A stretch of DNA of 64,000 nt. Origin: Streptomyces sp. NBC_01314. GTDB taxonomy: Bacteria > Actinomycetota > Actinomycetes > Streptomycetales > Streptomycetaceae. The notes beneath the pieces were generated by a model. The model had not been told where the DNA came from. It worked only from the letters and a program-made list of their open reading frames with translations, and ran no database searches. Positions 1-64,000 of the stretch are shown here, one piece after another. The position numbers and the translations under genes were made by a program. The stretch lies in assembly GCF_041435215.1 (NCBI RefSeq), contig NZ_CP108394.1, positions 6,262,001-6,326,000 of the forward strand. The letters run 5' to 3'. Each line of letters opens with the position of its first letter. The first letter of the stretch is position 1.

Positions 1-143
1 TGCGCAGTACATTGGTCGTGGACGAGCCGGACGAGGTTGATGTCTATGGTCATACATTTGACCTGCTGCGTTCAGAGTCCATGGCACCCGAGGAGTCTGC
101 TCGGTTCATTCGGAACGCGCTGCGGAGTAGTGAGGAAGACTGA
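1..143 (+). CDS. XRE-family regulator with DUF5753, C-terminal end only
   Basis: The window opens inside this gene; only the last 46 residues are visible in frame, ending at TGA 141-143. The tail has the pattern usual at the end of Streptomyces helix-turn-helix proteins with a DUF5753 domain: VVDEPDEVDVYGHTFDLLR, then an acidic helix finishing SSEED. Such proteins have an N-terminal XRE DNA-binding domain and a C-terminal ligand or partner domain, and are nearly always followed by a DUF397 gene, as here. The stop overlaps the next start as TGATG, so the two are translationally coupled. The family call rests on the tail and the neighbour; the DNA-binding part is outside the window. Confidence 0.72.
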   Translation, partial: RSTLVVDEPDEVDVYGHTFDLLRSESMAPEESARFIRNALRSSEED

Positions 144-361
144 TGACGCCCGAGGCTGCAGGCCCTTACCGGAAGTCGTCCTACTCGATCCAAGAGGGCA
201 ACTGCGTCGAAGTCGCCGTCACAACCACCGGCGCCCGAGCCATCCGCGACAGCAAGAACCCTCACGGCCCTCTCCTCCACCTCACCCCCGACGGGTGGCG
301 GGCGTTCCTGGACGGGGCCAAGGGCGGAGCGTTCAGGCAAGGTCCTCCGAGAAGCGGCTGA
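143..361 (+). CDS. DUF397 small protein
   Basis: A 72-aa protein with the DUF397 signature in order: KSSYS near residue 11, GNCVEVA near residue 19, RDSKNPHGP near residue 35 and W-AFLDG near residue 52. The family is abundant in Streptomyces and is encoded directly after XRE/DUF5753 regulators. It acts as a partner of the regulator and has been linked to development and antibiotic control, and some pairs are treated as toxin-antitoxin-like. ATG 143 overlaps the upstream stop. The 3' end overlaps the convergent gene at 333-947 by about 29 bases. Confidence 0.88.
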   Translation: MTPEAAGPYRKSSYSIQEGNCVEVAVTTTGARAIRDSKNPHGPLLHLTPDGWRAFLDGAKGGAFRQGPPRSG

Positions 362-947
362 TCGCCGTGGACAGGGCTGTGTCCACGACCTGGTGCACGT
401 CCTCCCAGCGGGTCTCCGCTTCGTCCGTGTAGATCAGCGTCACGTTGTCGGGAACGTGTGGGTGCTCGAACACGCGGTACAGCGGAGTGGGCGGCCCGTT
501 CTCCGCGTCGGAGGAGAGAACCTCGGCGAACACCGTCAGCGCGAGTACGCCGGTTTCGCCGCGACCCACCTTCTGGATGGTGGTGATGAAGCGCAGCAGG
601 TTTCCGCGCAGCCTCAGGTAGAGGCGAACCCACCAGGAGCCTTCGCCGAGGTTGGCGTAGAAGTCGGCCAGTCGCGCCGCATGAACCAGTTGGCCGTGCC
701 AGTACTTCGCTTTCGGGCTGGGCGGGGCCGCGTTGTCCACGCTCGCGAATGCGGTGGGGTCGAACTCCCGGAAAGCTTCCTGTACTTGGTGTGCGGTGTT
801 CTCCATGAAGCGGGTCAGGCGGGTATGGAGGTCTCCGGCGAGTTCGGTCGCCTTCTGTGCCTTCAGTGCCTGGTTCTCCACCTCGCGAGCCTTCAGGCGG
901 GAGGCGTAGGCGCGGGCCACCGCGACGGCGCCGGCTGATTCCGGCAC
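333..947 (-). CDS. hypothetical protein with N-terminal coiled coil
   Basis: I do not recognise this 204-aa protein. Residues about 10-55 are rich in Ala, Glu, Lys and Arg and look like an amphipathic helix or coiled coil (RLKAREVENQALKAQKATEL). The middle is aromatic (YWHGQLVHAARLADFYANLG, then SWWVRLYLRLRG), and the C-terminal third is mixed alpha/beta ending RFSEDLA. No signal peptide or membrane span is evident. It converges with the DUF397 gene and overlaps its end. Codon bias and composition argue that this frame is the real one against the longer antisense frames here. Function unknown. Confidence 0.6.
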   Translation of the reverse strand: MPESAGAVAVARAYASRLKAREVENQALKAQKATELAGDLHTRLTRFMENTAHQVQEAFREFDPTAFASVDNAAPPSPKAKYWHGQLVHAARLADFYANLGEGSWWVRLYLRLRGNLLRFITTIQKVGRGETGVLALTVFAEVLSSDAENGPPTPLYRVFEHPHVPDNVTLIYTDEAETRWEDVHQVVDTALSTAISRFSEDLA

Positions 948-1158
948 GGGAGTGAGCGGCGCCTGCCGTCAACTACTGCCGTCACCCTTCACGCAACCCC
1001 CGCTAGGACGCATCCGGCGGGGGTTCGAGTTTGCTAATGCCATTCACCGCGAGGGCTGCGGGATTGAGTATCACTCACCCAGCAACCAACGTGCGAGTGG
1101 CGCAACCTCAGATGGTTCAGAATTGATCACATTCGACCTTTCGAGACAAAACCATGAA

Positions 1159-1605
1159 CTACGTCGATCCGGATGTGAAGGTGACAATGGGGCCATCTTC
1201 GGAATCGATAACCCGAACATCGAAACTCCGGTGTGGAAATTCGGCAGAAAGCGCAGCGCCCCACGTTTTTGCAACACATGCGGCAAAGAAATCCTGCGCC
1301 CGCCAGTCCTCTTCGACATCATCCGAATCGACAATCTGCCAGACGCGTAGCTGATTCAGTGTCGCCTCAATTTTTCGAATGTCACCAGAGAGGCTCTCGC
1401 GCCAGGATTTAAAATTTGACTCTTCGTATGCACGATCCCACAACACGCACCCGTCCACTTCGATAAAACGCGGCCAGAAGATCCGGGAGAATGCCACCAT
1501 CATTCCTAGATCGCCATGGCCTTTCACGTAATCTAGGTAATCAACTCCCCCTCCCCATTCCTCCACCCAGGACTTAATTCTGGGGTAATCCATCGGGTCA
1601 TTCAC
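1159..1605 (-). CDS. putative immunity protein for the RHS toxin
   Basis: A 148-aa acidic, Trp-rich cytoplasmic protein (WVEEWGGGVDYLDYVKGH near the start; FWPRFIEVDGCVLWDRAY mid-protein). It has no signal peptide. It lies immediately downstream of the toxin-bearing 3' end of the RHS gene on the same strand, where polymorphic-toxin loci place immunity genes. Its DNA is visibly poorer in GC than the rest of the window, as is the toxin end, which is typical of exchanged toxin-immunity cassettes. I do not recognise a named immunity family; the role is inferred from position, size, acidity and composition. A hairpin at 1700-1736 separates it from the toxin gene, so it may have its own promoter. 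Confidence 0.5.
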   Translation of the reverse strand: MNDPMDYPRIKSWVEEWGGGVDYLDYVKGHGDLGMMVAFSRIFWPRFIEVDGCVLWDRAYEESNFKSWRESLSGDIRKIEATLNQLRVWQIVDSDDVEEDWRAQDFFAACVAKTWGAALSAEFPHRSFDVRVIDSEDGPIVTFTSGST

Positions 1606-1699
1606 GGATGGCTCCTCGCGTCACTTGCGTAGAGGGGTGAGTCATTCGAGTCACCCAGAGAGATAGTGGCAAATCCATAGAGATTCAGAAATTCGGAGA

Positions 1700-1736
1700 C
1701 CTCAGGCGCCCGCCATATCATTGCGAGCGCCTGAGG
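1700..1736. terminator. hairpin between RHS toxin and immunity genes
   Basis: CCTCAGGCGC at 1700-1709 is the exact reverse complement of GCGCCTGAGG at 1727-1736, with a 17-base loop. It lies between the stop of the RHS gene and the start of the putative immunity gene. It could terminate or attenuate readthrough from the toxin gene. Confidence 0.5.
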
Positions 1737-1806
1737 TGGTGTCCTTCTGCCACTATTCAATTACTTCTGAACGGCTTGCATGTCAGCCATCCATATTTGG
1801 CTCGGC

Positions 1807-4800
1807 CTACCGGCAGCCGCATAGCTTTTCCTCGGGGCGTAGGGGCCGCGGCATCTTCTCCCAGTTGCGAAAAACCTGGCCCGTTTTTGGATTGACATGC
1901 TTGGCCATATCGAGAATGTGTGGGGCCGGTATTCCGGCGTGCGGGGCTGAGGCAGGATCGAGGTCTGCGCGCTGGGAAATTGCGCCTTCTTCATCATATC
2001 GCGCATACGCAGTAACCGTCCCATCCTCTTTCTGACGGTAAAGCGTTTCCCCAGGGTTGGCAGTCTTGGGAAAGCGTCCGCTTACGTGCCGCGCACCCGC
2101 GAGGCTCAATCCGCCTGTATTGCAGTTGTGAACGAGTACCGGAGTCTCCCCCGCCAGCACATAGTACGTGTGGAGGTCAGCCACGGTGAGGTTGTGCACG
2201 GTGGCCTGCTGGGTCCAGCGGTGGATCGCCGTGATGCCGACCAGGGACCCGGTGGATGTGCGGAGCCGTTCGCCGACGGTCAGCTCGGTGGCGTCGATCC
2301 AGGCGCCCAGTGTCGGGACCCAGAACGGGTGTGCCTCCGTCGCGGTGACCGTGGCGGTCTGCTTCTTGCCGTTGATCACGACGGACAGGGTGATCCTGAC
2401 CAAGTTCTTCCGGCCCTCGCCGGTGATCTCGGCGGTGACCGTCTTGACCTCGGTGCGGCCGGTCTCGGGGTCCGTGGCGAGGATTTTGTCGCCAGTCTTG
2501 ACGTCCTCGATGGACTTGGTGCTGCCGTCGGCCATCAGGACCTTGGTGCCGGGGACGAAGCTGTGGCAGGGCCTCGAGCCCATGGCACCGCCCAGGAGGG
2601 CCAGCGCGACTGTGGCGCCGACCTCCTTGATGACGTTGCCCCGTGCGACGGCCGCGGCCTTCTCGTCACATTCGTCCGAGTTGCGGACGCAGTAGGTCGC
2701 CGCGATCTCCTTGGCCTTCTCGACGTCCGTGCCGCCGTGCAGCACGTACCTGTAGGCCGCTCGGCATCCCGCACGCCCGTAGCAGGCGGTGCCTTCCTGG
2801 CCCTTTTGGGAGTTCTCGTAGACCGGGTTGTACCAGAAGTCGTCCGTGAACTCCCCGTTCATCCTGGGAGACCAGTAGTCGTCCGCCAGCTTGTCGATGT
2901 CGTTCGTGACCGGGGTGTTCGCCGATACCCAGTACCTCTTGTAGATATTGCCGCGGCGGTAGTCGGTCGTACCCGACTTCGCGTCGTAGCCGACTTCCTT
3001 CTGGGTCTTCTTGCTGCAGTTCGCGAGGGAGTACTGGCAGGAGTTGGGCCGGGAGCCGATCTCCGTGCCCGCCGGGTCGGAGTGGGTCAGCGGGTTGTTG
3101 TTGGCGTAGGCGTAGCCGTGCATCTGCTGCGGGTCGGTGGCCGTGAAGACCGGGTCGACTGACAGGAAGCGGCCGATCGTCGGGTCGTACTCGCGCGCGC
3201 CGAGGTGCGTGAGGCCGCTGGCGGTGTCGGTGGTGCCGCCGACGAAGCCCTTGGTGCCGGGCCAGTTGTTCGGCTCGGTGCCGCGCAGCTCGCCGAACGG
3301 CAGGGTGCGGCGCTGGGCCAGGGCCTGGGTGGTGGCGTTGACGGACAGCTGGGCCGTGCCATGGTGGTCGGCCAGCGTGAAGGAGATGGTCCCGTCGTTG
3401 GACTGAACGGCCATGTGGCCGCCGCCCACGTCGAAGTAGCGGGTGCCCTTGGCCGCCGTGGCGCCCTTCGCCAGGGTGATCTCCGTGGCGCCGAGGTACA
3501 GCGTCGTCTCGGTCGGGGTCCGGCCGATCAGACGGTTGCCCTCCGCGTCGTACAGATACTCGCTGACCTTGTCGCTGCCGCCCTCCACAGGCTCGGTGAC
3601 CTTGGCCAGATGCCCCTCGGCGTCCCAGTCCAGCGTCTGGGAAGTGCCGTTGGCCAGCAGACGAGTGTGGGTGTTGCCCGTCTCGTCATAACCGAAGGTG
3701 TCGGTGGACTTCACCGTGCCTTCGGTGTTGTCCACCGAGGTCACCGCGTGCGGCCGAACGGCACCCGCGTCCGGGTAGTGGTAGCTCCGCTTGGTGTCGG
3801 AGGCACCGGACGCGGTGGCGTGCTTGGTCTCGGTGAGCCGGTTGCCGACCTTGTCGTAGGTGTAGGAGGTCCAGTACGGGGCGGGGCCACCCACCGAACC
3901 CGTGCTGGGAGTGGCGACGCAGCCGGTGGTCGACTGGGCCCAGGCCTCCGTCATCCGCCCGAGGTGGTCGTAAGTGAAGCACTGGTTGTCGGTGCCGGAG
4001 CGGGAGGTGTCGGAGACGGACAGGACGTTGCCCGCCTCGTCGTACGAGTAGGTGTTGTGCTGGTCGACACCCGCGATGTCCTGGCGGTCCACCCGTGAGG
4101 CGGCCAGCCGCTGGGTGCCCCACTGGTAGGTGTTGGTCTCGTACGTGGCCTTTCCGCCGTTCGCGGCCATGGAGTACTGCAGCGGTTTGCCGGTGAGGCT
4201 GTAGCTGGTGCTCGCGGTCAGGTTCAGCGGACCACTGACCCCGACGGGCCGCAGCGTGCCGTTCTCGTAGGTGTAGGTGACGGTGTTGGCGGCCAGATCA
4301 CCGGCCTTGGGGTAGCCGACGCCCTGCACCGTGCCCGACGCGTTGTAGCTGGTCGTCGACAGATAGGTGCCGGCCAGCGCGCCCTCGCTCGACGGGATCG
4401 TCATCGAGGTGCGCAGCGGCCGGTAGAGCCGGTCGTAGGCGACGACGCTCGACTTGTACTCCTGGCCGCCGCTGAAGCGGGAGCTGGACGCCAGCTGCCC
4501 CTTGGCGCCGCTGATCGTGTCGTAGACCCACTTGGCGCGCAGCGTCCCGGACGACGAGTTCTCCCGCGTCTCGGTCTTGCGGCCCAGACCGTCGTAGACG
4601 TAGGCGAGGACGCCGCGGCCGTCCTTGCTGCTGGTCATCCGGGACCGGTCGTCGTACTCGTGGTGACCGGCGCCCTTGTCCGGGTCGGTGGTGTCGGTGA
4701 GCCGGCCCATCAGGTCGTACGTCCACGTCCAGGCGTTGCCCGCCGGGTCGGTGACCTTGGTCATCTCACCGCGCGCCGAGTAGCCGTACGACGTGGTGTC

Positions 4801-7800
4801 GTAGTCGGCGTCCGCGGCACGGGAGTGCAGCAGGCGCAGTTCGGTGGTGCGGCCGCGTGCGTCGGTGACGGTGGTCTGTGCCGTGCCGCCCACGGGCGGG
4901 ATGACCGTGGTGCGGTCGCCGCCGTAGATGGTCTTCGTGACGCTGAGGACGGCTCCGCCGTCTCCGTTGCCGGCGATCTGCCGCAGTTCGGTCACCCGGC
5001 CCAGGCCGTCATGGGTGTACCGGTTCTGGGTCTCCACGCTCAGCGCGTCGTCGGGTTTGAAGAGTGTGGTCGATGGCGCCGCGGTGATGTAGTAGGAAGC
5101 GAACTCCTTGGTGGTCAGGCCGCGTTCGTCGTAGAAGGTGTCCGCCAGCAGCGTTCCGCCAGCCGGGCCGGGGGCCTGCGTCTGGCGGGGCCGCAGGAAG
5201 CCGTCGTAGAAGGCGTACGTGGTGTCCTGCGCACCCGAGTTGCCTATGGTCTTGGTGGCAACCACGACCGGCTTGCCGTCGGTGATGGTGTAGGTGAACT
5301 CGTGGCTGGGGGTCTGGCCCGTGGTCCGGTCCGGCTGCCACACCTTGGTGGCGCGGCCCAGTGCGTCGTACGTGTAGGTGGTGACCTTCTGGTTGGTATC
5401 GGTCTCCGTGAGCGGCAGCCCGCGCAGAGCCTCGTAGGTGGTGGTCGAGGTCTGGGTGGTGGTGCTGTCCCCGGCCGTGGCGGGCGGGGTGGTCACCGTG
5501 CTGCTCGTCGCGAAGCCCGTGGCCGGGGTGTACGCGGTGGTGGTGGTCCGGCCGTCGGATCGGGCGGTCCTGGTCAGGGCACCCGCGGAGGTGACCGTGA
5601 CGTCGGCGGTCAGGTCGGTGGTGGTCAGGGCCCGGCCGTAGCCGTCGAAGGTGGAGCTGGACTCCAGGTAGACCGCGCTGGAGCCGCTGTACGTCTTGAG
5701 CTTCGCGGTCCTGGTGGCCTCGCCCTTGGTGGCGGCGACGCCGTACGCCCCGCCGTCGTAGGCGGTGCGGACGTCGGACATGACGTCGGCCGGTCGGCTG
5801 GTGGGGGCGTCGCACGCCTTGGCGACCGTCTCGACCCGCGCCGGGAGGCCCACGGGGACACTGCCGGAGACATAGGTGGTGCGGGTGCACTGGTTGTCGT
5901 CCGCGGTCGTCGTGTCGCCCAGGTCCTCGCTCTGGATCACCAGTCCGGTGGCGGGGTCGTGGGTGTCCGATCCTGAGGTGGTCCGCCACTTGGCGCCCGC
6001 ACCGTCGTCCAGCGACGTCCATGACTTGCCGGAGGCGGTGCCAGTGAAGTTGGCGGTGACGGTGCCCCAGTCACGGACCTTCTTCGCGGTCTCCTTGTAC
6101 CAGGGGCGGCTCACCGTCTTGTCGAGGACCTTGCCGCCGGGACCGGAGTAGGTGACGGTCTTGTACGCGAACCCGGCCTGCGACTCGTGGTCGGTGATCG
6201 GGTCGCCCTCGCCGTCGCCCAGGGTGACGCTCACGGACTTGGTGCCGCCGGAGGTGTCCTTGCGGTCGCCGTCCATGCCACGCAGGAAGTACGAGTCGCT
6301 CTGCGTCTTCATGGCCGAGGCGCCGCCCTGACCACCGGTCCGGACCCGGACGTGCCCGTAACCGCGCCACTGCGACCAGGTCCGGGACTTCTTCTTGGTC
6401 ATCCCGTCGTCATCGTCGTAGTGCCAGGCCGCGCCGTCCAGGTAGTCGTACATGGTGACCTGGTCGGGCGAGCCGCCTGTGCGGTCGGTCGAGGTGACCG
6501 AGTCGACCACGTACTTGTTGAACCACTGCAGGTCCGGGTCGTCGGTCGAACTGCCGCCGATGTACTGCGGGAAGCAGCGGGTGGTGTTGGTCTGCGGGGT
6601 CGGCAGCGCGTCGAAGTCGCAGACCGGCGCCGAGTAGCCGACGTCGATCTGACCGCCCGAGTCGTCGGCGACGGTCGACAGCCGGGACTTGATGTACGGG
6701 GCGTAGCCGTCGCCGGTCTTGTCGAGCCGGTTGGCGAGCTGGGTGTAGGCGAGGGTGGTCTTCGGCAGCGTGATCGAAGCCGTTCCGTCATGCCCGGTGC
6801 GCTGGATCGAGTCGAGCAGCAGCTGGTAGTCGGTGTCGGCCATACCCCAGCGGTGCGTGAGCTTCCAGCTGTCGATGTCGCTGTACGCGCCGGACACCAG
6901 GACCTGGGTGGTGACTCCGGTCAGCCGCTTGCGGGTGAAGAACGCCGGGGAGTACCGGCCCTCGTCACAGTCGGTTCCCGCCTCGCAGTTCAGGTCCCAC
7001 GGGGTGTCGTACCAGTACGCGGAGTCCGTGGAGATGGACGAGCACGTGGTCGAACTGTCGGCGATGCACCGCTCGCTGTTGCTGAGGTCGACCTTGGCCT
7101 GCGCCTTCGCCGAGTACATGGCGGAGGACTTCAGCCCGTACTCGACGCGGTCCAGCGTCCCGCCGCGTACGTACGGGGTGTCGTCGGCGGCGGTCACGTT
7201 GCGGCCGTAGGAGTTGGTCTCCTTGTCGTAGTAGTACGCGACCGCGTTGCCGCGCCGGTCCACGACGTAGTCCAGGTTCCAGCGCCAGCCCTGCTGGCAC
7301 CAGGACGCCGCGAACGTCGAGGCGTTGCACGGCTCGTCGGCGTTGTTGCCGAAGACCGGCACCGTCCACGTCGAGTCCGTGGTCTCGTTGCCGCTCGCCC
7401 AGCCGGGCAGCCGGTTGTAGCCGAAGTAGTACCGCGTGCCGTCGGGGGTGGTCACCCGCCAGTACTCGTCGTTGCGCGCCCCGTTGGACCGCACGTTGTC
7501 GCTGGAGCCGTAGATCCGGTCGATCTTCGTGCCGTCGTCGTTCCGCAGCTTCCAGGAGTTGGTGCCGTTCGGCACCAACTCGCCGCCGGAGCCGTTCAGC
7601 GACAGGGTGGCGTTGTCGTACGCCCAGCACAGATCGCCCGGCTTCTTCCCGTCGGCGTTGGTCGCCCCGTCCTCCTCGCAGCCCTTGTAGCTGCGCTCGA
7701 TGAAGCCGGGCGCCAGCTCGAAGCCGTCACCGACCCATGACGCCTGGTTGTTGGTGTTGCCCGTCCGGCCGTCGACACCGCCGGAGGAGTAGGACAGTCC

Positions 7801-8649
7801 GACCTGCGGAGTCAGGCCGCCGGGCACCTGCGGCACCGCCATGTCGTACGACCAGGCGAACGAGCCGCTGCTCAGGTCCGTGCTCCAAGTCGACGAGGCC
7901 GACAGGGACGTGGCCTTGTAGTCACCCTTGTCGCCGCTCGCCGACGTGGTAGCCGCCAGCACGGTCGCCGTGCCGGCGCTGAGGGCGACCGACTTGGTGG
8001 TGAGCCTCTGCTTGCCGGTGTCGTTGACGGTCTCCACTGGCTGCGTCGTGCGGCACTTCGCCTTTTGGGGTGTTGTGAGCGCGCAAGCGGGGAGTCGGAC
8101 GAAGGTCAGGCGGGAGGCGTAGCCGCCGCCGTAGAGGCCGGCGAAGGAGGAGTAGTCGAGTCCGGCGCGCACTTTTCCGGCACGCTGCTTGGTTTTTTGA
8201 CGGGGTGTCAGGGTGAAGACGGGGCCGTCGACGCCGGTCTTGCGGGCGGCCTTTTTGGACAGGGTGCGCACGGTGTAGGTGCCGTCGGCCGCGTCGGCGG
8301 TCTTCTTGACGCGGGTGTCCAGGGTGAGGGGCGTGCCCTTGACCCGGGTGGTGTCCTTGTCCAGGGTGACGGTTGCGGCGGTCGCCTTGGGCCAGCTGGT
8401 GGCCGGGGCCTTGGCGGGGGTGCGGGGGCCCTTCGTGATCGTGCGGGCCACCGCCTTGCCCGCCGGGCCGCCGGTGACCGGGTCCTCGGCCTGTGGCAGG
8501 GCCGGCTTGCGCCAGGCCTGGGCGACGGCGGGCACGCCTGAGGCCTGTAGCAGTGTGCCGGTCAGCACGGCGGCCGAGGCCATGGCCACCCACCGCCATG
8601 GCCGGCCTGTTCCTGTGCGTGGTCTGCGCTTCAGTGATCTGCGATACAT
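1807..8649 (-). CDS. RHS/YD-repeat polymorphic toxin with SpvB-like region, Hint domain and C-terminal toxin
   Basis: Start ATG 8649 (MYRRSLKRRPRTG) is chosen because GGGAGA lies 11 bases upstream; it gives 2280 aa with a signal peptide (AAVLTGTLLQ, then AVAQA). An SpvB-like region near residues 260-330 (VPQVPGGLTPQVGLSYSSGG) leads into many YD repeats (YTYDALGRATKVW). The RHS core is near 1790-1860 (GLTHLGAREYDPTIGRF, SVDP). A Hint autoprocessing domain runs about 2029-2176 (CHSFVPGTKVLMADGS to VLVHNC). The last ~104 residues are the toxin, with YDEEG, RADLD, HAGIPAPH and NPKTG, resembling polymorphic toxin type 24 (tentative). RHS shells enclose the toxin, which acts inside rivals. The toxin end is lower in GC. 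The LamG gene is 129 bp upstream on the same strand. Confidence 0.9.
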   Translation of the reverse strand: MYRRSLKRRPRTGTGRPWRWVAMASAAVLTGTLLQASGVPAVAQAWRKPALPQAEDPVTGGPAGKAVARTITKGPRTPAKAPATSWPKATAATVTLDKDTTRVKGTPLTLDTRVKKTADAADGTYTVRTLSKKAARKTGVDGPVFTLTPRQKTKQRAGKVRAGLDYSSFAGLYGGGYASRLTFVRLPACALTTPQKAKCRTTQPVETVNDTGKQRLTTKSVALSAGTATVLAATTSASGDKGDYKATSLSASSTWSTDLSSGSFAWSYDMAVPQVPGGLTPQVGLSYSSGGVDGRTGNTNNQASWVGDGFELAPGFIERSYKGCEEDGATNADGKKPGDLCWAYDNATLSLNGSGGELVPNGTNSWKLRNDDGTKIDRIYGSSDNVRSNGARNDEYWRVTTPDGTRYYFGYNRLPGWASGNETTDSTWTVPVFGNNADEPCNASTFAASWCQQGWRWNLDYVVDRRGNAVAYYYDKETNSYGRNVTAADDTPYVRGGTLDRVEYGLKSSAMYSAKAQAKVDLSNSERCIADSSTTCSSISTDSAYWYDTPWDLNCEAGTDCDEGRYSPAFFTRKRLTGVTTQVLVSGAYSDIDSWKLTHRWGMADTDYQLLLDSIQRTGHDGTASITLPKTTLAYTQLANRLDKTGDGYAPYIKSRLSTVADDSGGQIDVGYSAPVCDFDALPTPQTNTTRCFPQYIGGSSTDDPDLQWFNKYVVDSVTSTDRTGGSPDQVTMYDYLDGAAWHYDDDDGMTKKKSRTWSQWRGYGHVRVRTGGQGGASAMKTQSDSYFLRGMDGDRKDTSGGTKSVSVTLGDGEGDPITDHESQAGFAYKTVTYSGPGGKVLDKTVSRPWYKETAKKVRDWGTVTANFTGTASGKSWTSLDDGAGAKWRTTSGSDTHDPATGLVIQSEDLGDTTTADDNQCTRTTYVSGSVPVGLPARVETVAKACDAPTSRPADVMSDVRTAYDGGAYGVAATKGEATRTAKLKTYSGSSAVYLESSSTFDGYGRALTTTDLTADVTVTSAGALTRTARSDGRTTTTAYTPATGFATSSTVTTPPATAGDSTTTQTSTTTYEALRGLPLTETDTNQKVTTYTYDALGRATKVWQPDRTTGQTPSHEFTYTITDGKPVVVATKTIGNSGAQDTTYAFYDGFLRPRQTQAPGPAGGTLLADTFYDERGLTTKEFASYYITAAPSTTLFKPDDALSVETQNRYTHDGLGRVTELRQIAGNGDGGAVLSVTKTIYGGDRTTVIPPVGGTAQTTVTDARGRTTELRLLHSRAADADYDTTSYGYSARGEMTKVTDPAGNAWTWTYDLMGRLTDTTDPDKGAGHHEYDDRSRMTSSKDGRGVLAYVYDGLGRKTETRENSSSGTLRAKWVYDTISGAKGQLASSSRFSGGQEYKSSVVAYDRLYRPLRTSMTIPSSEGALAGTYLSTTSYNASGTVQGVGYPKAGDLAANTVTYTYENGTLRPVGVSGPLNLTASTSYSLTGKPLQYSMAANGGKATYETNTYQWGTQRLAASRVDRQDIAGVDQHNTYSYDEAGNVLSVSDTSRSGTDNQCFTYDHLGRMTEAWAQSTTGCVATPSTGSVGGPAPYWTSYTYDKVGNRLTETKHATASGASDTKRSYHYPDAGAVRPHAVTSVDNTEGTVKSTDTFGYDETGNTHTRLLANGTSQTLDWDAEGHLAKVTEPVEGGSDKVSEYLYDAEGNRLIGRTPTETTLYLGATEITLAKGATAAKGTRYFDVGGGHMAVQSNDGTISFTLADHHGTAQLSVNATTQALAQRRTLPFGELRGTEPNNWPGTKGFVGGTTDTASGLTHLGAREYDPTIGRFLSVDPVFTATDPQQMHGYAYANNNPLTHSDPAGTEIGSRPNSCQYSLANCSKKTQKEVGYDAKSGTTDYRRGNIYKRYWVSANTPVTNDIDKLADDYWSPRMNGEFTDDFWYNPVYENSQKGQEGTACYGRAGCRAAYRYVLHGGTDVEKAKEIAATYCVRNSDECDEKAAAVARGNVIKEVGATVALALLGGAMGSRPCHSFVPGTKVLMADGSTKSIEDVKTGDKILATDPETGRTEVKTVTAEITGEGRKNLVRITLSVVINGKKQTATVTATEAHPFWVPTLGAWIDATELTVGERLRTSTGSLVGITAIHRWTQQATVHNLTVADLHTYYVLAGETPVLVHNCNTGGLSLAGARHVSGRFPKTANPGETLYRQKEDGTVTAYARYDEEGAISQRADLDPASAPHAGIPAPHILDMAKHVNPKTGQVFRNWEKMPRPLRPEEKLCGCR

Positions 8650-8778
8650 ACGAGTCGGTCTTTCTCCCGTTGAGTGCTCCGCGGGCGGCGGGCCCCGCAT
8701 GTGCGGAGTGAGGCAGTGAGCAGGGGAGCGGGCAGGTCGCGTTGAGGCGGCCGGCCCGCTCCCCCCTGACTGGACCGG

Positions 8779-11700
8779 TCAGCCGCCGCTGGGGACGGCG
8801 GTCTCCACGCCCGGCATGCCGACGGCGAGGTGATCGATCTGGGTCTCGGTCAGCGCGCCCTGGAAGACCCAGACGTCGGAGAGCGAGCCGGGGAAGTACT
8901 GGCCGGACGTGGTGCCCGTCGTGTCCCGGCCGAGCTGCAGCGTCTTCGCGGCCTTGTAGGTCAGCACGTCGTCGGCCCACGAGACGGTGTCGGCGCAGCT
9001 CGCGTCGTCCTGCGCCCCGTCCTCGTCGGCGTCGGCGCAGGCGGTCTCCTGGAGTTCGCCGTTGACGTAGAGGCGGACCTCCTTGGAGAACCCGTCGTAG
9101 ACGAGTGCCAGATGGTTCCAGTCGGTGGGGCTGTAGAACATGCCGTTGCCGACGTCGGAAACGGCGGCGGAGTCGCTGTCGGAGTCGGCCGTGGCGATCC
9201 GCCAGCGGCCCGGATCGGTGGCCGGGGTGGCGCTGGGCTCGTAGCGCACCGCGAACGCGCTCTTCTTGGCTCCCGGAGCGCTGACGACGGTGACCGGGCT
9301 CGTCGGTGTCGCGGCCGCCTGGACGTAGGCGCTGACGGTGAAGCTGGCGGCGGTGTCGACCGGGACCACGGAGGCCGCGGCGTAGTCGTTGGTGCCGTCG
9401 AGGGTGACGGCACCGTCGACCCAGCCCGAGCCCGTCTGGGCGCCGTTGTAGAGGGTCATGGCGTTACCGGAGGCCGAGGCGTCGGGCGACAGCGACGGAG
9501 TGCCGGTGGCCGTCTCGAACTTCCAGCGGCCCTTGACCACCGCGCGCTGCTTGAACAGCTGCTGCACCTCACCGGCGGACACCGGCCGGTCGAAGAGCCG
9601 TACGTCGTCGATCTGGCCGGGGAAGAACGAGGTGGGCGTACGTTCGAACGCGCTGGCGCCGATCTGCACCGCGCCCCCGGCGTACCAGGTGGAGGTCGTG
9701 GCGGTGGTGCCGGCCAGCGTCCCGTTGACGTACAGCGAGAGCTTGTCGGCCACGGTGTCCTGCACACCGACCAGATGCGTCCACTCACCGCCGTACGCGG
9801 TGGTGCCCTCGGGTTGCATTGCCCTCACCACCGAGGAGTCGGCGGTGTCGGCGCTGTGCTGGTTGAACACCCAGCGGTCGTAGGAACTGGAGTAGTAGAG
9901 CTCCGGCCCCGTGACCGTGCTGCCGATCTGCGAGGCGACCGTGGCGGCGTGGTTCGGTTTGGTCTTCGACAGCTTCACCCAGGCCGAGACGGCGTAGCTG
10001 TACGAGGTGTTGATGTGCGGGCCGCTCGTGATGGCGTAGTCGTCGGTGCCGTCCAGGGTCAGGGCGTTGCCGTCCACCCCTGCCGCGCCGGTGGTGGCCC
10101 CGCCCTTGAGGACCGCGGGGTTCACGTCGGCCCGGCCGGTCAGCGCGGTGGCGTCGGCGGCGTCGTCCATGTGGAAGACCGCGCGGGCCGGACGTCCGGC
10201 GCCGATCGAGTCTGAGCTGTAGAGGGTCGACACCTCGGCCGCCGACAGCGGCTTCTCGTAGGTCTTCACCTCGTCGATGGCGCCGGGGAACGGAGCTGTC
10301 GGTGTGCCGCTGAGGACGTTGCCGCCGATCACCATGCCGCGCCGCGCGTTCCACCCCGTGCTGTAGGCGGTGGTCCCGGCCAGCGTGCCGTTGACGAAGA
10401 GTTTCAGCTGCTGCTCACCGGCGGCATACATGCCGACCAGATGCGTCCACTCGCCGGCCTTGACCCCGCCGGCGGCGGCCTGCATGGCCCGGACGGGAGT
10501 GCCGCTGGTGCTGTCGGAGCTGTACTGGTTGAACACCCAGCGGTCGTACCCCTTGGAGTAGTACAGCTCGAAGCCCGGCGCGTTGTTGCCCCGCTGGGCG
10601 GCGACGACCGCCGCGTCGGACGGCATCGCCGACAGCTTCACCCACGCCGACACCGTGAAGCTCACGTCGGTGTTGATGGTGGCGACATCGGTGGTGGCGT
10701 AGTCGTCGACACCGTCGAACTGCACCGCTTTGCCGATCTTGCCTTCCACGTCCGGCGTCGGGCCGCCGTGCAGGGTCGCGGTCTGCTGAGGTGCGCTGCC
10801 CGCCGCCTGGGTGGCGCCGGCCGCCTCGTCCATCGACCAGCCCGCGCGTTCGAGCTGCCCCGCCTTGACGCGGAACTGATAGGCGCGGATCTCGGAGCCG
10901 TTGCCGGCGGCGTCGAAGGACCGCGCGGTGAAGGTGTTCAGGCCCGGCTTGAGCGGCAGTACGGGGACGGTCCTGGCCGCGCCGCCCGAGGTGGTGACCG
11001 TGTTGGCGGAGACCGGGTCGCCGTTGACGCCGTACCAGTACTTCGTCACGTCGGAGACGGCCCCGGTGATCACGAAGCTGCCGTACTGGCCCACTCCGTC
11101 GTGCCAGGGGTCCTCGGGGTCTTCCGGGTCGGAGGCCGGATAGATGGCGGAGGAGATGCTCGGTGCCTTCGGCACGCTCGTGTCGTACACGAAGTAACAG
11201 CCGGTCGCGTTGCCCGTGGACGACCACGGCGAGTACTGGGCCCCGTCGTAGGACTGGACGTACCAGTTGACCGTCTTGTTGGTGGGGATGGAGGACGGCA
11301 GGGTGATCACGAAGTCAGAGCCGGAGTCCTTCGCCTTCGTCAGACCGGACTTCCAGCGGGTGACCGAGCCCTTGCCGTCCCCGGTGTCCCAGTTCGCCCG
11401 GAACTCCACCTTGACGGCGTCGCCGTCGGGGTCGGTGATGTCGTTCGCGCGGATCGTGCCCAGGGTGCGTACGCGCGGGGCGTTCTCGGGCTTCTTGCAC
11501 GAACCGCCGTACTCCATGACCAGCTGCGACATCTTCACCTGCGGCGGCGGCCGGTTGTACTCCACGCGCAGGAAGGCGTCGTCCGAGAACCGTTTCCAGC
11601 CGTAGGCGTCGGACTCGCTCGCCGCCTTCATGCCGAAGGTCATCGTCGGCCACTTCTTGTCCGCCGCCAGTTGTATCGCGGACTTCACGTTGAACTCCGC

Positions 11701-13161
11701 GTCCTTCGCGGCACATCCGGTGAATCCGTAGGCGAAGGACGCCGTCTTGAGGTGGTCGATCCAGAAGCCGGACGCGTTCTGCGAGTTCCACGTCGTCGAC
11801 GAGGAGATGTCCTTGGTACGCCACAGCTCCACGCTCCGGTCGGAGCAGGACGCCGACCAGGTGTTACGGACCACGAACTCCGCCTCCAGCACGGTCCGGC
11901 CCGCGAACTTCGAGGTCGGGATGCGGTAGAAGAGCCGCTTGGTGTCGTGCGGCGCGCAGTAGGCCCAGTTGCAGTACCCGAGGCCCGCGTCCGACTCGCC
12001 GTTGAACTTCCACTGCGGCGACGACGCCCAGTACTCGGAGGCCATCGTCCACGCGGAGGCCTTCGGGGAGTAGAACTGAGGGTCGATGAAGACGGGGTAC
12101 ACCGTGTCCTTGCCCCGGAGCACGTCGCGGTCGGGCGTCAGCACCAGCGCGTCCTGCGCGGCGGGGACGTCCACACCGACCGGGGCCACGTTCGCGGACT
12201 CGGCGGCGACGGCCTCCGGGTTGTCCCCGCCGTCGTCGGCCGCGGTGACGGCGGTCGTCGTGGCGGACGCGGTGGTGGAGCGCGGTGCGGAGACCGAGGA
12301 CGCCTTCGAGGCAACCCTGTCGGAGGACTGTGTCGCGGATTGTTCCGCGGCGTCGGGCGCCTTGTCGCTGGAGTCCCACATCACCGGGCGAGGGGCCTCG
12401 AAGACCGCGCTTTTGGCGCCGTCGTCGATCGCCGCCAGGCCGCCGTCCTCGGTCTCCTTGACCGTCATGCCGTCGGCGTCCAACTCCAGACGGAGTTCGT
12501 TCAGTTCCGTGCTCTTCGCGGCCTCGGCCGACTTGACGACCAGAAGCTGGGTGAAGCCGTCCTGCTGCGCCGTCATCCGCAGGTCCACGTCGGGCAGCAC
12601 GTCCGGGTAGGTGACGGTGTTCCCGCTCAGCTCCGGGGCGGGCAGCTTCTCGGGCCAGGACAACGCCAGTTCGCGGCCGTTCTTCGTCATCCGCACCAGC
12701 GGGTCCGAGCCCCCGCCCGAGAACGTCAGCCCGACGGTGGTGGCCTTGGGTGCGACCGACCCGTTCGCGCCGCGCGCCAGCGTGGTGTCGATCTCCCGCC
12801 ACTCGCCGTCCACCCGCGTCCGCACCGGACGCAGATGCTCCCGGGCCTCCAGGTGACCCTCCGGCGTGGCGTACACCTCGCTGCTCTCACCGCGCAGCGA
12901 GGTGATCTCCACCAGTTTGCCCGTGCGCTCGGCCTTGGCCAGCGCCCTGGTGTCCTCGCCGGCTTCACCTTCTCCGGTCTCAACGGCCGACCCGCCCGTT
13001 TCGGCGGTCCCAGCGGCCTTGGTGGCGTCAACTGCCGAGGTGCCGACACCCCCGTCGGTCGCGGCCGTGGCGCCCTCGGATGTGCTCGCCGCCAGCATCA
13101 GCGCTGCGGAAAGCACCATGCTGGCTCTGCGGAGCCGACGTCTTCCCCCGTGCGTATTCAT
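8779..13161 (-). CDS. secreted LamG-repeat surface protein
   Basis: 1460 aa from ATG 13161 (MNTHGGRRRLRRAS), preceded by GGCGGGGA at good spacing; an upstream TTG is less likely. A signal peptide (MVLSAALMLAASTSEGATA) is followed by an Ala/Thr-rich stretch. Residues about 350-540 look DNRLRE-like (YPVFIDPQFY, Trp-rich, RLFYRIPTSKFAGR). Three LamG/concanavalin-type jelly rolls follow at roughly 775-985, 994-1204 and 1210-1454, each with a FDGVDDYA-like opening (FDGVDDYAT, LDGTDDYAI, LDGTNDYAA), W-HLVG or W-HLALVYDG, and a C-terminal PG-IDEV-like strand. LamG modules bind carbohydrate or protein. LamG-RHS tandems are common in Streptomyces, which suggests a surface or delivery partner for the RHS protein. 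Confidence 0.88.
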   Translation of the reverse strand: MNTHGGRRRLRRASMVLSAALMLAASTSEGATAATDGGVGTSAVDATKAAGTAETGGSAVETGEGEAGEDTRALAKAERTGKLVEITSLRGESSEVYATPEGHLEAREHLRPVRTRVDGEWREIDTTLARGANGSVAPKATTVGLTFSGGGSDPLVRMTKNGRELALSWPEKLPAPELSGNTVTYPDVLPDVDLRMTAQQDGFTQLLVVKSAEAAKSTELNELRLELDADGMTVKETEDGGLAAIDDGAKSAVFEAPRPVMWDSSDKAPDAAEQSATQSSDRVASKASSVSAPRSTTASATTTAVTAADDGGDNPEAVAAESANVAPVGVDVPAAQDALVLTPDRDVLRGKDTVYPVFIDPQFYSPKASAWTMASEYWASSPQWKFNGESDAGLGYCNWAYCAPHDTKRLFYRIPTSKFAGRTVLEAEFVVRNTWSASCSDRSVELWRTKDISSSTTWNSQNASGFWIDHLKTASFAYGFTGCAAKDAEFNVKSAIQLAADKKWPTMTFGMKAASESDAYGWKRFSDDAFLRVEYNRPPPQVKMSQLVMEYGGSCKKPENAPRVRTLGTIRANDITDPDGDAVKVEFRANWDTGDGKGSVTRWKSGLTKAKDSGSDFVITLPSSIPTNKTVNWYVQSYDGAQYSPWSSTGNATGCYFVYDTSVPKAPSISSAIYPASDPEDPEDPWHDGVGQYGSFVITGAVSDVTKYWYGVNGDPVSANTVTTSGGAARTVPVLPLKPGLNTFTARSFDAAGNGSEIRAYQFRVKAGQLERAGWSMDEAAGATQAAGSAPQQTATLHGGPTPDVEGKIGKAVQFDGVDDYATTDVATINTDVSFTVSAWVKLSAMPSDAAVVAAQRGNNAPGFELYYSKGYDRWVFNQYSSDSTSGTPVRAMQAAAGGVKAGEWTHLVGMYAAGEQQLKLFVNGTLAGTTAYSTGWNARRGMVIGGNVLSGTPTAPFPGAIDEVKTYEKPLSAAEVSTLYSSDSIGAGRPARAVFHMDDAADATALTGRADVNPAVLKGGATTGAAGVDGNALTLDGTDDYAITSGPHINTSYSYAVSAWVKLSKTKPNHAATVASQIGSTVTGPELYYSSSYDRWVFNQHSADTADSSVVRAMQPEGTTAYGGEWTHLVGVQDTVADKLSLYVNGTLAGTTATTSTWYAGGAVQIGASAFERTPTSFFPGQIDDVRLFDRPVSAGEVQQLFKQRAVVKGRWKFETATGTPSLSPDASASGNAMTLYNGAQTGSGWVDGAVTLDGTNDYAAASVVPVDTAASFTVSAYVQAAATPTSPVTVVSAPGAKKSAFAVRYEPSATPATDPGRWRIATADSDSDSAAVSDVGNGMFYSPTDWNHLALVYDGFSKEVRLYVNGELQETACADADEDGAQDDASCADTVSWADDVLTYKAAKTLQLGRDTTGTTSGQYFPGSLSDVWVFQGALTETQIDHLAVGMPGVETAVPSGG

Positions 13162-13310
13162 ATGTATGGTCCCCGCCAAGCGGTGTTGAGCTATGACTGA
13201 ATATGGGCGATCAAACGATCAGGTCGCAACATACGAGCATCACAGACTCTTAACCAGAGACTCACATCTGGACAAAATCTATGAGTAACCTAAATCAAGT
13301 GAAGGTGCGG

Positions 13311-13326
13311 TGTGAAACGCTTCACA
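13311..13326. promoter_or_regulatory. LacI-type palindrome upstream of the LamG gene
   Basis: TGTGAAACGCTTCACA is symmetric in 7 of 8 base pairs about a central CG, the form recognised by LacI/GalR-family repressors. It lies about 150 bp upstream of the LamG start inside an unusually AT-rich stretch (13190-13340) that probably holds the promoter. The regulator is not in the window. Confidence 0.4.
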
Positions 13327-13414
13327 TTTGTTCGGTGAATTGTCCGTGCTTTGACGCTTCTCGCCCCATCCGGAACCCACCCCGCCGTCGCTCAGCGAAC
13401 AACTTCTGCTGCCC

Positions 13415-13640
13415 TTACCCGAGTTGACTGCCCAACGACATGAGGTGTTGGGCATACGCGAGGGCGGGCGCCGGCGCCGCTTCTCGGGTGGCCCGGCAGG
13501 GGCGTACCGTGCCCTGGACGGCTTTCGGTGGGCGCCCGGCGATCACCTCGGCACATCGCACCGCGCGGAGGTGGGGCCCGCCGGGTTCCGTCCCCCTCCG
13601 GCATGAGCGCCACCCCGTACCCCGGCGCGCCGGTATCCGC
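13415..13640 (-). pseudogene. fragment of an enoyl-CoA hydratase, C-terminal part
   Basis: Reading the minus strand from about 13591 to 13418 gives TEPGG, then VRCAEVIAGRPPKAVQGTV, then ALAYAQHLMSLGSQLG. This matches residue for residue, with substitutions, the C-terminus of the enoyl-CoA hydratase at 15864-16643 (VRCAEVIAGYPPEAVQGTV, ALAYAPHLVSLGNLPG). Similarity seems to continue up to about 13640 in another frame, so a frameshift is present. There is no start and no catalytic core. It is the debris of a duplicated or replaced copy, cut off by the acyltransferase gene at 13689. Confidence 0.75.
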
Positions 13641-13688
13641 TCGGGGGTGCCCAGCGGAGTCGAGCTGAACACAGGAGAAGAACAGCAC

Positions 13689-15002
13689 GTGAGAACGGGT
13701 ATGAAGCCCTCACACTCCGCGTCGCCCCGGTCGGCCTCGTCCGGCGCGTCGCGGCTCGGCTGGCTGGACGCGTTGCGCGGCATCGCGGCGCTCGTCGTGG
13801 TGTTCGACCACTCGTCGTACTCCTTCATGGCGGAGTTCCGACGGGAGCTGATGCCGGAGTTCAACACCAGCCGTTACGGCATCATGGTGTTCTTCCTGGT
13901 CAGCGGCTACATCATTCCCGCGTCGCTGGAACGCCGGGGCTGTGTGAGGACGTTCTGGACCGGCCGTCTTTTCCGTATCTATCCGCTGTGCGCGGCCGTC
14001 GTCACCGGTCTGCTCGTGGCCGACTACTTCGGCGTGGCGGAGATCCGGGACTTCGGCGGGCAGAGCCTCGCCTCGGTGGCTCTGGCCCATCTCACCCTGT
14101 TCCAGGAGCTGTTGGGCACTCCCAATCTCCTGCTCGTCCTGTGGACGCTCTCGTACGAGATGGCCTTCTACCTGCTGGTCGTCGCCCTTTTCACGGTTCG
14201 TCTGCACCGGCGGTCCGGCGCGGTCGCCGTCACGCTGGCGGCGCTCGCCGCGCTGAGCGTGGCGGTGGGGTTCGTGCTGCCGGCGTCGGCGCTGTCCAAC
14301 GCCCTGGGCACCGGCCGGCTGATCGCGCTCGCCTCGGTCGTGATGGTCGTCGCCATCTGCTGTGCGTGCACGGGGTCGGTTGCGCTGCAGGTGTTCGGGG
14401 GTGTGCTGGGCGGGGTTCTCGCGCTGGGGCTGGTCGCCTTCAACGGCACGGTCCCGGTGTGGGAGGGCCTGGTGATTCTCGCCGTGATGTTCCTGGGTAC
14501 GGCGGTGTACCGGGCCGACACCGGTCAGAGCGGCTGGTCGTACGCGGGGTGCGCGGCGGCCGTGGTGGTCGCCTGCGCGGTGGGCAGTGCGTATGTCGAC
14601 GGCGACGGGGGCCACTTCACGCGGCGCGCCTGGATCGTGTCCTTCCTGCTGGCGGTGGTCACCTTCGGCGTCGGGCTGGCGTTGCGCGGGCGGCGGATCC
14701 CGCGTCTGCTGACGGGCCTGGGCACGATCAGTTACTCGGTCTACCTCGTGCATCCGCTGCTCCTGGCGGTGAGCGACGGCACGATCGGCCGTCGGCGCCA
14801 CGACGACCTCGTCCTCGAAGTGGCTTTCTACGTTGTGCTGTTGCCGGTGTGCGTGCTGACGTACCACTGCATCGAGGCGCCTGCCCAGAGATGGGGCCGA
14901 CGCCTGACCCGTCGTGGCGCCCCGGACCGGTCGGTGTCCGGGGCATCGTCGGCGGAGCTGTCGAAAGCGTCGGAGCGAGCGGGGCGGTCGGCTAGCGGGT
15001 GA
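13689..15002 (+). CDS. acyltransferase 3 family membrane protein
   Basis: 437 aa from GTG 13689, chosen because AGGAG at 13673-13677 fits it; ATG 13701 would leave too long a gap. The N-terminus has the Acyl_transf_3 signature LGWLDALRGIAALVVVFDHS, followed by FFLVSGYIIPASLERRG and RLFRIYPLCAAV. About ten hydrophobic spans follow, closing with TISYSVYLVHPLLLAV and TYHCIEAPAQRWGRR. Such proteins transfer acyl groups from the cytoplasmic side onto sugars or lipids of the envelope. The active-site His is probably in VFDHS. The substrate cannot be told. No operon partner is visible; both sides hold gene fragments. Confidence 0.9.
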   Translation: MRTGMKPSHSASPRSASSGASRLGWLDALRGIAALVVVFDHSSYSFMAEFRRELMPEFNTSRYGIMVFFLVSGYIIPASLERRGCVRTFWTGRLFRIYPLCAAVVTGLLVADYFGVAEIRDFGGQSLASVALAHLTLFQELLGTPNLLLVLWTLSYEMAFYLLVVALFTVRLHRRSGAVAVTLAALAALSVAVGFVLPASALSNALGTGRLIALASVVMVVAICCACTGSVALQVFGGVLGGVLALGLVAFNGTVPVWEGLVILAVMFLGTAVYRADTGQSGWSYAGCAAAVVVACAVGSAYVDGDGGHFTRRAWIVSFLLAVVTFGVGLALRGRRIPRLLTGLGTISYSVYLVHPLLLAVSDGTIGRRRHDDLVLEVAFYVVLLPVCVLTYHCIEAPAQRWGRRLTRRGAPDRSVSGASSAELSKASERAGRSASG

Positions 15003-15129
15003 TCAACGACCAGCCCTGATTGGTCGAGCCGTCGCAGGCGAACTGGGCGGACACCGCCCCGTTGGCGGTGCTCGCGCCCGAAATCCCCAGGCACAGGCCG
15101 CTCTTGCGGTTCTTCAGCTCGCAGACGCT
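14992..15129 (-). pseudogene. ricin-type beta-trefoil lectin fragment
   Basis: The minus frame from 15129 to the stop at 14992 reads LKNRKSGLCLGISGAS, then GAVSAQFACDGSTNQGWSLI. The repeat of a CLG-like segment and a QGW motif is the ricin-B lectin (RICIN) signature. Only the last subdomain is present. Its stop lies inside the 3' end of the acyltransferase gene on the other strand. Upstream the frame becomes non-lectin, so the gene is truncated. It is probably the tail of a former secreted glycosidase or protease. Confidence 0.6.
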
Positions 15130-15293
15130 GTCCGGGCGGCCGCGTACCGGGTGATGGCGGAACAGCTGGTCGTGGACCCGTCCACCGGCGAGCTGCTCAC
15201 GGTGCCGGAGAACGCCCGGCGCTGAGCGCGGGTGATCCGGCGGACACCCTCTCTCCGGTCGGGACATCCGGGCCGCCGCGGGGTGACTATGGT

Positions 15294-15818
15294 GTGGGCA
15301 TGCGCATGCAAATACGGGGGCGTGGACTGAAGTTCGCGTCGATGACAGCGGTAGTCGTGCTCGCTCTGACCGGGTTCTCCACGGGGCGTGGTCACGGTGG
15401 CACCAGTTCCAGTGGCGGCAGCAGTGACGGCGGGGGCGGGGGTGGTGGTTGCAGCTCCTCGTCCCAGGACCACGACAACTCGTCCTCGTCCTCGGGCGGC
15501 AGCTCGTCCGGGGGTACCAACGGCACCGGGTCGGGCAAGAGGCAGTTGAAGCCGGCGACCGTGCGGTTGGTGAAGTGCGCGACGGTGAAGAAGCCGTATG
15601 CGACCGTCGAAGTGACCAACCCGAATTCGAGGGACGCCACGTTCTGGGTCGACGTCTCGTTCAAGGACAAGGACGGGGCCACGCTCAAGGACGAGACCTG
15701 GAAGGTCGACGTGCTCGCCGACGACAAGGTGACCGTCGACATCGAGTTGGCGAAGAAGAGCTTGGCGTCGTCGGTCGACCGCTGCGTGGCGGAACCGGAG
15801 GCCGAGCCGTTCCGTTGA
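15294..15818 (+). CDS. secreted Ser/Gly-rich protein with small beta domain
   Basis: 174 aa. Starts at GTG 15294 or ATG 15300. A signal peptide (FASMTAVVVLALTGFSTG) is followed by a 60-residue linker almost wholly of Ser, Gly, Asp and Asn, then a compact domain (ATVRLVKCATVKKPYATVEV and NPNSRDATFWVDVSFKDKDG) ending CVAEPEAEPFR. The two Cys in the domain could form a disulphide. The pattern suits an extracellular or lipid-free surface protein with an Ig-like or FxLYD-like fold. Function unknown. A short direct repeat (GAGTCGGCT, three copies) follows the stop. Confidence 0.72.
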   Translation: MGMRMQIRGRGLKFASMTAVVVLALTGFSTGRGHGGTSSSGGSSDGGGGGGGCSSSSQDHDNSSSSSGGSSSGGTNGTGSGKRQLKPATVRLVKCATVKKPYATVEVTNPNSRDATFWVDVSFKDKDGATLKDETWKVDVLADDKVTVDIELAKKSLASSVDRCVAEPEAEPFR

Positions 15819-15863
15819 GTCGGCTGAGTCGGCTGAGTCGGCTGTGTCAGGTGGGGCGAGGGC

Positions 15864-16643
15864 TCATCGCATCCGGTAGCCACCGGGTCGGCGCCCCGTG
15901 AACAGCTCCGCCTGCCGTTCCCCAGGCAGGTTGCCCAACGAGACGAGGTGCGGGGCGTACGCGAGGGCGTGCGCCCGTGCCGCCTCCCGGGCGGCCCAGC
16001 AGGCGCGGACCGTGCCCTGGACGGCCTCCGGCGGATACCCGGCGATCACCTCGGCGCACCGCACCGCGGCGGCGACGGCCTCGCCGGGTTCCGTCACCTC
16101 CGACACCAGCCCCACCTCGTACGCCCGGTTCGCCGACATTCGCTCGGCGGTGCCCATCAACGCCATCCGCGCGGCCTCCCCGTACGGCATCCGCTGGGCC
16201 ATGAGGATCGACTCGAAGGCGCTGACCATGCCGTAGGTGGTGTGGGGGTCGAAGAAGGTCGCGGAGGAGTCGGCGACGAGGAAGTCGGACTCGCCGAGGA
16301 GGTAGAAGGCGCCGCCGCAGGCCATGCCGTTCACCGCCGCGATCACCGGCTTCCAGAGGTCGTTGGACTTCGGGCCGATCCTGAGGAGGGGGTCCTCGAT
16401 CGTGTACGGGGAGTTCGGCTGGGGGACGGCCTTCGCCGCGTCCCGGTCGAGGCCCGTGCAGAAGGCGCGGTCGCCGGCGCCGGTCAGGACGACGGCCCGT
16501 ACGGTGTCGTCGTATCTCAACTCCCGCCAAAGCAAGGTCAGTTGCTCCGCCGTCGGCAGGTCGATCGCGTTCAGTTTCTCCGGGCGGTCCAGGGTGAGGA
16601 GCGCGACGCCCGTGTCCTTGTCCGTCGTCGTGCGCAGGGTCAT
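15864..16643 (-). CDS. enoyl-CoA hydratase/isomerase family protein
   Basis: 259 aa, crotonase fold. Visible are VALLTLDRPEKLNAIDLPTA near the start, VRAVVLTGAGDRAFCTGLD near residue 55, the oxyanion-hole stretch NGMACGGAFYLLGESDFLV near 105-125, and FFDPHTTYGM. Crotonases hydrate or isomerise acyl-CoA thioesters in beta-oxidation-like pathways. Start ATG 16643 overlaps the stop of the DUF35 gene (ATGA), so the two are coupled. It is the last gene of the minus-strand set thiolase, DUF35, hydratase. A decayed copy of its 3' end lies at 13415-13640. Confidence 0.92.
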   Translation of the reverse strand: MTLRTTTDKDTGVALLTLDRPEKLNAIDLPTAEQLTLLWRELRYDDTVRAVVLTGAGDRAFCTGLDRDAAKAVPQPNSPYTIEDPLLRIGPKSNDLWKPVIAAVNGMACGGAFYLLGESDFLVADSSATFFDPHTTYGMVSAFESILMAQRMPYGEAARMALMGTAERMSANRAYEVGLVSEVTEPGEAVAAAVRCAEVIAGYPPEAVQGTVRACWAAREAARAHALAYAPHLVSLGNLPGERQAELFTGRRPGGYRMR

Positions 16644-17056
16644 GGTCGCTCCAGTACCCATTGGGGGAGGCCGGCGGCGGTGAAGACCACCTGGACCCGG
16701 GCGCCGATGCGGAGGCGTCCGACGGGGACGGAGTCGAGGCGGGCGCCCGGCTCGGTCACCAGGTTGCCGACGAGGCGGATGCGGGGGGCGTCGGTCAGTT
16801 CGACGAGGACGACGTTGTACGGGGCCTGCTCGGCGTAGTCGGGGAGCAGGGGCGGGTGGGGGAGGACATACGACCAGACGCGGCCCCGGCCGCTGACCTG
16901 GCGCCACTCGGTCGCGAAGGAGCGGCAGTGCGGGCAGCAGGGGCGGGGCGGGAAGCGGAGTTCGCCGCAGTCGGCGCAGGCCTGGATGCGCAGTTCGCCT
17001 TGGGCGGCGTACCCCCAGAAAGGGGCGCCGTCGTCGTCCACGACAGGGGTGAGCAT
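16640..17056 (-). CDS. Zn-ribbon/OB-fold protein (DUF35)
   Basis: 138 aa from ATG 17056, with GAGGAG 9 bases upstream lying in the end of the thiolase gene. The rubredoxin-like zinc ribbon is visible as CADCGELRFPPRPCCPHC (residues about 29-46), followed by an OB fold (GRGRVWSYVLPHPPLLP, VLVELTDAPRIRLVGNLV). DUF35 proteins partner thiolase-like enzymes; in steroid side-chain degradation they form complexes with lipid-transfer-protein thiolases acting as aldolases. The adjacent thiolase-like gene fits that pairing. Coupled to the following hydratase by ATGA. Confidence 0.92.
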   Translation of the reverse strand: MLTPVVDDDGAPFWGYAAQGELRIQACADCGELRFPPRPCCPHCRSFATEWRQVSGRGRVWSYVLPHPPLLPDYAEQAPYNVVLVELTDAPRIRLVGNLVTEPGARLDSVPVGRLRIGARVQVVFTAAGLPQWVLERP

Positions 17057-17069
17057 GCGAGTCAACTCC

Positions 17070-18218
17070 TCAGTTCCGAAGCAGCAGGGCGGACGTCGGT
17101 ACGCCCTCGCCCGCCGTCACCAGGCAGGTCGCCGCTCCCGGCACCTGGGCGGTGCTCGTGCCGCGCAGCTGCCGTACGCCCTCGGTGATCAGGTTGAAGC
17201 CGTGCACGTACGCCTCGCTGAGGCCGCCCCCGGAGGTGTTGAGGGGCAGCCGGCCACCGCTCTCCAGGGCGCCGCCCTCGGTGAACGCGCCGCCCTCGCC
17301 CCGGCCGCAGAAGCCGTAGCCCTCCAGGGAGAGCGGGATGAGGGCGGTGAAGGCGTCGTAGATCTGGGCGACGTCGATGTCGTCCGGGGTGATGTCCGCG
17401 TGTTTCCAGAGGTGGCGGGCGGCGGTCCAGGCGGGGCCGGTCAGCGGGTCGTCGTTCCAGTAGTTGACCATGCCGTGGTGCTGGGCGGGCAGGCCCTGGG
17501 CGGCGGAGTGGACGTAGACGGGGGCCCGGCGGCAGTCGCGGGCGCGCTCGGCGGAGACGAGGACGCACGCCAACGCCCCGTCCGTCTCCAGGCAGTTGTC
17601 GAAGAGGCAGAGAGGTTCGCTGATCCAGCGGGAGTTCATGTACATATCGCGGGTCAGCGGGCGCTCGTACATGATCGCGGCGGGGTTCTGGTTCGCTCTG
17701 TTCCGGCAGGCCAGGGCGACGTTGAAGAGGTGGTCGCGGGTCGTGCCGTACTCGTGCATGTGGCGGCGGGCGAGCATGGCTATCTCGTCGGCGGGCCGGA
17801 GCAGGCCGAAGGGGCGGGTCCACTGGGCGGGTGTGGGGAGTTGGGCGGTCGTGTTCTTCCACGGGCGGGGTCCGGAACCGCGCTTCCGTGACCGCCAGGC
17901 GACGCCGACCGTGGCCTGCCCGGTCGCGATCGCGGCGGCCAGGTGCGCGACCGTGGCGCAGGAACCGCCGCCGCCGTAGCCGACCTTGCTGAAGAAGGTG
18001 AGGTCCCCGAAGCCGAGCGTCTTGGCGACCTCGACCTCGTCCGTCTCCTCCATCGTGTACGAGGCGAGCGCGTCGACCTCGTCCGGGGCCACGCCGGCGT
18101 CGTCGAGGGCGGCGAGGATCGCCCGGCACGCCAACGCCCGTTCCGTCTCCGGTAGTTGCTTGGCGAAGGGGGTCTGGCCGATACCGACGATCGCTGTCGC
18201 GTCCTTGAGCACGGCCAT
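17070..18218 (-). CDS. thiolase-like / lipid-transfer protein
   Basis: 382 aa from ATG 18218 (MAVLKDATAIVGIGQTPFAK) with GGAGG 8 bases upstream. The N-terminal half has the thiolase opening, ERALACRAILAALDDAGV and GYGGGGSCATVAHLAAAI with a candidate nucleophilic Cys near residue 84. The C-terminal half has DVAQIYDAFTALIPLSLEGY and LNTSGGGLSEAYVHG, the pattern of SCP2/lipid-transfer thiolases. These cleave or aldol-split acyl-CoAs and usually work with a DUF35 partner, encoded next. Divergent from the acyl-CoA ligase at 18346, with two copies of the shared palindrome between them. Confidence 0.9.
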   Translation of the reverse strand: MAVLKDATAIVGIGQTPFAKQLPETERALACRAILAALDDAGVAPDEVDALASYTMEETDEVEVAKTLGFGDLTFFSKVGYGGGGSCATVAHLAAAIATGQATVGVAWRSRKRGSGPRPWKNTTAQLPTPAQWTRPFGLLRPADEIAMLARRHMHEYGTTRDHLFNVALACRNRANQNPAAIMYERPLTRDMYMNSRWISEPLCLFDNCLETDGALACVLVSAERARDCRRAPVYVHSAAQGLPAQHHGMVNYWNDDPLTGPAWTAARHLWKHADITPDDIDVAQIYDAFTALIPLSLEGYGFCGRGEGGAFTEGGALESGGRLPLNTSGGGLSEAYVHGFNLITEGVRQLRGTSTAQVPGAATCLVTAGEGVPTSALLLRN

Positions 18219-18275
18219 GGGGCACACCTCCGCACAGGGGCATGGGCCAGGGGGTGGTTCAGCCCCGGCCGGCTG

Positions 18276-18317
18276 CTGACAGTCCGTCAGGGTACAGCTA
18301 ATCTGACGGGTAGTCAG
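18276..18317. promoter_or_regulatory. two copies of the CTGACG-N3-CGTCAG operator
   Basis: CTGACAGTCCGTCAG at 18276-18290 and CTGACGGGTAGTCAG at 18303-18317 lie 27 bp apart centre to centre between the divergent thiolase and ligase genes. Each departs from the ideal palindrome by one base per half at most. The same motif stands upstream of four other catabolic units in the window. A TetR-type repressor is the likely reader; none is encoded here. Confidence 0.65.
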
Positions 18318-18345
18318 CTATTGGTTCTCGGTACGGAGGCCTGCT

Positions 18346-20007
18346 GTGCGCGGTGACTTGGATGGGCGCGGTGACGTGGAGTGGGGGACCCTCCCGGGGC
18401 TGGTCCGCTCGGCGGCCCGGCGGTTCGGCGGGGTCGAGGCCGTCGTCGACGGGCGTACGCGGGTCTCGTACGCGGAGCTGGGCGCGCGGGTGGAGCGCGC
18501 GGCGGCGGCGTGCGTCGCGAACGGGGTCGGGGTCGGTGACCGGGTCGCGCTCTGGGCGCCGAACTCCCTCGACTGGATCGTCTCCGCGCTCGGCGCGGTC
18601 TCGGCGGGCGCGGTGCTCGTCCCGCTGAACACCCGCTTCAAGGGCGGCGAGACGGCGGACGTCCTGGCGCGCAGCCGGGCGAAGCTGCTGTTCATCACCG
18701 GCACGTTCCTGGGGACGTCGTACGTGGCCTCGCTGCGGCGGGCCGCGGGCGCGGACGGCGGGCGGCTGCGGGCGCCGGGGGCCGGGAGCGTGTGCGAGCG
18801 GCCGGGCCCGCTGCCCGGACTCCCGCATCTGGAGCAGGTGGTGGTGCTGTCGGACGACGCCCCCGCCGACTTCCGCACCTGGAAGGACTTCCTCGCGAGC
18901 GGCGACAGGGTGGGGGCGGGGGAGGTGCGGGCGAGGTCGGCCGGGCTGACGGGTGACTCCCCCTCCGACATCATCTTCACCTCCGGCACCACCGGCCGGC
19001 CCAAGGGCGCGGTGATCACCCACGCGCAGACCCTGCGGGCGTACGAGGTGTGGAGCGAGCTGGCCGGGCTCCGCCAGGGCGACCGCTACCTCATCGTGAA
19101 CCCCTTCTTCCACACCTTCGGCTACAAGGCGGGCGTCATCGCGTGCCTCATGCGGGGCGCGACGATGATTCCGCAGCCGGTGTTCAACGTGGAGACGGCG
19201 ATGGCCAACGTGGCGGCGGAACGCGTCTCCGTCCTCCCCGGCCCGCCCACCCTCCACCAGTCCCTCCTGGACCACCCCGCCCGCGACGACTACGACCTGA
19301 GCGCCCTGCGCCTGGTGGTGACGGGCGCGGCGGTGGTGCCGCTCCAACTGGTCGAACGGCTGCGGGCGGAGCTGCGCGTGGACACCGTCCTGACGGCGTA
19401 CGGCCTGTCAGAGGCCTCCGGCATCGTCACGATGTGCCGACGCGGCGACGAGCCGTCGGTGATCGCGTCGACGTCCGGTCGGGCTGTCCCGGGGACGGAG
19501 GTACGGGTCGTCGACCCGCTGGGGACCGCCCTGCCGCCCGGCTCCCCCGGGGAGGTGCTCGTCCGTGGCTTCAACGTCATGCGGGGCTACTTCGAGGACC
19601 CCGCCGAGACCGCCCGCGCCGTCACGGCCGACGGCTGGCTCCGCACCGGTGACGTCGGCGTCCTCGACCACGACGGCAACCTCCGCATCACCGACCGGAT
19701 CAAGGACATGTTCATCGTCGGCGGCTTCAACGCGTACCCGGCCGAGATCGAGCAACTCCTCGGCCTCCACCCGGACGTGGCCGACGTGGCGGTCATCGGT
19801 GTCCCGGACACCCGCCTCGGCGAGGTCGGCAAGGCGTACGTCGTCCGCCGCCCGGGATCCCCGCTCACCGGCGACGACCTCATCGCCTGGTCCCGGCGCG
19901 AGATGGCCAACTACAAGGTGCCGAGGTCGGTGGAGTTCGTGGGGGAGCTGCCGAGGAACGCGAGCGGGAAGGTGGTGAAGGGGGAGCTGCGGGGGAGGGC
20001 AGGCTGA
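18346..20007 (+). CDS. FadD-type acyl-CoA ligase
   Basis: 553 aa from GTG 18346. All adenylate-forming motifs are present: FTSGTTGRPKGAVITH near residue 208, AYGLSEASG near 350, GWLRTGDVG near 429, ITDRIKDMFIVGGFNAYPAE near 445, and the catalytic-lysine motif NASGKVVKGEL near 537. The enzyme activates a carboxylate to acyl-AMP and then acyl-CoA. Sequence and context (thiolase, DUF35, hydratase) resemble mycobacterial FadD3-like ligases of sterol-ring or branched-acid breakdown, but the substrate is not decided by sequence. A Gly/Arg-rich insert near residues 130-150 is unusual. The start lies 28 bp after the second operator, so the transcript has a very short leader or none. Confidence 0.92.
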   Translation: MRGDLDGRGDVEWGTLPGLVRSAARRFGGVEAVVDGRTRVSYAELGARVERAAAACVANGVGVGDRVALWAPNSLDWIVSALGAVSAGAVLVPLNTRFKGGETADVLARSRAKLLFITGTFLGTSYVASLRRAAGADGGRLRAPGAGSVCERPGPLPGLPHLEQVVVLSDDAPADFRTWKDFLASGDRVGAGEVRARSAGLTGDSPSDIIFTSGTTGRPKGAVITHAQTLRAYEVWSELAGLRQGDRYLIVNPFFHTFGYKAGVIACLMRGATMIPQPVFNVETAMANVAAERVSVLPGPPTLHQSLLDHPARDDYDLSALRLVVTGAAVVPLQLVERLRAELRVDTVLTAYGLSEASGIVTMCRRGDEPSVIASTSGRAVPGTEVRVVDPLGTALPPGSPGEVLVRGFNVMRGYFEDPAETARAVTADGWLRTGDVGVLDHDGNLRITDRIKDMFIVGGFNAYPAEIEQLLGLHPDVADVAVIGVPDTRLGEVGKAYVVRRPGSPLTGDDLIAWSRREMANYKVPRSVEFVGELPRNASGKVVKGELRGRAG

Positions 20008-20042
20008 CGGGGCTCCTTCCTGAGCGGGTCCGAGGCACGCCT

Positions 20043-20081
20043 GGTATCACCGGATAGCCCTGCCTGGTATCTGGTGATACC
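20043..20081. promoter_or_regulatory. inverted repeat operator of the toxin-antitoxin pair
   Basis: GGTATCACC at 20043-20051 and its exact reverse complement GGTGATACC at 20073-20081, with an extra GGTAT half-site between them, end 8 bases before the antitoxin ATG. Ribbon-helix-helix antitoxins autoregulate through such repeats. Confidence 0.6.
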
Positions 20082-20089
20082 GTCCAGGC

Positions 20090-20308
20090 ATGGCCAAGAC
20101 CCAGATCAACATCCGTATGGAGGACGACACCGCCGAGATGGCACGCCAGGCGGCGGCCACGCGGCGGATACCGGTCAACGAGTATGTCGAGCAACTCATC
20201 CGGAACGACAACGAGCAGGTGCGTGCCGTCTTCATGGCTGCCGCGCAGGAGGTGCTCGACGAGTACGGCGATCTCCTCGACGAGATCGAGGGGGAGTCCG
20301 GTAGGTGA
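20090..20308 (+). CDS. antitoxin, ribbon-helix-helix type
   Basis: 72 aa. The N-terminus MAKTQINIRMEDDTAEMARQ has the beta-strand/helix pattern of Arc/MetJ-type DNA-binding proteins, followed by a second helix (PVNEYVEQLI) and an acidic C-terminal tail (EYGDLLDEIEGESG) suited to wrapping the toxin. It lies directly after a 9-bp inverted repeat and overlaps the toxin gene by four bases (GTGA). It should neutralise the toxin at 20305-20676 and repress the operon. Confidence 0.83.
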   Translation: MAKTQINIRMEDDTAEMARQAAATRRIPVNEYVEQLIRNDNEQVRAVFMAAAQEVLDEYGDLLDEIEGESGR

Positions 20309-20676
20309 ACGTCGACATCGACCTCGCGTGGATCCTGGAGGTCGCGCAGCGGGCGGGCCAGGACGACCCCGCCATCGACGACTACGGAGTGGCGATCGCC
20401 ACCGTGGAACGGCATCGGGCGGTGCTCGTCGGTCAGGACGTGTACCAGGGTGCGTACGCCAAGGCGGCGGCCCTTGCCCACTCCCTCGGCCGCATGAGGT
20501 GGCTGGAGCGCTCGAACCTCCGAGTGGCGGTCGCGGTCGCCCACGCGTATCTGATCGCCTCCGGAGCCCCGGCCAAGCTGGATCAGCGGCGGGTCTCCGC
20601 GCTGGCGACCGAGCTGAAGAAGGAGAGCTGTACCGCCGGAAGCGTGGCCGAGGTTCTCCGGTCGTGGGCGGTCTAG
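20305..20676 (+). CDS. Fic/Doc-like toxin of a toxin-antitoxin pair
   Basis: 123 aa from GTG 20305, overlapping the antitoxin stop. Length and helical pattern match Doc-type toxins (DYGVAIATVERHRA, AKAAALAHSLGRM, then LRVAVAVAHAYLIASG). The canonical Fic loop HxFxDGNKR is not intact: the corresponding stretch reads RMRWLERSNLRVAVA. This degenerate loop is common in Streptomyces Doc relatives, so kinase-type activity on EF-Tu cannot be assumed. Followed by a strong hairpin at 20675-20737. Confidence 0.75.
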   Translation: MNVDIDLAWILEVAQRAGQDDPAIDDYGVAIATVERHRAVLVGQDVYQGAYAKAAALAHSLGRMRWLERSNLRVAVAVAHAYLIASGAPAKLDQRRVSALATELKKESCTAGSVAEVLRSWAV

Positions 20677-20737
20677 GGTCTGTCGTCGCGTTCCCGCCTG
20701 CCCTGCGGGCGACGACGGGAATGTGACGACAGACCCT
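20675..20737. terminator. long hairpin after the toxin-antitoxin operon
   Basis: AGGGTCTGTCGTC at 20675-20687 pairs perfectly with GACGACAGACCCT at 20725-20737, and inner bases (TTCCCG with CGGGAA) extend the stem. It begins within the toxin stop codon (TAG). A strong bidirectional terminator or a small mobile repeat are both possible. Confidence 0.65.
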
Positions 20738-20828
20738 GGGGCCGGCCCCCGGACACACTTCGGCCGCGGTGGCTCCCCCTCCGCGCCACCGCGGCCGATC
20801 CCCGTGGGAACGGAAGTCCGGCGTGTGC

Positions 20829-21059
20829 CTACTTGCCGCCGCCGCCGAGGGCGGGCGGTGCGGGCATGTTGGTGTCCATCGTCCTGATGGCGTCCGCGGC
20901 CGGCTCGCTGGGCATGTTGGTGTCCAGCGGCTTGGGGCCCGGCTTCTTCGGCGGTGCGGGCATGTTGGTGTCGAGCGTGGTGATCTCCGGGTTCTCCGGC
21001 GGAGTGGGCATGTTGGTGTCGAGCGGGGTGACGTCCCCGTCCTTCTGCGTGTTGCTCAT
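20829..21059 (-). CDS. small four-repeat DTNMP peptide
   Basis: 76 aa from ATG 21059. After MSNTQKDGD the protein consists of four imperfect repeats of 16-18 residues, each with an invariant DTNMP: PLDTNMPTPPENPE, TLDTNMPAPPKKPG, PLDTNMPSEPAADA and TMDTNMPAPPALGGGGK. No Cys, no signal peptide, no membrane span; Pro-rich and disordered. Short proteins of this look are annotated in Streptomyces only as 'sigma-like protein', with no known role. The repeated conserved core between variable spacers resembles a multi-core precursor peptide. It lies downstream of, and on the same strand as, the SARP-STAND regulator at 21277-24312, 217 bp away. Confidence 0.75.
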   Translation of the reverse strand: MSNTQKDGDVTPLDTNMPTPPENPEITTLDTNMPAPPKKPGPKPLDTNMPSEPAADAIRTMDTNMPAPPALGGGGK

Positions 21060-21276
21060 GTCCCGTGTCCCTACTGCTGTGATGACGAGTCAGGAACGCC
21101 CGCCCGGAAGCTCCCCCGAGGGCCGCCGGACGGGCGATGCGGAGCTGCACCGTAACTGGTTGCGCTCCTGTTCAGACCGCCTGCCCCCCGACGCGACGGT
21201 CTGGCACGTATGAGAGTGCCGGGCGGCGATAAACGAATGCTGAACGCCGGCTGCCGTCCGGCGGGACGTACGTCGC

Positions 21277-24200
21277 TCAGGCCGCTGTGAGAGGCGTGAG
21301 CAGGGCGCGTACCTCGTCGGCCTCGGGGGCGCCGTTCTCCTCGTGGAGGTTGAGCGCCTCACGCCAGCAGGCCCTGGCCCGGTCCGCCTGGCCCAGCCTG
21401 GAGAGCGCCCGCCCCAGGAGAGTCAGGACGTTGCCCCGCATCCGGTCGCCGCCGATGCATCCGAGGGCGAGGGCCTGTTCGGCGTACTGGGCCGCCTGGG
21501 CGGGACGACGGGCGACACTGTGGGCCTCGGCGATCCTGAAGTAGGTGGTTCCCGCCCAGAGCCGCTGTCGGTGCTCCATGAAGATGGTCAGCGCTTCGGA
21601 GAACTGACCGAGGGCCTCCGCGTGCCGCCCGGCCGCGGTCAGTGCCACTCCCAGGGCGTAGTAGCCGTTGGCCAGCCGCATCGTGCTGCCCACCTCGATG
21701 TGGACGGCGAGGCCGTGCTGGGCGAACTCGACGGCCTTGGCGGTGTTGCCCATCCCCATGTGGGCCCGCGAGAGGTTGCCCAGGGCGGTGGCTTCGCAGA
21801 GCCCGTTGCCGGCCTCCCTGAACCCCTCCAGAGCCTGGTCGAAGAAGACCTTTCCGTCCGCGTACCGGTGCTGGTGAAGAGCGATGACGCCACGGTCCTG
21901 GGACGCCCAGCTATTGGCGGTCGAGTCCTCGGCGTCGGCCGCGCACTCCATGGCGAGCCGCGCCTCCTCCGCGGCCTGGTGGATGCGGCCCGAAACCAGC
22001 AGCACGTTGGTGAGGGTCGCGCGGGCCCGCCCCTCGGCGCGCACGTCACGGACCTGCTGCGTGGCTTCGCACACCGCCCGTGCGGTCGTCTCGTACTGGT
22101 GGGAGTTGGCACCCGACTCGGCCAGGTCCCGGGCCGCCCACAGCAGATCCACCGCCCGCCGCAGCCGGTCCGTGCCCGCCGCCTGCCGTACGCAGGCCAG
22201 CAGGGGCGAGGCCTCGCTGTACAGCCAGTCCAGAGCCGCGGATCCGTCGCTGAAGCGCAGCCCCGGATGCTCGGTGGCCTCCAGATCGTCCACCAGCCGG
22301 TCCCCGGGCCGCTCGATCGCGTACACCTCCGACGCGGTCGCCAGATAGAAGTCCAGCAGCCGTGACATCGCCGCGTCCCTCCCCCACAGCCCGAAAGGCG
22401 TGGGAGGTGCCCCCATGCCCGGCGGCTGCTCGTCCCGTTCGGCGCATGCACGCGCGTAGAGCCGTACCAGGTCGTGGAAGCGGTAGCGGCCGGGAGCCGC
22501 GGATTCCAGCAGGGACGTGTCGACGAGGATCTCCAGGACGTCCTCGGCGTCCTCCGGCGGCAGGTCGAGTACGGCAGCCGCGGCGGCCAGGGAGATGTCC
22601 GGGCCGTCCGCCAGGCCCAGGAGGCGGAAGGCGCGGGACTGGGCGGGCTCCAACTGGCCGTAGCCCAGCTCGAAGGTGGCTTTCACCGCGAGGTCGCCGG
22701 CCTGCAGCTCGTCCAACCGCCGCCGCTCGTCCGCGAGTTTGGCGGCAAGGACGGACACCGTCCACGTTCTGCGCGCGGCCAGGCGGGAGGCGGCGATGCG
22801 GATGGCGAGGGGCAGGAAACCGCAGGCCGCGACGACGTCGAGCGCGGCCTTGCGTTCCGCCGCGACGCGCTCCTCGCCGACGATCTTCGTGAAGAGCGTC
22901 AGGGCCTCGTCGGGGGACATCACGTCGAGGTCGACGAGGTGGGCGCCGGCCAGGTCCACCATGCGCACCCGGGCGGTGACCAGGGCCGCGCAGCCCGCCG
23001 TGCCGGGCAGCAGGGGCCGTACCTGGGCGGCGTCCCGCGCGTTGTCGAGCAGGACCAGCACCCGGCGGCCGTCCAGCACCGACCGGTACAGCGCGGCCCG
23101 CTCCTCCAGGGAGTCGGGGATCGCGGAGTCGGCCGTGCCGAGCGCCCGCAGGAACGAGCCGAGGACCGTCTCCGGCTCGGCGGGGCGGGACCCGGCGCCC
23201 TGGAGGTCGACGTACAGCTGGCCGTCCGGGAAGTCCGACCGGGCCTGATGGGCCACATGCACCGCGAGAGTCGTCTTGCCGACGCCGCCGATGCCCGCCA
23301 GCGCGGACACGGCCATCACCTGGCCCTCGGCGCCGGACGCCTCCGCCAGCACCTTGCTCAGGTCGCCCACGAAGGAGGCGCGGCCGGTGAAGTCGGGGAC
23401 GGTGGCGGGAAGTTGGGCGGGCCGGACGGGGGCAGCGGCGAGCTCCGGGGTGAGGGGGGCGGAGGGTTCTGCGAGGCCCGGGTCCGCTTGCAGGATGCGC
23501 TGCTGCAACTCCCGCAGACCCGGGCGGGGGTCCACGCCCAGTTCGTCGGCGAGGAGGCGGCGCGTGTCGGCGTACACCGCGAGGGCCTCCGCCTGCCGCC
23601 CGCTGCGGTACAGCGCCAGCATCTGCAGCTCGCGCAGACGCTCCCGCAGAGGGTGCGCGGCGGTGAGGGCGGTCAGTTCGGAGATCGCCTCCGCGTGGCA
23701 GCCCTGCTCCAGGTCCATGTCGAGTCGAGTTTCGACCAGTTGGAGACGCCACTCCTCCAAGCGGGTCCGCTGGGTCTCCGCGTACGGTCCCGGAACGCTC
23801 GCCAGGACCTCCCCGTCCCACAGGCCCAGCGCCTTGTTGAGGAGATGGCGTGCCTGGCACAGATCCCCGGAGTTCTTGGCCTTCTCGGCGTCGGTGGCCA
23901 GTTCCTGGGCCACGGCGAGGTCCAGCGCGCCGCCGGGCAGCGCGCGGACCGCGTAGCCGCCGGACTCGCTGACCAGCACACCGGGGAGTACCTTGCGCAG
24001 CCGCGAGGCGTACGTCCGTACGGCGGCCAGCGCCTGCGACGGCGGATCGTCGCCCCACAGCGCGTCGATCAGCTCGTGTGCGGTGGCCGTGCGGCCCTCG
24101 CGGAGCAACAGGGCGGCGAGCAGGGCGCGTTGTTGGGGCGAGCCGGTGGCGAGGGGTTCGGCGCCGCGCCAGGCCCGCACGGGTCCGAGCACGGCGAAGC

Positions 24201-24312
24201 GCAACTCGGCCGCGGCCCGGGGGTCCGATTGCGGAATCCGGGCGTCCACGGCACCCCTCTGCTCCGGCACGCGCGGCACACCGATCTCCGGCACTCCCGG
24301 TTCACCACCCAT
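21277..24312 (-). CDS. AfsR/SARP-type regulator with BTAD, NB-ARC and TPR domains
   Basis: 1011 aa from ATG 24312, preceded by GGGGGG at 5-base spacing; an upstream ATG at 24360 has no such site. An OmpR-type winged helix (LRFAVLGPVRAWRGAEPL, ALWGDDPPSQALAAVRTYAS) covers residues about 38-110, and a BTAD domain about 125-275 (LYRSGRQAEALAVYADTRR). The NB-ARC ATPase follows with Walker A GIGGVGKTTLA near 340 and Walker B RRVLVLLDNARDAAQV near 420. TPR repeats fill 700-1000. Such proteins are ATP-driven activators of secondary metabolism that bind direct repeats near promoters. The nearest possible target is the DTNMP peptide gene downstream. Confidence 0.92.
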   Translation of the reverse strand: MGGEPGVPEIGVPRVPEQRGAVDARIPQSDPRAAAELRFAVLGPVRAWRGAEPLATGSPQQRALLAALLLREGRTATAHELIDALWGDDPPSQALAAVRTYASRLRKVLPGVLVSESGGYAVRALPGGALDLAVAQELATDAEKAKNSGDLCQARHLLNKALGLWDGEVLASVPGPYAETQRTRLEEWRLQLVETRLDMDLEQGCHAEAISELTALTAAHPLRERLRELQMLALYRSGRQAEALAVYADTRRLLADELGVDPRPGLRELQQRILQADPGLAEPSAPLTPELAAAPVRPAQLPATVPDFTGRASFVGDLSKVLAEASGAEGQVMAVSALAGIGGVGKTTLAVHVAHQARSDFPDGQLYVDLQGAGSRPAEPETVLGSFLRALGTADSAIPDSLEERAALYRSVLDGRRVLVLLDNARDAAQVRPLLPGTAGCAALVTARVRMVDLAGAHLVDLDVMSPDEALTLFTKIVGEERVAAERKAALDVVAACGFLPLAIRIAASRLAARRTWTVSVLAAKLADERRRLDELQAGDLAVKATFELGYGQLEPAQSRAFRLLGLADGPDISLAAAAAVLDLPPEDAEDVLEILVDTSLLESAAPGRYRFHDLVRLYARACAERDEQPPGMGAPPTPFGLWGRDAAMSRLLDFYLATASEVYAIERPGDRLVDDLEATEHPGLRFSDGSAALDWLYSEASPLLACVRQAAGTDRLRRAVDLLWAARDLAESGANSHQYETTARAVCEATQQVRDVRAEGRARATLTNVLLVSGRIHQAAEEARLAMECAADAEDSTANSWASQDRGVIALHQHRYADGKVFFDQALEGFREAGNGLCEATALGNLSRAHMGMGNTAKAVEFAQHGLAVHIEVGSTMRLANGYYALGVALTAAGRHAEALGQFSEALTIFMEHRQRLWAGTTYFRIAEAHSVARRPAQAAQYAEQALALGCIGGDRMRGNVLTLLGRALSRLGQADRARACWREALNLHEENGAPEADEVRALLTPLTAA

Positions 24313-24563
24313 CGACGCCCCCCAAGCTGCCTGGCAACCAGGCCAGTTTGCCTTGTTCATGGCGGATCCGTCAGCCGTGGGGGAGGGCGATCACAGGGAG
24401 CGACGCGGGATGTCACCCGGTCCGCACATGCTCTCCTCGCGCGTTCACACCCCGATGTCCTTCCGTCACCTGGCGTGTCCAGGCGTCTCCTGGCGGGCCG
24501 GACGGGGTCGGTGTCGCTCGGCGCGGCTTACGGGGCGTCGGGCGGAGAGCGGACACCAGGTTA

Positions 24564-24578
24564 CTGACGGGTCGTCAG
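24564..24578. promoter_or_regulatory. CTGACG-N3-CGTCAG operator before the amidohydrolase gene
   Basis: CTGACGGGTCGTCAG is a perfect 6-3-6 palindrome ending 21 bases before ATG 24600. At that distance it must overlap the promoter core or transcription start, so it should act as a repressor site. Confidence 0.68.
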
Positions 24579-24599
24579 ATCGGCGCTACCGTGGCGGAC

Positions 24600-25862
24600 A
24601 TGGACACCTTGGAGACGAGCGCCACGGATCCCACCGCCGACACCACCACCTTCCCGAAGATCATCTCCGTCGACGACCACACGGTGGAGCCCCCGAACGT
24701 CTGGCAGGACAGGCTCCCGAAGAAGTACCTGGACACGGCCCCCCGCATAGTCCGCGCGCCGCTGAAGGAGATGACGTTCCTCGGCGGCCGCTTCAAGCCC
24801 GTGATGGGCGCACCCGGCGACGACGGCCCGATCGGCGACTGGTGGGTCTACGAGGACCTGCACCGCCCGCTGACCCGCCTGGACACCGCCGTCGGCTACT
24901 CCAGGGACGAGATCAAGCTGGAGATCATCACGTACGAGCAGATGCGCCCCGGCTCGTACGACGTCCCGCAGCGCCTCGCGGACATGGACGTCAACCACGT
25001 CCAGTCGGCCCTCTGCTTCCCGACCTTCCCGCGCTTCTGCGGCCAGACGTTCACCGAGGCCGCGGACCGCGAACTGGGGCTGCTCGGCGTCCGGGCGTAC
25101 AACGACTGGATGGTGGAGGAGTGGTGCGGCCCCGAGGCGCGGGGCCGGCTCATCCCGCTCACCCTCATCCCCCTCTGGGACGCCGAACTGGCGGCGGCGG
25201 AGGTGCGTCGCAACGCGGCCCGGGGGGTCCGCGCCGTGGCCTTCTCCGAGATCCCCCCGCACCTCGGTCTGCCCTCCGTCCACACCGACGACTGGGACCC
25301 CTTCCTCGCCGCCTGCGACGAGACGGGCACGGTCGTGGCGATGCACATCGGTTCGTCGAGCCGTATGCCGTCGACCTCCGCCGACGCGCCGCCCGCCGTC
25401 GGCTCCACGATCACTTTCGCCAACTGCTGCTTCTCGATGGTCGACTGGCTGATGAGCGGCAAGTTCGAGCGTTTCCCCAATCTCAGGGTCATGTACGCCG
25501 AGGGCCAGATCGGCTGGATCCCGTACATCCTGGAGCGCGCGGACGTCGTCTGGGAGGAGAACCGGGGCTGGGGCGGCGTCGCCGACAAGGTCCACCGCCC
25601 GCCGTCGGAGTTGTTCGCCGAGCATGTGTACGGCTGCTTCTTCGACGACGCGTTCGGCCTGAAGAACATCGACGCGATAGGCGTGGGGAACGTGTTGTAC
25701 GAGACCGACTACCCCCATTCCGACTCGACTTGGCCCGAGTCGCGGCAGGTCGGCGAGGCCCAGATGGGGCACCTGGACCCGGACGTCGTCGACCGCATCG
25801 TGCGGCGGAACGCGATCGAGCTGCTGGGGCTGACGGAGGAGGGGCTCTGGGCGGGGCCCTGA
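24600..25862 (+). CDS. amidohydrolase-family (ACMSD-like) TIM-barrel enzyme
   Basis: 420 aa from ATG 24600; an in-frame GTG nine bases earlier is also possible and neither has a clear ribosome site, which suggests a leaderless message. Metal-ligand motifs of the amidohydrolase-2 family are visible: SVDDHTVEPPNVW near residue 24, MHIGSSS near 248 and ETDYPHSDSTWPES near 370. LADMDVNHVQSALCFPTFPR and GFERFPNLRV-type segments (KFERFPNLRVMYAEGQ) are also typical. The family decarboxylates or hydrolyses carboxylic intermediates and is common in actinobacterial sterol and aromatic catabolism. The shared operator links it with the other catabolic genes. Confidence 0.88.
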   Translation: MDTLETSATDPTADTTTFPKIISVDDHTVEPPNVWQDRLPKKYLDTAPRIVRAPLKEMTFLGGRFKPVMGAPGDDGPIGDWWVYEDLHRPLTRLDTAVGYSRDEIKLEIITYEQMRPGSYDVPQRLADMDVNHVQSALCFPTFPRFCGQTFTEAADRELGLLGVRAYNDWMVEEWCGPEARGRLIPLTLIPLWDAELAAAEVRRNAARGVRAVAFSEIPPHLGLPSVHTDDWDPFLAACDETGTVVAMHIGSSSRMPSTSADAPPAVGSTITFANCCFSMVDWLMSGKFERFPNLRVMYAEGQIGWIPYILERADVVWEENRGWGGVADKVHRPPSELFAEHVYGCFFDDAFGLKNIDAIGVGNVLYETDYPHSDSTWPESRQVGEAQMGHLDPDVVDRIVRRNAIELLGLTEEGLWAGP

Positions 25863-25941
25863 GGGTTGTGGGCGTGATGGATCGGGCGGGATGGATCGGG
25901 TGCGAGGGATCGGGTGCGGGTGCGGGTGCGGTGGGGCTTCT

Positions 25942-25966
25942 CGCGCAGTTCCCCGCGCCCCTTAAA
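25942..25966 (+). repeat. dispersed Streptomyces intergenic repeat
   Basis: CGCGCAGTTCCCCGCGCCCC followed by TTAAA. The reverse complement of the same element occurs at 33833-33863, and a broken copy at 44821-44880. It is a short GC-rich element seen between genes in many Streptomyces. Confidence 0.6.
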
Positions 25967-25979
25967 GAGCACCCGCGCA

Positions 25980-26393
25980 TGCGGCTGGGCCGAGAACTTC
26001 GTCGCGTTCGACTCTGCATCCGCTGAAGAACTGTGGTGCGCCGTGGAGAGACGTGCTCCTGCCGCGTTGGCCGCCGTGCATGCCGGCACTCCGTTCGCCG
26101 ACCCGCTTCACGTCGCGACGCTGCGCGACCTGGTCGTGCTCCATTTCGTCCGGTCCCATCACTACCGCGAGGTGCACACCGGCGCCTTCGAGCAGAGCCG
26201 TGCAGGTCTGGTCGGCGAGCTGATCAACAAGTTTCCGGAGCAGCTGCGCCGCGAAGCGCTGCGTGAGACGGGTCTGCATCTGTCCGGTCCGGGTTCCCTG
26301 GGCGCCTTCGCCGAGCGTCTCATAGAACAGTCCTCGGTCGTCCGTGCCCACGAGAGCGGCAAGCTCTTTCGCACCAGCATCGAAGACAGTTGA
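25980..26393 (+). pseudogene. N-terminally truncated DUF4238-like protein
   Basis: The in-frame segment begins abruptly after the dispersed repeat: WAENFVAFDSASAEELWCAV, then LRDLVVLHFVRSHHYREVH and LVGELINKFPEQLRREAL. The LHFVRS-HYRE pattern is that of DUF4238 proteins, which are normally about 280-350 aa; here only about 135 residues remain and the normal start is missing. The C-terminus also stops early after LFRTSIEDS. It is probably a decayed gene, though a short functional relative cannot be excluded. Confidence 0.45.
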
Positions 26394-26475
26394 TCTGGTC
26401 CAGCTCCACGGTTTCGAATAACCGTGTCCCGCCCCTGTAGTGCGAGCGTGGAACGGCCGTGGAGATGATGACTTG

Positions 26476-27180
26476 ATGCAGCACATCCTCAACACACCGG
26501 GAGGGCTCACGGACAGGGGCCGGCGCTTCCTCGCCGCACGGGCCCGCACCGTTCCTTTCCCCGTGCAGGACAACCCGGACGACACCGAGGTCATCGCGCG
26601 GCTCGCGCCGTTTCCCGAGGTGGACACCACGATGACGCTCGCCGGGCTCCGGCGGGCCCAGGAGCGCTATGGCGGGCTCGTCTATCCCACCTCGGCCTGG
26701 TCGTTCCAGGAGGAGGTTCGTTTCGAGCCGTGGCCGTACTACCAGGAAAGCGTGGACCACGGGCCGCTGGGGGAGTTCATCGACCACGAGGTGGCGCACC
26801 CCTACTCCGTGACGCTGCGGAGCGACGGCGCGGTGGTGTACCGCTTCGCCGCAGATGTGGCCGTGTTCGCGGACGCCGACGCCCTGATCGAGGCGGACGC
26901 GCTGTACTGGGAGTGCGAGAGCTGGATCCCCGTGGTGGAGCCGAACGTAGGGCAGTCCGCTGCAGGGGTCAGGGAAGCGGCTTCACGGCTATCTCTGATC
27001 CGGGAAGGTTCCGGGAACACGGAGTGGTGGTGGGAGTCCGACGGGTTTCGAGTACACCTGTGGCGGACGTTCGCGGAACTGTTTCAGCAGGAGAGGCAGG
27101 TCAAGTGGGGGCTGTGGGCCAGGGACGAGGCAGGTCTGCGGGCAGCCCATCGGTTCCTCGCAGGAAACGACCTTCGGTGA
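26476..27180 (+). CDS. hypothetical protein
   Basis: 234 aa from ATG 26476, preceded by GGAG at 26461-26464. The sequence is soluble and aromatic: FLAARARTVPFPVQDNPDD near the start, then YGGLVYPTSAWSFQEEVRFE, SVTLRSDGAVVYRFAADVAV and ALIEADALYWECESWIPV. The spacing of Trp and acidic residues recalls SMI1/SUKH-type proteins, but I do not see a firm family signature. No signal peptide. Flanked by the DUF4238-like remnant and a VOC gene. Confidence 0.65.
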   Translation: MQHILNTPGGLTDRGRRFLAARARTVPFPVQDNPDDTEVIARLAPFPEVDTTMTLAGLRRAQERYGGLVYPTSAWSFQEEVRFEPWPYYQESVDHGPLGEFIDHEVAHPYSVTLRSDGAVVYRFAADVAVFADADALIEADALYWECESWIPVVEPNVGQSAAGVREAASRLSLIREGSGNTEWWWESDGFRVHLWRTFAELFQQERQVKWGLWARDEAGLRAAHRFLAGNDLR

Positions 27181-27449
27181 CTTCTGCCGGTCCCCCATGG
27201 CAGTTCGTCTCAGGCGATCTTGCAGACCAGATCGTCTGAGACGACGAGCGCATCGGACCCGATCAACTGAGACAAGGACCAGATCGGCAGAGACGGGACA
27301 TTGAGCGTTGTCGCTGAAGGGTGACGATCAGTAGGTTCGTGTCACCGATTCCTAATGCCGTTCGTCAAGCCGCGGCGCACGCTTGAGGTAGCGGGCAGGA
27401 GGTGTCAGAGGTGCGCGGTACAGTCCGTTCATCCGACTGGGGAGGGCTC

Positions 27450-27887
27450 ATGGCGACCAAGTGGAGCTTGACGATCGACTGCGCGTACCCGGCGAAACTG
27501 GCCGCGTTCTGGGCGCTGGCGTTGGGCTACGAGGAGAAGCCCGCGCCCGCAGGGTTCGGGAGCTGGGAGGAGTGGTTCTCGCATCATGAGGTTCCGGAGG
27601 ACGAGTGGGATGACGGGGCGTACCTCTCAGATCCGGACGGCGTGGGCCCTACCTTGTCCTTCCTGAAGGTGCCGGAGCCGAAGGTGGCGAAGAACCGGCT
27701 GCATATCGACGTGCAAGTTGGTGGCGGCCGTGAAACCCCGTGGGAGGTGCGCTGGCCGCGCGTGGTCGAGGCGGTGGAGCGGTTGACCGCTGCGGGCGCG
27801 ACCGTGGTCCGCGAGGACGAGTTGCAGGGCAGGCCGGATCACGTGGTGATGGCAGACCCGGAAGGTAACGAGTTTTGCCTGGTCTGA
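27450..27887 (+). CDS. VOC (glyoxalase/dioxygenase-fold) protein
   Basis: 145 aa from ATG 27450, with GGGGAGGG just upstream. The double beta-alpha-beta-beta-beta layout is visible: WSLTIDCAYPAKLAAFWALA with LGYEE, DGVGPTLSFLKVPEPK, NRLHIDVQV, then VMADPEGNEFCLV at the end. These actinobacterial glyoxalase-like proteins are mostly of unknown substrate, and some bind drugs. The metal His/Glu pattern is only partly present (H in NRLHIDV, E in PEGNEFCL). Gene context, next to transposon remnants, gives no hint of role. Confidence 0.83.
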   Translation: MATKWSLTIDCAYPAKLAAFWALALGYEEKPAPAGFGSWEEWFSHHEVPEDEWDDGAYLSDPDGVGPTLSFLKVPEPKVAKNRLHIDVQVGGGRETPWEVRWPRVVEAVERLTAAGATVVREDELQGRPDHVVMADPEGNEFCLV

Positions 27888-27935
27888 CGGGGTCGGTCAG
27901 GCCAACTGGCCGTGCGCAGCGTGTCGCGTCCCTTC

Positions 27936-28022
27936 CTATGCGGCAGCCCTTGCCGGCGGAGCTGGCTCGTAGCGCCGTCCGTCGCGCAGAAGGGCCCAGA
28001 GGACGTTGACGCGGCGGCGAGC
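27936..28022 (-). pseudogene. C-terminal scrap of a transposase (IS110-like)
   Basis: The minus strand reads ARRRVNVLWALLRDGRRYEP, then AAA and stop. This ending is typical of transposases I associate with the IS110 group (family tentative). It is cut at about 28022, exactly where the IS3 orfA remnant begins in the opposite direction, so one element was broken by another. Confidence 0.55.
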
Positions 28023-28165
28023 GCGATGACCGGCTCACCACCGATGAACGCGCCGAACTCGCCGCGCTGCGCAAGGAGAATGCCCAGCTCAAGCGGGCGA
28101 ACGAGGTTCTGCGGACGGCCTCGGCGTTTTTCGCGGCGCAGCTCGACCCGACCCGGCCCAGGTGA
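28023..28165 (+). pseudogene. IS3-family orfA, 3' remnant
   Basis: In frame up to TGA 28163-28165 it reads DRLTTDERAELAALRKENAQ, then LKRANEVLRTASAFFAAQLD. This is the leucine-zipper end of IS3-family orfA. The helix-turn-helix half and the left inverted repeat are missing. The stop overlaps the orfB start by four bases (GTGA), the usual IS3 arrangement. Confidence 0.85.
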
Positions 28166-28797
28166 CGGCGCTCGTTGACGAGCATCCCAGCCTGGGGGTC
28201 GAGTGCGTACTCCGGGAACTTTCCATCGCCTCCTCGACGTACTACCGCTGGCGTCGTGCCGAGCGCGAGCCGTGCGAGCGCGTCCGCCAGGACGCGGAGC
28301 TGACCGAGCGGATCCGGCAGATCCACGCAGATTCGGGCGGGATCTACGGCTCGCCGCGCGTCCACGCGTCCTTGAAGCGCGAAGGCGTGCACGTGGGCCG
28401 CAAACGGGTCGAGCGCTTGATGCGCGAGGCCGACATCGCGGGCGTCAGCCCGCGCCGGGGCAGCTTCACGCGCCGCGATCCCAAGGCCACGCTCGCCCCG
28501 GACCTGGTCGAACGCGACTTCACGGCGCCCGCGCCGAACCGGCTGTGGGTCACCGACCTCACGATGATCGCAACCAGCGAGGGACTCCTTGAACCTGAGC
28601 AGTACACGTCTGTGAAGCTGACAACTCGCTTGGTGCGGGCGGGAGTTCACGCGTCCATGGGGTCGGTCGGGGACTCGTACGACAACGCTCTCGCGGAGAA
28701 TTTGTGGATGCTGATCAAGACGGAGTGCATCCGCGGCCGCGTCTTCGCCACCCGGGCCGAGGTGAACCTCGCGCTCTTCGAGTACATCGACGGCTTC
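28162..28797 (+). pseudogene. IS3-family transposase orfB, 5' part, with internal deletion
   Basis: From GTG 28162 it shows the HTH_21 region (YGSPRVHASLKREGVHVGRK) and the rve integrase start (RLWVTDLTMIAT). The sequence then jumps from TSEGLLEPE to QYTSVKLTTRLVRAG, missing about 45 residues that hold the second catalytic Asp. The third acidic residue (DNALAENLWMLIKTE) remains. The gene is therefore dead. At 28797, after EYIDGF, coding is interrupted by the group II intron at 28798; the missing end, YNSRRIQKRLGYLSPVEFEE, resumes at 33364. Confidence 0.9.
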
Positions 28798-29404
28798 GTG
28801 CGCCACGAGGCGCTGCATGACGTGCGGGGATGAAAGGACCCTGCCTCCGCTCAGTCGCAGCTGGGCGGAGTAGCTGAGGACAGTCCGACCCGGGAGACGC
28901 CGGTGAGGATGGAGAGCAGTCCTGACAACGACGGGACGGCCTGGCACTGCCAGACAGGTCGGGTCCGGCAAGCGATACGGAGAGGTGTACGCGAGGAACC
29001 GATGGTGTAAAGCCCCGTAAGCGATGTGCCGGCTCAAATCTGGTGGATATGGGCCGGGGTGCAGCGCGTGGCCGTTCTGGTTCGCCAGGAGCGGTCAACT
29101 CAGAAGCCGACCGGATCCGTCGGTGGTGAGGCCAGTGGGAAAGCCTGCGGCATACCGCTGGCGATGCTGCCGGGGCAAAGTCGGACGCCTCCTTCGTGAA
29201 ACGTCGTGCAGTGAACGTGGGAACCATCCGTGGTCGCCCGAACTCCGCGAAGCCATCGCGGAGATGGGCAGGCCCGTCGTCGGCTGATGGCCACGGGTGG
29301 GGCGGAGGCCCCGTAGTAGTCCGAGCGCGGGAAAGCCGCGCACATGGCGAAGGGGGCCAGCAATTCAGCAGCGGAAGAACTGGAATGTCAGGAGGATGTC
29401 GTTG

Positions 29405-29531
29405 GTGAATACCGACGAGTTGGAGCACGCCTTATTTCAGGCGGAGCGCCGGGTACTGAAGATCCAGACCAAGCTGCACTGTTGGGCGACCGATGATTCT
29501 CACCGTCGGTTCGATGATCTGTTCAACCTTG
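29405..29531 (+). pseudogene. outer-intron reverse transcriptase, 5' part
   Basis: GTG 29405 follows AGGAGG (29390-29395) at 9-base spacing and begins MNTDELEHALFQAERRVLKI, then RRFDDLFNL, the standard N-terminus of group II intron RTs. Coding stops at 29531, where the inner intron enters within a Val codon. With the part at 31934-33234 it would give a 475-aa protein; removal of the inner RNA is needed for translation. Confidence 0.85.
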
Positions 29532-30064
29532 CTGCGCCACGAAAGCGCTCTGTTATATCCCCGGTTAAGCCGGGAGGAACTCGGAGGGATGTTCCTGGGT
29601 CCGATGGCTAACCTGAATCCGAAAGGTGCAGGGAACAATAGCATGCCAGAAAAGTAACGCTCGCGTTCAGGCATATGAAGCGAGGCGTTGCGGGACCCGT
29701 GCGATACGGATAAAGCTTGATTGCCTAGACCTCAATCTCCAGAAGGTGCAAGAACACGCCCGCCGGAAATAGTGCCTGATACCGGCGCCACACCCTGTAT
29801 CGGCATCACGAGGTGGCTGATACATCCTCCGGGATGTGGAGCGATGCCCAACGAGGGCATTCAAGGAGATGAATGAGGATCCTAAGTCGCACTATCACGT
29901 ATGACAGAGACGAACGTGGGATCACCTAAGGGGCGCGAGCCCTACGGTGACAGAGGCCCCGTAGTAGTCGTAGGAGTAACGCCCTACCGAGGGGGACGGG
30001 AAGGCCGTCCGCAGGGCCAAGGGGGCCAGGTGATCGGGTATTCGAAGACTGGGAGGTATGCGTA

Positions 30065-31828
30065 ATGCAGAGCGCCGAAACAGTACTGAGTATCCTCCGT
30101 GATCGCGGTAGGCGTGGCCTGCCGTGCAATGAAATGTTCCGACAACTGTTCAATCCGCAGATGTATCTGATGGCCTACGGGCGCCTGTACTCCAACCATG
30201 GAGCCATGACGCCTGGGGTCGATGGAGAAACCGCAGACGGCATGTCGCTGGCAAAGATTGAACGCATCATCGACGCCCTGCGTCACGAGCGGTTTCGGTT
30301 TAAGCCAGCAAAACGGATCTACATCCCGAAGAAGAATGGGAAGCAGAGGCCGCTCGGCTTGCCTTCGTGGTCGGATAAGCTCGTCGGTGAAGTGGTCCGC
30401 CTCTTGCTGGAGGCGTACTATGAGCCGCGGTTTTCTGACCGTTCACACGGTTTCCGTCCCGGCAAGGGCTGTCACACTGCACTCAGCGAAGTGGCGGACC
30501 TTTGGACTGGCACGGCATGGTTCATTGAGGGTGATATATCAGACTGCTTTGGAAGCCTTGACCGCGAGGTCATGCTCTCGATGCTGGCTGAGAAAATCCA
30601 CGACAACCGGCTCCTCCGGCTGATCGAACAGATGCTACAAGCCGGATATCTGGAGGATTGGGTATGGAACGAAACGCTCAGTGGAGCCCCACAGGGCGGT
30701 GTCGTTTCGCCGATCCTTTCCAATATTTACTTGGACCGGCTGGACAAGTTCATCGAAACAGTTCTGATACCGCAGTACACCAGAGGAGCTAGCAGGGCCA
30801 ACAACCCTGCCTACGCAAGGGTACGAATGGCGGCGGTGCGCGCTCGAAAACGCGGCAATGTAACCGCAGCACGCGAGTTGCGTAAACAGCTACGGGGAAC
30901 GTCCAGCAAGGATCCTCAGGATCCGGGCTACAGGCGACTCCGCTACTGCCGGTACGCCGACGACACCCTCCTCGGATTCGCCGGACCGAAGGTCGAAGCT
31001 GAGGAAATCAAGCAGCGTCTGGCACAGTTCCTTCGAGACGAACTCAAGTTGGAACTGAACCCGGACAAGACGCTGGTTACGCAAGCCCGTACCCGGGCAG
31101 CGTCTTTCCTTGGCTACGAGATCACTGTCCAGCACAGCGCGACCCGCCCGTCTGTTAACGGCAGCGTCGCTCTGCGCGTCCCACGACAAGTGATCAAATC
31201 CAAGTGTGTCCCCTACCTGAAGCACGGAAAACCCGAGCGCCGCACCGAGCTGTTCAACCGTGACGACCTCACGATCATCAGCACATACGGAGCGGAATAT
31301 AGGGGTCTCGTCCAGTACTACCTGCTGGCCGGTGACGTCTGGAGACTGAGCCGGCTGAAATGGGTCGCACAGACCTCCATGCTCAAGACGCTTGCCGCCA
31401 AGCACCGTTCGACGGTGTCGGCGATGGCCCGCAAGTACAGGGCCAAGATCTCGACACCAGATGGACCACGGACATGCTACGAGGCCAGCATTCAACGAGC
31501 AGGCAGGAAACCACTGGTCGGAAGGTTCGGCGAAATCCCGCTGAAACGGCAGAAGAAGGCGGTACTACAAGACCGCCCGGTAGTCCGACCCGTTGCCCGC
31601 AAAGAGCTGATTACACGGCTCCGCCTGGGCAAGTGTGAACTGTGTGAGCAGATAGACCAAGTGGAAGTCCACCAGGTCCGAAAGCTCGCCGATCTCACCG
31701 AGTCCGGACGACCACAGCCCCCGTGGGCACAACACATGGCAAAGAAGCGGAGAAAAACCCTCGTGGTCTGCACCCGCTGTCATGAGGCCATCCATACGGG
31801 GCAACCCACCGCGCAATTCACGGAGTAG
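30065..31828 (+). CDS. ltrA: group II intron RT-maturase-HNH protein (inner intron)
   Basis: 587 aa from ATG 30065, with GGGAGG upstream. RT domains run about 30-330: NHGAMTPGVDGETADGMS, KRIYIPKKNGKQRPLGLPSW, HGFRPGKGCHTAL, SGAPQGGVVSPILSNIYLD and the catalytic YADD in CRYADDTLLGF near residue 300. A maturase (X) region follows (YYLLAGDVWRLSRLKWVAQ). The C-terminus carries an HNH endonuclease: CELCEQIDQVEVHQV near 520 and CTRCHEAIHTG near 570. The protein should splice its intron RNA and copy it into new DNA sites. The frame is intact, so the element may be active or recently so. Lower GC and different codon use from the host genes support recent arrival. Confidence 0.92.
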   Translation: MQSAETVLSILRDRGRRGLPCNEMFRQLFNPQMYLMAYGRLYSNHGAMTPGVDGETADGMSLAKIERIIDALRHERFRFKPAKRIYIPKKNGKQRPLGLPSWSDKLVGEVVRLLLEAYYEPRFSDRSHGFRPGKGCHTALSEVADLWTGTAWFIEGDISDCFGSLDREVMLSMLAEKIHDNRLLRLIEQMLQAGYLEDWVWNETLSGAPQGGVVSPILSNIYLDRLDKFIETVLIPQYTRGASRANNPAYARVRMAAVRARKRGNVTAARELRKQLRGTSSKDPQDPGYRRLRYCRYADDTLLGFAGPKVEAEEIKQRLAQFLRDELKLELNPDKTLVTQARTRAASFLGYEITVQHSATRPSVNGSVALRVPRQVIKSKCVPYLKHGKPERRTELFNRDDLTIISTYGAEYRGLVQYYLLAGDVWRLSRLKWVAQTSMLKTLAAKHRSTVSAMARKYRAKISTPDGPRTCYEASIQRAGRKPLVGRFGEIPLKRQKKAVLQDRPVVRPVARKELITRLRLGKCELCEQIDQVEVHQVRKLADLTESGRPQPPWAQHMAKKRRKTLVVCTRCHEAIHTGQPTAQFTE

Positions 31829-31834
31829 TCGCTG

Positions 31835-31870
31835 GAGAGCTACGTGCACCGAAAGGTGCCCGCGTGGTTC
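31835..31870 (+). ncRNA. domain V of the inner group II intron
   Basis: A short hairpin with the AGC triad, a CACC-GAAA-GGTG tetraloop tip, a small internal bulge and a lower stem (AGCTACG with CGTGGTT). It is the catalytic core of the ribozyme, placed just after the RT stop as usual. Confidence 0.82.
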
Positions 31871-31933
31871 GGACCGGGGGCCGCTGGAGCAGGACCGTGG
31901 TAACACGGCACCTCGCCAGCGGCCTACCGGTGT

Positions 31934-33234
31934 TCGCCGATCCCGCTTTCCTGTTGGTCGCGTGGGACCGGGTGCGGGGGAACAAGGGAGCCAAGACGGC
32001 CGGGATCGACGGGCGCACTGCTTCGTCGATCGCATTGTCGGTTGGGGTCGATGAATTTGTCGACCGGGTGCGGGTCTCGCTCAGGGACCGCACTTTCCAG
32101 CCGATGCCGGTGCGGGAGCGGATGATCCCCAAGACGGGCGGCAAGTGGCGTCGTCTGGGGATCGCGACGATCACCGACCGGGTCGTGCAGGCATCTCTGA
32201 AACTGGTGTTGGAGCCGATTTTCGAGGCGGATTTCCTCCCGTGTTCTTACGGGTTTCGCCCGAACCGTCGGGCTCACGACGCGATAGCCGAGATCCGCCA
32301 CCTCACCTCCCACTCCTACGAGTGGATCGTGGAGGGCGATATCAAAGCCTGCTTCGACGAGATCTCGCACCCCGCTCTGTTGGACCGGGTGCGTCTTCGG
32401 ATCGAAGACAAACGCGTCCTTGCCCTGGTCAAGGCGTTCCTCAAGGCGGGCATCCTCGGAGAGGATCGCGTGCTGAGGGAGAACAACGCCGGTACCCCCC
32501 AGGGTTCGATCCTTTCACCGTTGCTCAGCAATGTGGCCCTCTCAGTCCTCGACGAGTTCATCGCCGACGGTCCGGGCGGTCCCTCGCTGACCAACGGCCG
32601 CAGGGCCAAGCGCCGGGCCCAAGGTCTGCCGAACTACCGTATTTCAAGGTACGCGGACGACTGGTGCCTGATGGTCTCGGGCACTCGGGCACACGCCGAG
32701 ACTCTGCGCGATGAGATCGCCGCAGTTCTGAGCACGATGGGGTTGCGGCTTTCCGAGGAGAAGACCCTGATCACTCATATCGACGACGGCCTCGACTTCC
32801 TCGGCTGGCACATCCAGCGCCACCGCAAGCGAGGTACGGACAAGCACTACGTCTACAACTACCCGGCCAAGAAGTCTCTGACCTCGATCACCGGAAAGAT
32901 CCGGACGTTGTGCCGACAGTCAACGCACCTGGAGTTCGATCACCTGTTGTACCAGCTCAACTCGGTGCTGCGGGGCTGGACCACGTACTTCCGAGCGGGG
33001 GTTTCCTCCGTCACGTTCTACTACCTGCACGCCTTCCTCTGGAAACGCGTCTGGTATTGGCTGCGGAGAAAGCACCCCCGCGCGACTTGGAAGGAATTGC
33101 GCCGCCGCTACTGCGGGGGCGGATGGTGGCCCAGCGGCCAGAAGGCAGTCCTCTTCGATCCGGAGAAAGTCACCACGCAGTGGTACCGCTTCCGAGGAAC
33201 GAAGATCCCAAGCCCATGGCCGATCACCGGATGA
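31934..33234 (+). pseudogene. ltrA: outer-intron reverse transcriptase, 3' part
   Basis: Resumes as ADPAFLLVAWDRVRGNKGAK. RT motifs follow: KWRRLGIATITDRVVQASL, YGFRPNRRAHDAI, NNAGTPQGSILSPLLSNVAL and the active site SRYADDWCLM. A GIIM maturase domain covers the end (LNSVLRGWTTYFRAG, RYCGGGWWPSGQKAVLF). There is no HNH. An ATG or GTG near 31864 opens a 456-aa frame, but its first ~24 codons are inner-intron RNA, so a free-standing protein would lack RT-0. Together with 29405-29531 it makes a 475-aa enzyme. Confidence 0.87.
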
Positions 33235-33264
33235 GAAGAAGAACACGTCCCATCAGGACCTGTG

Positions 33265-33300
33265 GAGCGCCGGATGCGTTGAAAGGCGCACGTCCGGTGC
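33265..33300 (+). ncRNA. domain V of the outer group II intron
   Basis: Begins GAGCGCCGGATGCG, carries the AGC triad and a GAAA-containing tip, and closes with CACGTCCGGTGC; the CGGA and TCCG arms pair. It lies 63 bases before the intron's 3' end, with domain VI between. Confidence 0.85.
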
Positions 33301-33363
33301 GGGAAGCGGTTCGGGGAAACCTCTGGTGGAAACATCAGCATGGCGCCCCGGACCGACTTTCAC

Positions 33364-33495
33364 TATAACTCCCGGCGCATCCAGAAACGCCTCGGCTACC
33401 TCAGCCCGGTCGAGTTCGAGGAGAAGCACTACGCCGACCAGGCAACGGCCGAACGAACGAACCTGAAACCCCGTCAACCCGCCCTGACCAGCTGA
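33364..33495 (+). pseudogene. IS3-family orfB, 3' exon and element end
   Basis: Continues the transposase as YNSRRIQKRLGYLSPVEFEE, then KHYADQATAERTN and stop at 33493-33495. It follows directly from residue EYIDGF at 28797 once the intron is removed. GGGGGAACCTCA at about 33516-33527 fits the right inverted repeat of such elements. Confidence 0.88.
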
Positions 33496-33546
33496 TCAGC
33501 ACCTCCCGCACACCGGGGGAACCTCAGGGGCGGGGAGGGTGCGTCT

Positions 33547-33702
33547 TCAGGTCGGCGTACGGTTCGATACACCCTGGAGCGTCTTGCGGTCATCGATCCG
33601 CTTGCGCCCCGGGTACCGGAACCGCCGCTCATGCTTCGGCAACAGCGGCTCGATCACCGCCCACAACTCGTCACTGACCTCCCACGGCTTCCGCCGCGCC
33701 AT
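33547..33702 (-). pseudogene. IS5-family transposase, N-terminal remnant
   Basis: Minus-strand reading from ATG 33702: MARRKPWEVSDELWAVIEPL, then LPKHERRFRYPGRKRIDDRK and TLQGV, after which the frame runs into unrelated sequence and a stop. This is the start of the IS5 (IS427/ISL2-like) DUF4096 region; about 50 of some 260 residues are left. It abuts the right end of the IS3 element. Confidence 0.78.
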
Positions 33703-33832
33703 GGCCACACCCCACAAAAGACGGGATCACGTACATCTCCGCCGTGCCACAACACGATCTTTCTGCAAGGACCCCTAAGGGCCCACGGCCCGTTCGGGCC
33801 GAAGAAGCAAGGGACGCAGCCCCTGGCTTTTC

Positions 33833-33863
33833 AGGGGCGCGGGGAACTGCGCGACCAGCCCCC
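33833..33863. repeat. dispersed Streptomyces intergenic repeat
   Basis: AGGGGCGCGGGGAACTGCGC followed by GACCAGCCCCC. It is the reverse-complement form of the element at 25942-25966. A small hairpin (CCCCTGGCTTTTCAGGGG) partly overlaps its left edge and could terminate the convergent TauE gene. Confidence 0.6.
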
Positions 33864-33950
33864 ACCGGACGCGCGCCTTGGGGGTCGAAGGGCCACAGCC
33901 CCTGGGGATGGGAACGGGTAGGGGCGGCGGGGCGCAAATCGCCGGTCATG

Positions 33951-34727
33951 TCAGCCGGTGCTGATTCCCGCGCGCAGGAAGTACAGGACCGTCATCGTCA
34001 CCGCCGTGCCCAGGACGACGGCCCGCAGTGCGCGGGCCGGGAGGCGGAGGGCGAGGCGGGCTCCGGCGAAGCCGCCGACGACGGCGCCCGTGAGCATGGC
34101 GGCGAGGAGAAGCGGAGCGCTGAGCGCGTCCGAGGCGACGAGGAAGAGCGCGGCGGCGCTGAGGTAGACGGCGGTGACCTGAGCGATCCGCATCGGGTTA
34201 CCGGCGGCTGGATCCAGGCCGAGGCCCATGCTCCACAGGGCCAGCATCAGGATGCCTACGGCTCCGCCGAAGTATCCGCCGTACACGGCGAGCAGGAACT
34301 GTCCGGTGAGGACGGCCCGGGGGCCGAGGCCGGCCGCCCGGTCCGACGCGGCGCCGAACAGCCGCAGGGCAGGGCGGCCGAAGGCGAGGACGACCGTGGC
34401 GAAGGCCAGCAGCCAGGGCACGGCGGCGTCGAAGGAGGCGGACGGCAGGACCAGCAGGAGGACGGCGCCGAGGCCGCCGCCGAGCACGCTGGTCGTGGTC
34501 AGCGCCCGTGTGGAGGCCGCTCCTACCTGGGTGATCTCATGCCGGGAGACCCAGGCGCCGGCCACCGAGCCGGGCAGGAGGGCGATGGTCGAGGCCGCGT
34601 TCGCCGTCACCGGGGACAGGCCGACCGCGACCAGGGCGGGCAGCGCCACGAACGTGCCACCACCGCCGACGGCGTTCAGCGTCCCGGCGGCGAGACCGGC
34701 CAGCAGCACGAGGAGGATCTCCGACAT
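33951..34727 (-). CDS. TauE/SafE (TSUP) family membrane transporter
   Basis: 258 aa from ATG 34727 (MSEILLVLLAGLAAGTLNAV). The hallmark GGGGTFVALPALVAVGLSP follows the first span. About seven further hydrophobic segments are seen, with the second-half repeat FLLAVYGGYFGGAVGILMLA. TSUP proteins export sulfite, sulfoacetate or other small anions. It is divergent from a LysR-type gene 94 bp away, which probably controls it. The start is chosen at the family's usual N-terminus; an upstream frame extension lacks hydrophobic character. Confidence 0.9.
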   Translation of the reverse strand: MSEILLVLLAGLAAGTLNAVGGGGTFVALPALVAVGLSPVTANAASTIALLPGSVAGAWVSRHEITQVGAASTRALTTTSVLGGGLGAVLLLVLPSASFDAAVPWLLAFATVVLAFGRPALRLFGAASDRAAGLGPRAVLTGQFLLAVYGGYFGGAVGILMLALWSMGLGLDPAAGNPMRIAQVTAVYLSAAALFLVASDALSAPLLLAAMLTGAVVGGFAGARLALRLPARALRAVVLGTAVTMTVLYFLRAGISTG

Positions 34728-34821
34728 CCGGTGAGCATCGTGCCGGGGACGAGGTCCCCGCAATGGGCCCACCATGCGCGATCCACGAATCGAGCCTAAG
34801 GCCCTGCCATAGGCTGACCCG

Positions 34822-35793
34822 GTGCGCTACGACCTCGACGACCTGCGGCTCTTCCTCGACATCGTGACGGAGGGCTCGATCACGGCCGGGGCCCGCCGGA
34901 TGCACCTGAGCCTCCCCTCCGCCAGCGCGCGGGTGCGATCCCTGGAACACCACGCCGGGGTGGCCCTGCTGATCCGGGGCCGGCGCGGCGTGCGGCCCAC
35001 CCCGGCGGGGACCACGCTGGCCCGCCACGCCCGAGAGGTCCTCGACCGCACGGCACGCCTCGAAAGCGCCGTCGCCAGCTACGCCCGCCCCCGGACCGAG
35101 CCCCTGACCCTGCTGGGCGGCGGCTCCGCCCTGCACCGGCTGGTGCCGCGCGCCCTGGTCTCGTTCCTGCGGGCCCACCCGGACATCGACGTCACCGTCT
35201 CCGAGAGCCGCACCCCGCGCACCCTGCGGCTGCTCGCGGCCGGCGAGGCGGACCTCGGGGTCGTCGTCGACGACGAGGCTCGCGACCGGGGCCTCGACAC
35301 GGAACCGCTCGGCGACGACTCCCTCGTCGTGGTCGGTCAGGCAGGCGGCATCCTCGCCGGACGCACCGCGCTGACGTACAGCGAGGTGGCCGAGCATCCT
35401 CTCGTCGGCCTCGACGCCGACTCCTCGCTCCGCCGTTGGATCGAGCAGCACCTCGGCCCGCACGCCCCCGCCGCCCGTCACCGCACCACCGTCGCCGACC
35501 TGGGCACCCTCGTCGCCCTGGCCTCCGCCGGAGTGGGCCTCGCCGTCGTGCCCCGCCGCGCCCTGGACCCGGACCGTCAGCCGCTGGACGTGTGCGAGCT
35601 GAGCGAGCCCTGGGCCCGCCGCCACCACCTGCTGGCCTGGGGCGCCAAGGCCCGCACCTCACCCGCGTCGACGGCGGCCGAGGCGCTGGCCGAACACCTG
35701 CGACAGGCGGCCGGCTCCCTCTCCCTTCCCCTCTCCCCGACGGAATCGCTCACACCCGGCCTCCACAACACCGTTGCTCCACCCCTTGTCTGA
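34822..35793 (+). CDS. LysR-family transcriptional regulator
   Basis: 323 aa from GTG 34822. The winged helix-turn-helix is at residues 5-60 (LRLFLDIVTEGSITAGARRM, LPSASARVRSLEHHAGVALL), then an effector domain of periplasmic-binding fold (LTLLGGGSALHRLVPRALVS, LVALASAGVGLAVVPRRAL). LysR proteins usually control the divergently transcribed neighbour, here the TSUP transporter. The stop codon lies inside a copy of the 15-bp palindrome (35790-35804). Confidence 0.92.
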   Translation: MRYDLDDLRLFLDIVTEGSITAGARRMHLSLPSASARVRSLEHHAGVALLIRGRRGVRPTPAGTTLARHAREVLDRTARLESAVASYARPRTEPLTLLGGGSALHRLVPRALVSFLRAHPDIDVTVSESRTPRTLRLLAAGEADLGVVVDDEARDRGLDTEPLGDDSLVVVGQAGGILAGRTALTYSEVAEHPLVGLDADSSLRRWIEQHLGPHAPAARHRTTVADLGTLVALASAGVGLAVVPRRALDPDRQPLDVCELSEPWARRHHLLAWGAKARTSPASTAAEALAEHLRQAAGSLSLPLSPTESLTPGLHNTVAPPLV

Positions 35794-35804
35794 CGGATCG
35801 TCAG
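35790..35804. promoter_or_regulatory. CTGACG-N3-CGTCAG operator before the LLM gene
   Basis: CTGACGGATCGTCAG, a perfect 6-3-6 palindrome. It overlaps the LysR stop codon and lies 113 bases upstream of the LLM start, farther than in the other cases, so this transcript probably has a leader. Confidence 0.62.
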
Positions 35805-35917
35805 CTACGACGATGGACGCGGCCGAGTCGCCGGCTGTGCCGAGCGCGGCTCATGTCGCCCGGCCACGCACATGGCGGACACCGAGGACCCGGTAGCCGG
35901 GGAGTGGGGGAGCGACC

Positions 35918-36892
35918 GTGCGAACACCGCAGGAAAGCGAGCCGGGCGGACTGGCCGGGGCAGGCGGACCGAGCGGACCGGCCTACGGGATGCAGCTCCC
36001 CGTCCAGTCGCAGAGCACTCTCTATGCCGAGCCCTGGGAGGCGGACGCCGGTCCCGAGGATCTGGCCGAGATCGCGCGGGCCGCCGACCGGGCGGGGTTC
36101 GCGTACGTCGCCACCTGCGACCACGTGGCCATCCCGCGCCGCCTCGCGCCCGCGATGAGCACGGTCTGGTACGACCCGGTCGCCACGCTCGCCTACCTGG
36201 CGGGGGTGACGGAGCGCGTCCGGCTGCTCAGCCACGTCGCGGTAGTCGGACTCCGCCACCCACTCCTCACCGCCAAGCAGTACGCCACCCTCGACCACCT
36301 CTCCGGCGGCCGGCTGATCCTCGGCGTCGGCGCCGGTCACGTACGGGAGGAGTTCGAGGCGCTCGGCGTCGACTTCGACCGCCGGGGAGCCGTCCTGGAC
36401 GAGTGCGTGGACGCCCTGCGAGCGGCCCTCGGCCCGGACGAATTCCCTTCCCACCACGGCAAGTTGTACGACTTCGAGGGCCTGGGTCAGCGCCCCCGCC
36501 CGGCCCAGGACCGTATCCCGGTGTGGGTGGGCGGCTCGTCCCCCGCCGCCGTACGCCGGGCCGCCGTCCGCGGCGACGGCTGGCTGCCGCAGGGCGACCC
36601 CCGCGACCGGCTACCGGCCCAGATCACCCGACTCCGACGCCTCCGGGAGGAGGCCGGCGTAACCACCCCCCTCACCATCGGCGCGATCACCGAGCCGCTG
36701 TACGTAGGGGACCCGACCTGGAACGTCGGCCGCCGCACCCTCACCGGCCCCCCGGAAGCCCTCGCGGAGTCGCTGCGGGCGTACGGGGCGATGGGGGTGG
36801 ACCAGATCCAGGTGCGGTTCCGTAGCCGTGGCCGGGGTGAACTCACGGACCAGATGGCGCAGTTCGGGGCCGAGGTGGGACCGTTGTTGTAG
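35918..36892 (+). CDS. LLM class (F420-dependent type) oxidoreductase
   Basis: 324 aa from GTG 35918, with GGGGGAG 5 bases upstream; the first ~23 residues are a Gly/Pro-rich lead before MQLPVQSQSTLYAEPWE. Luciferase-like barrel motifs: [58 protein letters not shown] and PVWVGGSSPAAVRRAAVRGD. These enzymes use F420H2 or FMN to reduce or oxidise diverse substrates. Residues RLAPAMS and the GHVREEFEALGVDF stretch fit the actinobacterial F420 group, and fbiC lies in the same window. Substrate unknown. Confidence 0.9.
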   Translation: MRTPQESEPGGLAGAGGPSGPAYGMQLPVQSQSTLYAEPWEADAGPEDLAEIARAADRAGFAYVATCDHVAIPRRLAPAMSTVWYDPVATLAYLAGVTERVRLLSHVAVVGLRHPLLTAKQYATLDHLSGGRLILGVGAGHVREEFEALGVDFDRRGAVLDECVDALRAALGPDEFPSHHGKLYDFEGLGQRPRPAQDRIPVWVGGSSPAAVRRAAVRGDGWLPQGDPRDRLPAQITRLRRLREEAGVTTPLTIGAITEPLYVGDPTWNVGRRTLTGPPEALAESLRAYGAMGVDQIQVRFRSRGRGELTDQMAQFGAEVGPLL

Positions 36893-36952
36893 AAGCCGCC
36901 CGCCCTGCCTCGGAGGCTGTGGAAGGGCAGGCGGCTGATGGTGCGGGGCCGG

Positions 36953-37159
36953 CTACCGGAGTTCTGTTTCCCGCCTGGTCCGGCAGCGAGGACATCGGCA
37001 AGGCGGCCACTCGTGCGACTGTGGCAGGCGCTCGGTGTCGTGCGCACTGGTGACCGTGCGCTGCTGTGGCTGGCCGTCGGTCTCGCCGTCAGGGCTGATC
37101 CGGTAGGTGCGGATGGTCAGTCGGGAGGCCCCGTTGCCGGGGTACCGCCCAGCTTTCAC
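36953..37159 (-). CDS. small conserved protein, third gene of overlapping mini-operon
   Basis: 68 aa from GTG 37159, overlapping the preceding stop as GTGA. Reads MKAGRYPGNGASRLTIRTYR, then ISPDGE, and ends with a Cys pair motif (PPCRCPRCRTRRE). The Ser-Arg-Leu-Thr-Ile-Arg-Thr-Tyr-Arg core and CxCxxC tail suggest a small, possibly metal-binding protein found in Streptomyces beside the two upstream genes. Function unknown. Confidence 0.65.
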   Translation of the reverse strand: MKAGRYPGNGASRLTIRTYRISPDGETDGQPQQRTVTSAHDTERLPQSHEWPPCRCPRCRTRRETELR

Positions 37160-37347
37160 CGGGTCCCGTCCGTGCCGGGCGCGTGGCAGGAGCACGGGCA
37201 GGCGGACATCAGCAGCAGGCCCATGGTTCCCGGCAGCGGTACGTCGGCCGTCTGACGACATCGCCGGTGCAGGTCCTCGTAGCCGGGCCGCCCCGCGAGC
37301 GCGCACTCGGCCGACAGCGCCGCGTCCGTCTCCGACGGCCTCAACAC
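37156..37347 (-). CDS. small Cys-rich protein, second gene of mini-operon
   Basis: 63 aa from GTG 37347, which overlaps the previous stop (GTGTTGA). Contains GYEDLHRRCRQTADVPLPG and a cluster SACPCSCH near the C-terminus. The DLHRRCRQT-DVPLP and CxCxCH patterns recur in small Streptomyces proteins of unknown role. Both ends overlap neighbours by a few bases, so the trio is translated together. Confidence 0.68.
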   Translation of the reverse strand: MLRPSETDAALSAECALAGRPGYEDLHRRCRQTADVPLPGTMGLLLMSACPCSCHAPGTDGTR

Positions 37348-37682
37348 GCCACCACCTGCTCGGCGCCGATGGTGTGCCGGTCGAGGTCGATGCCGAAGTC
37401 GGCGGCGAGAACCAGGGCGAGCCGCCGCCGGGACTGCCGCGCCTGCTCCCGCTCTACTGCGACGAGGTAGGGGCGGACGAGCGGGGAGGCGGCGCCGTCG
37501 AAGGGGCCCTGGTCAAGGCCGTACGGGGAACGCGGGGCGGGGAGCGGCCCGGTGGTCCTTGAGGATGCCTCGGACTCGTGCCCGGGGCCGGGCTCGAAGA
37601 GGCACGTACCGGCTCGCCTCCTGCCGGTGCCTGGCGCCAAGACGCTCAGAACGCACCGCAAGAGGGCATGGATAATGCTCAC
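37341..37682 (-). CDS. small conserved protein, first gene of mini-operon
   Basis: 113 aa from GTG 37682, chosen because AAGGAG lies 9 bases upstream. The N-terminus is basic and partly hydrophobic (MSIIHALLRCVLSVLAPGTG), and the C-terminal half is the conserved part: LVRPYLVAVEREQARQSRRR, then ALVLAADFGIDLDRHTIGAE. This VRPY-AxERE ending is common among small Streptomyces proteins that accompany short GntR regulators. Divergent from the GntR gene at 37839, with a 13-bp palindrome between. Function unknown. Confidence 0.72.
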   Translation of the reverse strand: MSIIHALLRCVLSVLAPGTGRRRAGTCLFEPGPGHESEASSRTTGPLPAPRSPYGLDQGPFDGAASPLVRPYLVAVEREQARQSRRRLALVLAADFGIDLDRHTIGAEQVVAC

Positions 37683-37755
37683 TGTCGCCAGCTCCTTTTC
37701 AGCTGATGGCCGTGCCCCGGGAGGTCCCACAACCTCGCCGGGGTCTTACATTCCC

Positions 37756-37793
37756 AGAGGGTAGACGGACTGTACTACCCCCGTCTACCCTCT
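37756..37793. promoter_or_regulatory. 13-bp palindromic operator between mini-operon and GntR gene
   Basis: AGAGGGTAGACGG at 37756-37768 is the exact reverse complement of CCGTCTACCCTCT at 37781-37793, with a 12-base spacer that itself holds TACTACC. It sits in the middle of the divergent promoter region and is the likely binding site of the GntR regulator encoded at 37839. Confidence 0.65.
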
Positions 37794-37838
37794 GTGGTAG
37801 CTATGGCAGGTACACGCTCGCCGCCTACTGTCCTGGGC

Positions 37839-38108
37839 ATGAGCATTGACCGGGAAGGGCCAGTCCCGCCGTACCGTCAGATCGCCGACAGCCTGCGCGC
37901 CCGCATCGAGGACGGCAGCATCCAGACCGGCCGCCGTATCCCGAGTCTCGTCGAGCTGGAAGCCGAGTTCGGCGTGGCCCGCGACACTTTGCGCAAGGCC
38001 GTGAAGGTGCTCAAGGACGAGGGACTGGTGGAGACGGTGACGGGCATGGGCGTGTACGTGGTGGACAAGCTGAGGCAGGGCTCGTTCGTCGCTGATCAGG
38101 AGAAGTGA
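37839..38108 (+). CDS. short GntR-family regulator
   Basis: 89 aa from ATG 37839 (MSIDREGPVPPYRQIADSLR). It consists almost entirely of the winged helix-turn-helix: RIEDGSIQTGRRIPSLVELE, FGVARDTLRKAVKVLKDEGL and TGMGVYVVDKL. The effector domain of full GntR proteins is absent, so it may respond to nothing or to a partner. It faces the three-gene operon across a perfect palindrome and is expected to regulate that operon and itself. Confidence 0.9.
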   Translation: MSIDREGPVPPYRQIADSLRARIEDGSIQTGRRIPSLVELEAEFGVARDTLRKAVKVLKDEGLVETVTGMGVYVVDKLRQGSFVADQEK

Positions 38109-38336
38109 CGGCAGCCGACCGTGGTGCGACGCGGGTCGGGACAGTCGGCACTGTGGGGGCGGCCGTCGGGCAACGGGGCACGGTCGCCCCGTGCGCAGCC
38201 GGACCCCGTGCGGCCGTGTAGGCCGTTTGCCGGTGTCGTCGTGCGCGATCCCGAAGCGGATCCAACGATTCCAGGTGTGCCCGTCAGGCGATGACGTACG
38301 CCTGTGTCCGGGGCACGTGGACGGAGGTATGTGAGC

Positions 38337-39851
38337 ATGAGACATCGAATAGTCGCCCTCGCGGTGGCGGGTGTGCTGGCCGCGACGATCCCGGCCGGCG
38401 CGGCTTCCCCGGAGCCCGTGCCCGGGTACGGGTACGGGTACGAGGACGGGTACGGGTACGGGGACTCACCGCCGCCGGGGCCGACCGCTCCACCACCCGG
38501 TTCGGCGTCGCCGGACGGCGAGGCCTGGGCCTGGACGCAGCTGACCAGCGGCGGCACCCAGATCCGATACGTGTCCACGGACTCCAGCCAAACGTGCCCC
38601 AGCGTGCGCTACACGTACGGGGGAAGCCAGCACACGGACCCGCTCAGCCGGAGGAGCGAGCCCGGGGGGCTCCAGTTCCCGACCACCGTCTGCGAGGCCG
38701 AGGTGCGCCTCACGGCCTCCGACGCGACGCTGGTGCCCGCGACGGTACGAGCGGCCAGGCTGCACCCGTCGACGGGTCAGCTGCCTCTGCCGAACTGGAC
38801 CTCGACCACCCGTCCCGCCAGGATCGGCGTCATCGGCGACACCGGCTGCGAACTCCCCGCGGACATGAACGAGCCGGCGCAGGACTGTGCGAACCGCTGG
38901 CCGTTCCGGCAGATCGCGGACAGTGTCGTCGACCGGACGAGGCCGAATCTCGTCGTCCACGTCGGTGACTATCTCTACCGGGAGGACCCCGGCAGGGGGA
39001 ACGACAATCCGGCGGGCTGCACGGGCACCGCCGACGCGGCCAGCTGGGCCTGCGTGGTCGCCGACTTCTTCAGGCCCGCCGAACGGCTGCTGGCCACGGC
39101 TCCCGTCGTGCTGGCGCGGGGCAACCACGAGGACTGCAACATGAACCAGCAGGGCGGCGCGGGCGGCGCGTGGTTCCGCTATCTCGCCGACGAACTGCGC
39201 TCCAACGGTACCTGCAGCCTGTTCAGCCAGCCTGCGATGATCCACGCCGGCACGCTGACCCTCGCCTCCGTGGACTCCTCGCTCGCCGACCGGCGGGACG
39301 ACGGAAGCACAGCGAACCAGGGCACCTACACCACGCAGTTCAACGCCGTGAACCAGGCCGCGGCGCAGGCTCCCGGTGACGTCTTCGTGGTCACGCACAA
39401 GCCGCTGTGGATGGTGAAGGCGGCCGGACAGACGCCGGGGGCGGTCACCTGGGCGACGCGGGTTCTCGACGGGGCCGTCGCCAACACCCAGCTGCGTCAC
39501 CTGCAGAGCAAGGTACGCATGGTGCTCTCGGGACACTTCCACCTCGCCCAGAAGCTCGACTTCGACAGCACCCGCCCACCCCAGCTGACCCTGGGCAACT
39601 CCGGTGGCCCCCTGGACAACGGCCCGATCGACGGCAATGTCGAGCTGCAGTCCATCGGCACGCCGCCGCAGCAGGTGAACCAGTCGGTGACCAAGCTGCG
39701 GACCCCCGGAGGTCTGGCGATCTACGGTTACGGGGACCTCCGCTGGGACGGCACGACCTGGATTCTCACCTTCCGTGACAGGACCGGCGACCCCCTGGGC
39801 AACAGCTGCCGACTGAGCACGAGCACCGACCACCGGAACTTCGTCTGCTAG
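38337..39851 (+). CDS. secreted purple-acid-phosphatase-type metallophosphoesterase
   Basis: 504 aa from ATG 38337, with GGAGG 9 bases upstream. A signal peptide (IVALAVAGVLAATIPAGAAS) is followed by an unusual GYGYGYEDGYGYGD stretch and a Pro-rich linker. All five purple-acid-phosphatase motifs are present in order: GDTG near residue 166, GDYLY near 208, GNHED near 262, VVTH near 350 and GHFH near 398. The Tyr of GDYLY is the usual iron ligand. It should hydrolyse phosphomonoesters outside the cell, giving a role in phosphate scavenging. No pho box was recognised upstream. Confidence 0.88.
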   Translation: MRHRIVALAVAGVLAATIPAGAASPEPVPGYGYGYEDGYGYGDSPPPGPTAPPPGSASPDGEAWAWTQLTSGGTQIRYVSTDSSQTCPSVRYTYGGSQHTDPLSRRSEPGGLQFPTTVCEAEVRLTASDATLVPATVRAARLHPSTGQLPLPNWTSTTRPARIGVIGDTGCELPADMNEPAQDCANRWPFRQIADSVVDRTRPNLVVHVGDYLYREDPGRGNDNPAGCTGTADAASWACVVADFFRPAERLLATAPVVLARGNHEDCNMNQQGGAGGAWFRYLADELRSNGTCSLFSQPAMIHAGTLTLASVDSSLADRRDDGSTANQGTYTTQFNAVNQAAAQAPGDVFVVTHKPLWMVKAAGQTPGAVTWATRVLDGAVANTQLRHLQSKVRMVLSGHFHLAQKLDFDSTRPPQLTLGNSGGPLDNGPIDGNVELQSIGTPPQQVNQSVTKLRTPGGLAIYGYGDLRWDGTTWILTFRDRTGDPLGNSCRLSTSTDHRNFVC

Positions 39852-40031
39852 GAGCCGTCCGGGCAGCGGGGCGGGGGAAACCGTGTCTGCGGCTTCTCCG
39901 TCCTGCCGTCGGAGTGGGCGAGTCGGGGGAACCTGTCTGACAGCTTCGCGGTTCGTCCTTGAAACTTCGAACAACTTACGCCCGAGTCACGTATGTAGGG
40001 GAGTCATGGCTTCGGCGGAAGGACACGTGAG

Positions 40032-40787
40032 GTGCGATCCCCCCGACACGTCAGCACGTCCCAGCATGTAGGCACCCCCGTTTCAGCTGTTCCCGCACGT
40101 CCCTCCCGTGTCCCGGCACACCCGCCCCGCTTGTCGGAAGCGTCGTCCCAGGGCCTGTCCGTCGCGCTCGCCTGTGTCGAGAGGGAGTGGCCGCACGACG
40201 ACTGGCCGGCCCCCGACGACCGGTACGTGAGCAGCGCGCTGCACGTCCCGCCGCCCTACCGTGAACTCCGCGAGACCGAGGCGGACGTCGTGGTCCTGCG
40301 CTGCGAGGACCCGTCGGTGTCCTTCGCGACGCTGTTGAAGGCCAGGGGTTCCATGAGCGCCCCGGTGATCGTCGTCAGCCCCCGCCGGGACCCCGAGGCG
40401 GTCGTGGAGGTGTTCCGGGGCGGGGCCGGCTATCTCGTCGAGGGCGACTACTGCACCTGCATGCTCTCCTCCGCGGTCGTGGCCGCCACGGTCGGCCACA
40501 CCTATTTCTCGCCCGTCGCCTGCGCCGCCATCCGGGACGCTGCCCGGCATCTGCCGGACCACGGGGAGGCGATGGAGCGGCTGCGCTCACTGCTCTCGCC
40601 CCGCGAACGCCAGATCATGGAGCTCCTCTCCACCGGCCTCGGCGCCCAGGAGATCGGGCTGCGCCTCCGGCTGAGCGAGAAGACCGTCCGCAACAACCTC
40701 AGCAACGTCTACGCCAAGCTGGATGTCCGCGGGAGTACGGAGGCGGTGCTGAGGTGGCTGGGAGCGACCCCCAGAGTTCGCGTATGA
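40032..40787 (+). CDS. LuxR/NarL-type regulator with degenerate receiver domain
   Basis: 251 aa from GTG 40032; the Pro/Ala-rich first 40 residues make the exact start uncertain. A receiver-like fold covers about 40-165 (PVIVVSPRRDPEAVVEVFRG, GAGYLVEGDYCTCMLSSAVV). The expected phospho-Asp position reads VVVLRCEDP, so classical phosphorylation is doubtful. The C-terminal HTH is complete: LLSPRERQIMELLSTGLGAQ and LRLSEKTVRNNLSNVYAKLD. It is followed by a terminator shared with the convergent secreted-protein gene. No sensor kinase is nearby. Confidence 0.88.
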   Translation: MRSPRHVSTSQHVGTPVSAVPARPSRVPAHPPRLSEASSQGLSVALACVEREWPHDDWPAPDDRYVSSALHVPPPYRELRETEADVVVLRCEDPSVSFATLLKARGSMSAPVIVVSPRRDPEAVVEVFRGGAGYLVEGDYCTCMLSSAVVAATVGHTYFSPVACAAIRDAARHLPDHGEAMERLRSLLSPRERQIMELLSTGLGAQEIGLRLRLSEKTVRNNLSNVYAKLDVRGSTEAVLRWLGATPRVRV

Positions 40788-40881
40788 GAACGCCGGATTG
40801 AGCGTATTCAGGAACGCACGGAGCTCGTGGAGGCCGACCCGTGGAGGCCGAATAGAGCCCGTTTGAAAAACCCCACGAAAA

Positions 40882-40908
40882 AATCCCCCGCGCATAGCAC
40901 GGGGGATT
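40882..40908. terminator. bidirectional terminator
   Basis: AATCCCCCG (40882-40890) and CGGGGGATT (40900-40908) pair perfectly over a 9-base loop; A-rich sequence on the left would give U-rich ends on the minus transcript. It lies between the convergent LuxR gene and the secreted-protein gene ending at 40928. Confidence 0.8.
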
Positions 40909-40927
40909 ATCCGGGTTTCTCCGGCCG

Positions 40928-41719
40928 CTATTGAATGGTGACGTCGGAGAGCGGAACCTCGATGTCGGTCACGTTCGCGCCACCCTCCTCGAATCCGGGT
41001 TCGGCGCGGGCGCTGTTCCCACTGTTGAGAATTCCGTTGGCCTGGGGCGTACCGCACTGGACGTTGCGCAGCCAGAGCCGGCCGTCCGGCGTTCCGCTGG
41101 GCAGGAGCTGCGGATAGAAGACGTGGACGGTCGCGGCCCCCTCACTGGGGGAGAAGAACACCGTCTGGCCGTCCTGGGCGTCCTTGTAGGTGGCCTTGAG
41201 GAAGCCGCTGACGTCGGTGCGCTTGTGGGACCACATGAAGAAGGCGATGTGGTCCGCCTTCACCGTGTCACTCCTGGAGAAGGAGAACGACGACGTGGTG
41301 TCGTCGCGCTTGATGTTGAATTCCTGCGTGGCGAACTTGATGCCGATCTCGAAGATGGAGCTCCCCAGCTTCGTACTGCCGTCCGTGTTGAAGCCGTCCT
41401 CCAGCTGAATGACGCGGGTCACGGACGCCGAGCCGCTGAAGGTCTTGGTAGCGGGGCTGGTGACCCCGCAGTTGTCCGTGACCGTGGTCACCCGCTCGTT
41501 GGGGCCCAGGCTGTTGGCCTTGCTCTGGACGTCCACGAACTCGCAGTTTTCCAGCTTGTTCGAGTCCGTACGGCAGTCGGTGGCCACCTCGTCGGGGGTG
41601 GCGGCACCCGCGCTGTACATCAGCGGGACGGCCAGTCCGAGGGCGACGACCGGCGCCAGCGCGAGGGTGATGCGCTTCTTCTTGCTGCGGTGGTTGCCGC
41701 TGCGCCCGGTGCGTGTCAT
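40928..41719 (-). CDS. secreted aerolysin-like protein, copy A
   Basis: 263 aa from ATG 41719, with AGGAG 6 bases upstream. A signal peptide with basic N-terminus (NHRSKKKRITLALAPVVALG, LAVPLMYSAGA) precedes a mature protein of about 220 residues. It opens with a Cys-containing segment (LENCEFVDVQSKANSLGPNE, RVTTVTDNCG). Ser/Thr-rich strands follow (IKRDDTTSSFSFSRSDTV), then KADHIAFFMWSHKRTDVSGF. Alternating S/T strands followed by an F/W-P-like strand and a ..SG turn are typical of the aerolysin/ETX-MTX2 pore-forming fold. It shares this layout with the next gene upstream. The fold call is inference. Confidence 0.7.
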   Translation of the reverse strand: MTRTGRSGNHRSKKKRITLALAPVVALGLAVPLMYSAGAATPDEVATDCRTDSNKLENCEFVDVQSKANSLGPNERVTTVTDNCGVTSPATKTFSGSASVTRVIQLEDGFNTDGSTKLGSSIFEIGIKFATQEFNIKRDDTTSSFSFSRSDTVKADHIAFFMWSHKRTDVSGFLKATYKDAQDGQTVFFSPSEGAATVHVFYPQLLPSGTPDGRLWLRNVQCGTPQANGILNSGNSARAEPGFEEGGANVTDIEVPLSDVTIQ

Positions 41720-41859
41720 GTGTATCTCCTGCAAGGGGGATCGGGGGAGAAGAGCTGGTGGGATGGGTTGTGCTGTGGGGGTGGGGGTGGGGGATTCCGT
41801 GGGGGGAAAAGTCTGTGTGGTGGTCGGGGGTCCTGGGACCGTCGGCTCTAGGCCTCCGG

Positions 41860-42597
41860 TCAGCAGTCCTCCAGCACGACCTTGCTGGTGCCGTCCGCGA
41901 GTCCGGGCGTGCCCGCGGCGCTCTCCAGGATGACGGGACCCTCGACGACCTCCGGCGCCACGAAGTTCTTCTCGGGGGAGGGGTTCACGGCGAAGCTTCC
42001 GGGATCGGCGTCGAGGTGCACCCGCCATTCGCCGGTCATGCGCTGGATCTTCGGCGTGAACGTCACGTGCATGATCTTGCCGACGGGGACTTCCCGCTGT
42101 TCCGACTCGCTGGCGGTGGCCGTCTTGATGGTCATGTCCAGCGTGCCCTTGTGCTTCACCCAGCCGCCGCTCAGGGCTCCGAAGAGACCACCGAGGGCGC
42201 CCTGCTGGGTCGCGGTGTACTTGCCCTGGCCCTGGCCAATCGCCTTCGAGAACTCGGTGGTCACCTTCGACGGTTCGGTGGCGTTCGGCTCGCAGTTCGG
42301 GAAGTCGACGGTGACCTTCTCCGTGGGGCCGTCGAAGGTCTCGAACTTCGTCTCGACGAAATCACAGGTGTCCGACTCGAAACCGTCCCCGAGCCCGCCC
42401 CCGAAGTCCCTCGTCGTCTGCTGTTTGCCGTTGAGCTTGGAAGTCCTTTCGCACATCCTCATGATCTGGTCCGGCGTCTTTTCGTCGGCCGCGCTGGCCG
42501 ACGGCAACACTACGGCTGCGATAGCCGTGCCGGTCACAAGTGAGGCACCGATCGCCAGGTACCGGACCTTCTTGTTCTTGAAGCGCCTCTTCGCCAT
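41860..42597 (-). CDS. secreted aerolysin-like protein, copy B
   Basis: 245 aa from ATG 42597, with AAGGAG about 10 bases upstream. Signal peptide YLAIGASLVTGTAIAAVVLP then ASA. The mature part has a Cys segment parallel to copy A (SDTCDFVETKFETFDGPTEK, VTVDFPNCEPN), a Gly-rich centre (QQGALGGLFGALSGGWVKHK), Thr-rich strands (DMTIKTATASESEQREVPVG), then KIMHVTFTPKIQRMTGEW, the usual C-terminal strand pattern of aerolysin-like proteins. It ends VVLEDC. Same strand as copy A, 140 bp apart; probably one transcript. Target and role unknown. Confidence 0.7.
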   Translation of the reverse strand: MAKRRFKNKKVRYLAIGASLVTGTAIAAVVLPSASAADEKTPDQIMRMCERTSKLNGKQQTTRDFGGGLGDGFESDTCDFVETKFETFDGPTEKVTVDFPNCEPNATEPSKVTTEFSKAIGQGQGKYTATQQGALGGLFGALSGGWVKHKGTLDMTIKTATASESEQREVPVGKIMHVTFTPKIQRMTGEWRVHLDADPGSFAVNPSPEKNFVAPEVVEGPVILESAAGTPGLADGTSKVVLEDC

Positions 42598-42731
42598 GAT
42601 CGGCTCTCTCCTTGGGGGTGGCTTTACCTTCCGATGGCAAATTATTGGGGCCCCGTACGTGTTATGGACAGGGTCAAATGTCCCTACCCACCGGTCACTT
42701 GAGATCGCGATCGCAAGCATGTGCCTCACAT

Positions 42732-42746
42732 CTGACGTTACGTCAG
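42732..42746. promoter_or_regulatory. CTGACG-N3-CGTCAG operator before the SDR gene
   Basis: CTGACGTTACGTCAG, a perfect 6-3-6 palindrome ending 48 bases before the SDR start codon. It lies in the divergent region between copy B of the secreted proteins and the SDR gene. Confidence 0.7.
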
Positions 42747-42794
42747 CTACGGAGGTACGCTGACCTCGGTCAACGCACCGCGAAGGGAGTCCAC

Positions 42795-43550
42795 ATGGGC
42801 AAGCTCGACGGACGTGTAGTCCTCGTCACAGGTGCCGCGCGCGGCCAGGGCGAGCAGGAGGCCCGGCTGTTCCGGGCCGAGGGGGCGGAGGTCGTCGTCG
42901 CCGACGTCCTCGACGACCAGGGGGAGGCCCTCGCCAAGGAGCTGGGCGCGCACTACGTCCACCTGGACGTGAGCCGCGAGGACGACTGGGCGGCAGCCGT
43001 GGCCGCCGCCAAGGGCGCGTACGGCCGCGTCGACGGGCTCGTCAACAACGCCGGCGTGCTGCGCTTCAACTCCCTCGTCGACACCTCCCTCGACGAGTTC
43101 ATGCAGGTCGTGCGGGTCAACCAGGTCGGCGTCTTCCTCGGCATCAAGACCCTGGCCCCCGAGATCGAGGCGGCCGGCGGCGGCACGATCGTCAACACCG
43201 CCTCGTACACGGGGCTGACGGGCATGGCGTACGTCGGCGCGTACGCCGCGACCAAGCACGCGATCGTCGGCCTCACCCGCGTCGCCGCGCTGGAGCTGGC
43301 CCGCAAGGGCATCCGGGTCAACGCGGTCTGCCCCGGCTCCATCGACACCGCGATGACCGACCCGGGTGACGAGGTGTCCGCCGAGGCCGTCGCCAAGCTC
43401 TACCGCAAGCGGGTCCCGCTCGGCCGGATCGGCCGCCCCGACGAGGTCGCCCGCCTCGCCCTCTTCCTCTCCTGTGAGGACTCCTCCTACATCACCGGGC
43501 AGCCGTTCGTGATCGACGGGGGCTGGCTGGCCGGGGTCAGTCTCATCTGA
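42795..43550 (+). CDS. SDR-family NAD(P)-dependent oxidoreductase
   Basis: 251 aa from ATG 42795, with GAAGGGAG upstream. Classical SDR motifs: VVLVTGAARGQGEQEARLF (cofactor loop TGxxxGxG), VNNAGVL near residue 83, catalytic Ser in NTASYTGLTG near 140 and Tyr-Lys in YAATK near 153, then VNAVCPGSIDTAM. An Asp after the second strand (VVVADVLDD) favours NAD(H). Sequence resembles 3-alpha/20-beta-hydroxysteroid and 3-oxoacyl dehydrogenases. Flanked by operator copies on both sides, so it belongs to the same regulon as the downstream luciferase-like operon. Confidence 0.92.
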   Translation: MGKLDGRVVLVTGAARGQGEQEARLFRAEGAEVVVADVLDDQGEALAKELGAHYVHLDVSREDDWAAAVAAAKGAYGRVDGLVNNAGVLRFNSLVDTSLDEFMQVVRVNQVGVFLGIKTLAPEIEAAGGGTIVNTASYTGLTGMAYVGAYAATKHAIVGLTRVAALELARKGIRVNAVCPGSIDTAMTDPGDEVSAEAVAKLYRKRVPLGRIGRPDEVARLALFLSCEDSSYITGQPFVIDGGWLAGVSLI

Positions 43551-43563
43551 CAGCCGACTCCAT

Positions 43564-43640
43564 CTGACGGCACGTCAGCTATTGACGCTCCACGGGGCCG
43601 GTGGAACAGTCGGCCGTATCGAGATCTGACGTTCAGTCAG
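43564..43640. promoter_or_regulatory. two copies of the CTGACG-N3-CGTCAG operator before the luciferase-like gene
   Basis: CTGACGGCACGTCAG at 43564-43578 is a perfect palindrome; CTGACGTTCAGTCAG at 43626-43640 has one mismatch. They lie 62 bp apart between the SDR stop and the TTG start at 43679. Confidence 0.7.
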
Positions 43641-43678
43641 ATACGGCTGCCGGGTATCGCTGGGGATGGTGAACCTCC

Positions 43679-44806
43679 TTGGAATTCGGGCTCTTTGTAC
43701 AGGGGTACGTGGGCAAGCGGGCCAAGACGGACCCGCTCGCGGAGCACAAGGCGCTGATGGAGGAGACCGAGTACGTCATCCAGGCGGACAAGTCCGGCTT
43801 CAAGTACGCGTGGGCGTCCGAGCACCACTTCCTGGAGGAGTACTCGCACCTCTCCGCCAACGACGTCTTCCTCGGCTACCTCGCGCACGCGACCGAGCGG
43901 ATCCATCTGGGCTCCGGGATCTTCAACCCGCTCGCCCAGGTCAACCACCCGGTGAAGGTCGCCGAGAAGGTCACCATGCTCGACCATCTCACCGAGGGTC
44001 GCTTCGAGTTCGGCAGCGGACGCGGGGCCGGCTCGCACGAGATCCTCGGCTTCATCCCCGGTGTGACCGACATGAACTACACCAAGGAGATCTGGGAAGA
44101 GACCATCGCCGAGTTCCCCAAGATGTGGCTCCAGGACGAGTACGTCGGCTTCCAGGGCAAGCACTGGTCCCTGCCGCCCCGCAAGATCCTGCCCAAGCCG
44201 TACGGGAAGTCCCACCCCGCGATGTGGTACGCCGCCGGGTCGCCGCCGTCGTACTCCATGGCCGCGCGCAAGGGGCTCGGGGTGCTGGGCTTCAGTGTGC
44301 AGAAGGTCTCCGACATGGAGTGGGTGCTGGAGAAGTACAAGACGGCGATCGTCGACGCCGAGCCGATCGGTGACTTCGTCAACGACAACGTGATGGTGAC
44401 GACGACCGCGATCTGCGCGCCCACGCACGACGAGGCGGTCCGTATCGCGGTGAACGGCGGGCTGCACTATCTGCCGTCCCTCGTCTTCCGGTACCACGAC
44501 ACCTTCCCCCGGCCCGACGGCTTCCCCGTCTGGCCGGAGACGCTGCCCGAGTACAACGAGGAACTCATCGAACTGCTCATCGAGGAAGAGCTGCTGATCT
44601 GCGGGGATCCGGACGAAGTGACCCGGCAGTGCAAGCGGTGGGAACAGGCAGGGGCGGACCAGCTGAGCTTCGGGTTGCCGGTGGGGGTGCCGAAGGAGGC
44701 GACCCTGCAGACGATCCGGCTGGTCGGGGAGCACGTCATTCCGAAGATCGACACGGATCCCGTGCACCGGACTTCGCGGTTCCGCTCCGCGGGGAGCGCC
44801 GTCTGA
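43679..44806 (+). CDS. luciferase-like (LLM) flavin/F420 oxidoreductase
   Basis: 375 aa. TTG 43679 is the only possible start (an in-frame stop lies at 43670-43672) and gives the family's normal N-terminus, MEFGLFVQGYVGKRAKTDPL. Other motifs: WASEHHFLEEYSHLSANDVF, RIHLGSGIFNPLAQVNHPVK, LDHLTEGRFEFGSGRGAGSH and PAMWYAAGSPPSYSMAARKG. It is a TIM-barrel monooxygenase- or reductase-type protein of the bacterial luciferase superfamily. First gene of a probable operon with the D-aminoacylase and aldehyde dehydrogenase, though a broken repeat in the gap may separate them. Substrate unknown. Confidence 0.9.
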   Translation: MEFGLFVQGYVGKRAKTDPLAEHKALMEETEYVIQADKSGFKYAWASEHHFLEEYSHLSANDVFLGYLAHATERIHLGSGIFNPLAQVNHPVKVAEKVTMLDHLTEGRFEFGSGRGAGSHEILGFIPGVTDMNYTKEIWEETIAEFPKMWLQDEYVGFQGKHWSLPPRKILPKPYGKSHPAMWYAAGSPPSYSMAARKGLGVLGFSVQKVSDMEWVLEKYKTAIVDAEPIGDFVNDNVMVTTTAICAPTHDEAVRIAVNGGLHYLPSLVFRYHDTFPRPDGFPVWPETLPEYNEELIELLIEEELLICGDPDEVTRQCKRWEQAGADQLSFGLPVGVPKEATLQTIRLVGEHVIPKIDTDPVHRTSRFRSAGSAV

Positions 44807-44820
44807 GTCTGCGGGTCGGT

Positions 44821-44880
44821 GGGGGCTGGTCGCGCCCACGCGGCGGAGCCGCACATTGACACAGCCCCGCGCCCCTAAAA
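44821..44880. repeat. broken copy of the dispersed intergenic repeat
   Basis: GGGGGCTGGTCGCG on the left and CCCCGCGCCCCTAAAA on the right are the two arms of the repeat seen at 33833-33863, separated here by about 30 unrelated bases containing a small CGGCGGAGCCG hairpin. Confidence 0.5.
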
Positions 44881-44925
44881 GCACGGCGGCACCGCATCGT
44901 CACCAGGCGTCCGGAAGGGAGAGAC

Positions 44926-46656
44926 ATGCTCGACCATGTCATCAAGGGTGTGACCGTCGTCGATGGGACAGGCGCGCCCGCGTACACAGCCGATGTCGGC
45001 ATACGCGACGGCCGTATCGCCGTCATCGGGACGGTCACCGAAGAGGCCCGTACGTCCGAGGACGCGGCCGGGCTCATGCTCGCGCCCGGGTTCGTCGATC
45101 CGCACACCCACTACGACGCCCAGCTGTTCTGGGACCCGTACGCGACGCCCTCCCTCAACCACGGTGTGACGACCGTCGCGGGCGGGAACTGCGGTTTCAC
45201 GCTCGCACCCCTCAACCCTTCGCGTCCCGAGGACGCGGACTACACACGGCGGATGATGTCCAAGGTCGAGGGGATGTCGCTGGTCGCGTTGGAGGAGGGG
45301 GCGCCCTGGACCTGGCACGGGTTCGGGGAGTACCTGGACGCCCTCGAAGGCCGGATCGCCGTCAACGCCGGCTTCATGGTGGGGCACTGCGCGCTGCGCC
45401 GGTACGTGATGGGACCGGACGCGGTCGGCGGGCAGCCGAGCGACGAGCAACTGGACGCGATGCTGCGGCTGTTCCACGAGGCGATGGAGGCGGGCGCCTG
45501 GGGGCTGTCGACCACGCAGTCGTCGACACACAGCGACGGCGACGGGCAGCCCGTCGCGTCACGGCACGCCGGGCCCGCCGAACTGATCGCGCTGGCGCGG
45601 GCCGTCGGCGAGCACGAGGGCACCCAGATCGAGGCGATCGTCGCGGGGTGCCTGGACCAGTTCAGCGACGACGAGATCGATCTCTTCGTGGAGATGAGCG
45701 CGGTCGCCGGGCGGCCCCTCAACTGGAACGTGCTGACGATCGACGCGGCCGTCCCCGAGCGCGTGCCGAGGCAGCTGGAGGCGAGCGAACGGGCGCGGAA
45801 GGCGGGCGGCCGGGTGGTGGCCCTGACGATGCCGATCCTCACGCCGATGAACATGTCGCTGGGTACGTTCTGCGCGCTGAACCTGATCCCGGGGTGGGGG
45901 CCCGTCCTGAGCCTGCCGGTGCCCGAGCGGATCGCGCGGCTGCGCGACCCGCAGGTGCGGGCCGAGATGCTGCGGCGCGCGGACAGCAAGGAGGCGGGCG
46001 TCTTCCGGCGGCTCGCCCACTTCGGCCGGTACGTCATCGGGGACACGTACAGCGAGGCGAACGAGGGCCTCACCGGGCGGGTCGTCAAGGACATCGCGGC
46101 GGAACGGGGGCAGGAACCCTTCGAGTGCCTGGTGGAGATCTGCGCCGCCGACGACCTCCGTACGGTCCTGTGGCCCATGCCCACCGACAACGACCCCGAC
46201 TCCTGGACCCTGCGCGCCGAGACCTGGCGGCACGAGGACGTGCTGCTCGGCGGCTCGGACGCGGGCGCCCATCTGGACCGCATGTGCGGCGCCCCGTACA
46301 CCACCAGGTTCATCGGGGACTGTCTGCGCGGCCGGAAGCTGGTCGGGCTCGAACAGGCGGTGAAGATGCTGACGGACGACCCGGCGCGCCTCTTCGGCCT
46401 GCGGGAACGGGGGCAGGTGCGGGAGGGGTGGCATGCGGACCTCGTCCTCTTCGACCCGGAGCGCGTCGACGCCGACAAGGCCACCCTGGTGCACGACCTG
46501 CCGGGTGACAGCCCGCGCCTCGACTCCAGGGCGCTCGGCGTACGGGCGGTCTGGGTCAACGGCGTCGAGGCGATCCGCGACGACGTGGTGACCGGGGCCG
46601 TACCCGGGAAGGTGCTGCGCAGCGGGCGGGACACGCGGACGGTGAGTACGAAGTGA
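44926..46656 (+). CDS. N-acyl-D-amino-acid deacylase family amidohydrolase
   Basis: 576 aa from ATG 44926, with GGAAGGGAG upstream. Opens LDHVIKGVTVVDGTGAPAYT, with the metal-binding motif GFVDPHTHYDAQLFWDPYAT near residue 55 and GVTTVAGGNCGFTLAP near 80. Further along, GGSDAGAHLDRM near 445 supplies the catalytic Asp, then LGLREPG-like LFGLRERGQVREGWHADLVL. The family removes acyl groups from D-amino acids or opens related cyclic amides. The gene overlaps the aldehyde dehydrogenase by four bases (GTGA), so the two act together. In catabolic clusters with luciferase-like enzymes such proteins may have other substrates. Confidence 0.9.
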   Translation: MLDHVIKGVTVVDGTGAPAYTADVGIRDGRIAVIGTVTEEARTSEDAAGLMLAPGFVDPHTHYDAQLFWDPYATPSLNHGVTTVAGGNCGFTLAPLNPSRPEDADYTRRMMSKVEGMSLVALEEGAPWTWHGFGEYLDALEGRIAVNAGFMVGHCALRRYVMGPDAVGGQPSDEQLDAMLRLFHEAMEAGAWGLSTTQSSTHSDGDGQPVASRHAGPAELIALARAVGEHEGTQIEAIVAGCLDQFSDDEIDLFVEMSAVAGRPLNWNVLTIDAAVPERVPRQLEASERARKAGGRVVALTMPILTPMNMSLGTFCALNLIPGWGPVLSLPVPERIARLRDPQVRAEMLRRADSKEAGVFRRLAHFGRYVIGDTYSEANEGLTGRVVKDIAAERGQEPFECLVEICAADDLRTVLWPMPTDNDPDSWTLRAETWRHEDVLLGGSDAGAHLDRMCGAPYTTRFIGDCLRGRKLVGLEQAVKMLTDDPARLFGLRERGQVREGWHADLVLFDPERVDADKATLVHDLPGDSPRLDSRALGVRAVWVNGVEAIRDDVVTGAVPGKVLRSGRDTRTVSTK

Positions 46657-48122
46657 GCCCTGCGCCTCAAGTACCGGACGGGCAGCCGCTGTTCATCGGC
46701 GGCTCCTGGGTGGAGCCCGACGGCGGGCACTACGAGGTGGTCGACCCGGCGACGGAGGACGTCGTCGGACGGGCGCCGGAGGCCTCACGTCAACAGGTGC
46801 ACGCGGCCGCCGCCGCCGCCCGCGAGGCCTTCGGCCCGTGGTCACGGGTGCCGGCCGCCGAGCGGGCCGCGATCCTCGCCCGTACGGCGGACCACATACG
46901 ACGTCACCTCGCCCCGTACGCCGAACTCGCCCAGGCCGAGAGCGGTGCGACGACCGGTACAGCGCGGGGCATGCAGGTAGGGGTGGGCGCGGCCCGTTTC
47001 CAGCGGTACTCCCGCGTCGAGCCGGTGGAGGAGCCGATCGCCCCCCAGATCAACGAGGCCGGCCCCTTCGGCAGGGCGGCCGTGATGGGCGCCCTCGCCG
47101 TACGCCAGCCCGTCGGCGTGGTCACCTGTGTCACCTCGTACAACAACCCCTGGGCCAACCCGGCCGGCAAGATCGCCCCCGCGCTCGCCATGGGGAACAC
47201 GGTGGTCGTGAAGCCGGCCCCGCAGGACCCGCTCTCCGTCTACCGCATGGCGGAGGCCCTGGAGGCCGCCGGTGTCCCGCCGGGTGTGGTGAACGTGGTG
47301 AGCGGGTCGGGTGCGGACGTCGGTGCGGCGGCCGTGGACTCACCGGACGTCGACATGGTGAGCTTCACCGGCTCGACGGCGGTCGGACAGCGGATCGCGG
47401 AGGTGTGCGGGCGCGGGATGAAGCGCCAGCTGATGGAGCTGGGCGGGAAGGGCGCGGCGGTCGTCTTCGACGACGCGGACGTGGGGTCGGCGGTGGCCGG
47501 CATCGCCACCACCTTCACCTTCTACAGCGGACAGATCTGCACGGCACCGACGCGGGTGATCGCGCAACGGGGCGTGTACGACCGGATGGTGACGCAACTG
47601 GCCGCGTACGCCGGGCGGTTGCCGGTGGGTGACCCGCGCGAGCCGGGCACGGTGGTCGGGCCGGTGATCTCGGCGGCGCACCGGGACCGCGTCGAGGCGT
47701 ACGTCGAACTGGGCCGCAAGGAGGGAGCGCGGGTGGTCGCGGGAGGCGAACGGCCCCCGTACGAGCGGGGGTTCTACGTGGCACCCACGGTTCTCGCGGA
47801 CTGCGCCCCTGACATGCGCGTCGTCCGTGAGGAGATCTTCGGCCCGGTCGTCGTCGTCCTCCCCTTCGACGACGAGGACGAGGCGGTCGCCCTCGCCAAC
47901 GACAGCGACTACGGCCTCATCGACTACGTCTGGTCCGGGGACGTGGCCCGAGCGTTCCGCGTGGCCCGGCGTCTGCGTGCGGGCGGCGTGGGCGTGAACA
48001 CCGTCGGCCGCAACATGGAAGCCCCGTTCGGCGGTTTCAAGAAGAGCGGAGTGGGGCGCGACGTGGGGTCGTACGCGCTGCACGCGTACAGCGAGACGCA
48101 GGCGATCGTCTGGCCCGGGTGA
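46653..48122 (+). CDS. aldehyde dehydrogenase family protein
   Basis: 489 aa from GTG 46653, coupled to the preceding stop. NAD-binding and catalytic motifs: VTCVTSYNNPWANPAGKIAP, KPAPQDPLSVYRMAEALE, FTGSTAVGQRIAEVCGRGMK, the general-base Glu in LMELGGKGAAVVFDDADVG near residue 269 and the nucleophilic Cys in YSGQICTAPTRVIA near 290. Close to NAD-dependent broad-range dehydrogenases of actinobacterial catabolic clusters. It probably oxidises an aldehyde made by the upstream enzymes. Confidence 0.93.
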   Translation: MSPAPQVPDGQPLFIGGSWVEPDGGHYEVVDPATEDVVGRAPEASRQQVHAAAAAAREAFGPWSRVPAAERAAILARTADHIRRHLAPYAELAQAESGATTGTARGMQVGVGAARFQRYSRVEPVEEPIAPQINEAGPFGRAAVMGALAVRQPVGVVTCVTSYNNPWANPAGKIAPALAMGNTVVVKPAPQDPLSVYRMAEALEAAGVPPGVVNVVSGSGADVGAAAVDSPDVDMVSFTGSTAVGQRIAEVCGRGMKRQLMELGGKGAAVVFDDADVGSAVAGIATTFTFYSGQICTAPTRVIAQRGVYDRMVTQLAAYAGRLPVGDPREPGTVVGPVISAAHRDRVEAYVELGRKEGARVVAGGERPPYERGFYVAPTVLADCAPDMRVVREEIFGPVVVVLPFDDEDEAVALANDSDYGLIDYVWSGDVARAFRVARRLRAGGVGVNTVGRNMEAPFGGFKKSGVGRDVGSYALHAYSETQAIVWPG

Positions 48123-48162
48123 GGTCTTCCCCTCTGATCCTTTTGGGCGCAATGATGTTCGA

Positions 48163-49008
48163 ATGCAGCATGAGCGGCGTGACGGGCGTGAGCGGCGTGG
48201 TCAGCGTGTGTCGAAGGCGTGGCGGTGGCCCCTGGGCGGCCTGGCGGCGGCCGTCGTGGGCGCCCTGTTCGTGCCGATCGGTGGGCCGCTGTGGGTGCAT
48301 CTGATGGTGACGCTGGGCGCGGTCGTCACCCTCGTGAGCATGGCGAAACGGGAGATCCCGTTCCCGGTGGCCGTGGCGCAGTGGCGGCTCGGGGGCGACG
48401 ATCCCGACGTCCTGCGCGCCCGTGTCCTGTCGGCGGTGGCGTGCCTGCAGCAGGGGCAGCCCGGCCTCGCGGTGTTCCGCCTGAAGTCCGTCCTGCCGGA
48501 CCTGACCCGCGCAATGGGAGCGGACCACCCCGACACGCTGTCCGCGCGCGTCCTGAGCGTCCAACTGCGGGGCGAGACAGGTGACTTGCCGGATCGTGTG
48601 GGCGCTGTCGAGCAGGTGATCGTCGACATCACCCGCGTCCTCGGTCCCGGTCACCCCGACACGCTCGCCGCCGCCTACTGCCGCGCGGAGTGGCTCGGCC
48701 AGGACGGCCGTACCGACGAGTCGGAGGCGGCCTTCGCCGATGTCATCGCCGCGACCACGGAGCATCTGGGCGCCGACCACAACATGACGTTGATCGCCCG
48801 CAGTTCACTGACAATTCTGCGCCACGACCGGGCCGGCCGGACCGGCGACGAGGACGCCACCGCTGTTGCCACCGCCGAGGCTGTCGAGGACATGGCCGCC
48901 GTCGTCGACGCGATGGAACGTGCCTTCGGCGCCGACGATCCGACCACGGCTTCCACCCGCCGCCTCCTCACCCAGTGGCAGAACGCGCTCCCCCGAGAGA
49001 CGGGTTGA
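48163..49008 (+). CDS. membrane-anchored tetratricopeptide-like protein
   Basis: 281 aa from ATG 48163 (a GTG at 48208 is possible). Two hydrophobic segments near residues 22-60 (GGLAAAVVGALFVPIGGPLW, MVTLGAVVTLVSMAK) anchor a cytoplasmic part. That part contains repeated TPR_12-like helices ending in GADHPDTLSAR, GPGHPDTLAAA, GADHNMTLIAR and GADDPTTASTR, the pattern of kinesin-light-chain-type repeats. They serve protein binding. Its stop overlaps the following HAD gene as TGATG, so the two are coupled. Confidence 0.8.
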   Translation: MQHERRDGRERRGQRVSKAWRWPLGGLAAAVVGALFVPIGGPLWVHLMVTLGAVVTLVSMAKREIPFPVAVAQWRLGGDDPDVLRARVLSAVACLQQGQPGLAVFRLKSVLPDLTRAMGADHPDTLSARVLSVQLRGETGDLPDRVGAVEQVIVDITRVLGPGHPDTLAAAYCRAEWLGQDGRTDESEAAFADVIAATTEHLGADHNMTLIARSSLTILRHDRAGRTGDEDATAVATAEAVEDMAAVVDAMERAFGADDPTTASTRRLLTQWQNALPRETG

Positions 49009-49574
49009 TGGACCGACCTCTCCTCTACCTCGACGTGGACGGGCCGTTGAACCCGTACGCCGCGAAGCCGGAACGGCGGCCCGCCGGTTACACGACCCAC
49101 CGGATGAAACCGCAGGGCTGGCTCGCCCAGCATCCCGGACGCCCCGCGGCGTACGTCAAGCCGCTACGGGTCTGGCTCAACCCGGACCACGGCCGTCAAC
49201 TGCTGGAACTGGACACTCTGTTCGACCTGGTGTGGGCGACGACCTGGGTCGGCGAGGCGAACACGTACATCGCGCCGGTCCTCGGGCTGCCGGAACTGCC
49301 GGTGGTGGAGTGGCCTCGGAGCCCAGTCACTGGCCTGTCCGGAGTGGCCCCGGAACCCGGCGTGTTCTGGAAGACACCGCGTCTCGTCGAACACGCGGCG
49401 GGGCGTCCGTTCGCATGGGTCGACGACGAGATCGGCACCGCCGACCAGCAGTTCGTGGCCACCCACCACCCGAACTCCGCCCTGCTGCACCGCGTCGACC
49501 CCCGGCTCGGCCTGCGCGAACCGGACTTCGCCACCCTCGCCGCCTTCGCCAGGACCACCGGCCGGGCGGGATAG
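49008..49574 (+). CDS. HAD-fold protein (RNA-repair type)
   Basis: 188 aa from ATG 49008, overlapping the TPR stop. HAD motif I is DVDGPLNPY near residue 9. The TTWVGEAN stretch near 75 fits motif II, and PFAWVDDEI near 133 carries the late acidic motif. This matches the HAD domain named from 'Swiss Army Knife' RNA-repair proteins, found in actinobacteria as stand-alone phosphatases. It is followed after 15 bp by a P-loop kinase-like gene; a phosphatase-kinase pair is what RNA end healing would need. That role is inference. Confidence 0.8.
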   Translation: MDRPLLYLDVDGPLNPYAAKPERRPAGYTTHRMKPQGWLAQHPGRPAAYVKPLRVWLNPDHGRQLLELDTLFDLVWATTWVGEANTYIAPVLGLPELPVVEWPRSPVTGLSGVAPEPGVFWKTPRLVEHAAGRPFAWVDDEIGTADQQFVATHHPNSALLHRVDPRLGLREPDFATLAAFARTTGRAG

Positions 49575-49589
49575 AGATACGGTCGGCCG

Positions 49590-50123
49590 ATGATCGTGTG
49601 GGTGAACGGGGCCTTCGGGAGCGGAAAGACGACGTTGGTCGAGGAGTTGCGGGGGCGGTGGCCCGAGGCGCTGGTGTTCGACCCCGAGGTGATCGGCTAC
49701 GTACTGAGGGAGATCGTGGAGGTGCCGACCGGCGACTTCCAGGATCTGCGGCTGTGGCGGCGGCAGGTCGCCGAGTCCCTGGTGGGCCTGGTGGAGGAGT
49801 ACCGGCGGCCGGTGCTGGCGCCGATGACCCTGGTGAACGCCGCGTACGCGGGTGAGGTGTTCGGCGCGATCAAGGCGGCCGGTATCCCGCTCCACCATTT
49901 CTTTCTCAAGGTCCCGGAGGGGGTGTTGGCCGCCCGGATCGACGGCCGCAGCTTCACGCCGGACGATCCCGAGCAGGACGAACGGGTCCGGCGGTGGTGC
50001 AGGGGCCGGATCGCGGAGTGCATGTCCGCGGTCGACACCCTGCCCTCCGACACGGTGTTCCTGGACGGTGAGTCGAGCCCTGGTGAGCTGGCCGGGTTTG
50101 TGCTGCGCCGTGTGACCCGGTGA
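49590..50123 (+). CDS. P-loop kinase-like ATPase (TmrB-like)
   Basis: 177 aa from ATG 49590. Walker A is near the start, VNGAFGSGKTTLVEEL. It continues with PEALVFDPEVIGYVLREIVE, LVEEYRRPVLAPMTLVNAAY, then LDGESSPGEL near the end. The opening WVNGAFGSGKT is the pattern of TmrB-type proteins (tunicamycin resistance) and other small nucleotide or antibiotic kinases. The VP-VLAPMTLV strand fits this family. It lies 15 bp after the HAD gene and is probably co-transcribed with it. Confidence 0.83.
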   Translation: MIVWVNGAFGSGKTTLVEELRGRWPEALVFDPEVIGYVLREIVEVPTGDFQDLRLWRRQVAESLVGLVEEYRRPVLAPMTLVNAAYAGEVFGAIKAAGIPLHHFFLKVPEGVLAARIDGRSFTPDDPEQDERVRRWCRGRIAECMSAVDTLPSDTVFLDGESSPGELAGFVLRRVTR

Positions 50124-50145
50124 GCGTCCCACCCGTCGGCCGCTC

Positions 50146-50706
50146 CTAGTCGCTGAGGTCCTCCCCCGCGGGATCGCCGCGGCCGACCGAAAGGGACCAG
50201 CGCACCTCCGGGTCGGCGGTGACGGAGACGACGCCCGCGCGGTCCGCGCCCTCTTGGGTGAACTGGTTGTACTGGCCGGACACTTCACCGTCGAGGCAGG
50301 TCATGGGGAAGGAGGTGTTCATGGGGCGCAGGACGACCTCGACCTTTCCCGGGCCCTCGCACTCCACCGCGATGGTTACCGTCTTGCCGTCGCCCTTCTT
50401 CGCTTTGCCGAACTCCAGTGACGCGCTGTCCCGGGTGCCGTCCTGGCGCAGGACGACTCGGTCGGCCATGGCCAGGTCCGGGGCACGGTCCACGGACGCA
50501 TCGGATACGGCGCCCGCGTCCGCCTCGTTCGAGTCCGTCGCCGGGGTCGCCTTCCTCGGGCTCGGCTCGGCCGTCCGTACAGGCTGCTGCTTCTGTGACC
50601 CGGGGTCGCCGTTCGACGAGCAGGCGGTGGTGGAGAGGAGAGCGGCCGCCGACAGCAGCGTCAGGGCGGTGAGTGTGCGGCAGGACAGGCGTGATGAGCG
50701 TGACAC
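50146..50706 (-). CDS. putative lipoprotein
   Basis: 186 aa from GTG 50706. Signal peptide with lipobox LLSAAALLSTTAC, then a charged, Thr/Pro-rich linker. The C-terminal 110 residues form a beta-rich domain (DGKTVTIAVECEGPGKVEVV, NTSFPMTCLDGEVSGQYNQF) with two Cys that could pair. This layout suits a Streptomyces cell-surface lipoprotein with a small beta-sandwich. Function unknown. It converges with the P-loop gene, 22 bp apart. Confidence 0.83.
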   Translation of the reverse strand: MSRSSRLSCRTLTALTLLSAAALLSTTACSSNGDPGSQKQQPVRTAEPSPRKATPATDSNEADAGAVSDASVDRAPDLAMADRVVLRQDGTRDSASLEFGKAKKGDGKTVTIAVECEGPGKVEVVLRPMNTSFPMTCLDGEVSGQYNQFTQEGADRAGVVSVTADPEVRWSLSVGRGDPAGEDLSD

Positions 50707-50929
50707 TAACGACCCCCGTCAATCTGCCCGCTGGTGGCGGGCGAGGTGGTGATCGTGACACCGGGCCGAGAACGGCAACAGGCGAAGGGGCGGTTTCAGA
50801 GGATGATCTGAGGTTGGCGGCGCTTCCCGGAGGGAGAGGCCCGAACCTTCCTCGAAGCCGCTGACCGCGCCTGAGAAGTGCACCTCCGCGCAGGCCCGCC
50901 CACCCCGCGACTCCATCCTGCCGGTAACC

Positions 50930-51862
50930 CTATGAGCGATCAGCGGCCACAGCCGTTACGCGGGCCACGGAGCCGATCTCAAGAGCCGTCCACATCGAGC
51001 CGTCCGGCCCCAGCGCGATGCCGTGGGGCTCCGAGGAGGGGGTCGGCAGATCATGTTCCTGGATGGTGTGGTGACGGCTGTCGTAGACGATCCGGCCCAC
51101 GCGGTTCGCGCCCCATTCGGTGAACCAGCAGCCGCCGTCGATGCCGGGGTCGGCGACGATGGCGTGCGGGCGGGACTCGGGGTCCGGGAGGGGGAACTCG
51201 TCGATCTTCCCGGCCGGTGTGATCCGCCCGATCTGCCCGGCCCCGATCTCGACGAACCAGATGGCCCCGTCACCACCTGCGGTGATGCCCACGGGACCGG
51301 CGGCCGGCGTCGGCAGCGGGTGGACCGTGACCTCTCCGTCCAGCGTGATGGCGCCGATCGCGTTCGCCCGGTTCATCGTGAACCACAGTCGGCCGTCCGG
51401 CCCGGCGGCGATGGCCGACGGAAACGCTCCGGAGAGCGGGAGCGGGAACTCGTCGACCTCACCCTCGGTCGTGATCCGCCCGATCCGGTCGGCCTCCGCC
51501 TCCGTGAACCACAGCGCGTCATCAGGACCGACCGCGATCCCGAACGGACCGGCATTCGGCGTCGACAAGGGGAAGGACGCGACCTCTCCGGCCGTACTGA
51601 TCCGCCCGATCCGATGCCCCAGGAACTCCGTGAACCACAGCGCGCTGTCCGGCCCGGCCGTGATGACCGACGGTCCGCCGGACGTCGATCCGAGCGCGTA
51701 CGACGTGGTCTCACCGTCGGGCGAGAGCCTGCCGATGCGCCCGGCGTGGACCAGCGTGAACCACAGCGCGCCGTCCGGTCCGGCGGTGATCCCGTACGGC
51801 CCCGCCTTGGCGTCGGAGACGGGGAACTCCGTGATGGACACGGTCGGCGGTCGAGAAGGCAT
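50930..51862 (-). CDS. vgb: virginiamycin B lyase (Vgb) family beta-propeller
   Basis: 310 aa from ATG 51862. Seven repeats of about 42 residues, each with G-GPDGALWFTE-like and GRI-GEV-FPLP-like strands, form a propeller (SDAKAGPYGITAGPDGALWF at the start). Catalytic residues known for Vgb appear preserved: Tyr in AGPYGIT, His in SRPHAIVADP, His in SEPHGIALGPDG and Glu in TALEIGSVARV. The family linearises streptogramin B antibiotics by an elimination reaction. It is followed upstream by a GNAT gene 16 bp away, and the two may form a resistance-type operon. True lyase activity is likely but unproven, since many propellers resemble it. Confidence 0.82.
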   Translation of the reverse strand: MPSRPPTVSITEFPVSDAKAGPYGITAGPDGALWFTLVHAGRIGRLSPDGETTSYALGSTSGGPSVITAGPDSALWFTEFLGHRIGRISTAGEVASFPLSTPNAGPFGIAVGPDDALWFTEAEADRIGRITTEGEVDEFPLPLSGAFPSAIAAGPDGRLWFTMNRANAIGAITLDGEVTVHPLPTPAAGPVGITAGGDGAIWFVEIGAGQIGRITPAGKIDEFPLPDPESRPHAIVADPGIDGGCWFTEWGANRVGRIVYDSRHHTIQEHDLPTPSSEPHGIALGPDGSMWTALEIGSVARVTAVAADRS

Positions 51863-51878
51863 GGTTTCGGGTCCCCGT

Positions 51879-52517
51879 TCAGTGGCTGTCGGCTGTCGTT
51901 GTACGAGCTAGGCGGGCCTCCAGCGCCGTCCGGCAGTCCGGCCACTCCGTCGCCGTGATCGAGAAGATCGCGGAGTCGCGGAGGCGGCCGTCCTCCCCCG
52001 GTGCCCAGGAGCGGGACCAGTTCCGCAGTACGCCCTCGAAGCGGGCGCCCACCCCTTCGATCGCCGCCCTCGAACGCCCGTTGCGCGCATCCGTCTTCAG
52101 GTCGACGCGGGCCACGCCCCACTGCTCGAAGGCATGCCGGAACAGCAGGTACTTGGCCTCGGTGTTCAGCCCCGTTCCCTGGGCCGACGCCGCGAGCCAG
52201 GTGTAGCCCACCTCGATGGCGCACAGCCCGCCGTCCCCCGTCGGCCACAGCCGCGGATCCAAGTAGGCCGTGGCCCCGACCGCCCGCCCCGACGCCCGCT
52301 CGACCTGTGCGTAAGGGGCCAACTGCCCGGCGGCGGCACGGGTGAGCTGAGCGTCGACGTACGCCTCGACCTCGGCCGCCCTGGGCACCCACGTGAACCG
52401 GTACGAACCCCGGTCCTCCTCCGCCGCCACGGCCAGATCCGCCGCGTGGCGGTGATCCAACGGCTCCAGACGCACTCGCGTGCCCTCCAGAACCGGCCCT
52501 TCAAGCGTGAAACTCAT
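51879..52517 (-). CDS. GNAT-family N-acetyltransferase
   Basis: 212 aa from ATG 52517 ([20 protein letters not shown]); an ATG 39 bases upstream would add a non-conserved lead. RimJ/RimL-type motifs: [60 protein letters not shown] (acetyl-CoA loop, here atypical) and [20 protein letters not shown]. It ends with [19 protein letters not shown], the usual finish of this group. Substrate unknown: protein N-terminus or drug. Upstream of the Vgb gene on the same strand. Confidence 0.88.
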
Positions 52518-52867
52518 CTGCCGCCCATGCCAATCGAATACGGGTACAGCGTTCATGCAGCCTTCGTTCCCAGGGTGCTCCGGGGTGCTCCGGGAGCATT
52601 CCGGAGGGCGTGCGTGGTCATGCGACCCCGCTAGGGCTCCGACGGCACAGCGTTCCAGAGCGCTCGTGTCGTGTCGCGTGAATTCCGGGCGGGGAGGAGC
52701 TGATGACGGTCGGCGTGGCGCGGGCGAACGTGGCGGATCTCGTCGCTCACGCGGCCCGGGAGGGAGTTCGTGTTCGTGGCGTGTCGGCCATCGGCGGTTT
52801 GACTGATTCGGCCCTTTTGCTTGTTTTTATGGAACGGGCACAGTCGTCATCATGGATGGACGGATCG
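52518..52867. other. gene-poor stretch with an isolated start signal
   Basis: No convincing gene. A strong ribosome site (GGGGAGGAG) precedes ATG 52703 on the plus strand, which opens [20 protein letters not shown] and [20 protein letters not shown] before running antisense into the serine hydrolase gene. It may be the start of a lost gene. A 13/15 match to the 15-bp operator falls at 52857-52871, inside the end of the hydrolase gene. Confidence 0.3.
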
Positions 52868-53974
52868 TCAGTCGGCGAGCGCGGTGCCGACGATCGCCTT
52901 GATGTGCGCGAGGTCCGAGCCCGTCCCCGTGGGGTTCAGGGAGTACACCACGCGGTGTCTGAGGTCTCGGGTGGCGAAGAACCCGTTGTCCCAGCCGGGG
53001 CGAGAACCTGTCTTGCCCCATGCGTACTCGCCGCTGGGGAGCTGATAGCGCATGAGCCCGCCGACGCTGTAGCAGGCTTCCGGGCCGAAGCAGTTCGTGT
53101 TGGTGGCGGCGCTTCTCGCCTTCGGGACGTCGAACACCAGCCTTTGCTGGGCGGGCGGGAGCAGGCGACCCCGGAACAGCGCTGTCAGGAAGCGGTCGAG
53201 GTCGGCGGCGGTGGAAATCATGCCGCCTTCGGCCCATGGATACGGGCTCTGCTCGGTCACGTTCCGCCCGCCGACGTACACCTGTGCGTGGGGCGAGGGG
53301 ATCGTCGTGTCGTCGGCGGCGGGCAGGCTGGTGTGGCGCAGGCGCAGCGGCTGTGTGATCCGGCGCTCCAGTTCGTGGGCGAAGCGGTGACCGGTGACCC
53401 TCTCGACGATCAGGCCGAGGACGAGGGAGTTGAGCCCGTTGTACTGCTGCTCGGAGCCGGGGGCGGGTGGCGCGTCCGTGGCTGCGGCGAACGAGTCGCG
53501 GAGGCCGTCCTGGGGTGTCACCGCCTTCAGCCACCATCCGGTTCCGTCGGCCGGCCCGGGTGTCGCGGCGGGCTTGGGCAGGCCACTCGTGTGGTCGAGG
53601 AGCTGGCGTACGGTGACGCGGTCGTACGCGCCGGGCATCAGCCCGGGGACATACCGCCGCGCCGGTGCGTCAAGGTCGATCCGGTGCTCGGCAACGAGCT
53701 GTAGCACCACCGTGTTGGTGAACACTTTGGTGACACTGCCGATCCGGAAATACGCGTCAGCGGAGACCGGACCGGCAGCGGCCCCCACGCCGTCCCGTCT
53801 GACCAGCGCGCCCGCTACGACGTCGTCGGGCAGGCGGTCGAGGACATCCTGGACAGCGGGGTTCGCGGGAGCCGGGGCGCGGGAAGCAGCGATGGCGGCG
53901 GCCGCGGGCAGCGCCGCGCCGACGCTGAGAGCGGTGGTCAGGAAGAGGGCGGTGACGGCGCGGCGGATACGCAT
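52868..53974 (-). CDS. secreted serine hydrolase (class C beta-lactamase/DD-peptidase fold)
   Basis: 368 aa from ATG 53974 (MRIRRAVTALFLTTALSVGA), with GGAG 8 bases upstream. Signal peptide ends PAAAAIAA. Active-site motifs: SxxK in RIGSVTKVF near residue 80, the Tyr motif YNG in SEQQYNGLNSLVLG near 177 and the KTG triad in WGKTGSRPGWD near 325. Such proteins cut D-Ala-D-Ala or other esters and amides in the wall. It is one of two in the window (see 58769). The region upstream holds a sigma-factor remnant. Confidence 0.92.
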   Translation of the reverse strand: MRIRRAVTALFLTTALSVGAALPAAAAIAASRAPAPANPAVQDVLDRLPDDVVAGALVRRDGVGAAAGPVSADAYFRIGSVTKVFTNTVVLQLVAEHRIDLDAPARRYVPGLMPGAYDRVTVRQLLDHTSGLPKPAATPGPADGTGWWLKAVTPQDGLRDSFAAATDAPPAPGSEQQYNGLNSLVLGLIVERVTGHRFAHELERRITQPLRLRHTSLPAADDTTIPSPHAQVYVGGRNVTEQSPYPWAEGGMISTAADLDRFLTALFRGRLLPPAQQRLVFDVPKARSAATNTNCFGPEACYSVGGLMRYQLPSGEYAWGKTGSRPGWDNGFFATRDLRHRVVYSLNPTGTGSDLAHIKAIVGTALAD

Positions 53975-54017
53975 CGAGGTTTCTCCGAAGGGGCGTCGAC
54001 GGGCGGTGGGGACAACG

Positions 54018-54266
54018 TCAACTTTGCGGCAGCGGAGCGCCGTTGCCATCAGTGATCACCCTGATCGGAACCCTGGGTCGTCCCGGAGAGAGGCGACCTG
54101 GTTCTGCCGCCTGCGGCCGACGGCTTGGGCCACCGACCCTCTTCAACCAGGCCTCCTGAACGGCGTCGTCCGCCTCTCTGAGCGAGCCCGGCATCCGGTG
54201 GGCCACCGCCCGCAGATGGGAGCGGTGCTCCTCGAAGCCCCCGGCCAGAAATTCTGTCTCGCTCAC
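54018..54266 (-). pseudogene. ECF sigma factor, N-terminal remnant
   Basis: Reads MSETEFLAGGFEEHRSHLRA, then VAHRMPGSLREADDAVQEAW and LKRVGG, which is region 2 of a SigJ-type ECF sigma factor. After residue 46 the sequence breaks into low-complexity Arg/Pro codons and stops. The promoter-binding region 4 and SnoaL-like tail are missing. Confidence 0.72.
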
Positions 54267-54317
54267 CTGTCACACGCTCGCGTCGCGATCCATCAGTGCG
54301 GTGACTCGGTCAGACCA

Positions 54318-54740
54318 CTAGCCGCGCAGGTCCACCCGTACCGTCAGCAACCCCGACCCCAGTACCCGTACCGCCGCGCTGTTCATGCGAGGCAGGGTGC
54401 GCAGGCGGGCCACCGGGTCGTCGTCCGGGACGAGGTGGGCCGTGCCCTCGTGCCAGCGGCCCCGGAGGCGGACGCGGACCGAGGGGTCGGCCTTGATGTT
54501 GCGGATGTAGTGGGACTTCTCGCCGTACTCGGAGACCAGCCAGAACGTGTCACCGACGCGACGGCCGCCGATAGGGGTGCGGCGGGGGAGGCCGGAGGTG
54601 CGGCCGGTGGTCTCCAGGAGGGTCTGGATCGGTACGCGGCGCAGGACCGGGTTGGCGACGCGGCGCTGGAGGGCCGTGACGACGCGTTGCTTGAGCCCGG
54701 CGTGTTCCGGATGGTTCGCGTGCTCCGCACTGCGGGACAT
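54318..54740 (-). CDS. Ddn-type (deazaflavin-dependent) nitroreductase-family protein
   Basis: 140 aa from ATG 54740, with GAGGAG upstream. Motifs of the F420-binding split-barrel group: LLETTGRTSGLPRRTPIGGR, VGDTFWLVSEYGEKSHYIRN, then IKADPSVRVRLRGRWHEGTA and VPDDDPVARL. Members use reduced F420 to reduce quinones, nitro compounds or unknown metabolites. The gene lies in a window that also encodes FO synthase. Divergent from the EEP nuclease gene, 74 bp apart. Confidence 0.9.
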   Translation of the reverse strand: MSRSAEHANHPEHAGLKQRVVTALQRRVANPVLRRVPIQTLLETTGRTSGLPRRTPIGGRRVGDTFWLVSEYGEKSHYIRNIKADPSVRVRLRGRWHEGTAHLVPDDDPVARLRTLPRMNSAAVRVLGSGLLTVRVDLRG

Positions 54741-54814
54741 CGGCGTGGTTCTCCTCGAAGTGTGGGAGGTACGGACTACAGGATCGGGTACGGGGCGAAG
54801 GCGGTGGGTGGCCG

Positions 54815-55726
54815 GTGCGGGTCGTGACGTGGAATCTGTGGTGGAGGTTCGGGCCGTGGCAGGAGCGGCAGAAGGCGATCCTCGCCGTGCTGCGTGAACT
54901 GCGGCCCGACGTGGTCGGATTGCAGGAGGTCTGGCAGTGGGACGGGGAGAACGGGAACGGCGGGGGCAGCGGGGCGAATCTGGCCGGGTGGCTCGCCGGG
55001 GAACTCGGTCTGCACTGGGCCTGGGGCGCGTACGGCGACGCCGCGCGCTGGCAGCGGCGGATCGGGGACCCGGGCGTCGGGATCGGTAACGCCGTGCTGA
55101 GCCGGTGGCCCGTGTTGGAACGGGACTCCATCGGGCTGCCGACGGGAGAGGGCGGCAGCGCACGCGGCGCCCTCTACGCCCTCCTCGACGCCCCCGGCGC
55201 GCCCGTCCCCTTCTTTACCACTCACCTCAGCTCCGCCACCGACGCGTCCGCCGTGCGCTGCCGCCAGGTCACCGCGCTGGCCGAGTTCGTGGCCCGCCAC
55301 CGGGACCGGGGCGCCCATCCGCCGGTGATCACCGGGGACTTCAACGCCTGGCCGGATTCCGACGAGGTCCGGCTCTTCGGCGGCTACAGGACCGCGCCCG
55401 CCGTGCCCGGACAGTGCTTCTTCGACGTCTGGGAGTACGCCGAGCCGGGCACGCCGTCGGCCACCTGGGACATGGCGAACCCCTACGTCGCCGGGACGTT
55501 CGGGCCGAGCGTGCGGATCGACTACATCCACGTCGGACCGCCGGGGCCCGGCGGAATCGGGCACGTGCGCGCCGTACGGAGGGCGGGCGACGCCCCCGTC
55601 GACGGCGTATGGCCCTCCGACCACATGGCCGTCGTGGCCGACTTGGCGGAGGCCGGGGCGGACACGGTGGCGGACAGGGCGGACACGGTGGAGGCCGGGG
55701 TGGCGGACGGGGCCGGGGCACACTGA
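54815..55726 (+). CDS. endonuclease/exonuclease/phosphatase (EEP) family protein
   Basis: 303 aa from ATG or GTG at 54815 (MRVVTWNLWWRFGPWQERQK). Motifs: NLWW, GLQEVWQW near residue 35 (metal Glu), VITGDFNAWPDSDEVRLFGG near 170, RIDYIHVG near 232 and a final SDHMAVVADL near 270 with the catalytic His. No signal peptide. Such enzymes cut nucleic acid or sugar/inositol phosphates; substrate cannot be told. The C-terminus has a repeated ADTVADRADTVEAG tail. Convergent with the methyltransferase gene. Confidence 0.9.
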   Translation: MRVVTWNLWWRFGPWQERQKAILAVLRELRPDVVGLQEVWQWDGENGNGGGSGANLAGWLAGELGLHWAWGAYGDAARWQRRIGDPGVGIGNAVLSRWPVLERDSIGLPTGEGGSARGALYALLDAPGAPVPFFTTHLSSATDASAVRCRQVTALAEFVARHRDRGAHPPVITGDFNAWPDSDEVRLFGGYRTAPAVPGQCFFDVWEYAEPGTPSATWDMANPYVAGTFGPSVRIDYIHVGPPGPGGIGHVRAVRRAGDAPVDGVWPSDHMAVVADLAEAGADTVADRADTVEAGVADGAGAH

Positions 55727-55749
55727 AAACCCCCGGCCGCCCACGTGCC

Positions 55750-56607
55750 CTACGGCTTCCTGCCCAGCCCCCCGTGCTGCCCGATCGGCTTCGGCTGCGG
55801 CTTCGGCTCGCCCGCGCCCGCGCCCGCGGCATCCGTGGCGTCCGGGCGCCACAGCGGTACGGAGACGATGCCGGGGTCGACCAGGTCGAGGCCGTCGAAG
55901 TAGCCGGTGATCTGGTCGATGGGGCGCAGGAAGTACGGGACGGCGCCGGTCTCGTTGTAGGCGTCCTGCGCGTGCTCGTACTCGGGGTCGGTGCCCCGGG
56001 AGCCCTCGTTGATGTTGAGGTAGCTGCCGGAGGGGAGGCCGGCGAGGAGGCGGCGGACGATGTCGCGGGCCTCCTCGTAGTCGCCGACGTGGCCCAGGAT
56101 GCCGCTGAGGATCAGAGCCGTCGGCCGGGACAGGTCCAGCGTCCCGGCGGCTGCCTCCAGGATGCGGTCCGTGTCGTAGAGGCTGGCGTCGACGTACGCC
56201 GTGGCGCCCTCGGGTGAGGAGTAGAGCAGCGCGCGGGCGTGCGCGAGGACCATCGGGTCGTTGTCGACGTAGACGATCCTCGCCTCCGGCGCGCTGCGCT
56301 GGGCGACCTGGTGGGTGTTGTCGGCGGTGGGCAGGCCGGTGCCGACGTCCAGGAACTGCCGGACGCCCTCCACCTCCACCAGGTGCCGGATGCTGCGCCG
56401 CAGATACGCGCGGCTGCTGCGCGCGATGGTCACGATGCCGGGGAAGGCGCCGGCGTACGCGTCGCCGGCCGCCTCGTCCACCGGGTAGTTGTCCTTGCCG
56501 CCCAGCCAGTAGTTCCAGATGCGGGCGGAGGCGGGCACCGAAGTGTCGACCTTCTCCTTCGCCGCCGGAGCCGCCGCCGGGTCGGGCGTGGTCGCGTGAT
56601 CGGTCAT
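55750..56607 (-). CDS. SAM-dependent methyltransferase (DUF574 type)
   Basis: 285 aa from ATG 56607, with GGAGGAG at good spacing. Recognised by SARIWNYWLGGKDNYPVDEA near residue 27 and the SAM motif RQFLDVGTGLPTADNTHQVA near 85, followed by RIVYVDNDPMVLAHARALLY. The family is abundant in Streptomyces, often with several paralogues, and has no known substrate. The C-terminus ends in a Gly/Pro/Lys tail (GEPKPQPKPIGQHG). Confidence 0.93.
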   Translation of the reverse strand: MTDHATTPDPAAAPAAKEKVDTSVPASARIWNYWLGGKDNYPVDEAAGDAYAGAFPGIVTIARSSRAYLRRSIRHLVEVEGVRQFLDVGTGLPTADNTHQVAQRSAPEARIVYVDNDPMVLAHARALLYSSPEGATAYVDASLYDTDRILEAAAGTLDLSRPTALILSGILGHVGDYEEARDIVRRLLAGLPSGSYLNINEGSRGTDPEYEHAQDAYNETGAVPYFLRPIDQITGYFDGLDLVDPGIVSVPLWRPDATDAAGAGAGEPKPQPKPIGQHGGLGRKP

Positions 56608-56824
56608 GGGCGCCGTCTCCTCCGCCGTACAGGTGCGTCCACGCGAACGGACGTAGCCGTACAGACGCACGTGATGTGTCGAGTCAAACCTAAGGCCCAA
56701 CACAGCTATTTCGTACGCGGGTTCCCCCTACGGCCGCCCGACCTTCCAGCTGGCTGCAATCGCCGCCCTCTCGCCGCACCGCCGCCGTCCTGTCGCCGAC
56801 CGGGACAGCCGCCGCGTCGCCGCC

Positions 56825-58366
56825 CTACCGCCGCCCGAGGAAGATCGGGTTCGTGAAGGCCGCCAGCGGCCCCGGGAAGCCCGGCACGATCGGCGGCCTG
56901 CGGACCTCGGCACGTACGTACGCCGCGTACGAGGCCGTCGTACGCCATTCCGCCGAACCGGTGCCGGACTCCGGCAGCGCGGCCGAGGTGAACAGCGTGC
57001 CCTGGTCGGTGACGAGGCGAAGGGTGCAGCCGGCGGAGCCCGTCGCCCGCAGCCGGACGGTGACCGGGGTGTCCGGTGCCACCTTCAGCCGCTCACCGAT
57101 GCCCGCGTGCTCGCCGCGCGCCCCGGACGCGGTGAAGGACACGGACACGTCCTTGGACTCGGCGACGTACGAGCGGCCGGCCCGCAGGCCATCCTGGATG
57201 GCCTCCCTGGTCAGGTCGTCGGCGAGGACGACCGTCTGGGGGCGGCCGACGGGGTCGGGGTCGCGATGGGCGTCACTGTTGCCCATCGCCGGGATCCAGC
57301 CGCGGCCCTCCTTCACGGACGCCACGAGCATGCCGTCCCAGTCGGCGAGCGCCACCTCGTCCTCCGGTGAGTACGCGCCGTTCCACACCTCCACCGCGTC
57401 CGCCTCGCCGAAGCCGAACTTCCAGTTGCAGCCGATGCAGGTGGCGTGTGGGTGGGCCGGGACGACCAGGCCCCCGGCGCGGCGGATCTGCCGGGCGTAC
57501 TTGCCGAACCGGTTGTCCCGGGCCCGGTACCGCCAGTCGACGAACGTCCCCGGGTCGATGCCGAGCGCCACCACGTGACCGTTGCGCGTGGTCACCTCCT
57601 CGCCCAGCAGAATGAGGAGGTCGTCACCCGCGTGCTCGGCCCAGTGGGCGTGCGCGGACGGGGTGTTGTGCTCCGAGCTGTTGATGAAGTCCAGGCCCGC
57701 CGCGCGCGCCAGCGCCGCCAGCTCGGCGAGCGTACGGCGGCCGTCGGAGTACCAGGAGTGCAGATGGCAGTCGCCCCGGTACCAGGCCCGGCCCCGCCCC
57801 TTGGCCCGTTCCGGCGGGTACACCGGCCGTACCGCCGTGGCCGGCGTGCCGTACGTGAGGGTGATCGTGATCTCGTACGGCAGCCCGTCCGGCGCCACCG
57901 TGTACGGGCCCAGCGCGATGTGCCAGGTGCCGGGGCGGACCGGGCCCGGGAGGTAGCCCGGGGTCGCCTCGTCCGTCCGGATGAAGAACTCCGTGCGGGC
58001 ACCGCCCGACCAGCCCCGGAAGCCCGTGCCGCCGAGTTCCGTGCCGCGCTCGTCGAAGACACCGATGTCGAGCGCGTTGCCCATGGTGCCCGCCGGGACG
58101 GTTGGCCTCTCGTAGCTGTACGAGACCTTCAACTCCCGTACGCCCGAGGGTACTTCGACCGGCAGATACACGAAGTCGGGGGAGCCGGTGGGGAGGGTCC
58201 CCCGGATGGTCTTCGTCTCCTGGTCGCCGTCAGCGGCCTCGGCGCCGCTCGTCCCAAAGGTCACGCTTCCCAACGTAAGCGCGGCCGCCGCCGACGTCAC
58301 GAACAGCGCGCGCCTTCCGAGTCCGTTCCCGTTCCCGTTCCCGTCACCGTGGTGGTCGTCGCACAT
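56825..58366 (-). CDS. secreted CehA/McbA-type PHP metallohydrolase
   Basis: 513 aa from ATG 58366 (MCDDHHGDGNGNGNGLGRRA), preceded by GGGGAG at 7 bases; an upstream ATG at 58399 lacks a ribosome site. The twin-Arg-like RRALFVTSAAAALTLGSV suggests export. A beta-sandwich covers about 55-200, then the PHP domain: GDCHLHSWYSDGRRTLAELA (HxH), FINSSEHNTPS, VPAHPHATCIGCNWKFGF and GNSDAHRDPDPVGRPQTVVL. It should bind two or three metals and hydrolyse a phosphoester or carbamate. Substrate unknown. Divergent from the gene at 58403. Confidence 0.9.
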   Translation of the reverse strand: MCDDHHGDGNGNGNGLGRRALFVTSAAAALTLGSVTFGTSGAEAADGDQETKTIRGTLPTGSPDFVYLPVEVPSGVRELKVSYSYERPTVPAGTMGNALDIGVFDERGTELGGTGFRGWSGGARTEFFIRTDEATPGYLPGPVRPGTWHIALGPYTVAPDGLPYEITITLTYGTPATAVRPVYPPERAKGRGRAWYRGDCHLHSWYSDGRRTLAELAALARAAGLDFINSSEHNTPSAHAHWAEHAGDDLLILLGEEVTTRNGHVVALGIDPGTFVDWRYRARDNRFGKYARQIRRAGGLVVPAHPHATCIGCNWKFGFGEADAVEVWNGAYSPEDEVALADWDGMLVASVKEGRGWIPAMGNSDAHRDPDPVGRPQTVVLADDLTREAIQDGLRAGRSYVAESKDVSVSFTASGARGEHAGIGERLKVAPDTPVTVRLRATGSAGCTLRLVTDQGTLFTSAALPESGTGSAEWRTTASYAAYVRAEVRRPPIVPGFPGPLAAFTNPIFLGRR

Positions 58367-58402
58367 GCTGCTGCTCCCCAGGTCGGTCGTGAGTGACATG
58401 GC

Positions 58403-58753
58403 ATGGGTGGTGCGGGGGTGGTGCGTGCCACCTTCCTATGCGGTGGTGAACTGTGGGACAAGGGAGGGAAATCGCCGATCGCCGGTTTTCCATCGATCGC
58501 GTTCTTCATCGGACTGACGGGCTTCGCGCTGACCGTGATCGCCTGCGATCTCGTCTTCCTGTCCGGCCCTCTCGACCGGGCGGTCGCCTCGGTCCGCGTC
58601 CGCCTCGCCCGAGGGCGGAGGACCACCGGGGAACCGGCGACTCCGGCCGCGAAGCCGCCGGGGGACTCCGCCGGGGAACCGGCAACGGCCGTACGGGAGT
58701 CCGCTGTGAGCGGGACGAGCGGCGAGACCTCCCCCCACCCCGAACTCGTCTGA
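58403..58753 (+). CDS. small membrane protein
   Basis: 116 aa, start uncertain. One clear membrane span near residues 30-55 (FPSIAFFIGLTGFALTVIAC, DLVFLSG), a basic segment (RVRLARGRR) marking the inside and a Ser/Thr/Pro-rich tail. The stop lies 15 bp before the serine hydrolase start, with AGGAGAG between, so the two are probably one operon. Function unknown. Confidence 0.6.
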   Translation: MGGAGVVRATFLCGGELWDKGGKSPIAGFPSIAFFIGLTGFALTVIACDLVFLSGPLDRAVASVRVRLARGRRTTGEPATPAAKPPGDSAGEPATAVRESAVSGTSGETSPHPELV

Positions 58754-58768
58754 CAGGAGAGACACAAC

Positions 58769-59638
58769 GTGCGGACACCGACCTGCCTGCTGGGTGGAGC
58801 CGGCATCACCGACCGGGTCGCCCACGGCCACGACGCGGACCGCTTCGTGGAGATCGGCTCCCTCACCAAGGTGCTCACGGGAACCGTCCTCGCCCGGCTG
58901 GCGGCGGAGGGGGACGTCGGGTTCGACACCCCGCTGGAGGAGTGTGTCGACGACGTGCCGAGAGGGACGGGCATCACCCTCCGGCATCTCGCCGAGCACA
59001 CCTCGGGTCTGCCCCGCCTGCCCGCCGGGCCCACCGGCCCCCCGGACGATCCGTACGCCGGCTTCACGGAGACGGTTCTGCGGGAGTCGCTGCGCGATCT
59101 GGACCGGCTGGCGGCCGGACGGCTGGGGGAGGAGGAGTACTCCAACCTCGGCTACGCCGTGCTCGGGTACGCGCTCACGACCGCGACGGGACGTTCGTAC
59201 CAGCAACTGGTCGACAGCTGCGTCCTGTTGCCGCTCGGGCTGGAGGCGGGCGCGGTGACGGCGTGTCCGCCGGAGGAGCTCCGCCTCGTACCGCGCGATC
59301 TGTTCGGCCGGCCCCGCCCGCTGTGGACGCTCACCGGGCCGATCCTGTCGGCCGGCGGCCTGTGGTCCACCTGCCGGACGCTGGCGCACCTCCTGGTCGC
59401 CCTGCTCGTCGAACGCGGGCTCGGTGACCCGGCGCCCTCCTGGCAGCGCGGTCCCTCGATCCGGTGGCACAACGGCGCCACCCGGGGCTCGTCCGTCATG
59501 GCCGCCGCGCACGACGACGGCCGGTGGATCCTCCTCCACCGCCTCGGCGACGGGGCCCGCACGGACAGTCTCGCGAAGCAGACCCTCCTCGCGGCGGTCC
59601 CGCCGCGGGACGGACCGGACACGCGGGGCGCGTCGTGA
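58769..59638 (+). CDS. serine hydrolase (beta-lactamase fold), short form
   Basis: 289 aa from GTG 58769. Active-site motifs: SxxK in VEIGSLTKVLTG near residue 32, YSN in GEEEYSNLGYAVLGYALTTA near 127 and HNG replacing KTG in RWHNGATRGS near 232. EHTSGLPRLPAGPTGPPDD is typical of the group. It lacks a signal peptide and begins just before the catalytic Ser, so the N-terminus is shorter than usual for the family; it may stay inside the cell or use the upstream membrane protein. Confidence 0.85.
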   Translation: MRTPTCLLGGAGITDRVAHGHDADRFVEIGSLTKVLTGTVLARLAAEGDVGFDTPLEECVDDVPRGTGITLRHLAEHTSGLPRLPAGPTGPPDDPYAGFTETVLRESLRDLDRLAAGRLGEEEYSNLGYAVLGYALTTATGRSYQQLVDSCVLLPLGLEAGAVTACPPEELRLVPRDLFGRPRPLWTLTGPILSAGGLWSTCRTLAHLLVALLVERGLGDPAPSWQRGPSIRWHNGATRGSSVMAAAHDDGRWILLHRLGDGARTDSLAKQTLLAAVPPRDGPDTRGAS

Positions 59639-59775
59639 CGTTCACCCGGCTGTTGTGGGCTCAAGGACCACTTCACCGGCACCCGGCTCTGTTCGTCATA
59701 CGCCGACCGGCCGGCTCTCCTCAGTGCCGACCGGTCGGTATGGACATCCCCTTCCCGAGCCGCTAGAGATGACAC

Positions 59776-60633
59776 ATGCGCATCTCCGTGACGATCTTCC
59801 TCACCGACGAGACGATCACCCCGACCCGCCTCGCCCGCGAGCTGGAGCAACGCGGCTTCGCGGGGCTCTACCTCCCCGAGCACACGCACATCCCCGTCGA
59901 GCGGACGACCCCGTACCCGGCCGGCGGGGACCTGCCGCGCGAGTACGGCCGCACCCTCGACCCCTTCGTGGCGCTCGGCCAGGCCGCCGCCGTCACCGAG
60001 CGGCTGGGCCTCGGCACGGGCATCACGCTGGTCGCCCAGCACGACCCGATCGACCTCGCGAAGCAGATCGCGACCGTGGACCACCTCTCCGGCGGCCGCC
60101 TCACCCTCGGCCTCGGCTACGGCTGGAACGTCGAGGAGGCCGCCGACCACGGGGTCGCGTGGCGTACCCGGCGGGAGCTGGTGCGGGACCGGATGGCGCT
60201 GATGCGGGCGCTGTGGGCGGAGGAGCCGACGGCGTACGAGGGGGAGTTCGGGAGCGTCCGGGCGAGTTCCGCGTACCCCAAGCCGGTGCAGAAGCCGCGG
60301 GGGCCGGTGGTCGGGCCGCGCACGCTGATCGGTGGGGCCGCGGGGCCCAAGCTGTTCGCGCACATCGCCGAGTACGCGGACGGGTGGCTGCCGATCGGGG
60401 GACGGGGACTGGGAGAGGCCCTGCCGGTGCTGCGGGCGGCGTGGGCGGACGCGGGGCGCGACCCGGCGGCGCTGCAGGTGGTGCCGTACGCGGTGCAGCC
60501 GAGTGCGGGGAAGCTGGCGTACTACGCGGAGTTGGGGATCGAGGAGGCTGTGGTGCAACTGCCTCCGGCGGGGGAGGGCGAGGTGCTCGGGCTGTTGGAC
60601 GAGTACGGGGTGTTCTTGGGGGACGGCGCCTGA
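59776..60633 (+). CDS. LLM class F420-dependent oxidoreductase
   Basis: 285 aa from ATG 59776. Opens [20 protein letters not shown], then [40 protein letters not shown] and [20 protein letters not shown]. The barrel's later part has [20 protein letters not shown] and [13 protein letters not shown]. The TIGR-type actinobacterial F420 group is the best fit. It is followed, after a strong hairpin, by fbiC, which makes the F420 precursor. Substrate unknown. Confidence 0.92.
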
Positions 60634-60650
60634 CAGGCTCGGGCCCACGG

Positions 60651-60720
60651 GGTGCGTCGGCGGGTGCGCGCCCGGTGGGGGCGCGAGCAACCACGACGCA
60701 CCCGCACCCGCCGACGCACC
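60651..60720. terminator. strong hairpin between the LLM gene and fbiC
   Basis: GGTGCGTCGGCGGGTGCG at 60651-60668 is the exact reverse complement of CGCACCCGCCGACGCACC at 60703-60720, with a 34-base loop. It begins 18 bases after the LLM stop and should end its transcript. Confidence 0.8.
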
Positions 60721-60784
60721 CGGACCCCCGAGCTATCAGGCGCCCGGCCCCATGACGGAGCCAAGCCGCTCGTATGCTCGACGG

Positions 60785-63379
60785 ATGACGACTTCCGCGA
60801 TCTCTGGAACCGGCTCCACCGGCCCGACCGAGAACTCCATGCGGCGTGCGCTCAAACGTGCCCGGGACGGTGTGGCGCTCGATGTGACCGAGGCGGCGGT
60901 GCTGCTGCAGGCGCGCGGCGCGGATCTGGAGGATCTGGCCGCGTCGGCGGCGCGAGTACGGGACGTGGGCCTCCAGGAGGCGGGCCGGCCCGGTGTCATC
61001 ACGTACTCGAAGAGCGTCTTCATCCCGCTCACCCGGCTGTGCCGGGACAAGTGCCACTACTGCACGTTCGTCACCGTGCCGGGCAAGCTGCGCCGGGCCG
61101 GGCACGGGATGTTCATGTCGCCGGACGAGGTGCTGGACGTGGCCCGCAAGGGGGCCGCGCTCGGCTGCAAGGAAGCGCTGATCACGCTCGGCGACAAGCC
61201 GGAGGACCGCTGGCCGGAGGCGCGCGAGTGGCTCGACGCGCACGGCTACGACGACACGATCGCGTACGTCCGGGCCATCTCGATCCGCATCCTGGAGGAG
61301 ACGGGGCTGCTGCCCCATCTGAATCCGGGTGTGATGTCGTGGACGGACTTCCAGCGGCTCAAGCCGGTGGCCCCCTCCATGGGCATGATGCTGGAGACGA
61401 CGGCGACGCGGCTGTGGTCCGAGCCGGGCGGCCCGCACCACGGCTCGCCCGACAAGGAGCCGGCGGTCCGGCTGCGGGTCCTGGAGGACGCGGGCCGGTC
61501 CTCCGTCCCCTTCACGTCCGGTGTCCTCATCGGGATCGGGGAGACGTACGAGGAGCGCGCGGAGTCGCTCTTCGCGCTCCGGAAGGTCGCCCGCTCCTAC
61601 CACGGCGTCCAGGAACTGATCATCCAGAACTTCCGCGCCAAGCCGGACACCGCGATGCGCGGCATGCCGGACGCGGAGCTGGACGAGCTGGTCGCCACGG
61701 TGGCCGTCGCCCGGCACCTCATGGGCCCGTCGGGCTGTGTCCAGGCCCCGCCGAACCTCGTCGACAGCGAGTACGAGCGGCTGATCGGCGCCGGGATCGA
61801 CGACTGGGGCGGGGTGTCCCCGCTCACCATCGACCATGTGAACCCCGAGCGCCCCTGGCCGCAGATCGAGGAACTCACCGAGCGGTCCCGCGCCGCAGGC
61901 TTCGAGCTGCGGGAACGCCTGTGCGTGTACCCGGAGTTCGTCTCGCGCGGCGAGCCCTGGCTGGACCCGCGCCTCCTGCCGCACGTACGGGCGCTGGCCG
62001 ACCCGGAGACCGGGCTCGCGCGCCCGGACGCCGTGGTGGAGGGGCACCCGTGGCAGGAGCCCGAGGAGGTGTTCGTCGCCGCCGGCCGTACGGATCTGCA
62101 CACCTCGATCGACACCGAGGGCCGTACCGGCGATCGCCGGGAGGACTTCGACTCCGTCTACGGCGACTGGGGCGCCCTGCGCGAGGCGGCGGCGCCCGGC
62201 ATGGTGCCCGAGCGCATCGACACGGACGTACGGGCGGCCCTCGCCACGGCGGCGGACGACCCCACGAAGCTGTCCGACGCCGAGGCGCTGGCCCTGCTGC
62301 ACGCGGACGGTCCGGCGCTGGACGCGCTGTGCGGGATCGCGGACGACGTGCGGAGGGCGGCCGTGGGTGACGACGTCACGTACATCGTCACGCGGAACAT
62401 CAACTTCACGAACGTCTGCTACACCGGCTGCCGCTTCTGCGCCTTCGCGCAGCGCCGCACGGACGCCGACGCGTACACGCTCTCCCTCGACCAGGTCGCC
62501 GACCGGGCCCAGCAGGCGTGGGACCTCGGCGCGGTCGAGGTCTGTATGCAGGGCGGCATCCACCCCGACCTGCCGGGGACGGCTTACTTCGACATCGCGA
62601 AGGCGGTGAAGTCCCGTGTGCCCGGCATGCACGTGCACGCCTTCTCCCCGATGGAGGTGGTGAACGGCGCGACCCGGACCGGCATGTCGATCCGCGAGTG
62701 GCTGACGGCCGCGAAGGAGGCGGGCCTCGACTCCGTCCCCGGCACGGCGGCGGAGATCCTGGACGACGAGGTCCGCTGGGTCCTGACCAAGGGCAAACTG
62801 CCGACCGCCACCTGGATCGAGGTGATCTCCACCGCCCACGAGCTGGGCATCCGCTCCTCCTCGACGATGATGTACGGCCACGTCGACCAGCCCCGCCACT
62901 GGCTGGGCCACCTCCGCACCCTCGCCGGCATCCAGCAGCGCACCGGCGGTTTCACGGAGTTCGTGACGCTCCCCTTCATCCACACCAACGCGCCGGTGTA
63001 CCTGGCCGGCATCTCCCGCCCCGGCCCGACGATGCGCGACAACCGCGCGGTCACCGCCATGGCCCGCCTCCTCCTCCACCCCCACATCCCCAACATCCAG
63101 ACCAGCTGGGTCAAGCTCGGCGCGGAGGGCGCGGCCGAAATGCTCCGCTCGGGCGCGAACGACCTGGGCGGCACCCTGATGGAGGAGACGATCTCCCGCA
63201 TGGCGGGCTCCTCCTACGGCTCCTACAAGTCGGTCAAGGACCTGATCGCGGTCGCCGAGGCGGCCGGCCGCCCGGCCAGGCCCCGTACGACGCTGTACGG
63301 CGAGGTCCCGGAGGAACGGCAACGGGCGGCGGCGGTGTCGGACGGGCATCTGCCGGAGCTGCTGCCTGTGCTGGACTGA
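60785..63379 (+). CDS. fbiC: bifunctional FO synthase (CofG-CofH fusion)
   Basis: 864 aa from ATG 60785 ([20 protein letters not shown]). Two radical-SAM modules: the N-terminal CofG-like half with the Cys cluster [10 protein letters not shown] near residue 85, and the C-terminal CofH-like half with [10 protein letters not shown] near 545. [18 protein letters not shown] and [20 protein letters not shown] are characteristic. It joins 5-amino-6-ribitylamino-uracil with tyrosine to make FO, the chromophore of coenzyme F420, in the cytoplasm. Length matches the actinobacterial fusion. The window's LLM and Ddn-type enzymes are potential users of the product. Confidence 0.97.
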
Positions 63380-63425
63380 CGGCTGCGGCGAGCGGGTCGG
63401 AAAACCCTTTCAGCGGTGTCCGTGC

Positions 63426-63482
63426 CCCCTGTGAGCCTCCTCCGGCCCGTGCGACCCACGGGCACGAGGAAGCTCACAGGGG
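63426..63482. terminator. hairpin after fbiC
   Basis: CCCCTGTGAGC (63426-63436) pairs exactly with GCTCACAGGGG (63472-63482), and inner bases (CCCGTG with CACGGG) extend it. It begins 47 bases after the fbiC stop. Confidence 0.75.
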
Positions 63483-63509
63483 AGGGGACAGTCGAAGGGG
63501 TCGAAGGGG

Positions 63510-63690
63510 TTAAAGGGGCTGCGGAGATCCGGCGGCCGTGCGCTGCTGGCGATGGGGTGTTCCGTGGCGGCCATGGTGGCGACCACGTCCTCAGTGGCGC
63601 ACGTGGCGGAGAACCTGCCGCCGAAGCAGCCGCTCGTGCAGGATCTGAAGACCGGCGACAAGGCGTGCGGGGCGGGGGAAGGCAAGGCGT
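63510..63690 (+). pseudogene. N-terminal fragment of a secreted protein
   Basis: In frame: LRRSGGRALLAMGCSVAAMV, then ATTSSVAHVAENLPPKQPLV and QDLKTGDKACGAGEG. This is a signal peptide followed by the ENLPP-QPLV-DL-TG-AC opening found at the start of large Streptomyces secreted (DNRLRE- or LamG-type) proteins. After about 63690 the sequence turns into unrelated codons leading to the next gene. There is no clear start, so both ends seem lost. Confidence 0.5.
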
Positions 63691-63741
63691 TCCGCCGATG
63701 GCGGAAAACCGTGGAGAACCGAGGACGGCCGGAGGATACGC

Positions 63742-64000
63742 ATGGGGCGCGCGCAGCCGCCGATTCCGACGATGCAGGAGCTGATCCGGCGGCGCACCCG
63801 CCAGGGCTTCGTCGGCCGGAACGCCGAACGGGCCGCGTTCCGCACCAACTTCGACCTGCCCATCGAGGACGAACGGCGCCGCTTCCTCTTCCACGCGCAC
63901 GGCAACGCCGGTATCGGAAAGACCTTCCTGGTCCGGGAGTTGGAGCAGATCGCCCAGGAGCGCGGGGCCCTCACCGCGTACGTCGACGACAGTGTCGGCA
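63742..64000 (+). CDS. ATP-binding protein, N-terminal part (runs off window)
   Basis: ATG 63742, with GGAGG about 6 bases upstream. The visible 86 residues read MGRAQPPIPTMQELIRRRTR, then QGFVGRNAERAAFRTNFDLP, RFLFHAHGNAGIGKTFLVRE and LEQIAQERGALTAYVDD. FVGR and the Walker A GNAGIGKTF mark the AAA/STAND ATPase type used in Streptomyces by large regulators or TPR proteins. The remaining domains lie outside the window. Confidence 0.83.
   Translation, partial: MGRAQPPIPTMQELIRRRTRQGFVGRNAERAAFRTNFDLPIEDERRRFLFHAHGNAGIGKTFLVRELEQIAQERGALTAYVDDSVG

What the first reader, a model, noticed from the sequence alone, without database searches (positions are those of the whole stretch)
28798..33363. 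Nested group II introns (twintron) inside a dead IS3 transposase
Two reverse-transcriptase frames lie one after the other, but they belong to two introns, one inside the other. The outer starts GTGCGCC and ends CAC; its removal restores the IS3 transposase (EYIDGF to YNSRRIQKRLGYL). The outer RT begins at 29405 as MNTDELEHALF...RRFDDLFNL, breaks at 29531 and resumes at 31934 as ADPAFLLVAWDRV. The inner insertion (29532-31933) has its own intact RT-maturase-HNH protein, its own domain V and a bulged-A domain VI. Both introns share TGCGCCACGA at their 5' ends and a 17-base identity in their RNA. Splicing must go inner first, then outer, to give the outer maturase. Bacterial twintrons are rare, and a related intron sitting inside its relative's maturase gene inside an IS is a three-layer nest.
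Basis: partly seen in the sequence, partly recalled or inferred. Interest (0 to 1): 0.88.

Follow-up and report, generated by a model that had tools for sequence, protein, structure and literature searches.

The report
Nested introns with switched splice ends
A mobile self-splicing intron sits inside another intron's gene inside a broken jumping gene, and the inner intron's two ends carry an unusual matched set of letters that most of its relatives lack, which offers a natural test of how such introns recognise their own ends.

Summary
The nest is real. A complete group II intron (29532-31933) interrupts the maturase frame of a second group II intron (28798-33363), which interrupts an IS3 transposase remnant. 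Relatives not interrupted at this site read [FYH]NL[VC][AC]DP across the proposed join. A second copy lies elsewhere in the genome; Streptomyces SM1 and Embleya hold similar inner introns (RT 96%, DNA 92.9%) at the same site in more diverged outer introns. Bacterial twintrons are known, so the nest alone is a new member of a known kind.

Of 93 introns of its family collected, all 11 C-starters with a detectable end finish in GU; none of 66 G-starters does. The J2/3 gamma base switches G to A as the last base switches C to U. Exon pairings and one exact empty site fix the boundaries. The RT tree rejects one C-starting clade (p-AU 3e-5), so the block changed, either way, at least twice. Non-G starters lie inside group II introns in 8 of 13 cases, G-starters in 3 of 80 (kinship not corrected). 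U-starting introns with penultimate G are in print; I found no C-starting one. No splicing was measured.

The parts
28162..28797 (+). IS3-family transposase, 5' part (5' exon of the outer intron); about 50 aa missing relative to L018
   Evidence: NCBIfam transpos_IS3 180.2 bits; residues 1-212 align to L018 1-262
28798..29531 (+). outer group II intron, 5' part, starts GTGCGCC; the frame of its RT begins at GTG 29405
   Evidence: sequence; relatives
29304..29304 (+). outer J2/3 gamma base (G), partner of the final C at 33363
   Evidence: placed by eye by alignment with the inner J2/3; inferred
29405..29531 (+). outer RT, N-terminal piece (...FNL)
29520..29524 (+). IBS2 of the inner intron (TGTTC)
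29526..29531 (+). IBS1 of the inner intron (ACCTTG)
29532..31933 (+). inner group II intron, starts CTGCG, ends GT, 2402 nt
29634..29634 (+). inner intron position 103: A in 10 of 12 C-starting introns, 1 of 80 G-starting
29752..29756 (+). EBS2 (GAACA), pairs with 29520-29524
29808..29808 (+). delta (A), pairs with 3' exon +1 (T 31934)
29809..29814 (+). EBS1 (CGAGGT), pairs with 29526-29531 (one G-U)
29952..29952 (+). inner J2/3 gamma base (A), partner of final U 31933
30065..31828 (+). inner intron-encoded RT-maturase-HNH protein, 587 aa
31835..31933 (+). inner domains V and VI; bulged A at 31926; last two bases GT
   Evidence: position of the A read
31934..33234 (+). outer RT, C-terminal piece
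33265..33363 (+). outer domains V and VI, ends AC
33364..33495 (+). IS3 transposase, 3' exon to its stop codon
   Evidence: read; matches

Best explanation
Shown by sequence: a complete, LtrA-like group II intron lies exactly at a conserved TGTTCAACCTYG|T site in the maturase frame of a different group II intron, itself in an IS3 transposase remnant. Inferred: the inner ribonucleoprotein recognises the outer intron's DNA by EBS2-IBS2, EBS1-IBS1 and delta-delta' pairing and retrohomes there. Because it sits in the outer intron's ORF, the outer RNA can probably still fold, but the outer maturase frame is whole only in transcripts from which the inner intron has been removed. The inner intron's terminal bases have switched as a block: first base G to C, penultimate A to G, last C to U with gamma G to A. 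I read this as a working alternative splice-end code in which the known contact of first and penultimate base becomes a C-G pair (pairing inferred, not shown). The same block changed, by gain or loss, more than once in the family.
For: Nest and join. Boundaries: EBS1/IBS1 Watson-Crick score of 10 C-starting introns is 5.2 of 6 at this boundary, 1.7 and 1.9 when shifted by one; delta pairs with the first 3' exon base in 9 of 11 C-starting introns with an end; the L016 flanks join as GGGCCG|GGATGCAGTACGCGG, identical to the uninterrupted intron L012 of the window's own genome; L023 reads D-S-T-H-V-L-A-A-V-R across its join (by eye). Ends: C-starting 11 of 11 detected end GT; G-starting 66 detected: AC 56, GC 5, TC 3, GG 1, GA 1. 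Gamma: A in 11 of 12 C-starting, G in 79 of 80 G-starting. More than one change: best tree needs 3, well-supported branches force 2, one clade rejected p-AU 2.95e-05. Recent mobility: the inner DNA is 92.9% identical in L015 while three aligned parts of its outer are 73.4, 75.6 and 65.8%; inner RT 96% in L021, outer 72% on both sides of the junction; own second copy has 0 differences in 2402 inner bases and different IS3 flanks.
Against: No transcript, splicing or mobility data. Four G-starting introns (L026, L028, L036, L047) have penultimate G and three have penultimate U, so first and penultimate bases do not covary strictly. The tree is of the RT protein; RNA ends could have been exchanged. 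L142 (C-starting) has lost its J2/3 and L119 its domain V/VI end; delta does not pair in L142 and L097. The loci are mostly the closest relatives of this RT, not a random sample.
Confidence: 0.85

Rival explanations
1. The C start and GU end are decay: the inner introns are dead copies with mutated splice sites.
For: Some family members are plainly decayed (L142, L119).
Against: The same block occurs in 11 of 11 C-starting introns with a detectable end, with the gamma change in 10 of them and pairings kept to different targets. An RT stretch over 380 aa without a stop was kept for 10 of 12 C-starting introns, and L015 has a 583-aa ORF. Copies elsewhere are 92.9-100% identical to the window's inner intron.
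Confidence: 0.06
2. The true first base is the exon G before the C (intron GCUGCG...), or the C is exon.
For: In 9 of 12 C-starting introns the base before C is G.
Against: EBS1-IBS1 pairing fails when shifted by one either way; the L012 empty site allows only C...GT; L050, L119 and L097 have T, T and C before the C.
Confidence: 0.04
3. The nest is an ordinary chance insertion; both introns are now baggage of a dead IS and the boundary bases have no functional link with nesting.
For: The host IS3 gene is broken; three G-starting introns with AC ends also sit inside group II introns (L045, L070, L085); C-starting introns also occur outside group II introns (L023, L024 and others).
Against: The same nest site is occupied in outer introns of three organisms (window, L021, L015), and a second outer site, in domain I, is used by four more introns (L016, L025, L031, L142).
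Confidence: 0.4

Closest known systems
Thermosynechococcus elongatus twintrons, TeI3 introns inside the ORF start of TeI4 introns (PMC2882425, passages read)
   Same: one group II intron family homes into a conserved site in the ORF of another; inner copies more alike than outer ones
   Different: there the inner introns lack an ORF; here the inner carries its own RT-maturase-HNH and noncanonical ends
Trichodesmium Tery_4732 twintron (PMC4649490, passages read)
   Same: [quoted passage not shown]
   Different: there the inner interrupts domain I and sequential splicing was shown; here the window's inner interrupts the outer ORF and nothing was measured (relatives L016, L025, L031, L142 use domain I)
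Methanosarcina acetivorans nested introns, Dai and Zimmerly 2003 (described in PMC4424553, passages read; the paper itself is not held)
   Same: [quoted passage not shown] the review also cites that paper in a list on altered exon recognition or altered termini, so unusual ends in nested introns may have a precedent that I could not see
   Different: archaeal host; nests of up to five
UHB.I2 of Halorhodospira halochloris, ends UUGCG...GU (PMC7923331, passages read)
   Same: bacterial intron with a first base other than G, penultimate G and last U
   Different: starts with U, is reported as one intron in an integron-like array; the passages read do not describe a lineage or a gamma change
SPAM3 mitochondrial intron, UUGCG...GC (PMC8208691, passages read) and plant UUGCG introns (PMC6867995, passages read)
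   Same: first base other than G; in SPAM3 also penultimate G
   Different: organellar, no ORF, starts with U; like the T-starting introns L037, L059 and L143 rather than the window's
RmInt1, 3' end CC (PMC4238363, passages read)
   Same: natural deviation at the penultimate base
   Different: no change of its first base came up in the passages read; there penultimate G and U mutants were the most impaired in the second step
LtrA (PDB 5g2x, search row only)
   Same: nearest solved relative of the inner RT, 361.7 bits; delta next to EBS1 as in IIA introns (recalled)
   Different: the Ll.LtrB intron starts with G (recalled)

Membership tests
group II intron (inner, 29532-31933) | domain V and VI with bulged A | tested here: met
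   RF00029 45.7 bits against gathering 40; helix search
group II intron (inner, 29532-31933) | domains I-III with EBS1, EBS2 and J2/3 | tested here: met
group II intron (inner, 29532-31933) | 5' end GUGYG (consensus, not a strict criterion: UUGCG and GGGCG introns are in print) | tested here: not met
   starts CUGCG
group II intron (inner, 29532-31933) | 3' end AY (consensus, not a strict criterion: RmInt1 ends CC) | tested here: not met
   ends GU
group II intron (inner, 29532-31933) | gamma-gamma' Watson-Crick pair | tested here: met
   A-U in the window; 10 of 11 C-starting introns with a detected end
group II intron (inner, 29532-31933) | RT-maturase protein | tested here: met
   NCBIfam TIGR04416 252.6 bits, below its cut-off of 300
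group II intron (outer) | GUGYG...AY ends, domain V/VI, RT | tested here: met
   TIGR04416 357.1 bits, cut-off 300
group IIA subclass (inner) | delta base directly 5' of EBS1 pairs with first 3' exon base | tested here: met
   40 of 53 Watson-Crick, all four pair types; subclass rule recalled
twintron | one group II intron inside another | tested here: met
twintron | sequential splicing | not testable with these tools
   no RNA data

The most novel reading that the evidence does not exclude
Group II introns that specialise in invading other group II introns have evolved a second, orthogonal splice-end code (C1 with penultimate G, gamma A with final U; perhaps U1 with penultimate G in another lineage), so that inner and outer introns nested in one transcript do not use each other's ends: a bacterial counterpart of the switch between GT-AG and AT-AC spliceosomal introns.
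Probability: 0.2. Interest if true: 0.87.

Novelty: new variant of a known kind. Interest (0 to 1): 0.55.

Why it matters
[quoted passage not shown] A natural lineage in which both bases, and gamma-gamma', have changed together and more than once makes that contact testable by comparison and by swap experiments. The loci also show intron-in-intron homing as a repeated habit in actinobacteria, and tools that insist on GUGYG...AY would misplace such introns.

Tried and rejected
the first 3'-end finder was wrong at the bulge and gave false ends; replaced; a 22-base C-start pattern over 392 genomes found nothing; the pattern does not fit the window's own sequence, so the result is not used; viral contigs gave 56 pattern stretches but no relative; 8 of 394 genomes of the class had a match (own genome included); no new C-start among the loci fetched. 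Rows dropped or distrusted: L045_49 (C), L123 (A), L071 and L077 (T) are offset artefacts; L115 'GG' is a misdetected end, L044 'GA' lies at a contig end, and the L143 G-row borrows the T-starting intron's end; 15 of 93 rows had no detected 3' end (14 G, 1 C). L015 and L142 are missing from the tree. Idea dropped: strict Watson-Crick covariation of first and penultimate base (G-starting introns with penultimate G or U exist). Idea kept only as the novel case: orthogonality as the reason for the switch; against it, G-starting introns L045, L070 and L085 with AC ends sit inside group II introns, and C-starting L023 and L024 do not. The excess of nesting among non-G introns (8 of 13 against 3 of 80, Fisher p 1.8e-6) is not corrected for kinship. 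The two own copies (inner 0 of 2402, outer 7 of 2164 differences, two of the 7 beside the IS insert) only weakly suggest separate insertion. Novelty lowered on checking: UUGCG...GU and UUGCG...GC introns are in print, so I cut interest from 0.62 to 0.55, the novel case from 0.22 to 0.20 and its interest from 0.88 to 0.87, and raised the third rival from 0.35 to 0.40.
Full report
What is there. The window holds an IS3-family transposase remnant (28162-28797 and 33364-33495) interrupted by a group II intron (28798-33363) whose RT frame is interrupted by a second group II intron (29532-31933). Rfam finds domain V/VI at 31835-31933 and 33265-33363. The inner ORF has RT, type II maturase and HNH domains; the outer right-hand piece has RT and GIIM domains. 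Against solved structures the inner RT is nearest to LtrA (361.7 bits) and the outer piece to 6me0 (189.3 bits); the two are 32% identical over 331 aa, so they are different lineages of group II intron, not close kin.

The join. Outer-type RTs not interrupted at this site read across it as FNLVADP (L017, L126), YNLVADP (L018), FNLVCDP (L082), HNLVCDP (L016, L140) or FNLCADP (L006/L011, L142), with DNA such as TTCAATCTCG|TTGCC. Several of these introns are interrupted elsewhere. The IS3 transposase itself lacks about 50 aa relative to L018 (residues 1-212 align to 1-262, 69.5%), so it stays dead after removal of the introns. For the outer family (11 rows) the best EBS1 candidate pairs with its own exon at 4.25 of 6 (next best 3.2) and the best EBS2 at 4.28 of 5 (next 3.06), with G-U counted 0.7.

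Copies. The window's genome has a second copy of the nest (G000:C1, L010): the inner intron has no difference in 2402 bases, the outer 7 differences in 2164, and the IS3 flanks differ; there the outer intron is also hit by a 1317-bp insert that encodes an IS3-like transposase (my reading of its frame). In Embleya sp. NBC_00888 (L015) the inner intron is 92.9% identical over 2402 bases and sits at the same site in an outer intron whose three aligned parts are 73.4, 75.6 and 65.8% identical. In Streptomyces sp. SM1 (L021) the inner RT is 96% identical and the outer 72% on both sides of the junction. Inner copies more alike than their hosts point to separate recent insertions, as reported for T. 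elongatus (PMC2882425, passages). A different site, in domain I of outer-type introns, is used by L016 (with its copy L140), L025, L031 and L142. The inner RT family is common: 41 of 392 genomes of the window's genus (own included) have a match at E 1e-100 or better, 8 of 394 of the class at 1e-150.

The boundary switch. Scanning the fetched loci with a profile of the 5' end gave 93 distinct introns of the inner family. They are mostly the closest relatives of this RT (80 kept of at least 553, others), not a random sample. Eighty start with G, twelve with C, one with T. Ends were set by the domain VI helix plus two bases, a rule blind to what those bases are. Of 78 introns with an end: C-starting 11 of 11 end GT; G-starting AC 56, GC 5 (one an artefact), TC 3, GG 1 (misdetected), GA 1 (contig end); T-starting GC 1. 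Fifteen of 93 had no end found. The J2/3 base at inner position 421 is A in 11 of 12 C-starting introns and G in 79 of 80 G-starting (the C-starting exception L142 has lost that stretch; the G-starting one is a gap). With the last base, this is an A-U for G-C exchange of the gamma-gamma' pair. An A-U gamma pair by itself is common in nature (PMC4238363, passages); the change of the first base to C with penultimate G is what I have not found described. Position 103 is A in 10 of 12 C-starting and 1 of 80 G-starting introns; it lies unpaired in domain I, contact unknown.

Why the boundaries are trusted. Scoring every position of the aligned 5' regions against each intron's own exon found one clear EBS1 (278-283, mean 4.87 of 6 over 85 members; next best 2.97) and one clear EBS2 (221-225, mean 4.11 of 5 over 84; next best 2.84). 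For the C-starting introns EBS1 pairs at 5.2 of 6 with the exon ending just before C, and at 1.7 or 1.9 when shifted one base (10 introns). The base before EBS1 pairs with the first 3' exon base in 40 of 53 introns, with all four Watson-Crick types, and in 9 of 11 C-starting introns with an end. RNAalifold of all 93 rows gives domains I-III with EBS1, EBS2, delta and gamma unpaired; helices are 89-100% paired against 26-50% when slid (the structure comes from the same alignment, which favours it). The uninterrupted intron L012 of the window's own genome equals the joined flanks of L016 over the stretch printed.

More than one change. In a careful RT tree of 34 rows (chosen by me from 85 usable rows; L015 and L142 were not usable), the ten C-starting rows need three changes of label, supported branches force two, and holding them in one clade is rejected (p-AU 2.95e-05). 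Changes may be gains or losses. C-starting L119 and G-starting L085 are sisters with full support. I named the group before building this tree, but after seeing the quick tree.

Nesting and unusual ends. Testing flanks against group II introns, 8 of 13 introns with a first base other than G lie inside one (one of them, L025, by its 5' flank only), against 3 of 80 G-starting (L070 by its 5' flank only; Fisher p 1.8e-6); kinship is not corrected for. The T-starting one of the 93 is L143, at position 183 of an inner-type intron. Three more T-starting introns lie outside the 93: L037, L059 and L126, at GGGC[CG]AAG|GG sites of inner-type or outer-type introns, ending GC, GC and AC. L022 seems to carry a T-type intron in a C-type intron in what looks like an IS1182 transposase (label recalled, no search), but both 5' ends are off the contig and only the RT kinship and the 3' ends speak for this. 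Against a simple rule, L045, L070 and L085 are G-starting introns with AC ends inside group II introns, and L023 and L024 are C-starting introns in what looks like the same transposase.

Literature. From searches and passages of PMC4424553, PMC4649490, PMC2882425, PMC4238363, PMC3669008, PMC8919778, PMC7161350, PMC6867995, PMC7923331 and PMC8208691: bacterial twintrons are known; GUGYG...AY is the rule; variations by subgroup are mentioned (PMC4238363); UUGCG...GU (one bacterial intron, PMC7923331), UUGCG...GC (one fungal intron, PMC8208691), UUGCG plant introns (PMC6867995) and GGGCG starts are in print. These U-starting cases with penultimate G fit the idea that first and penultimate base change together, and they also make unusual ends less novel. 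A search for CUGCG with group II intron found no paper; for CTGCG it listed four papers with unrelated titles, which I did not open. Dai and Zimmerly 2003, cited by the review for altered exon recognition or termini, is not held. Most subscription papers are not held, so absence here is weak evidence of novelty. The first-penultimate contact is from Chanfreau and Jacquier 1993 as cited in PMC4238363; the original was not seen.

Verdict. The nest is a good new example of a known kind. The concerted, recurrent switch of the inner intron's ends to C...GU is the new part, a new variant of a known kind.

Noticed in passing
L010 4886-6202 (reverse complement coordinates): In the second copy of the nest, domain I of the outer intron is interrupted by a 1317-bp insert encoding an IS3-like transposase (own reading of the frame).
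   Followed up: partly
L015 9537-11675: In Embleya the outer RT is broken a second time, by an insert that overlaps a serine-recombinase-like ORF (own reading of the sequence).
   Followed up: no
L037, L059, L126, L143: Introns starting TTGCG lie at conserved sites of other group II introns; ends GC (L037, L059, L143) or AC (L126).
   Followed up: partly
L045, L070, L041, L067: Introns inserted in domain V of other group II introns (L045 and L070 by flank matches; L041 as host and L067 by letters only).
   Followed up: partly
L022 1-4444: Apparent three-layer nest: T-type intron in C-type intron in an apparent IS1182 transposase, judged from 3' ends and RT kinship only.
   Followed up: partly
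inner intron position 103 (window 29634): Base linked to the C start (A in 10 of 12 against 1 of 80) without a known partner.
   Followed up: partly
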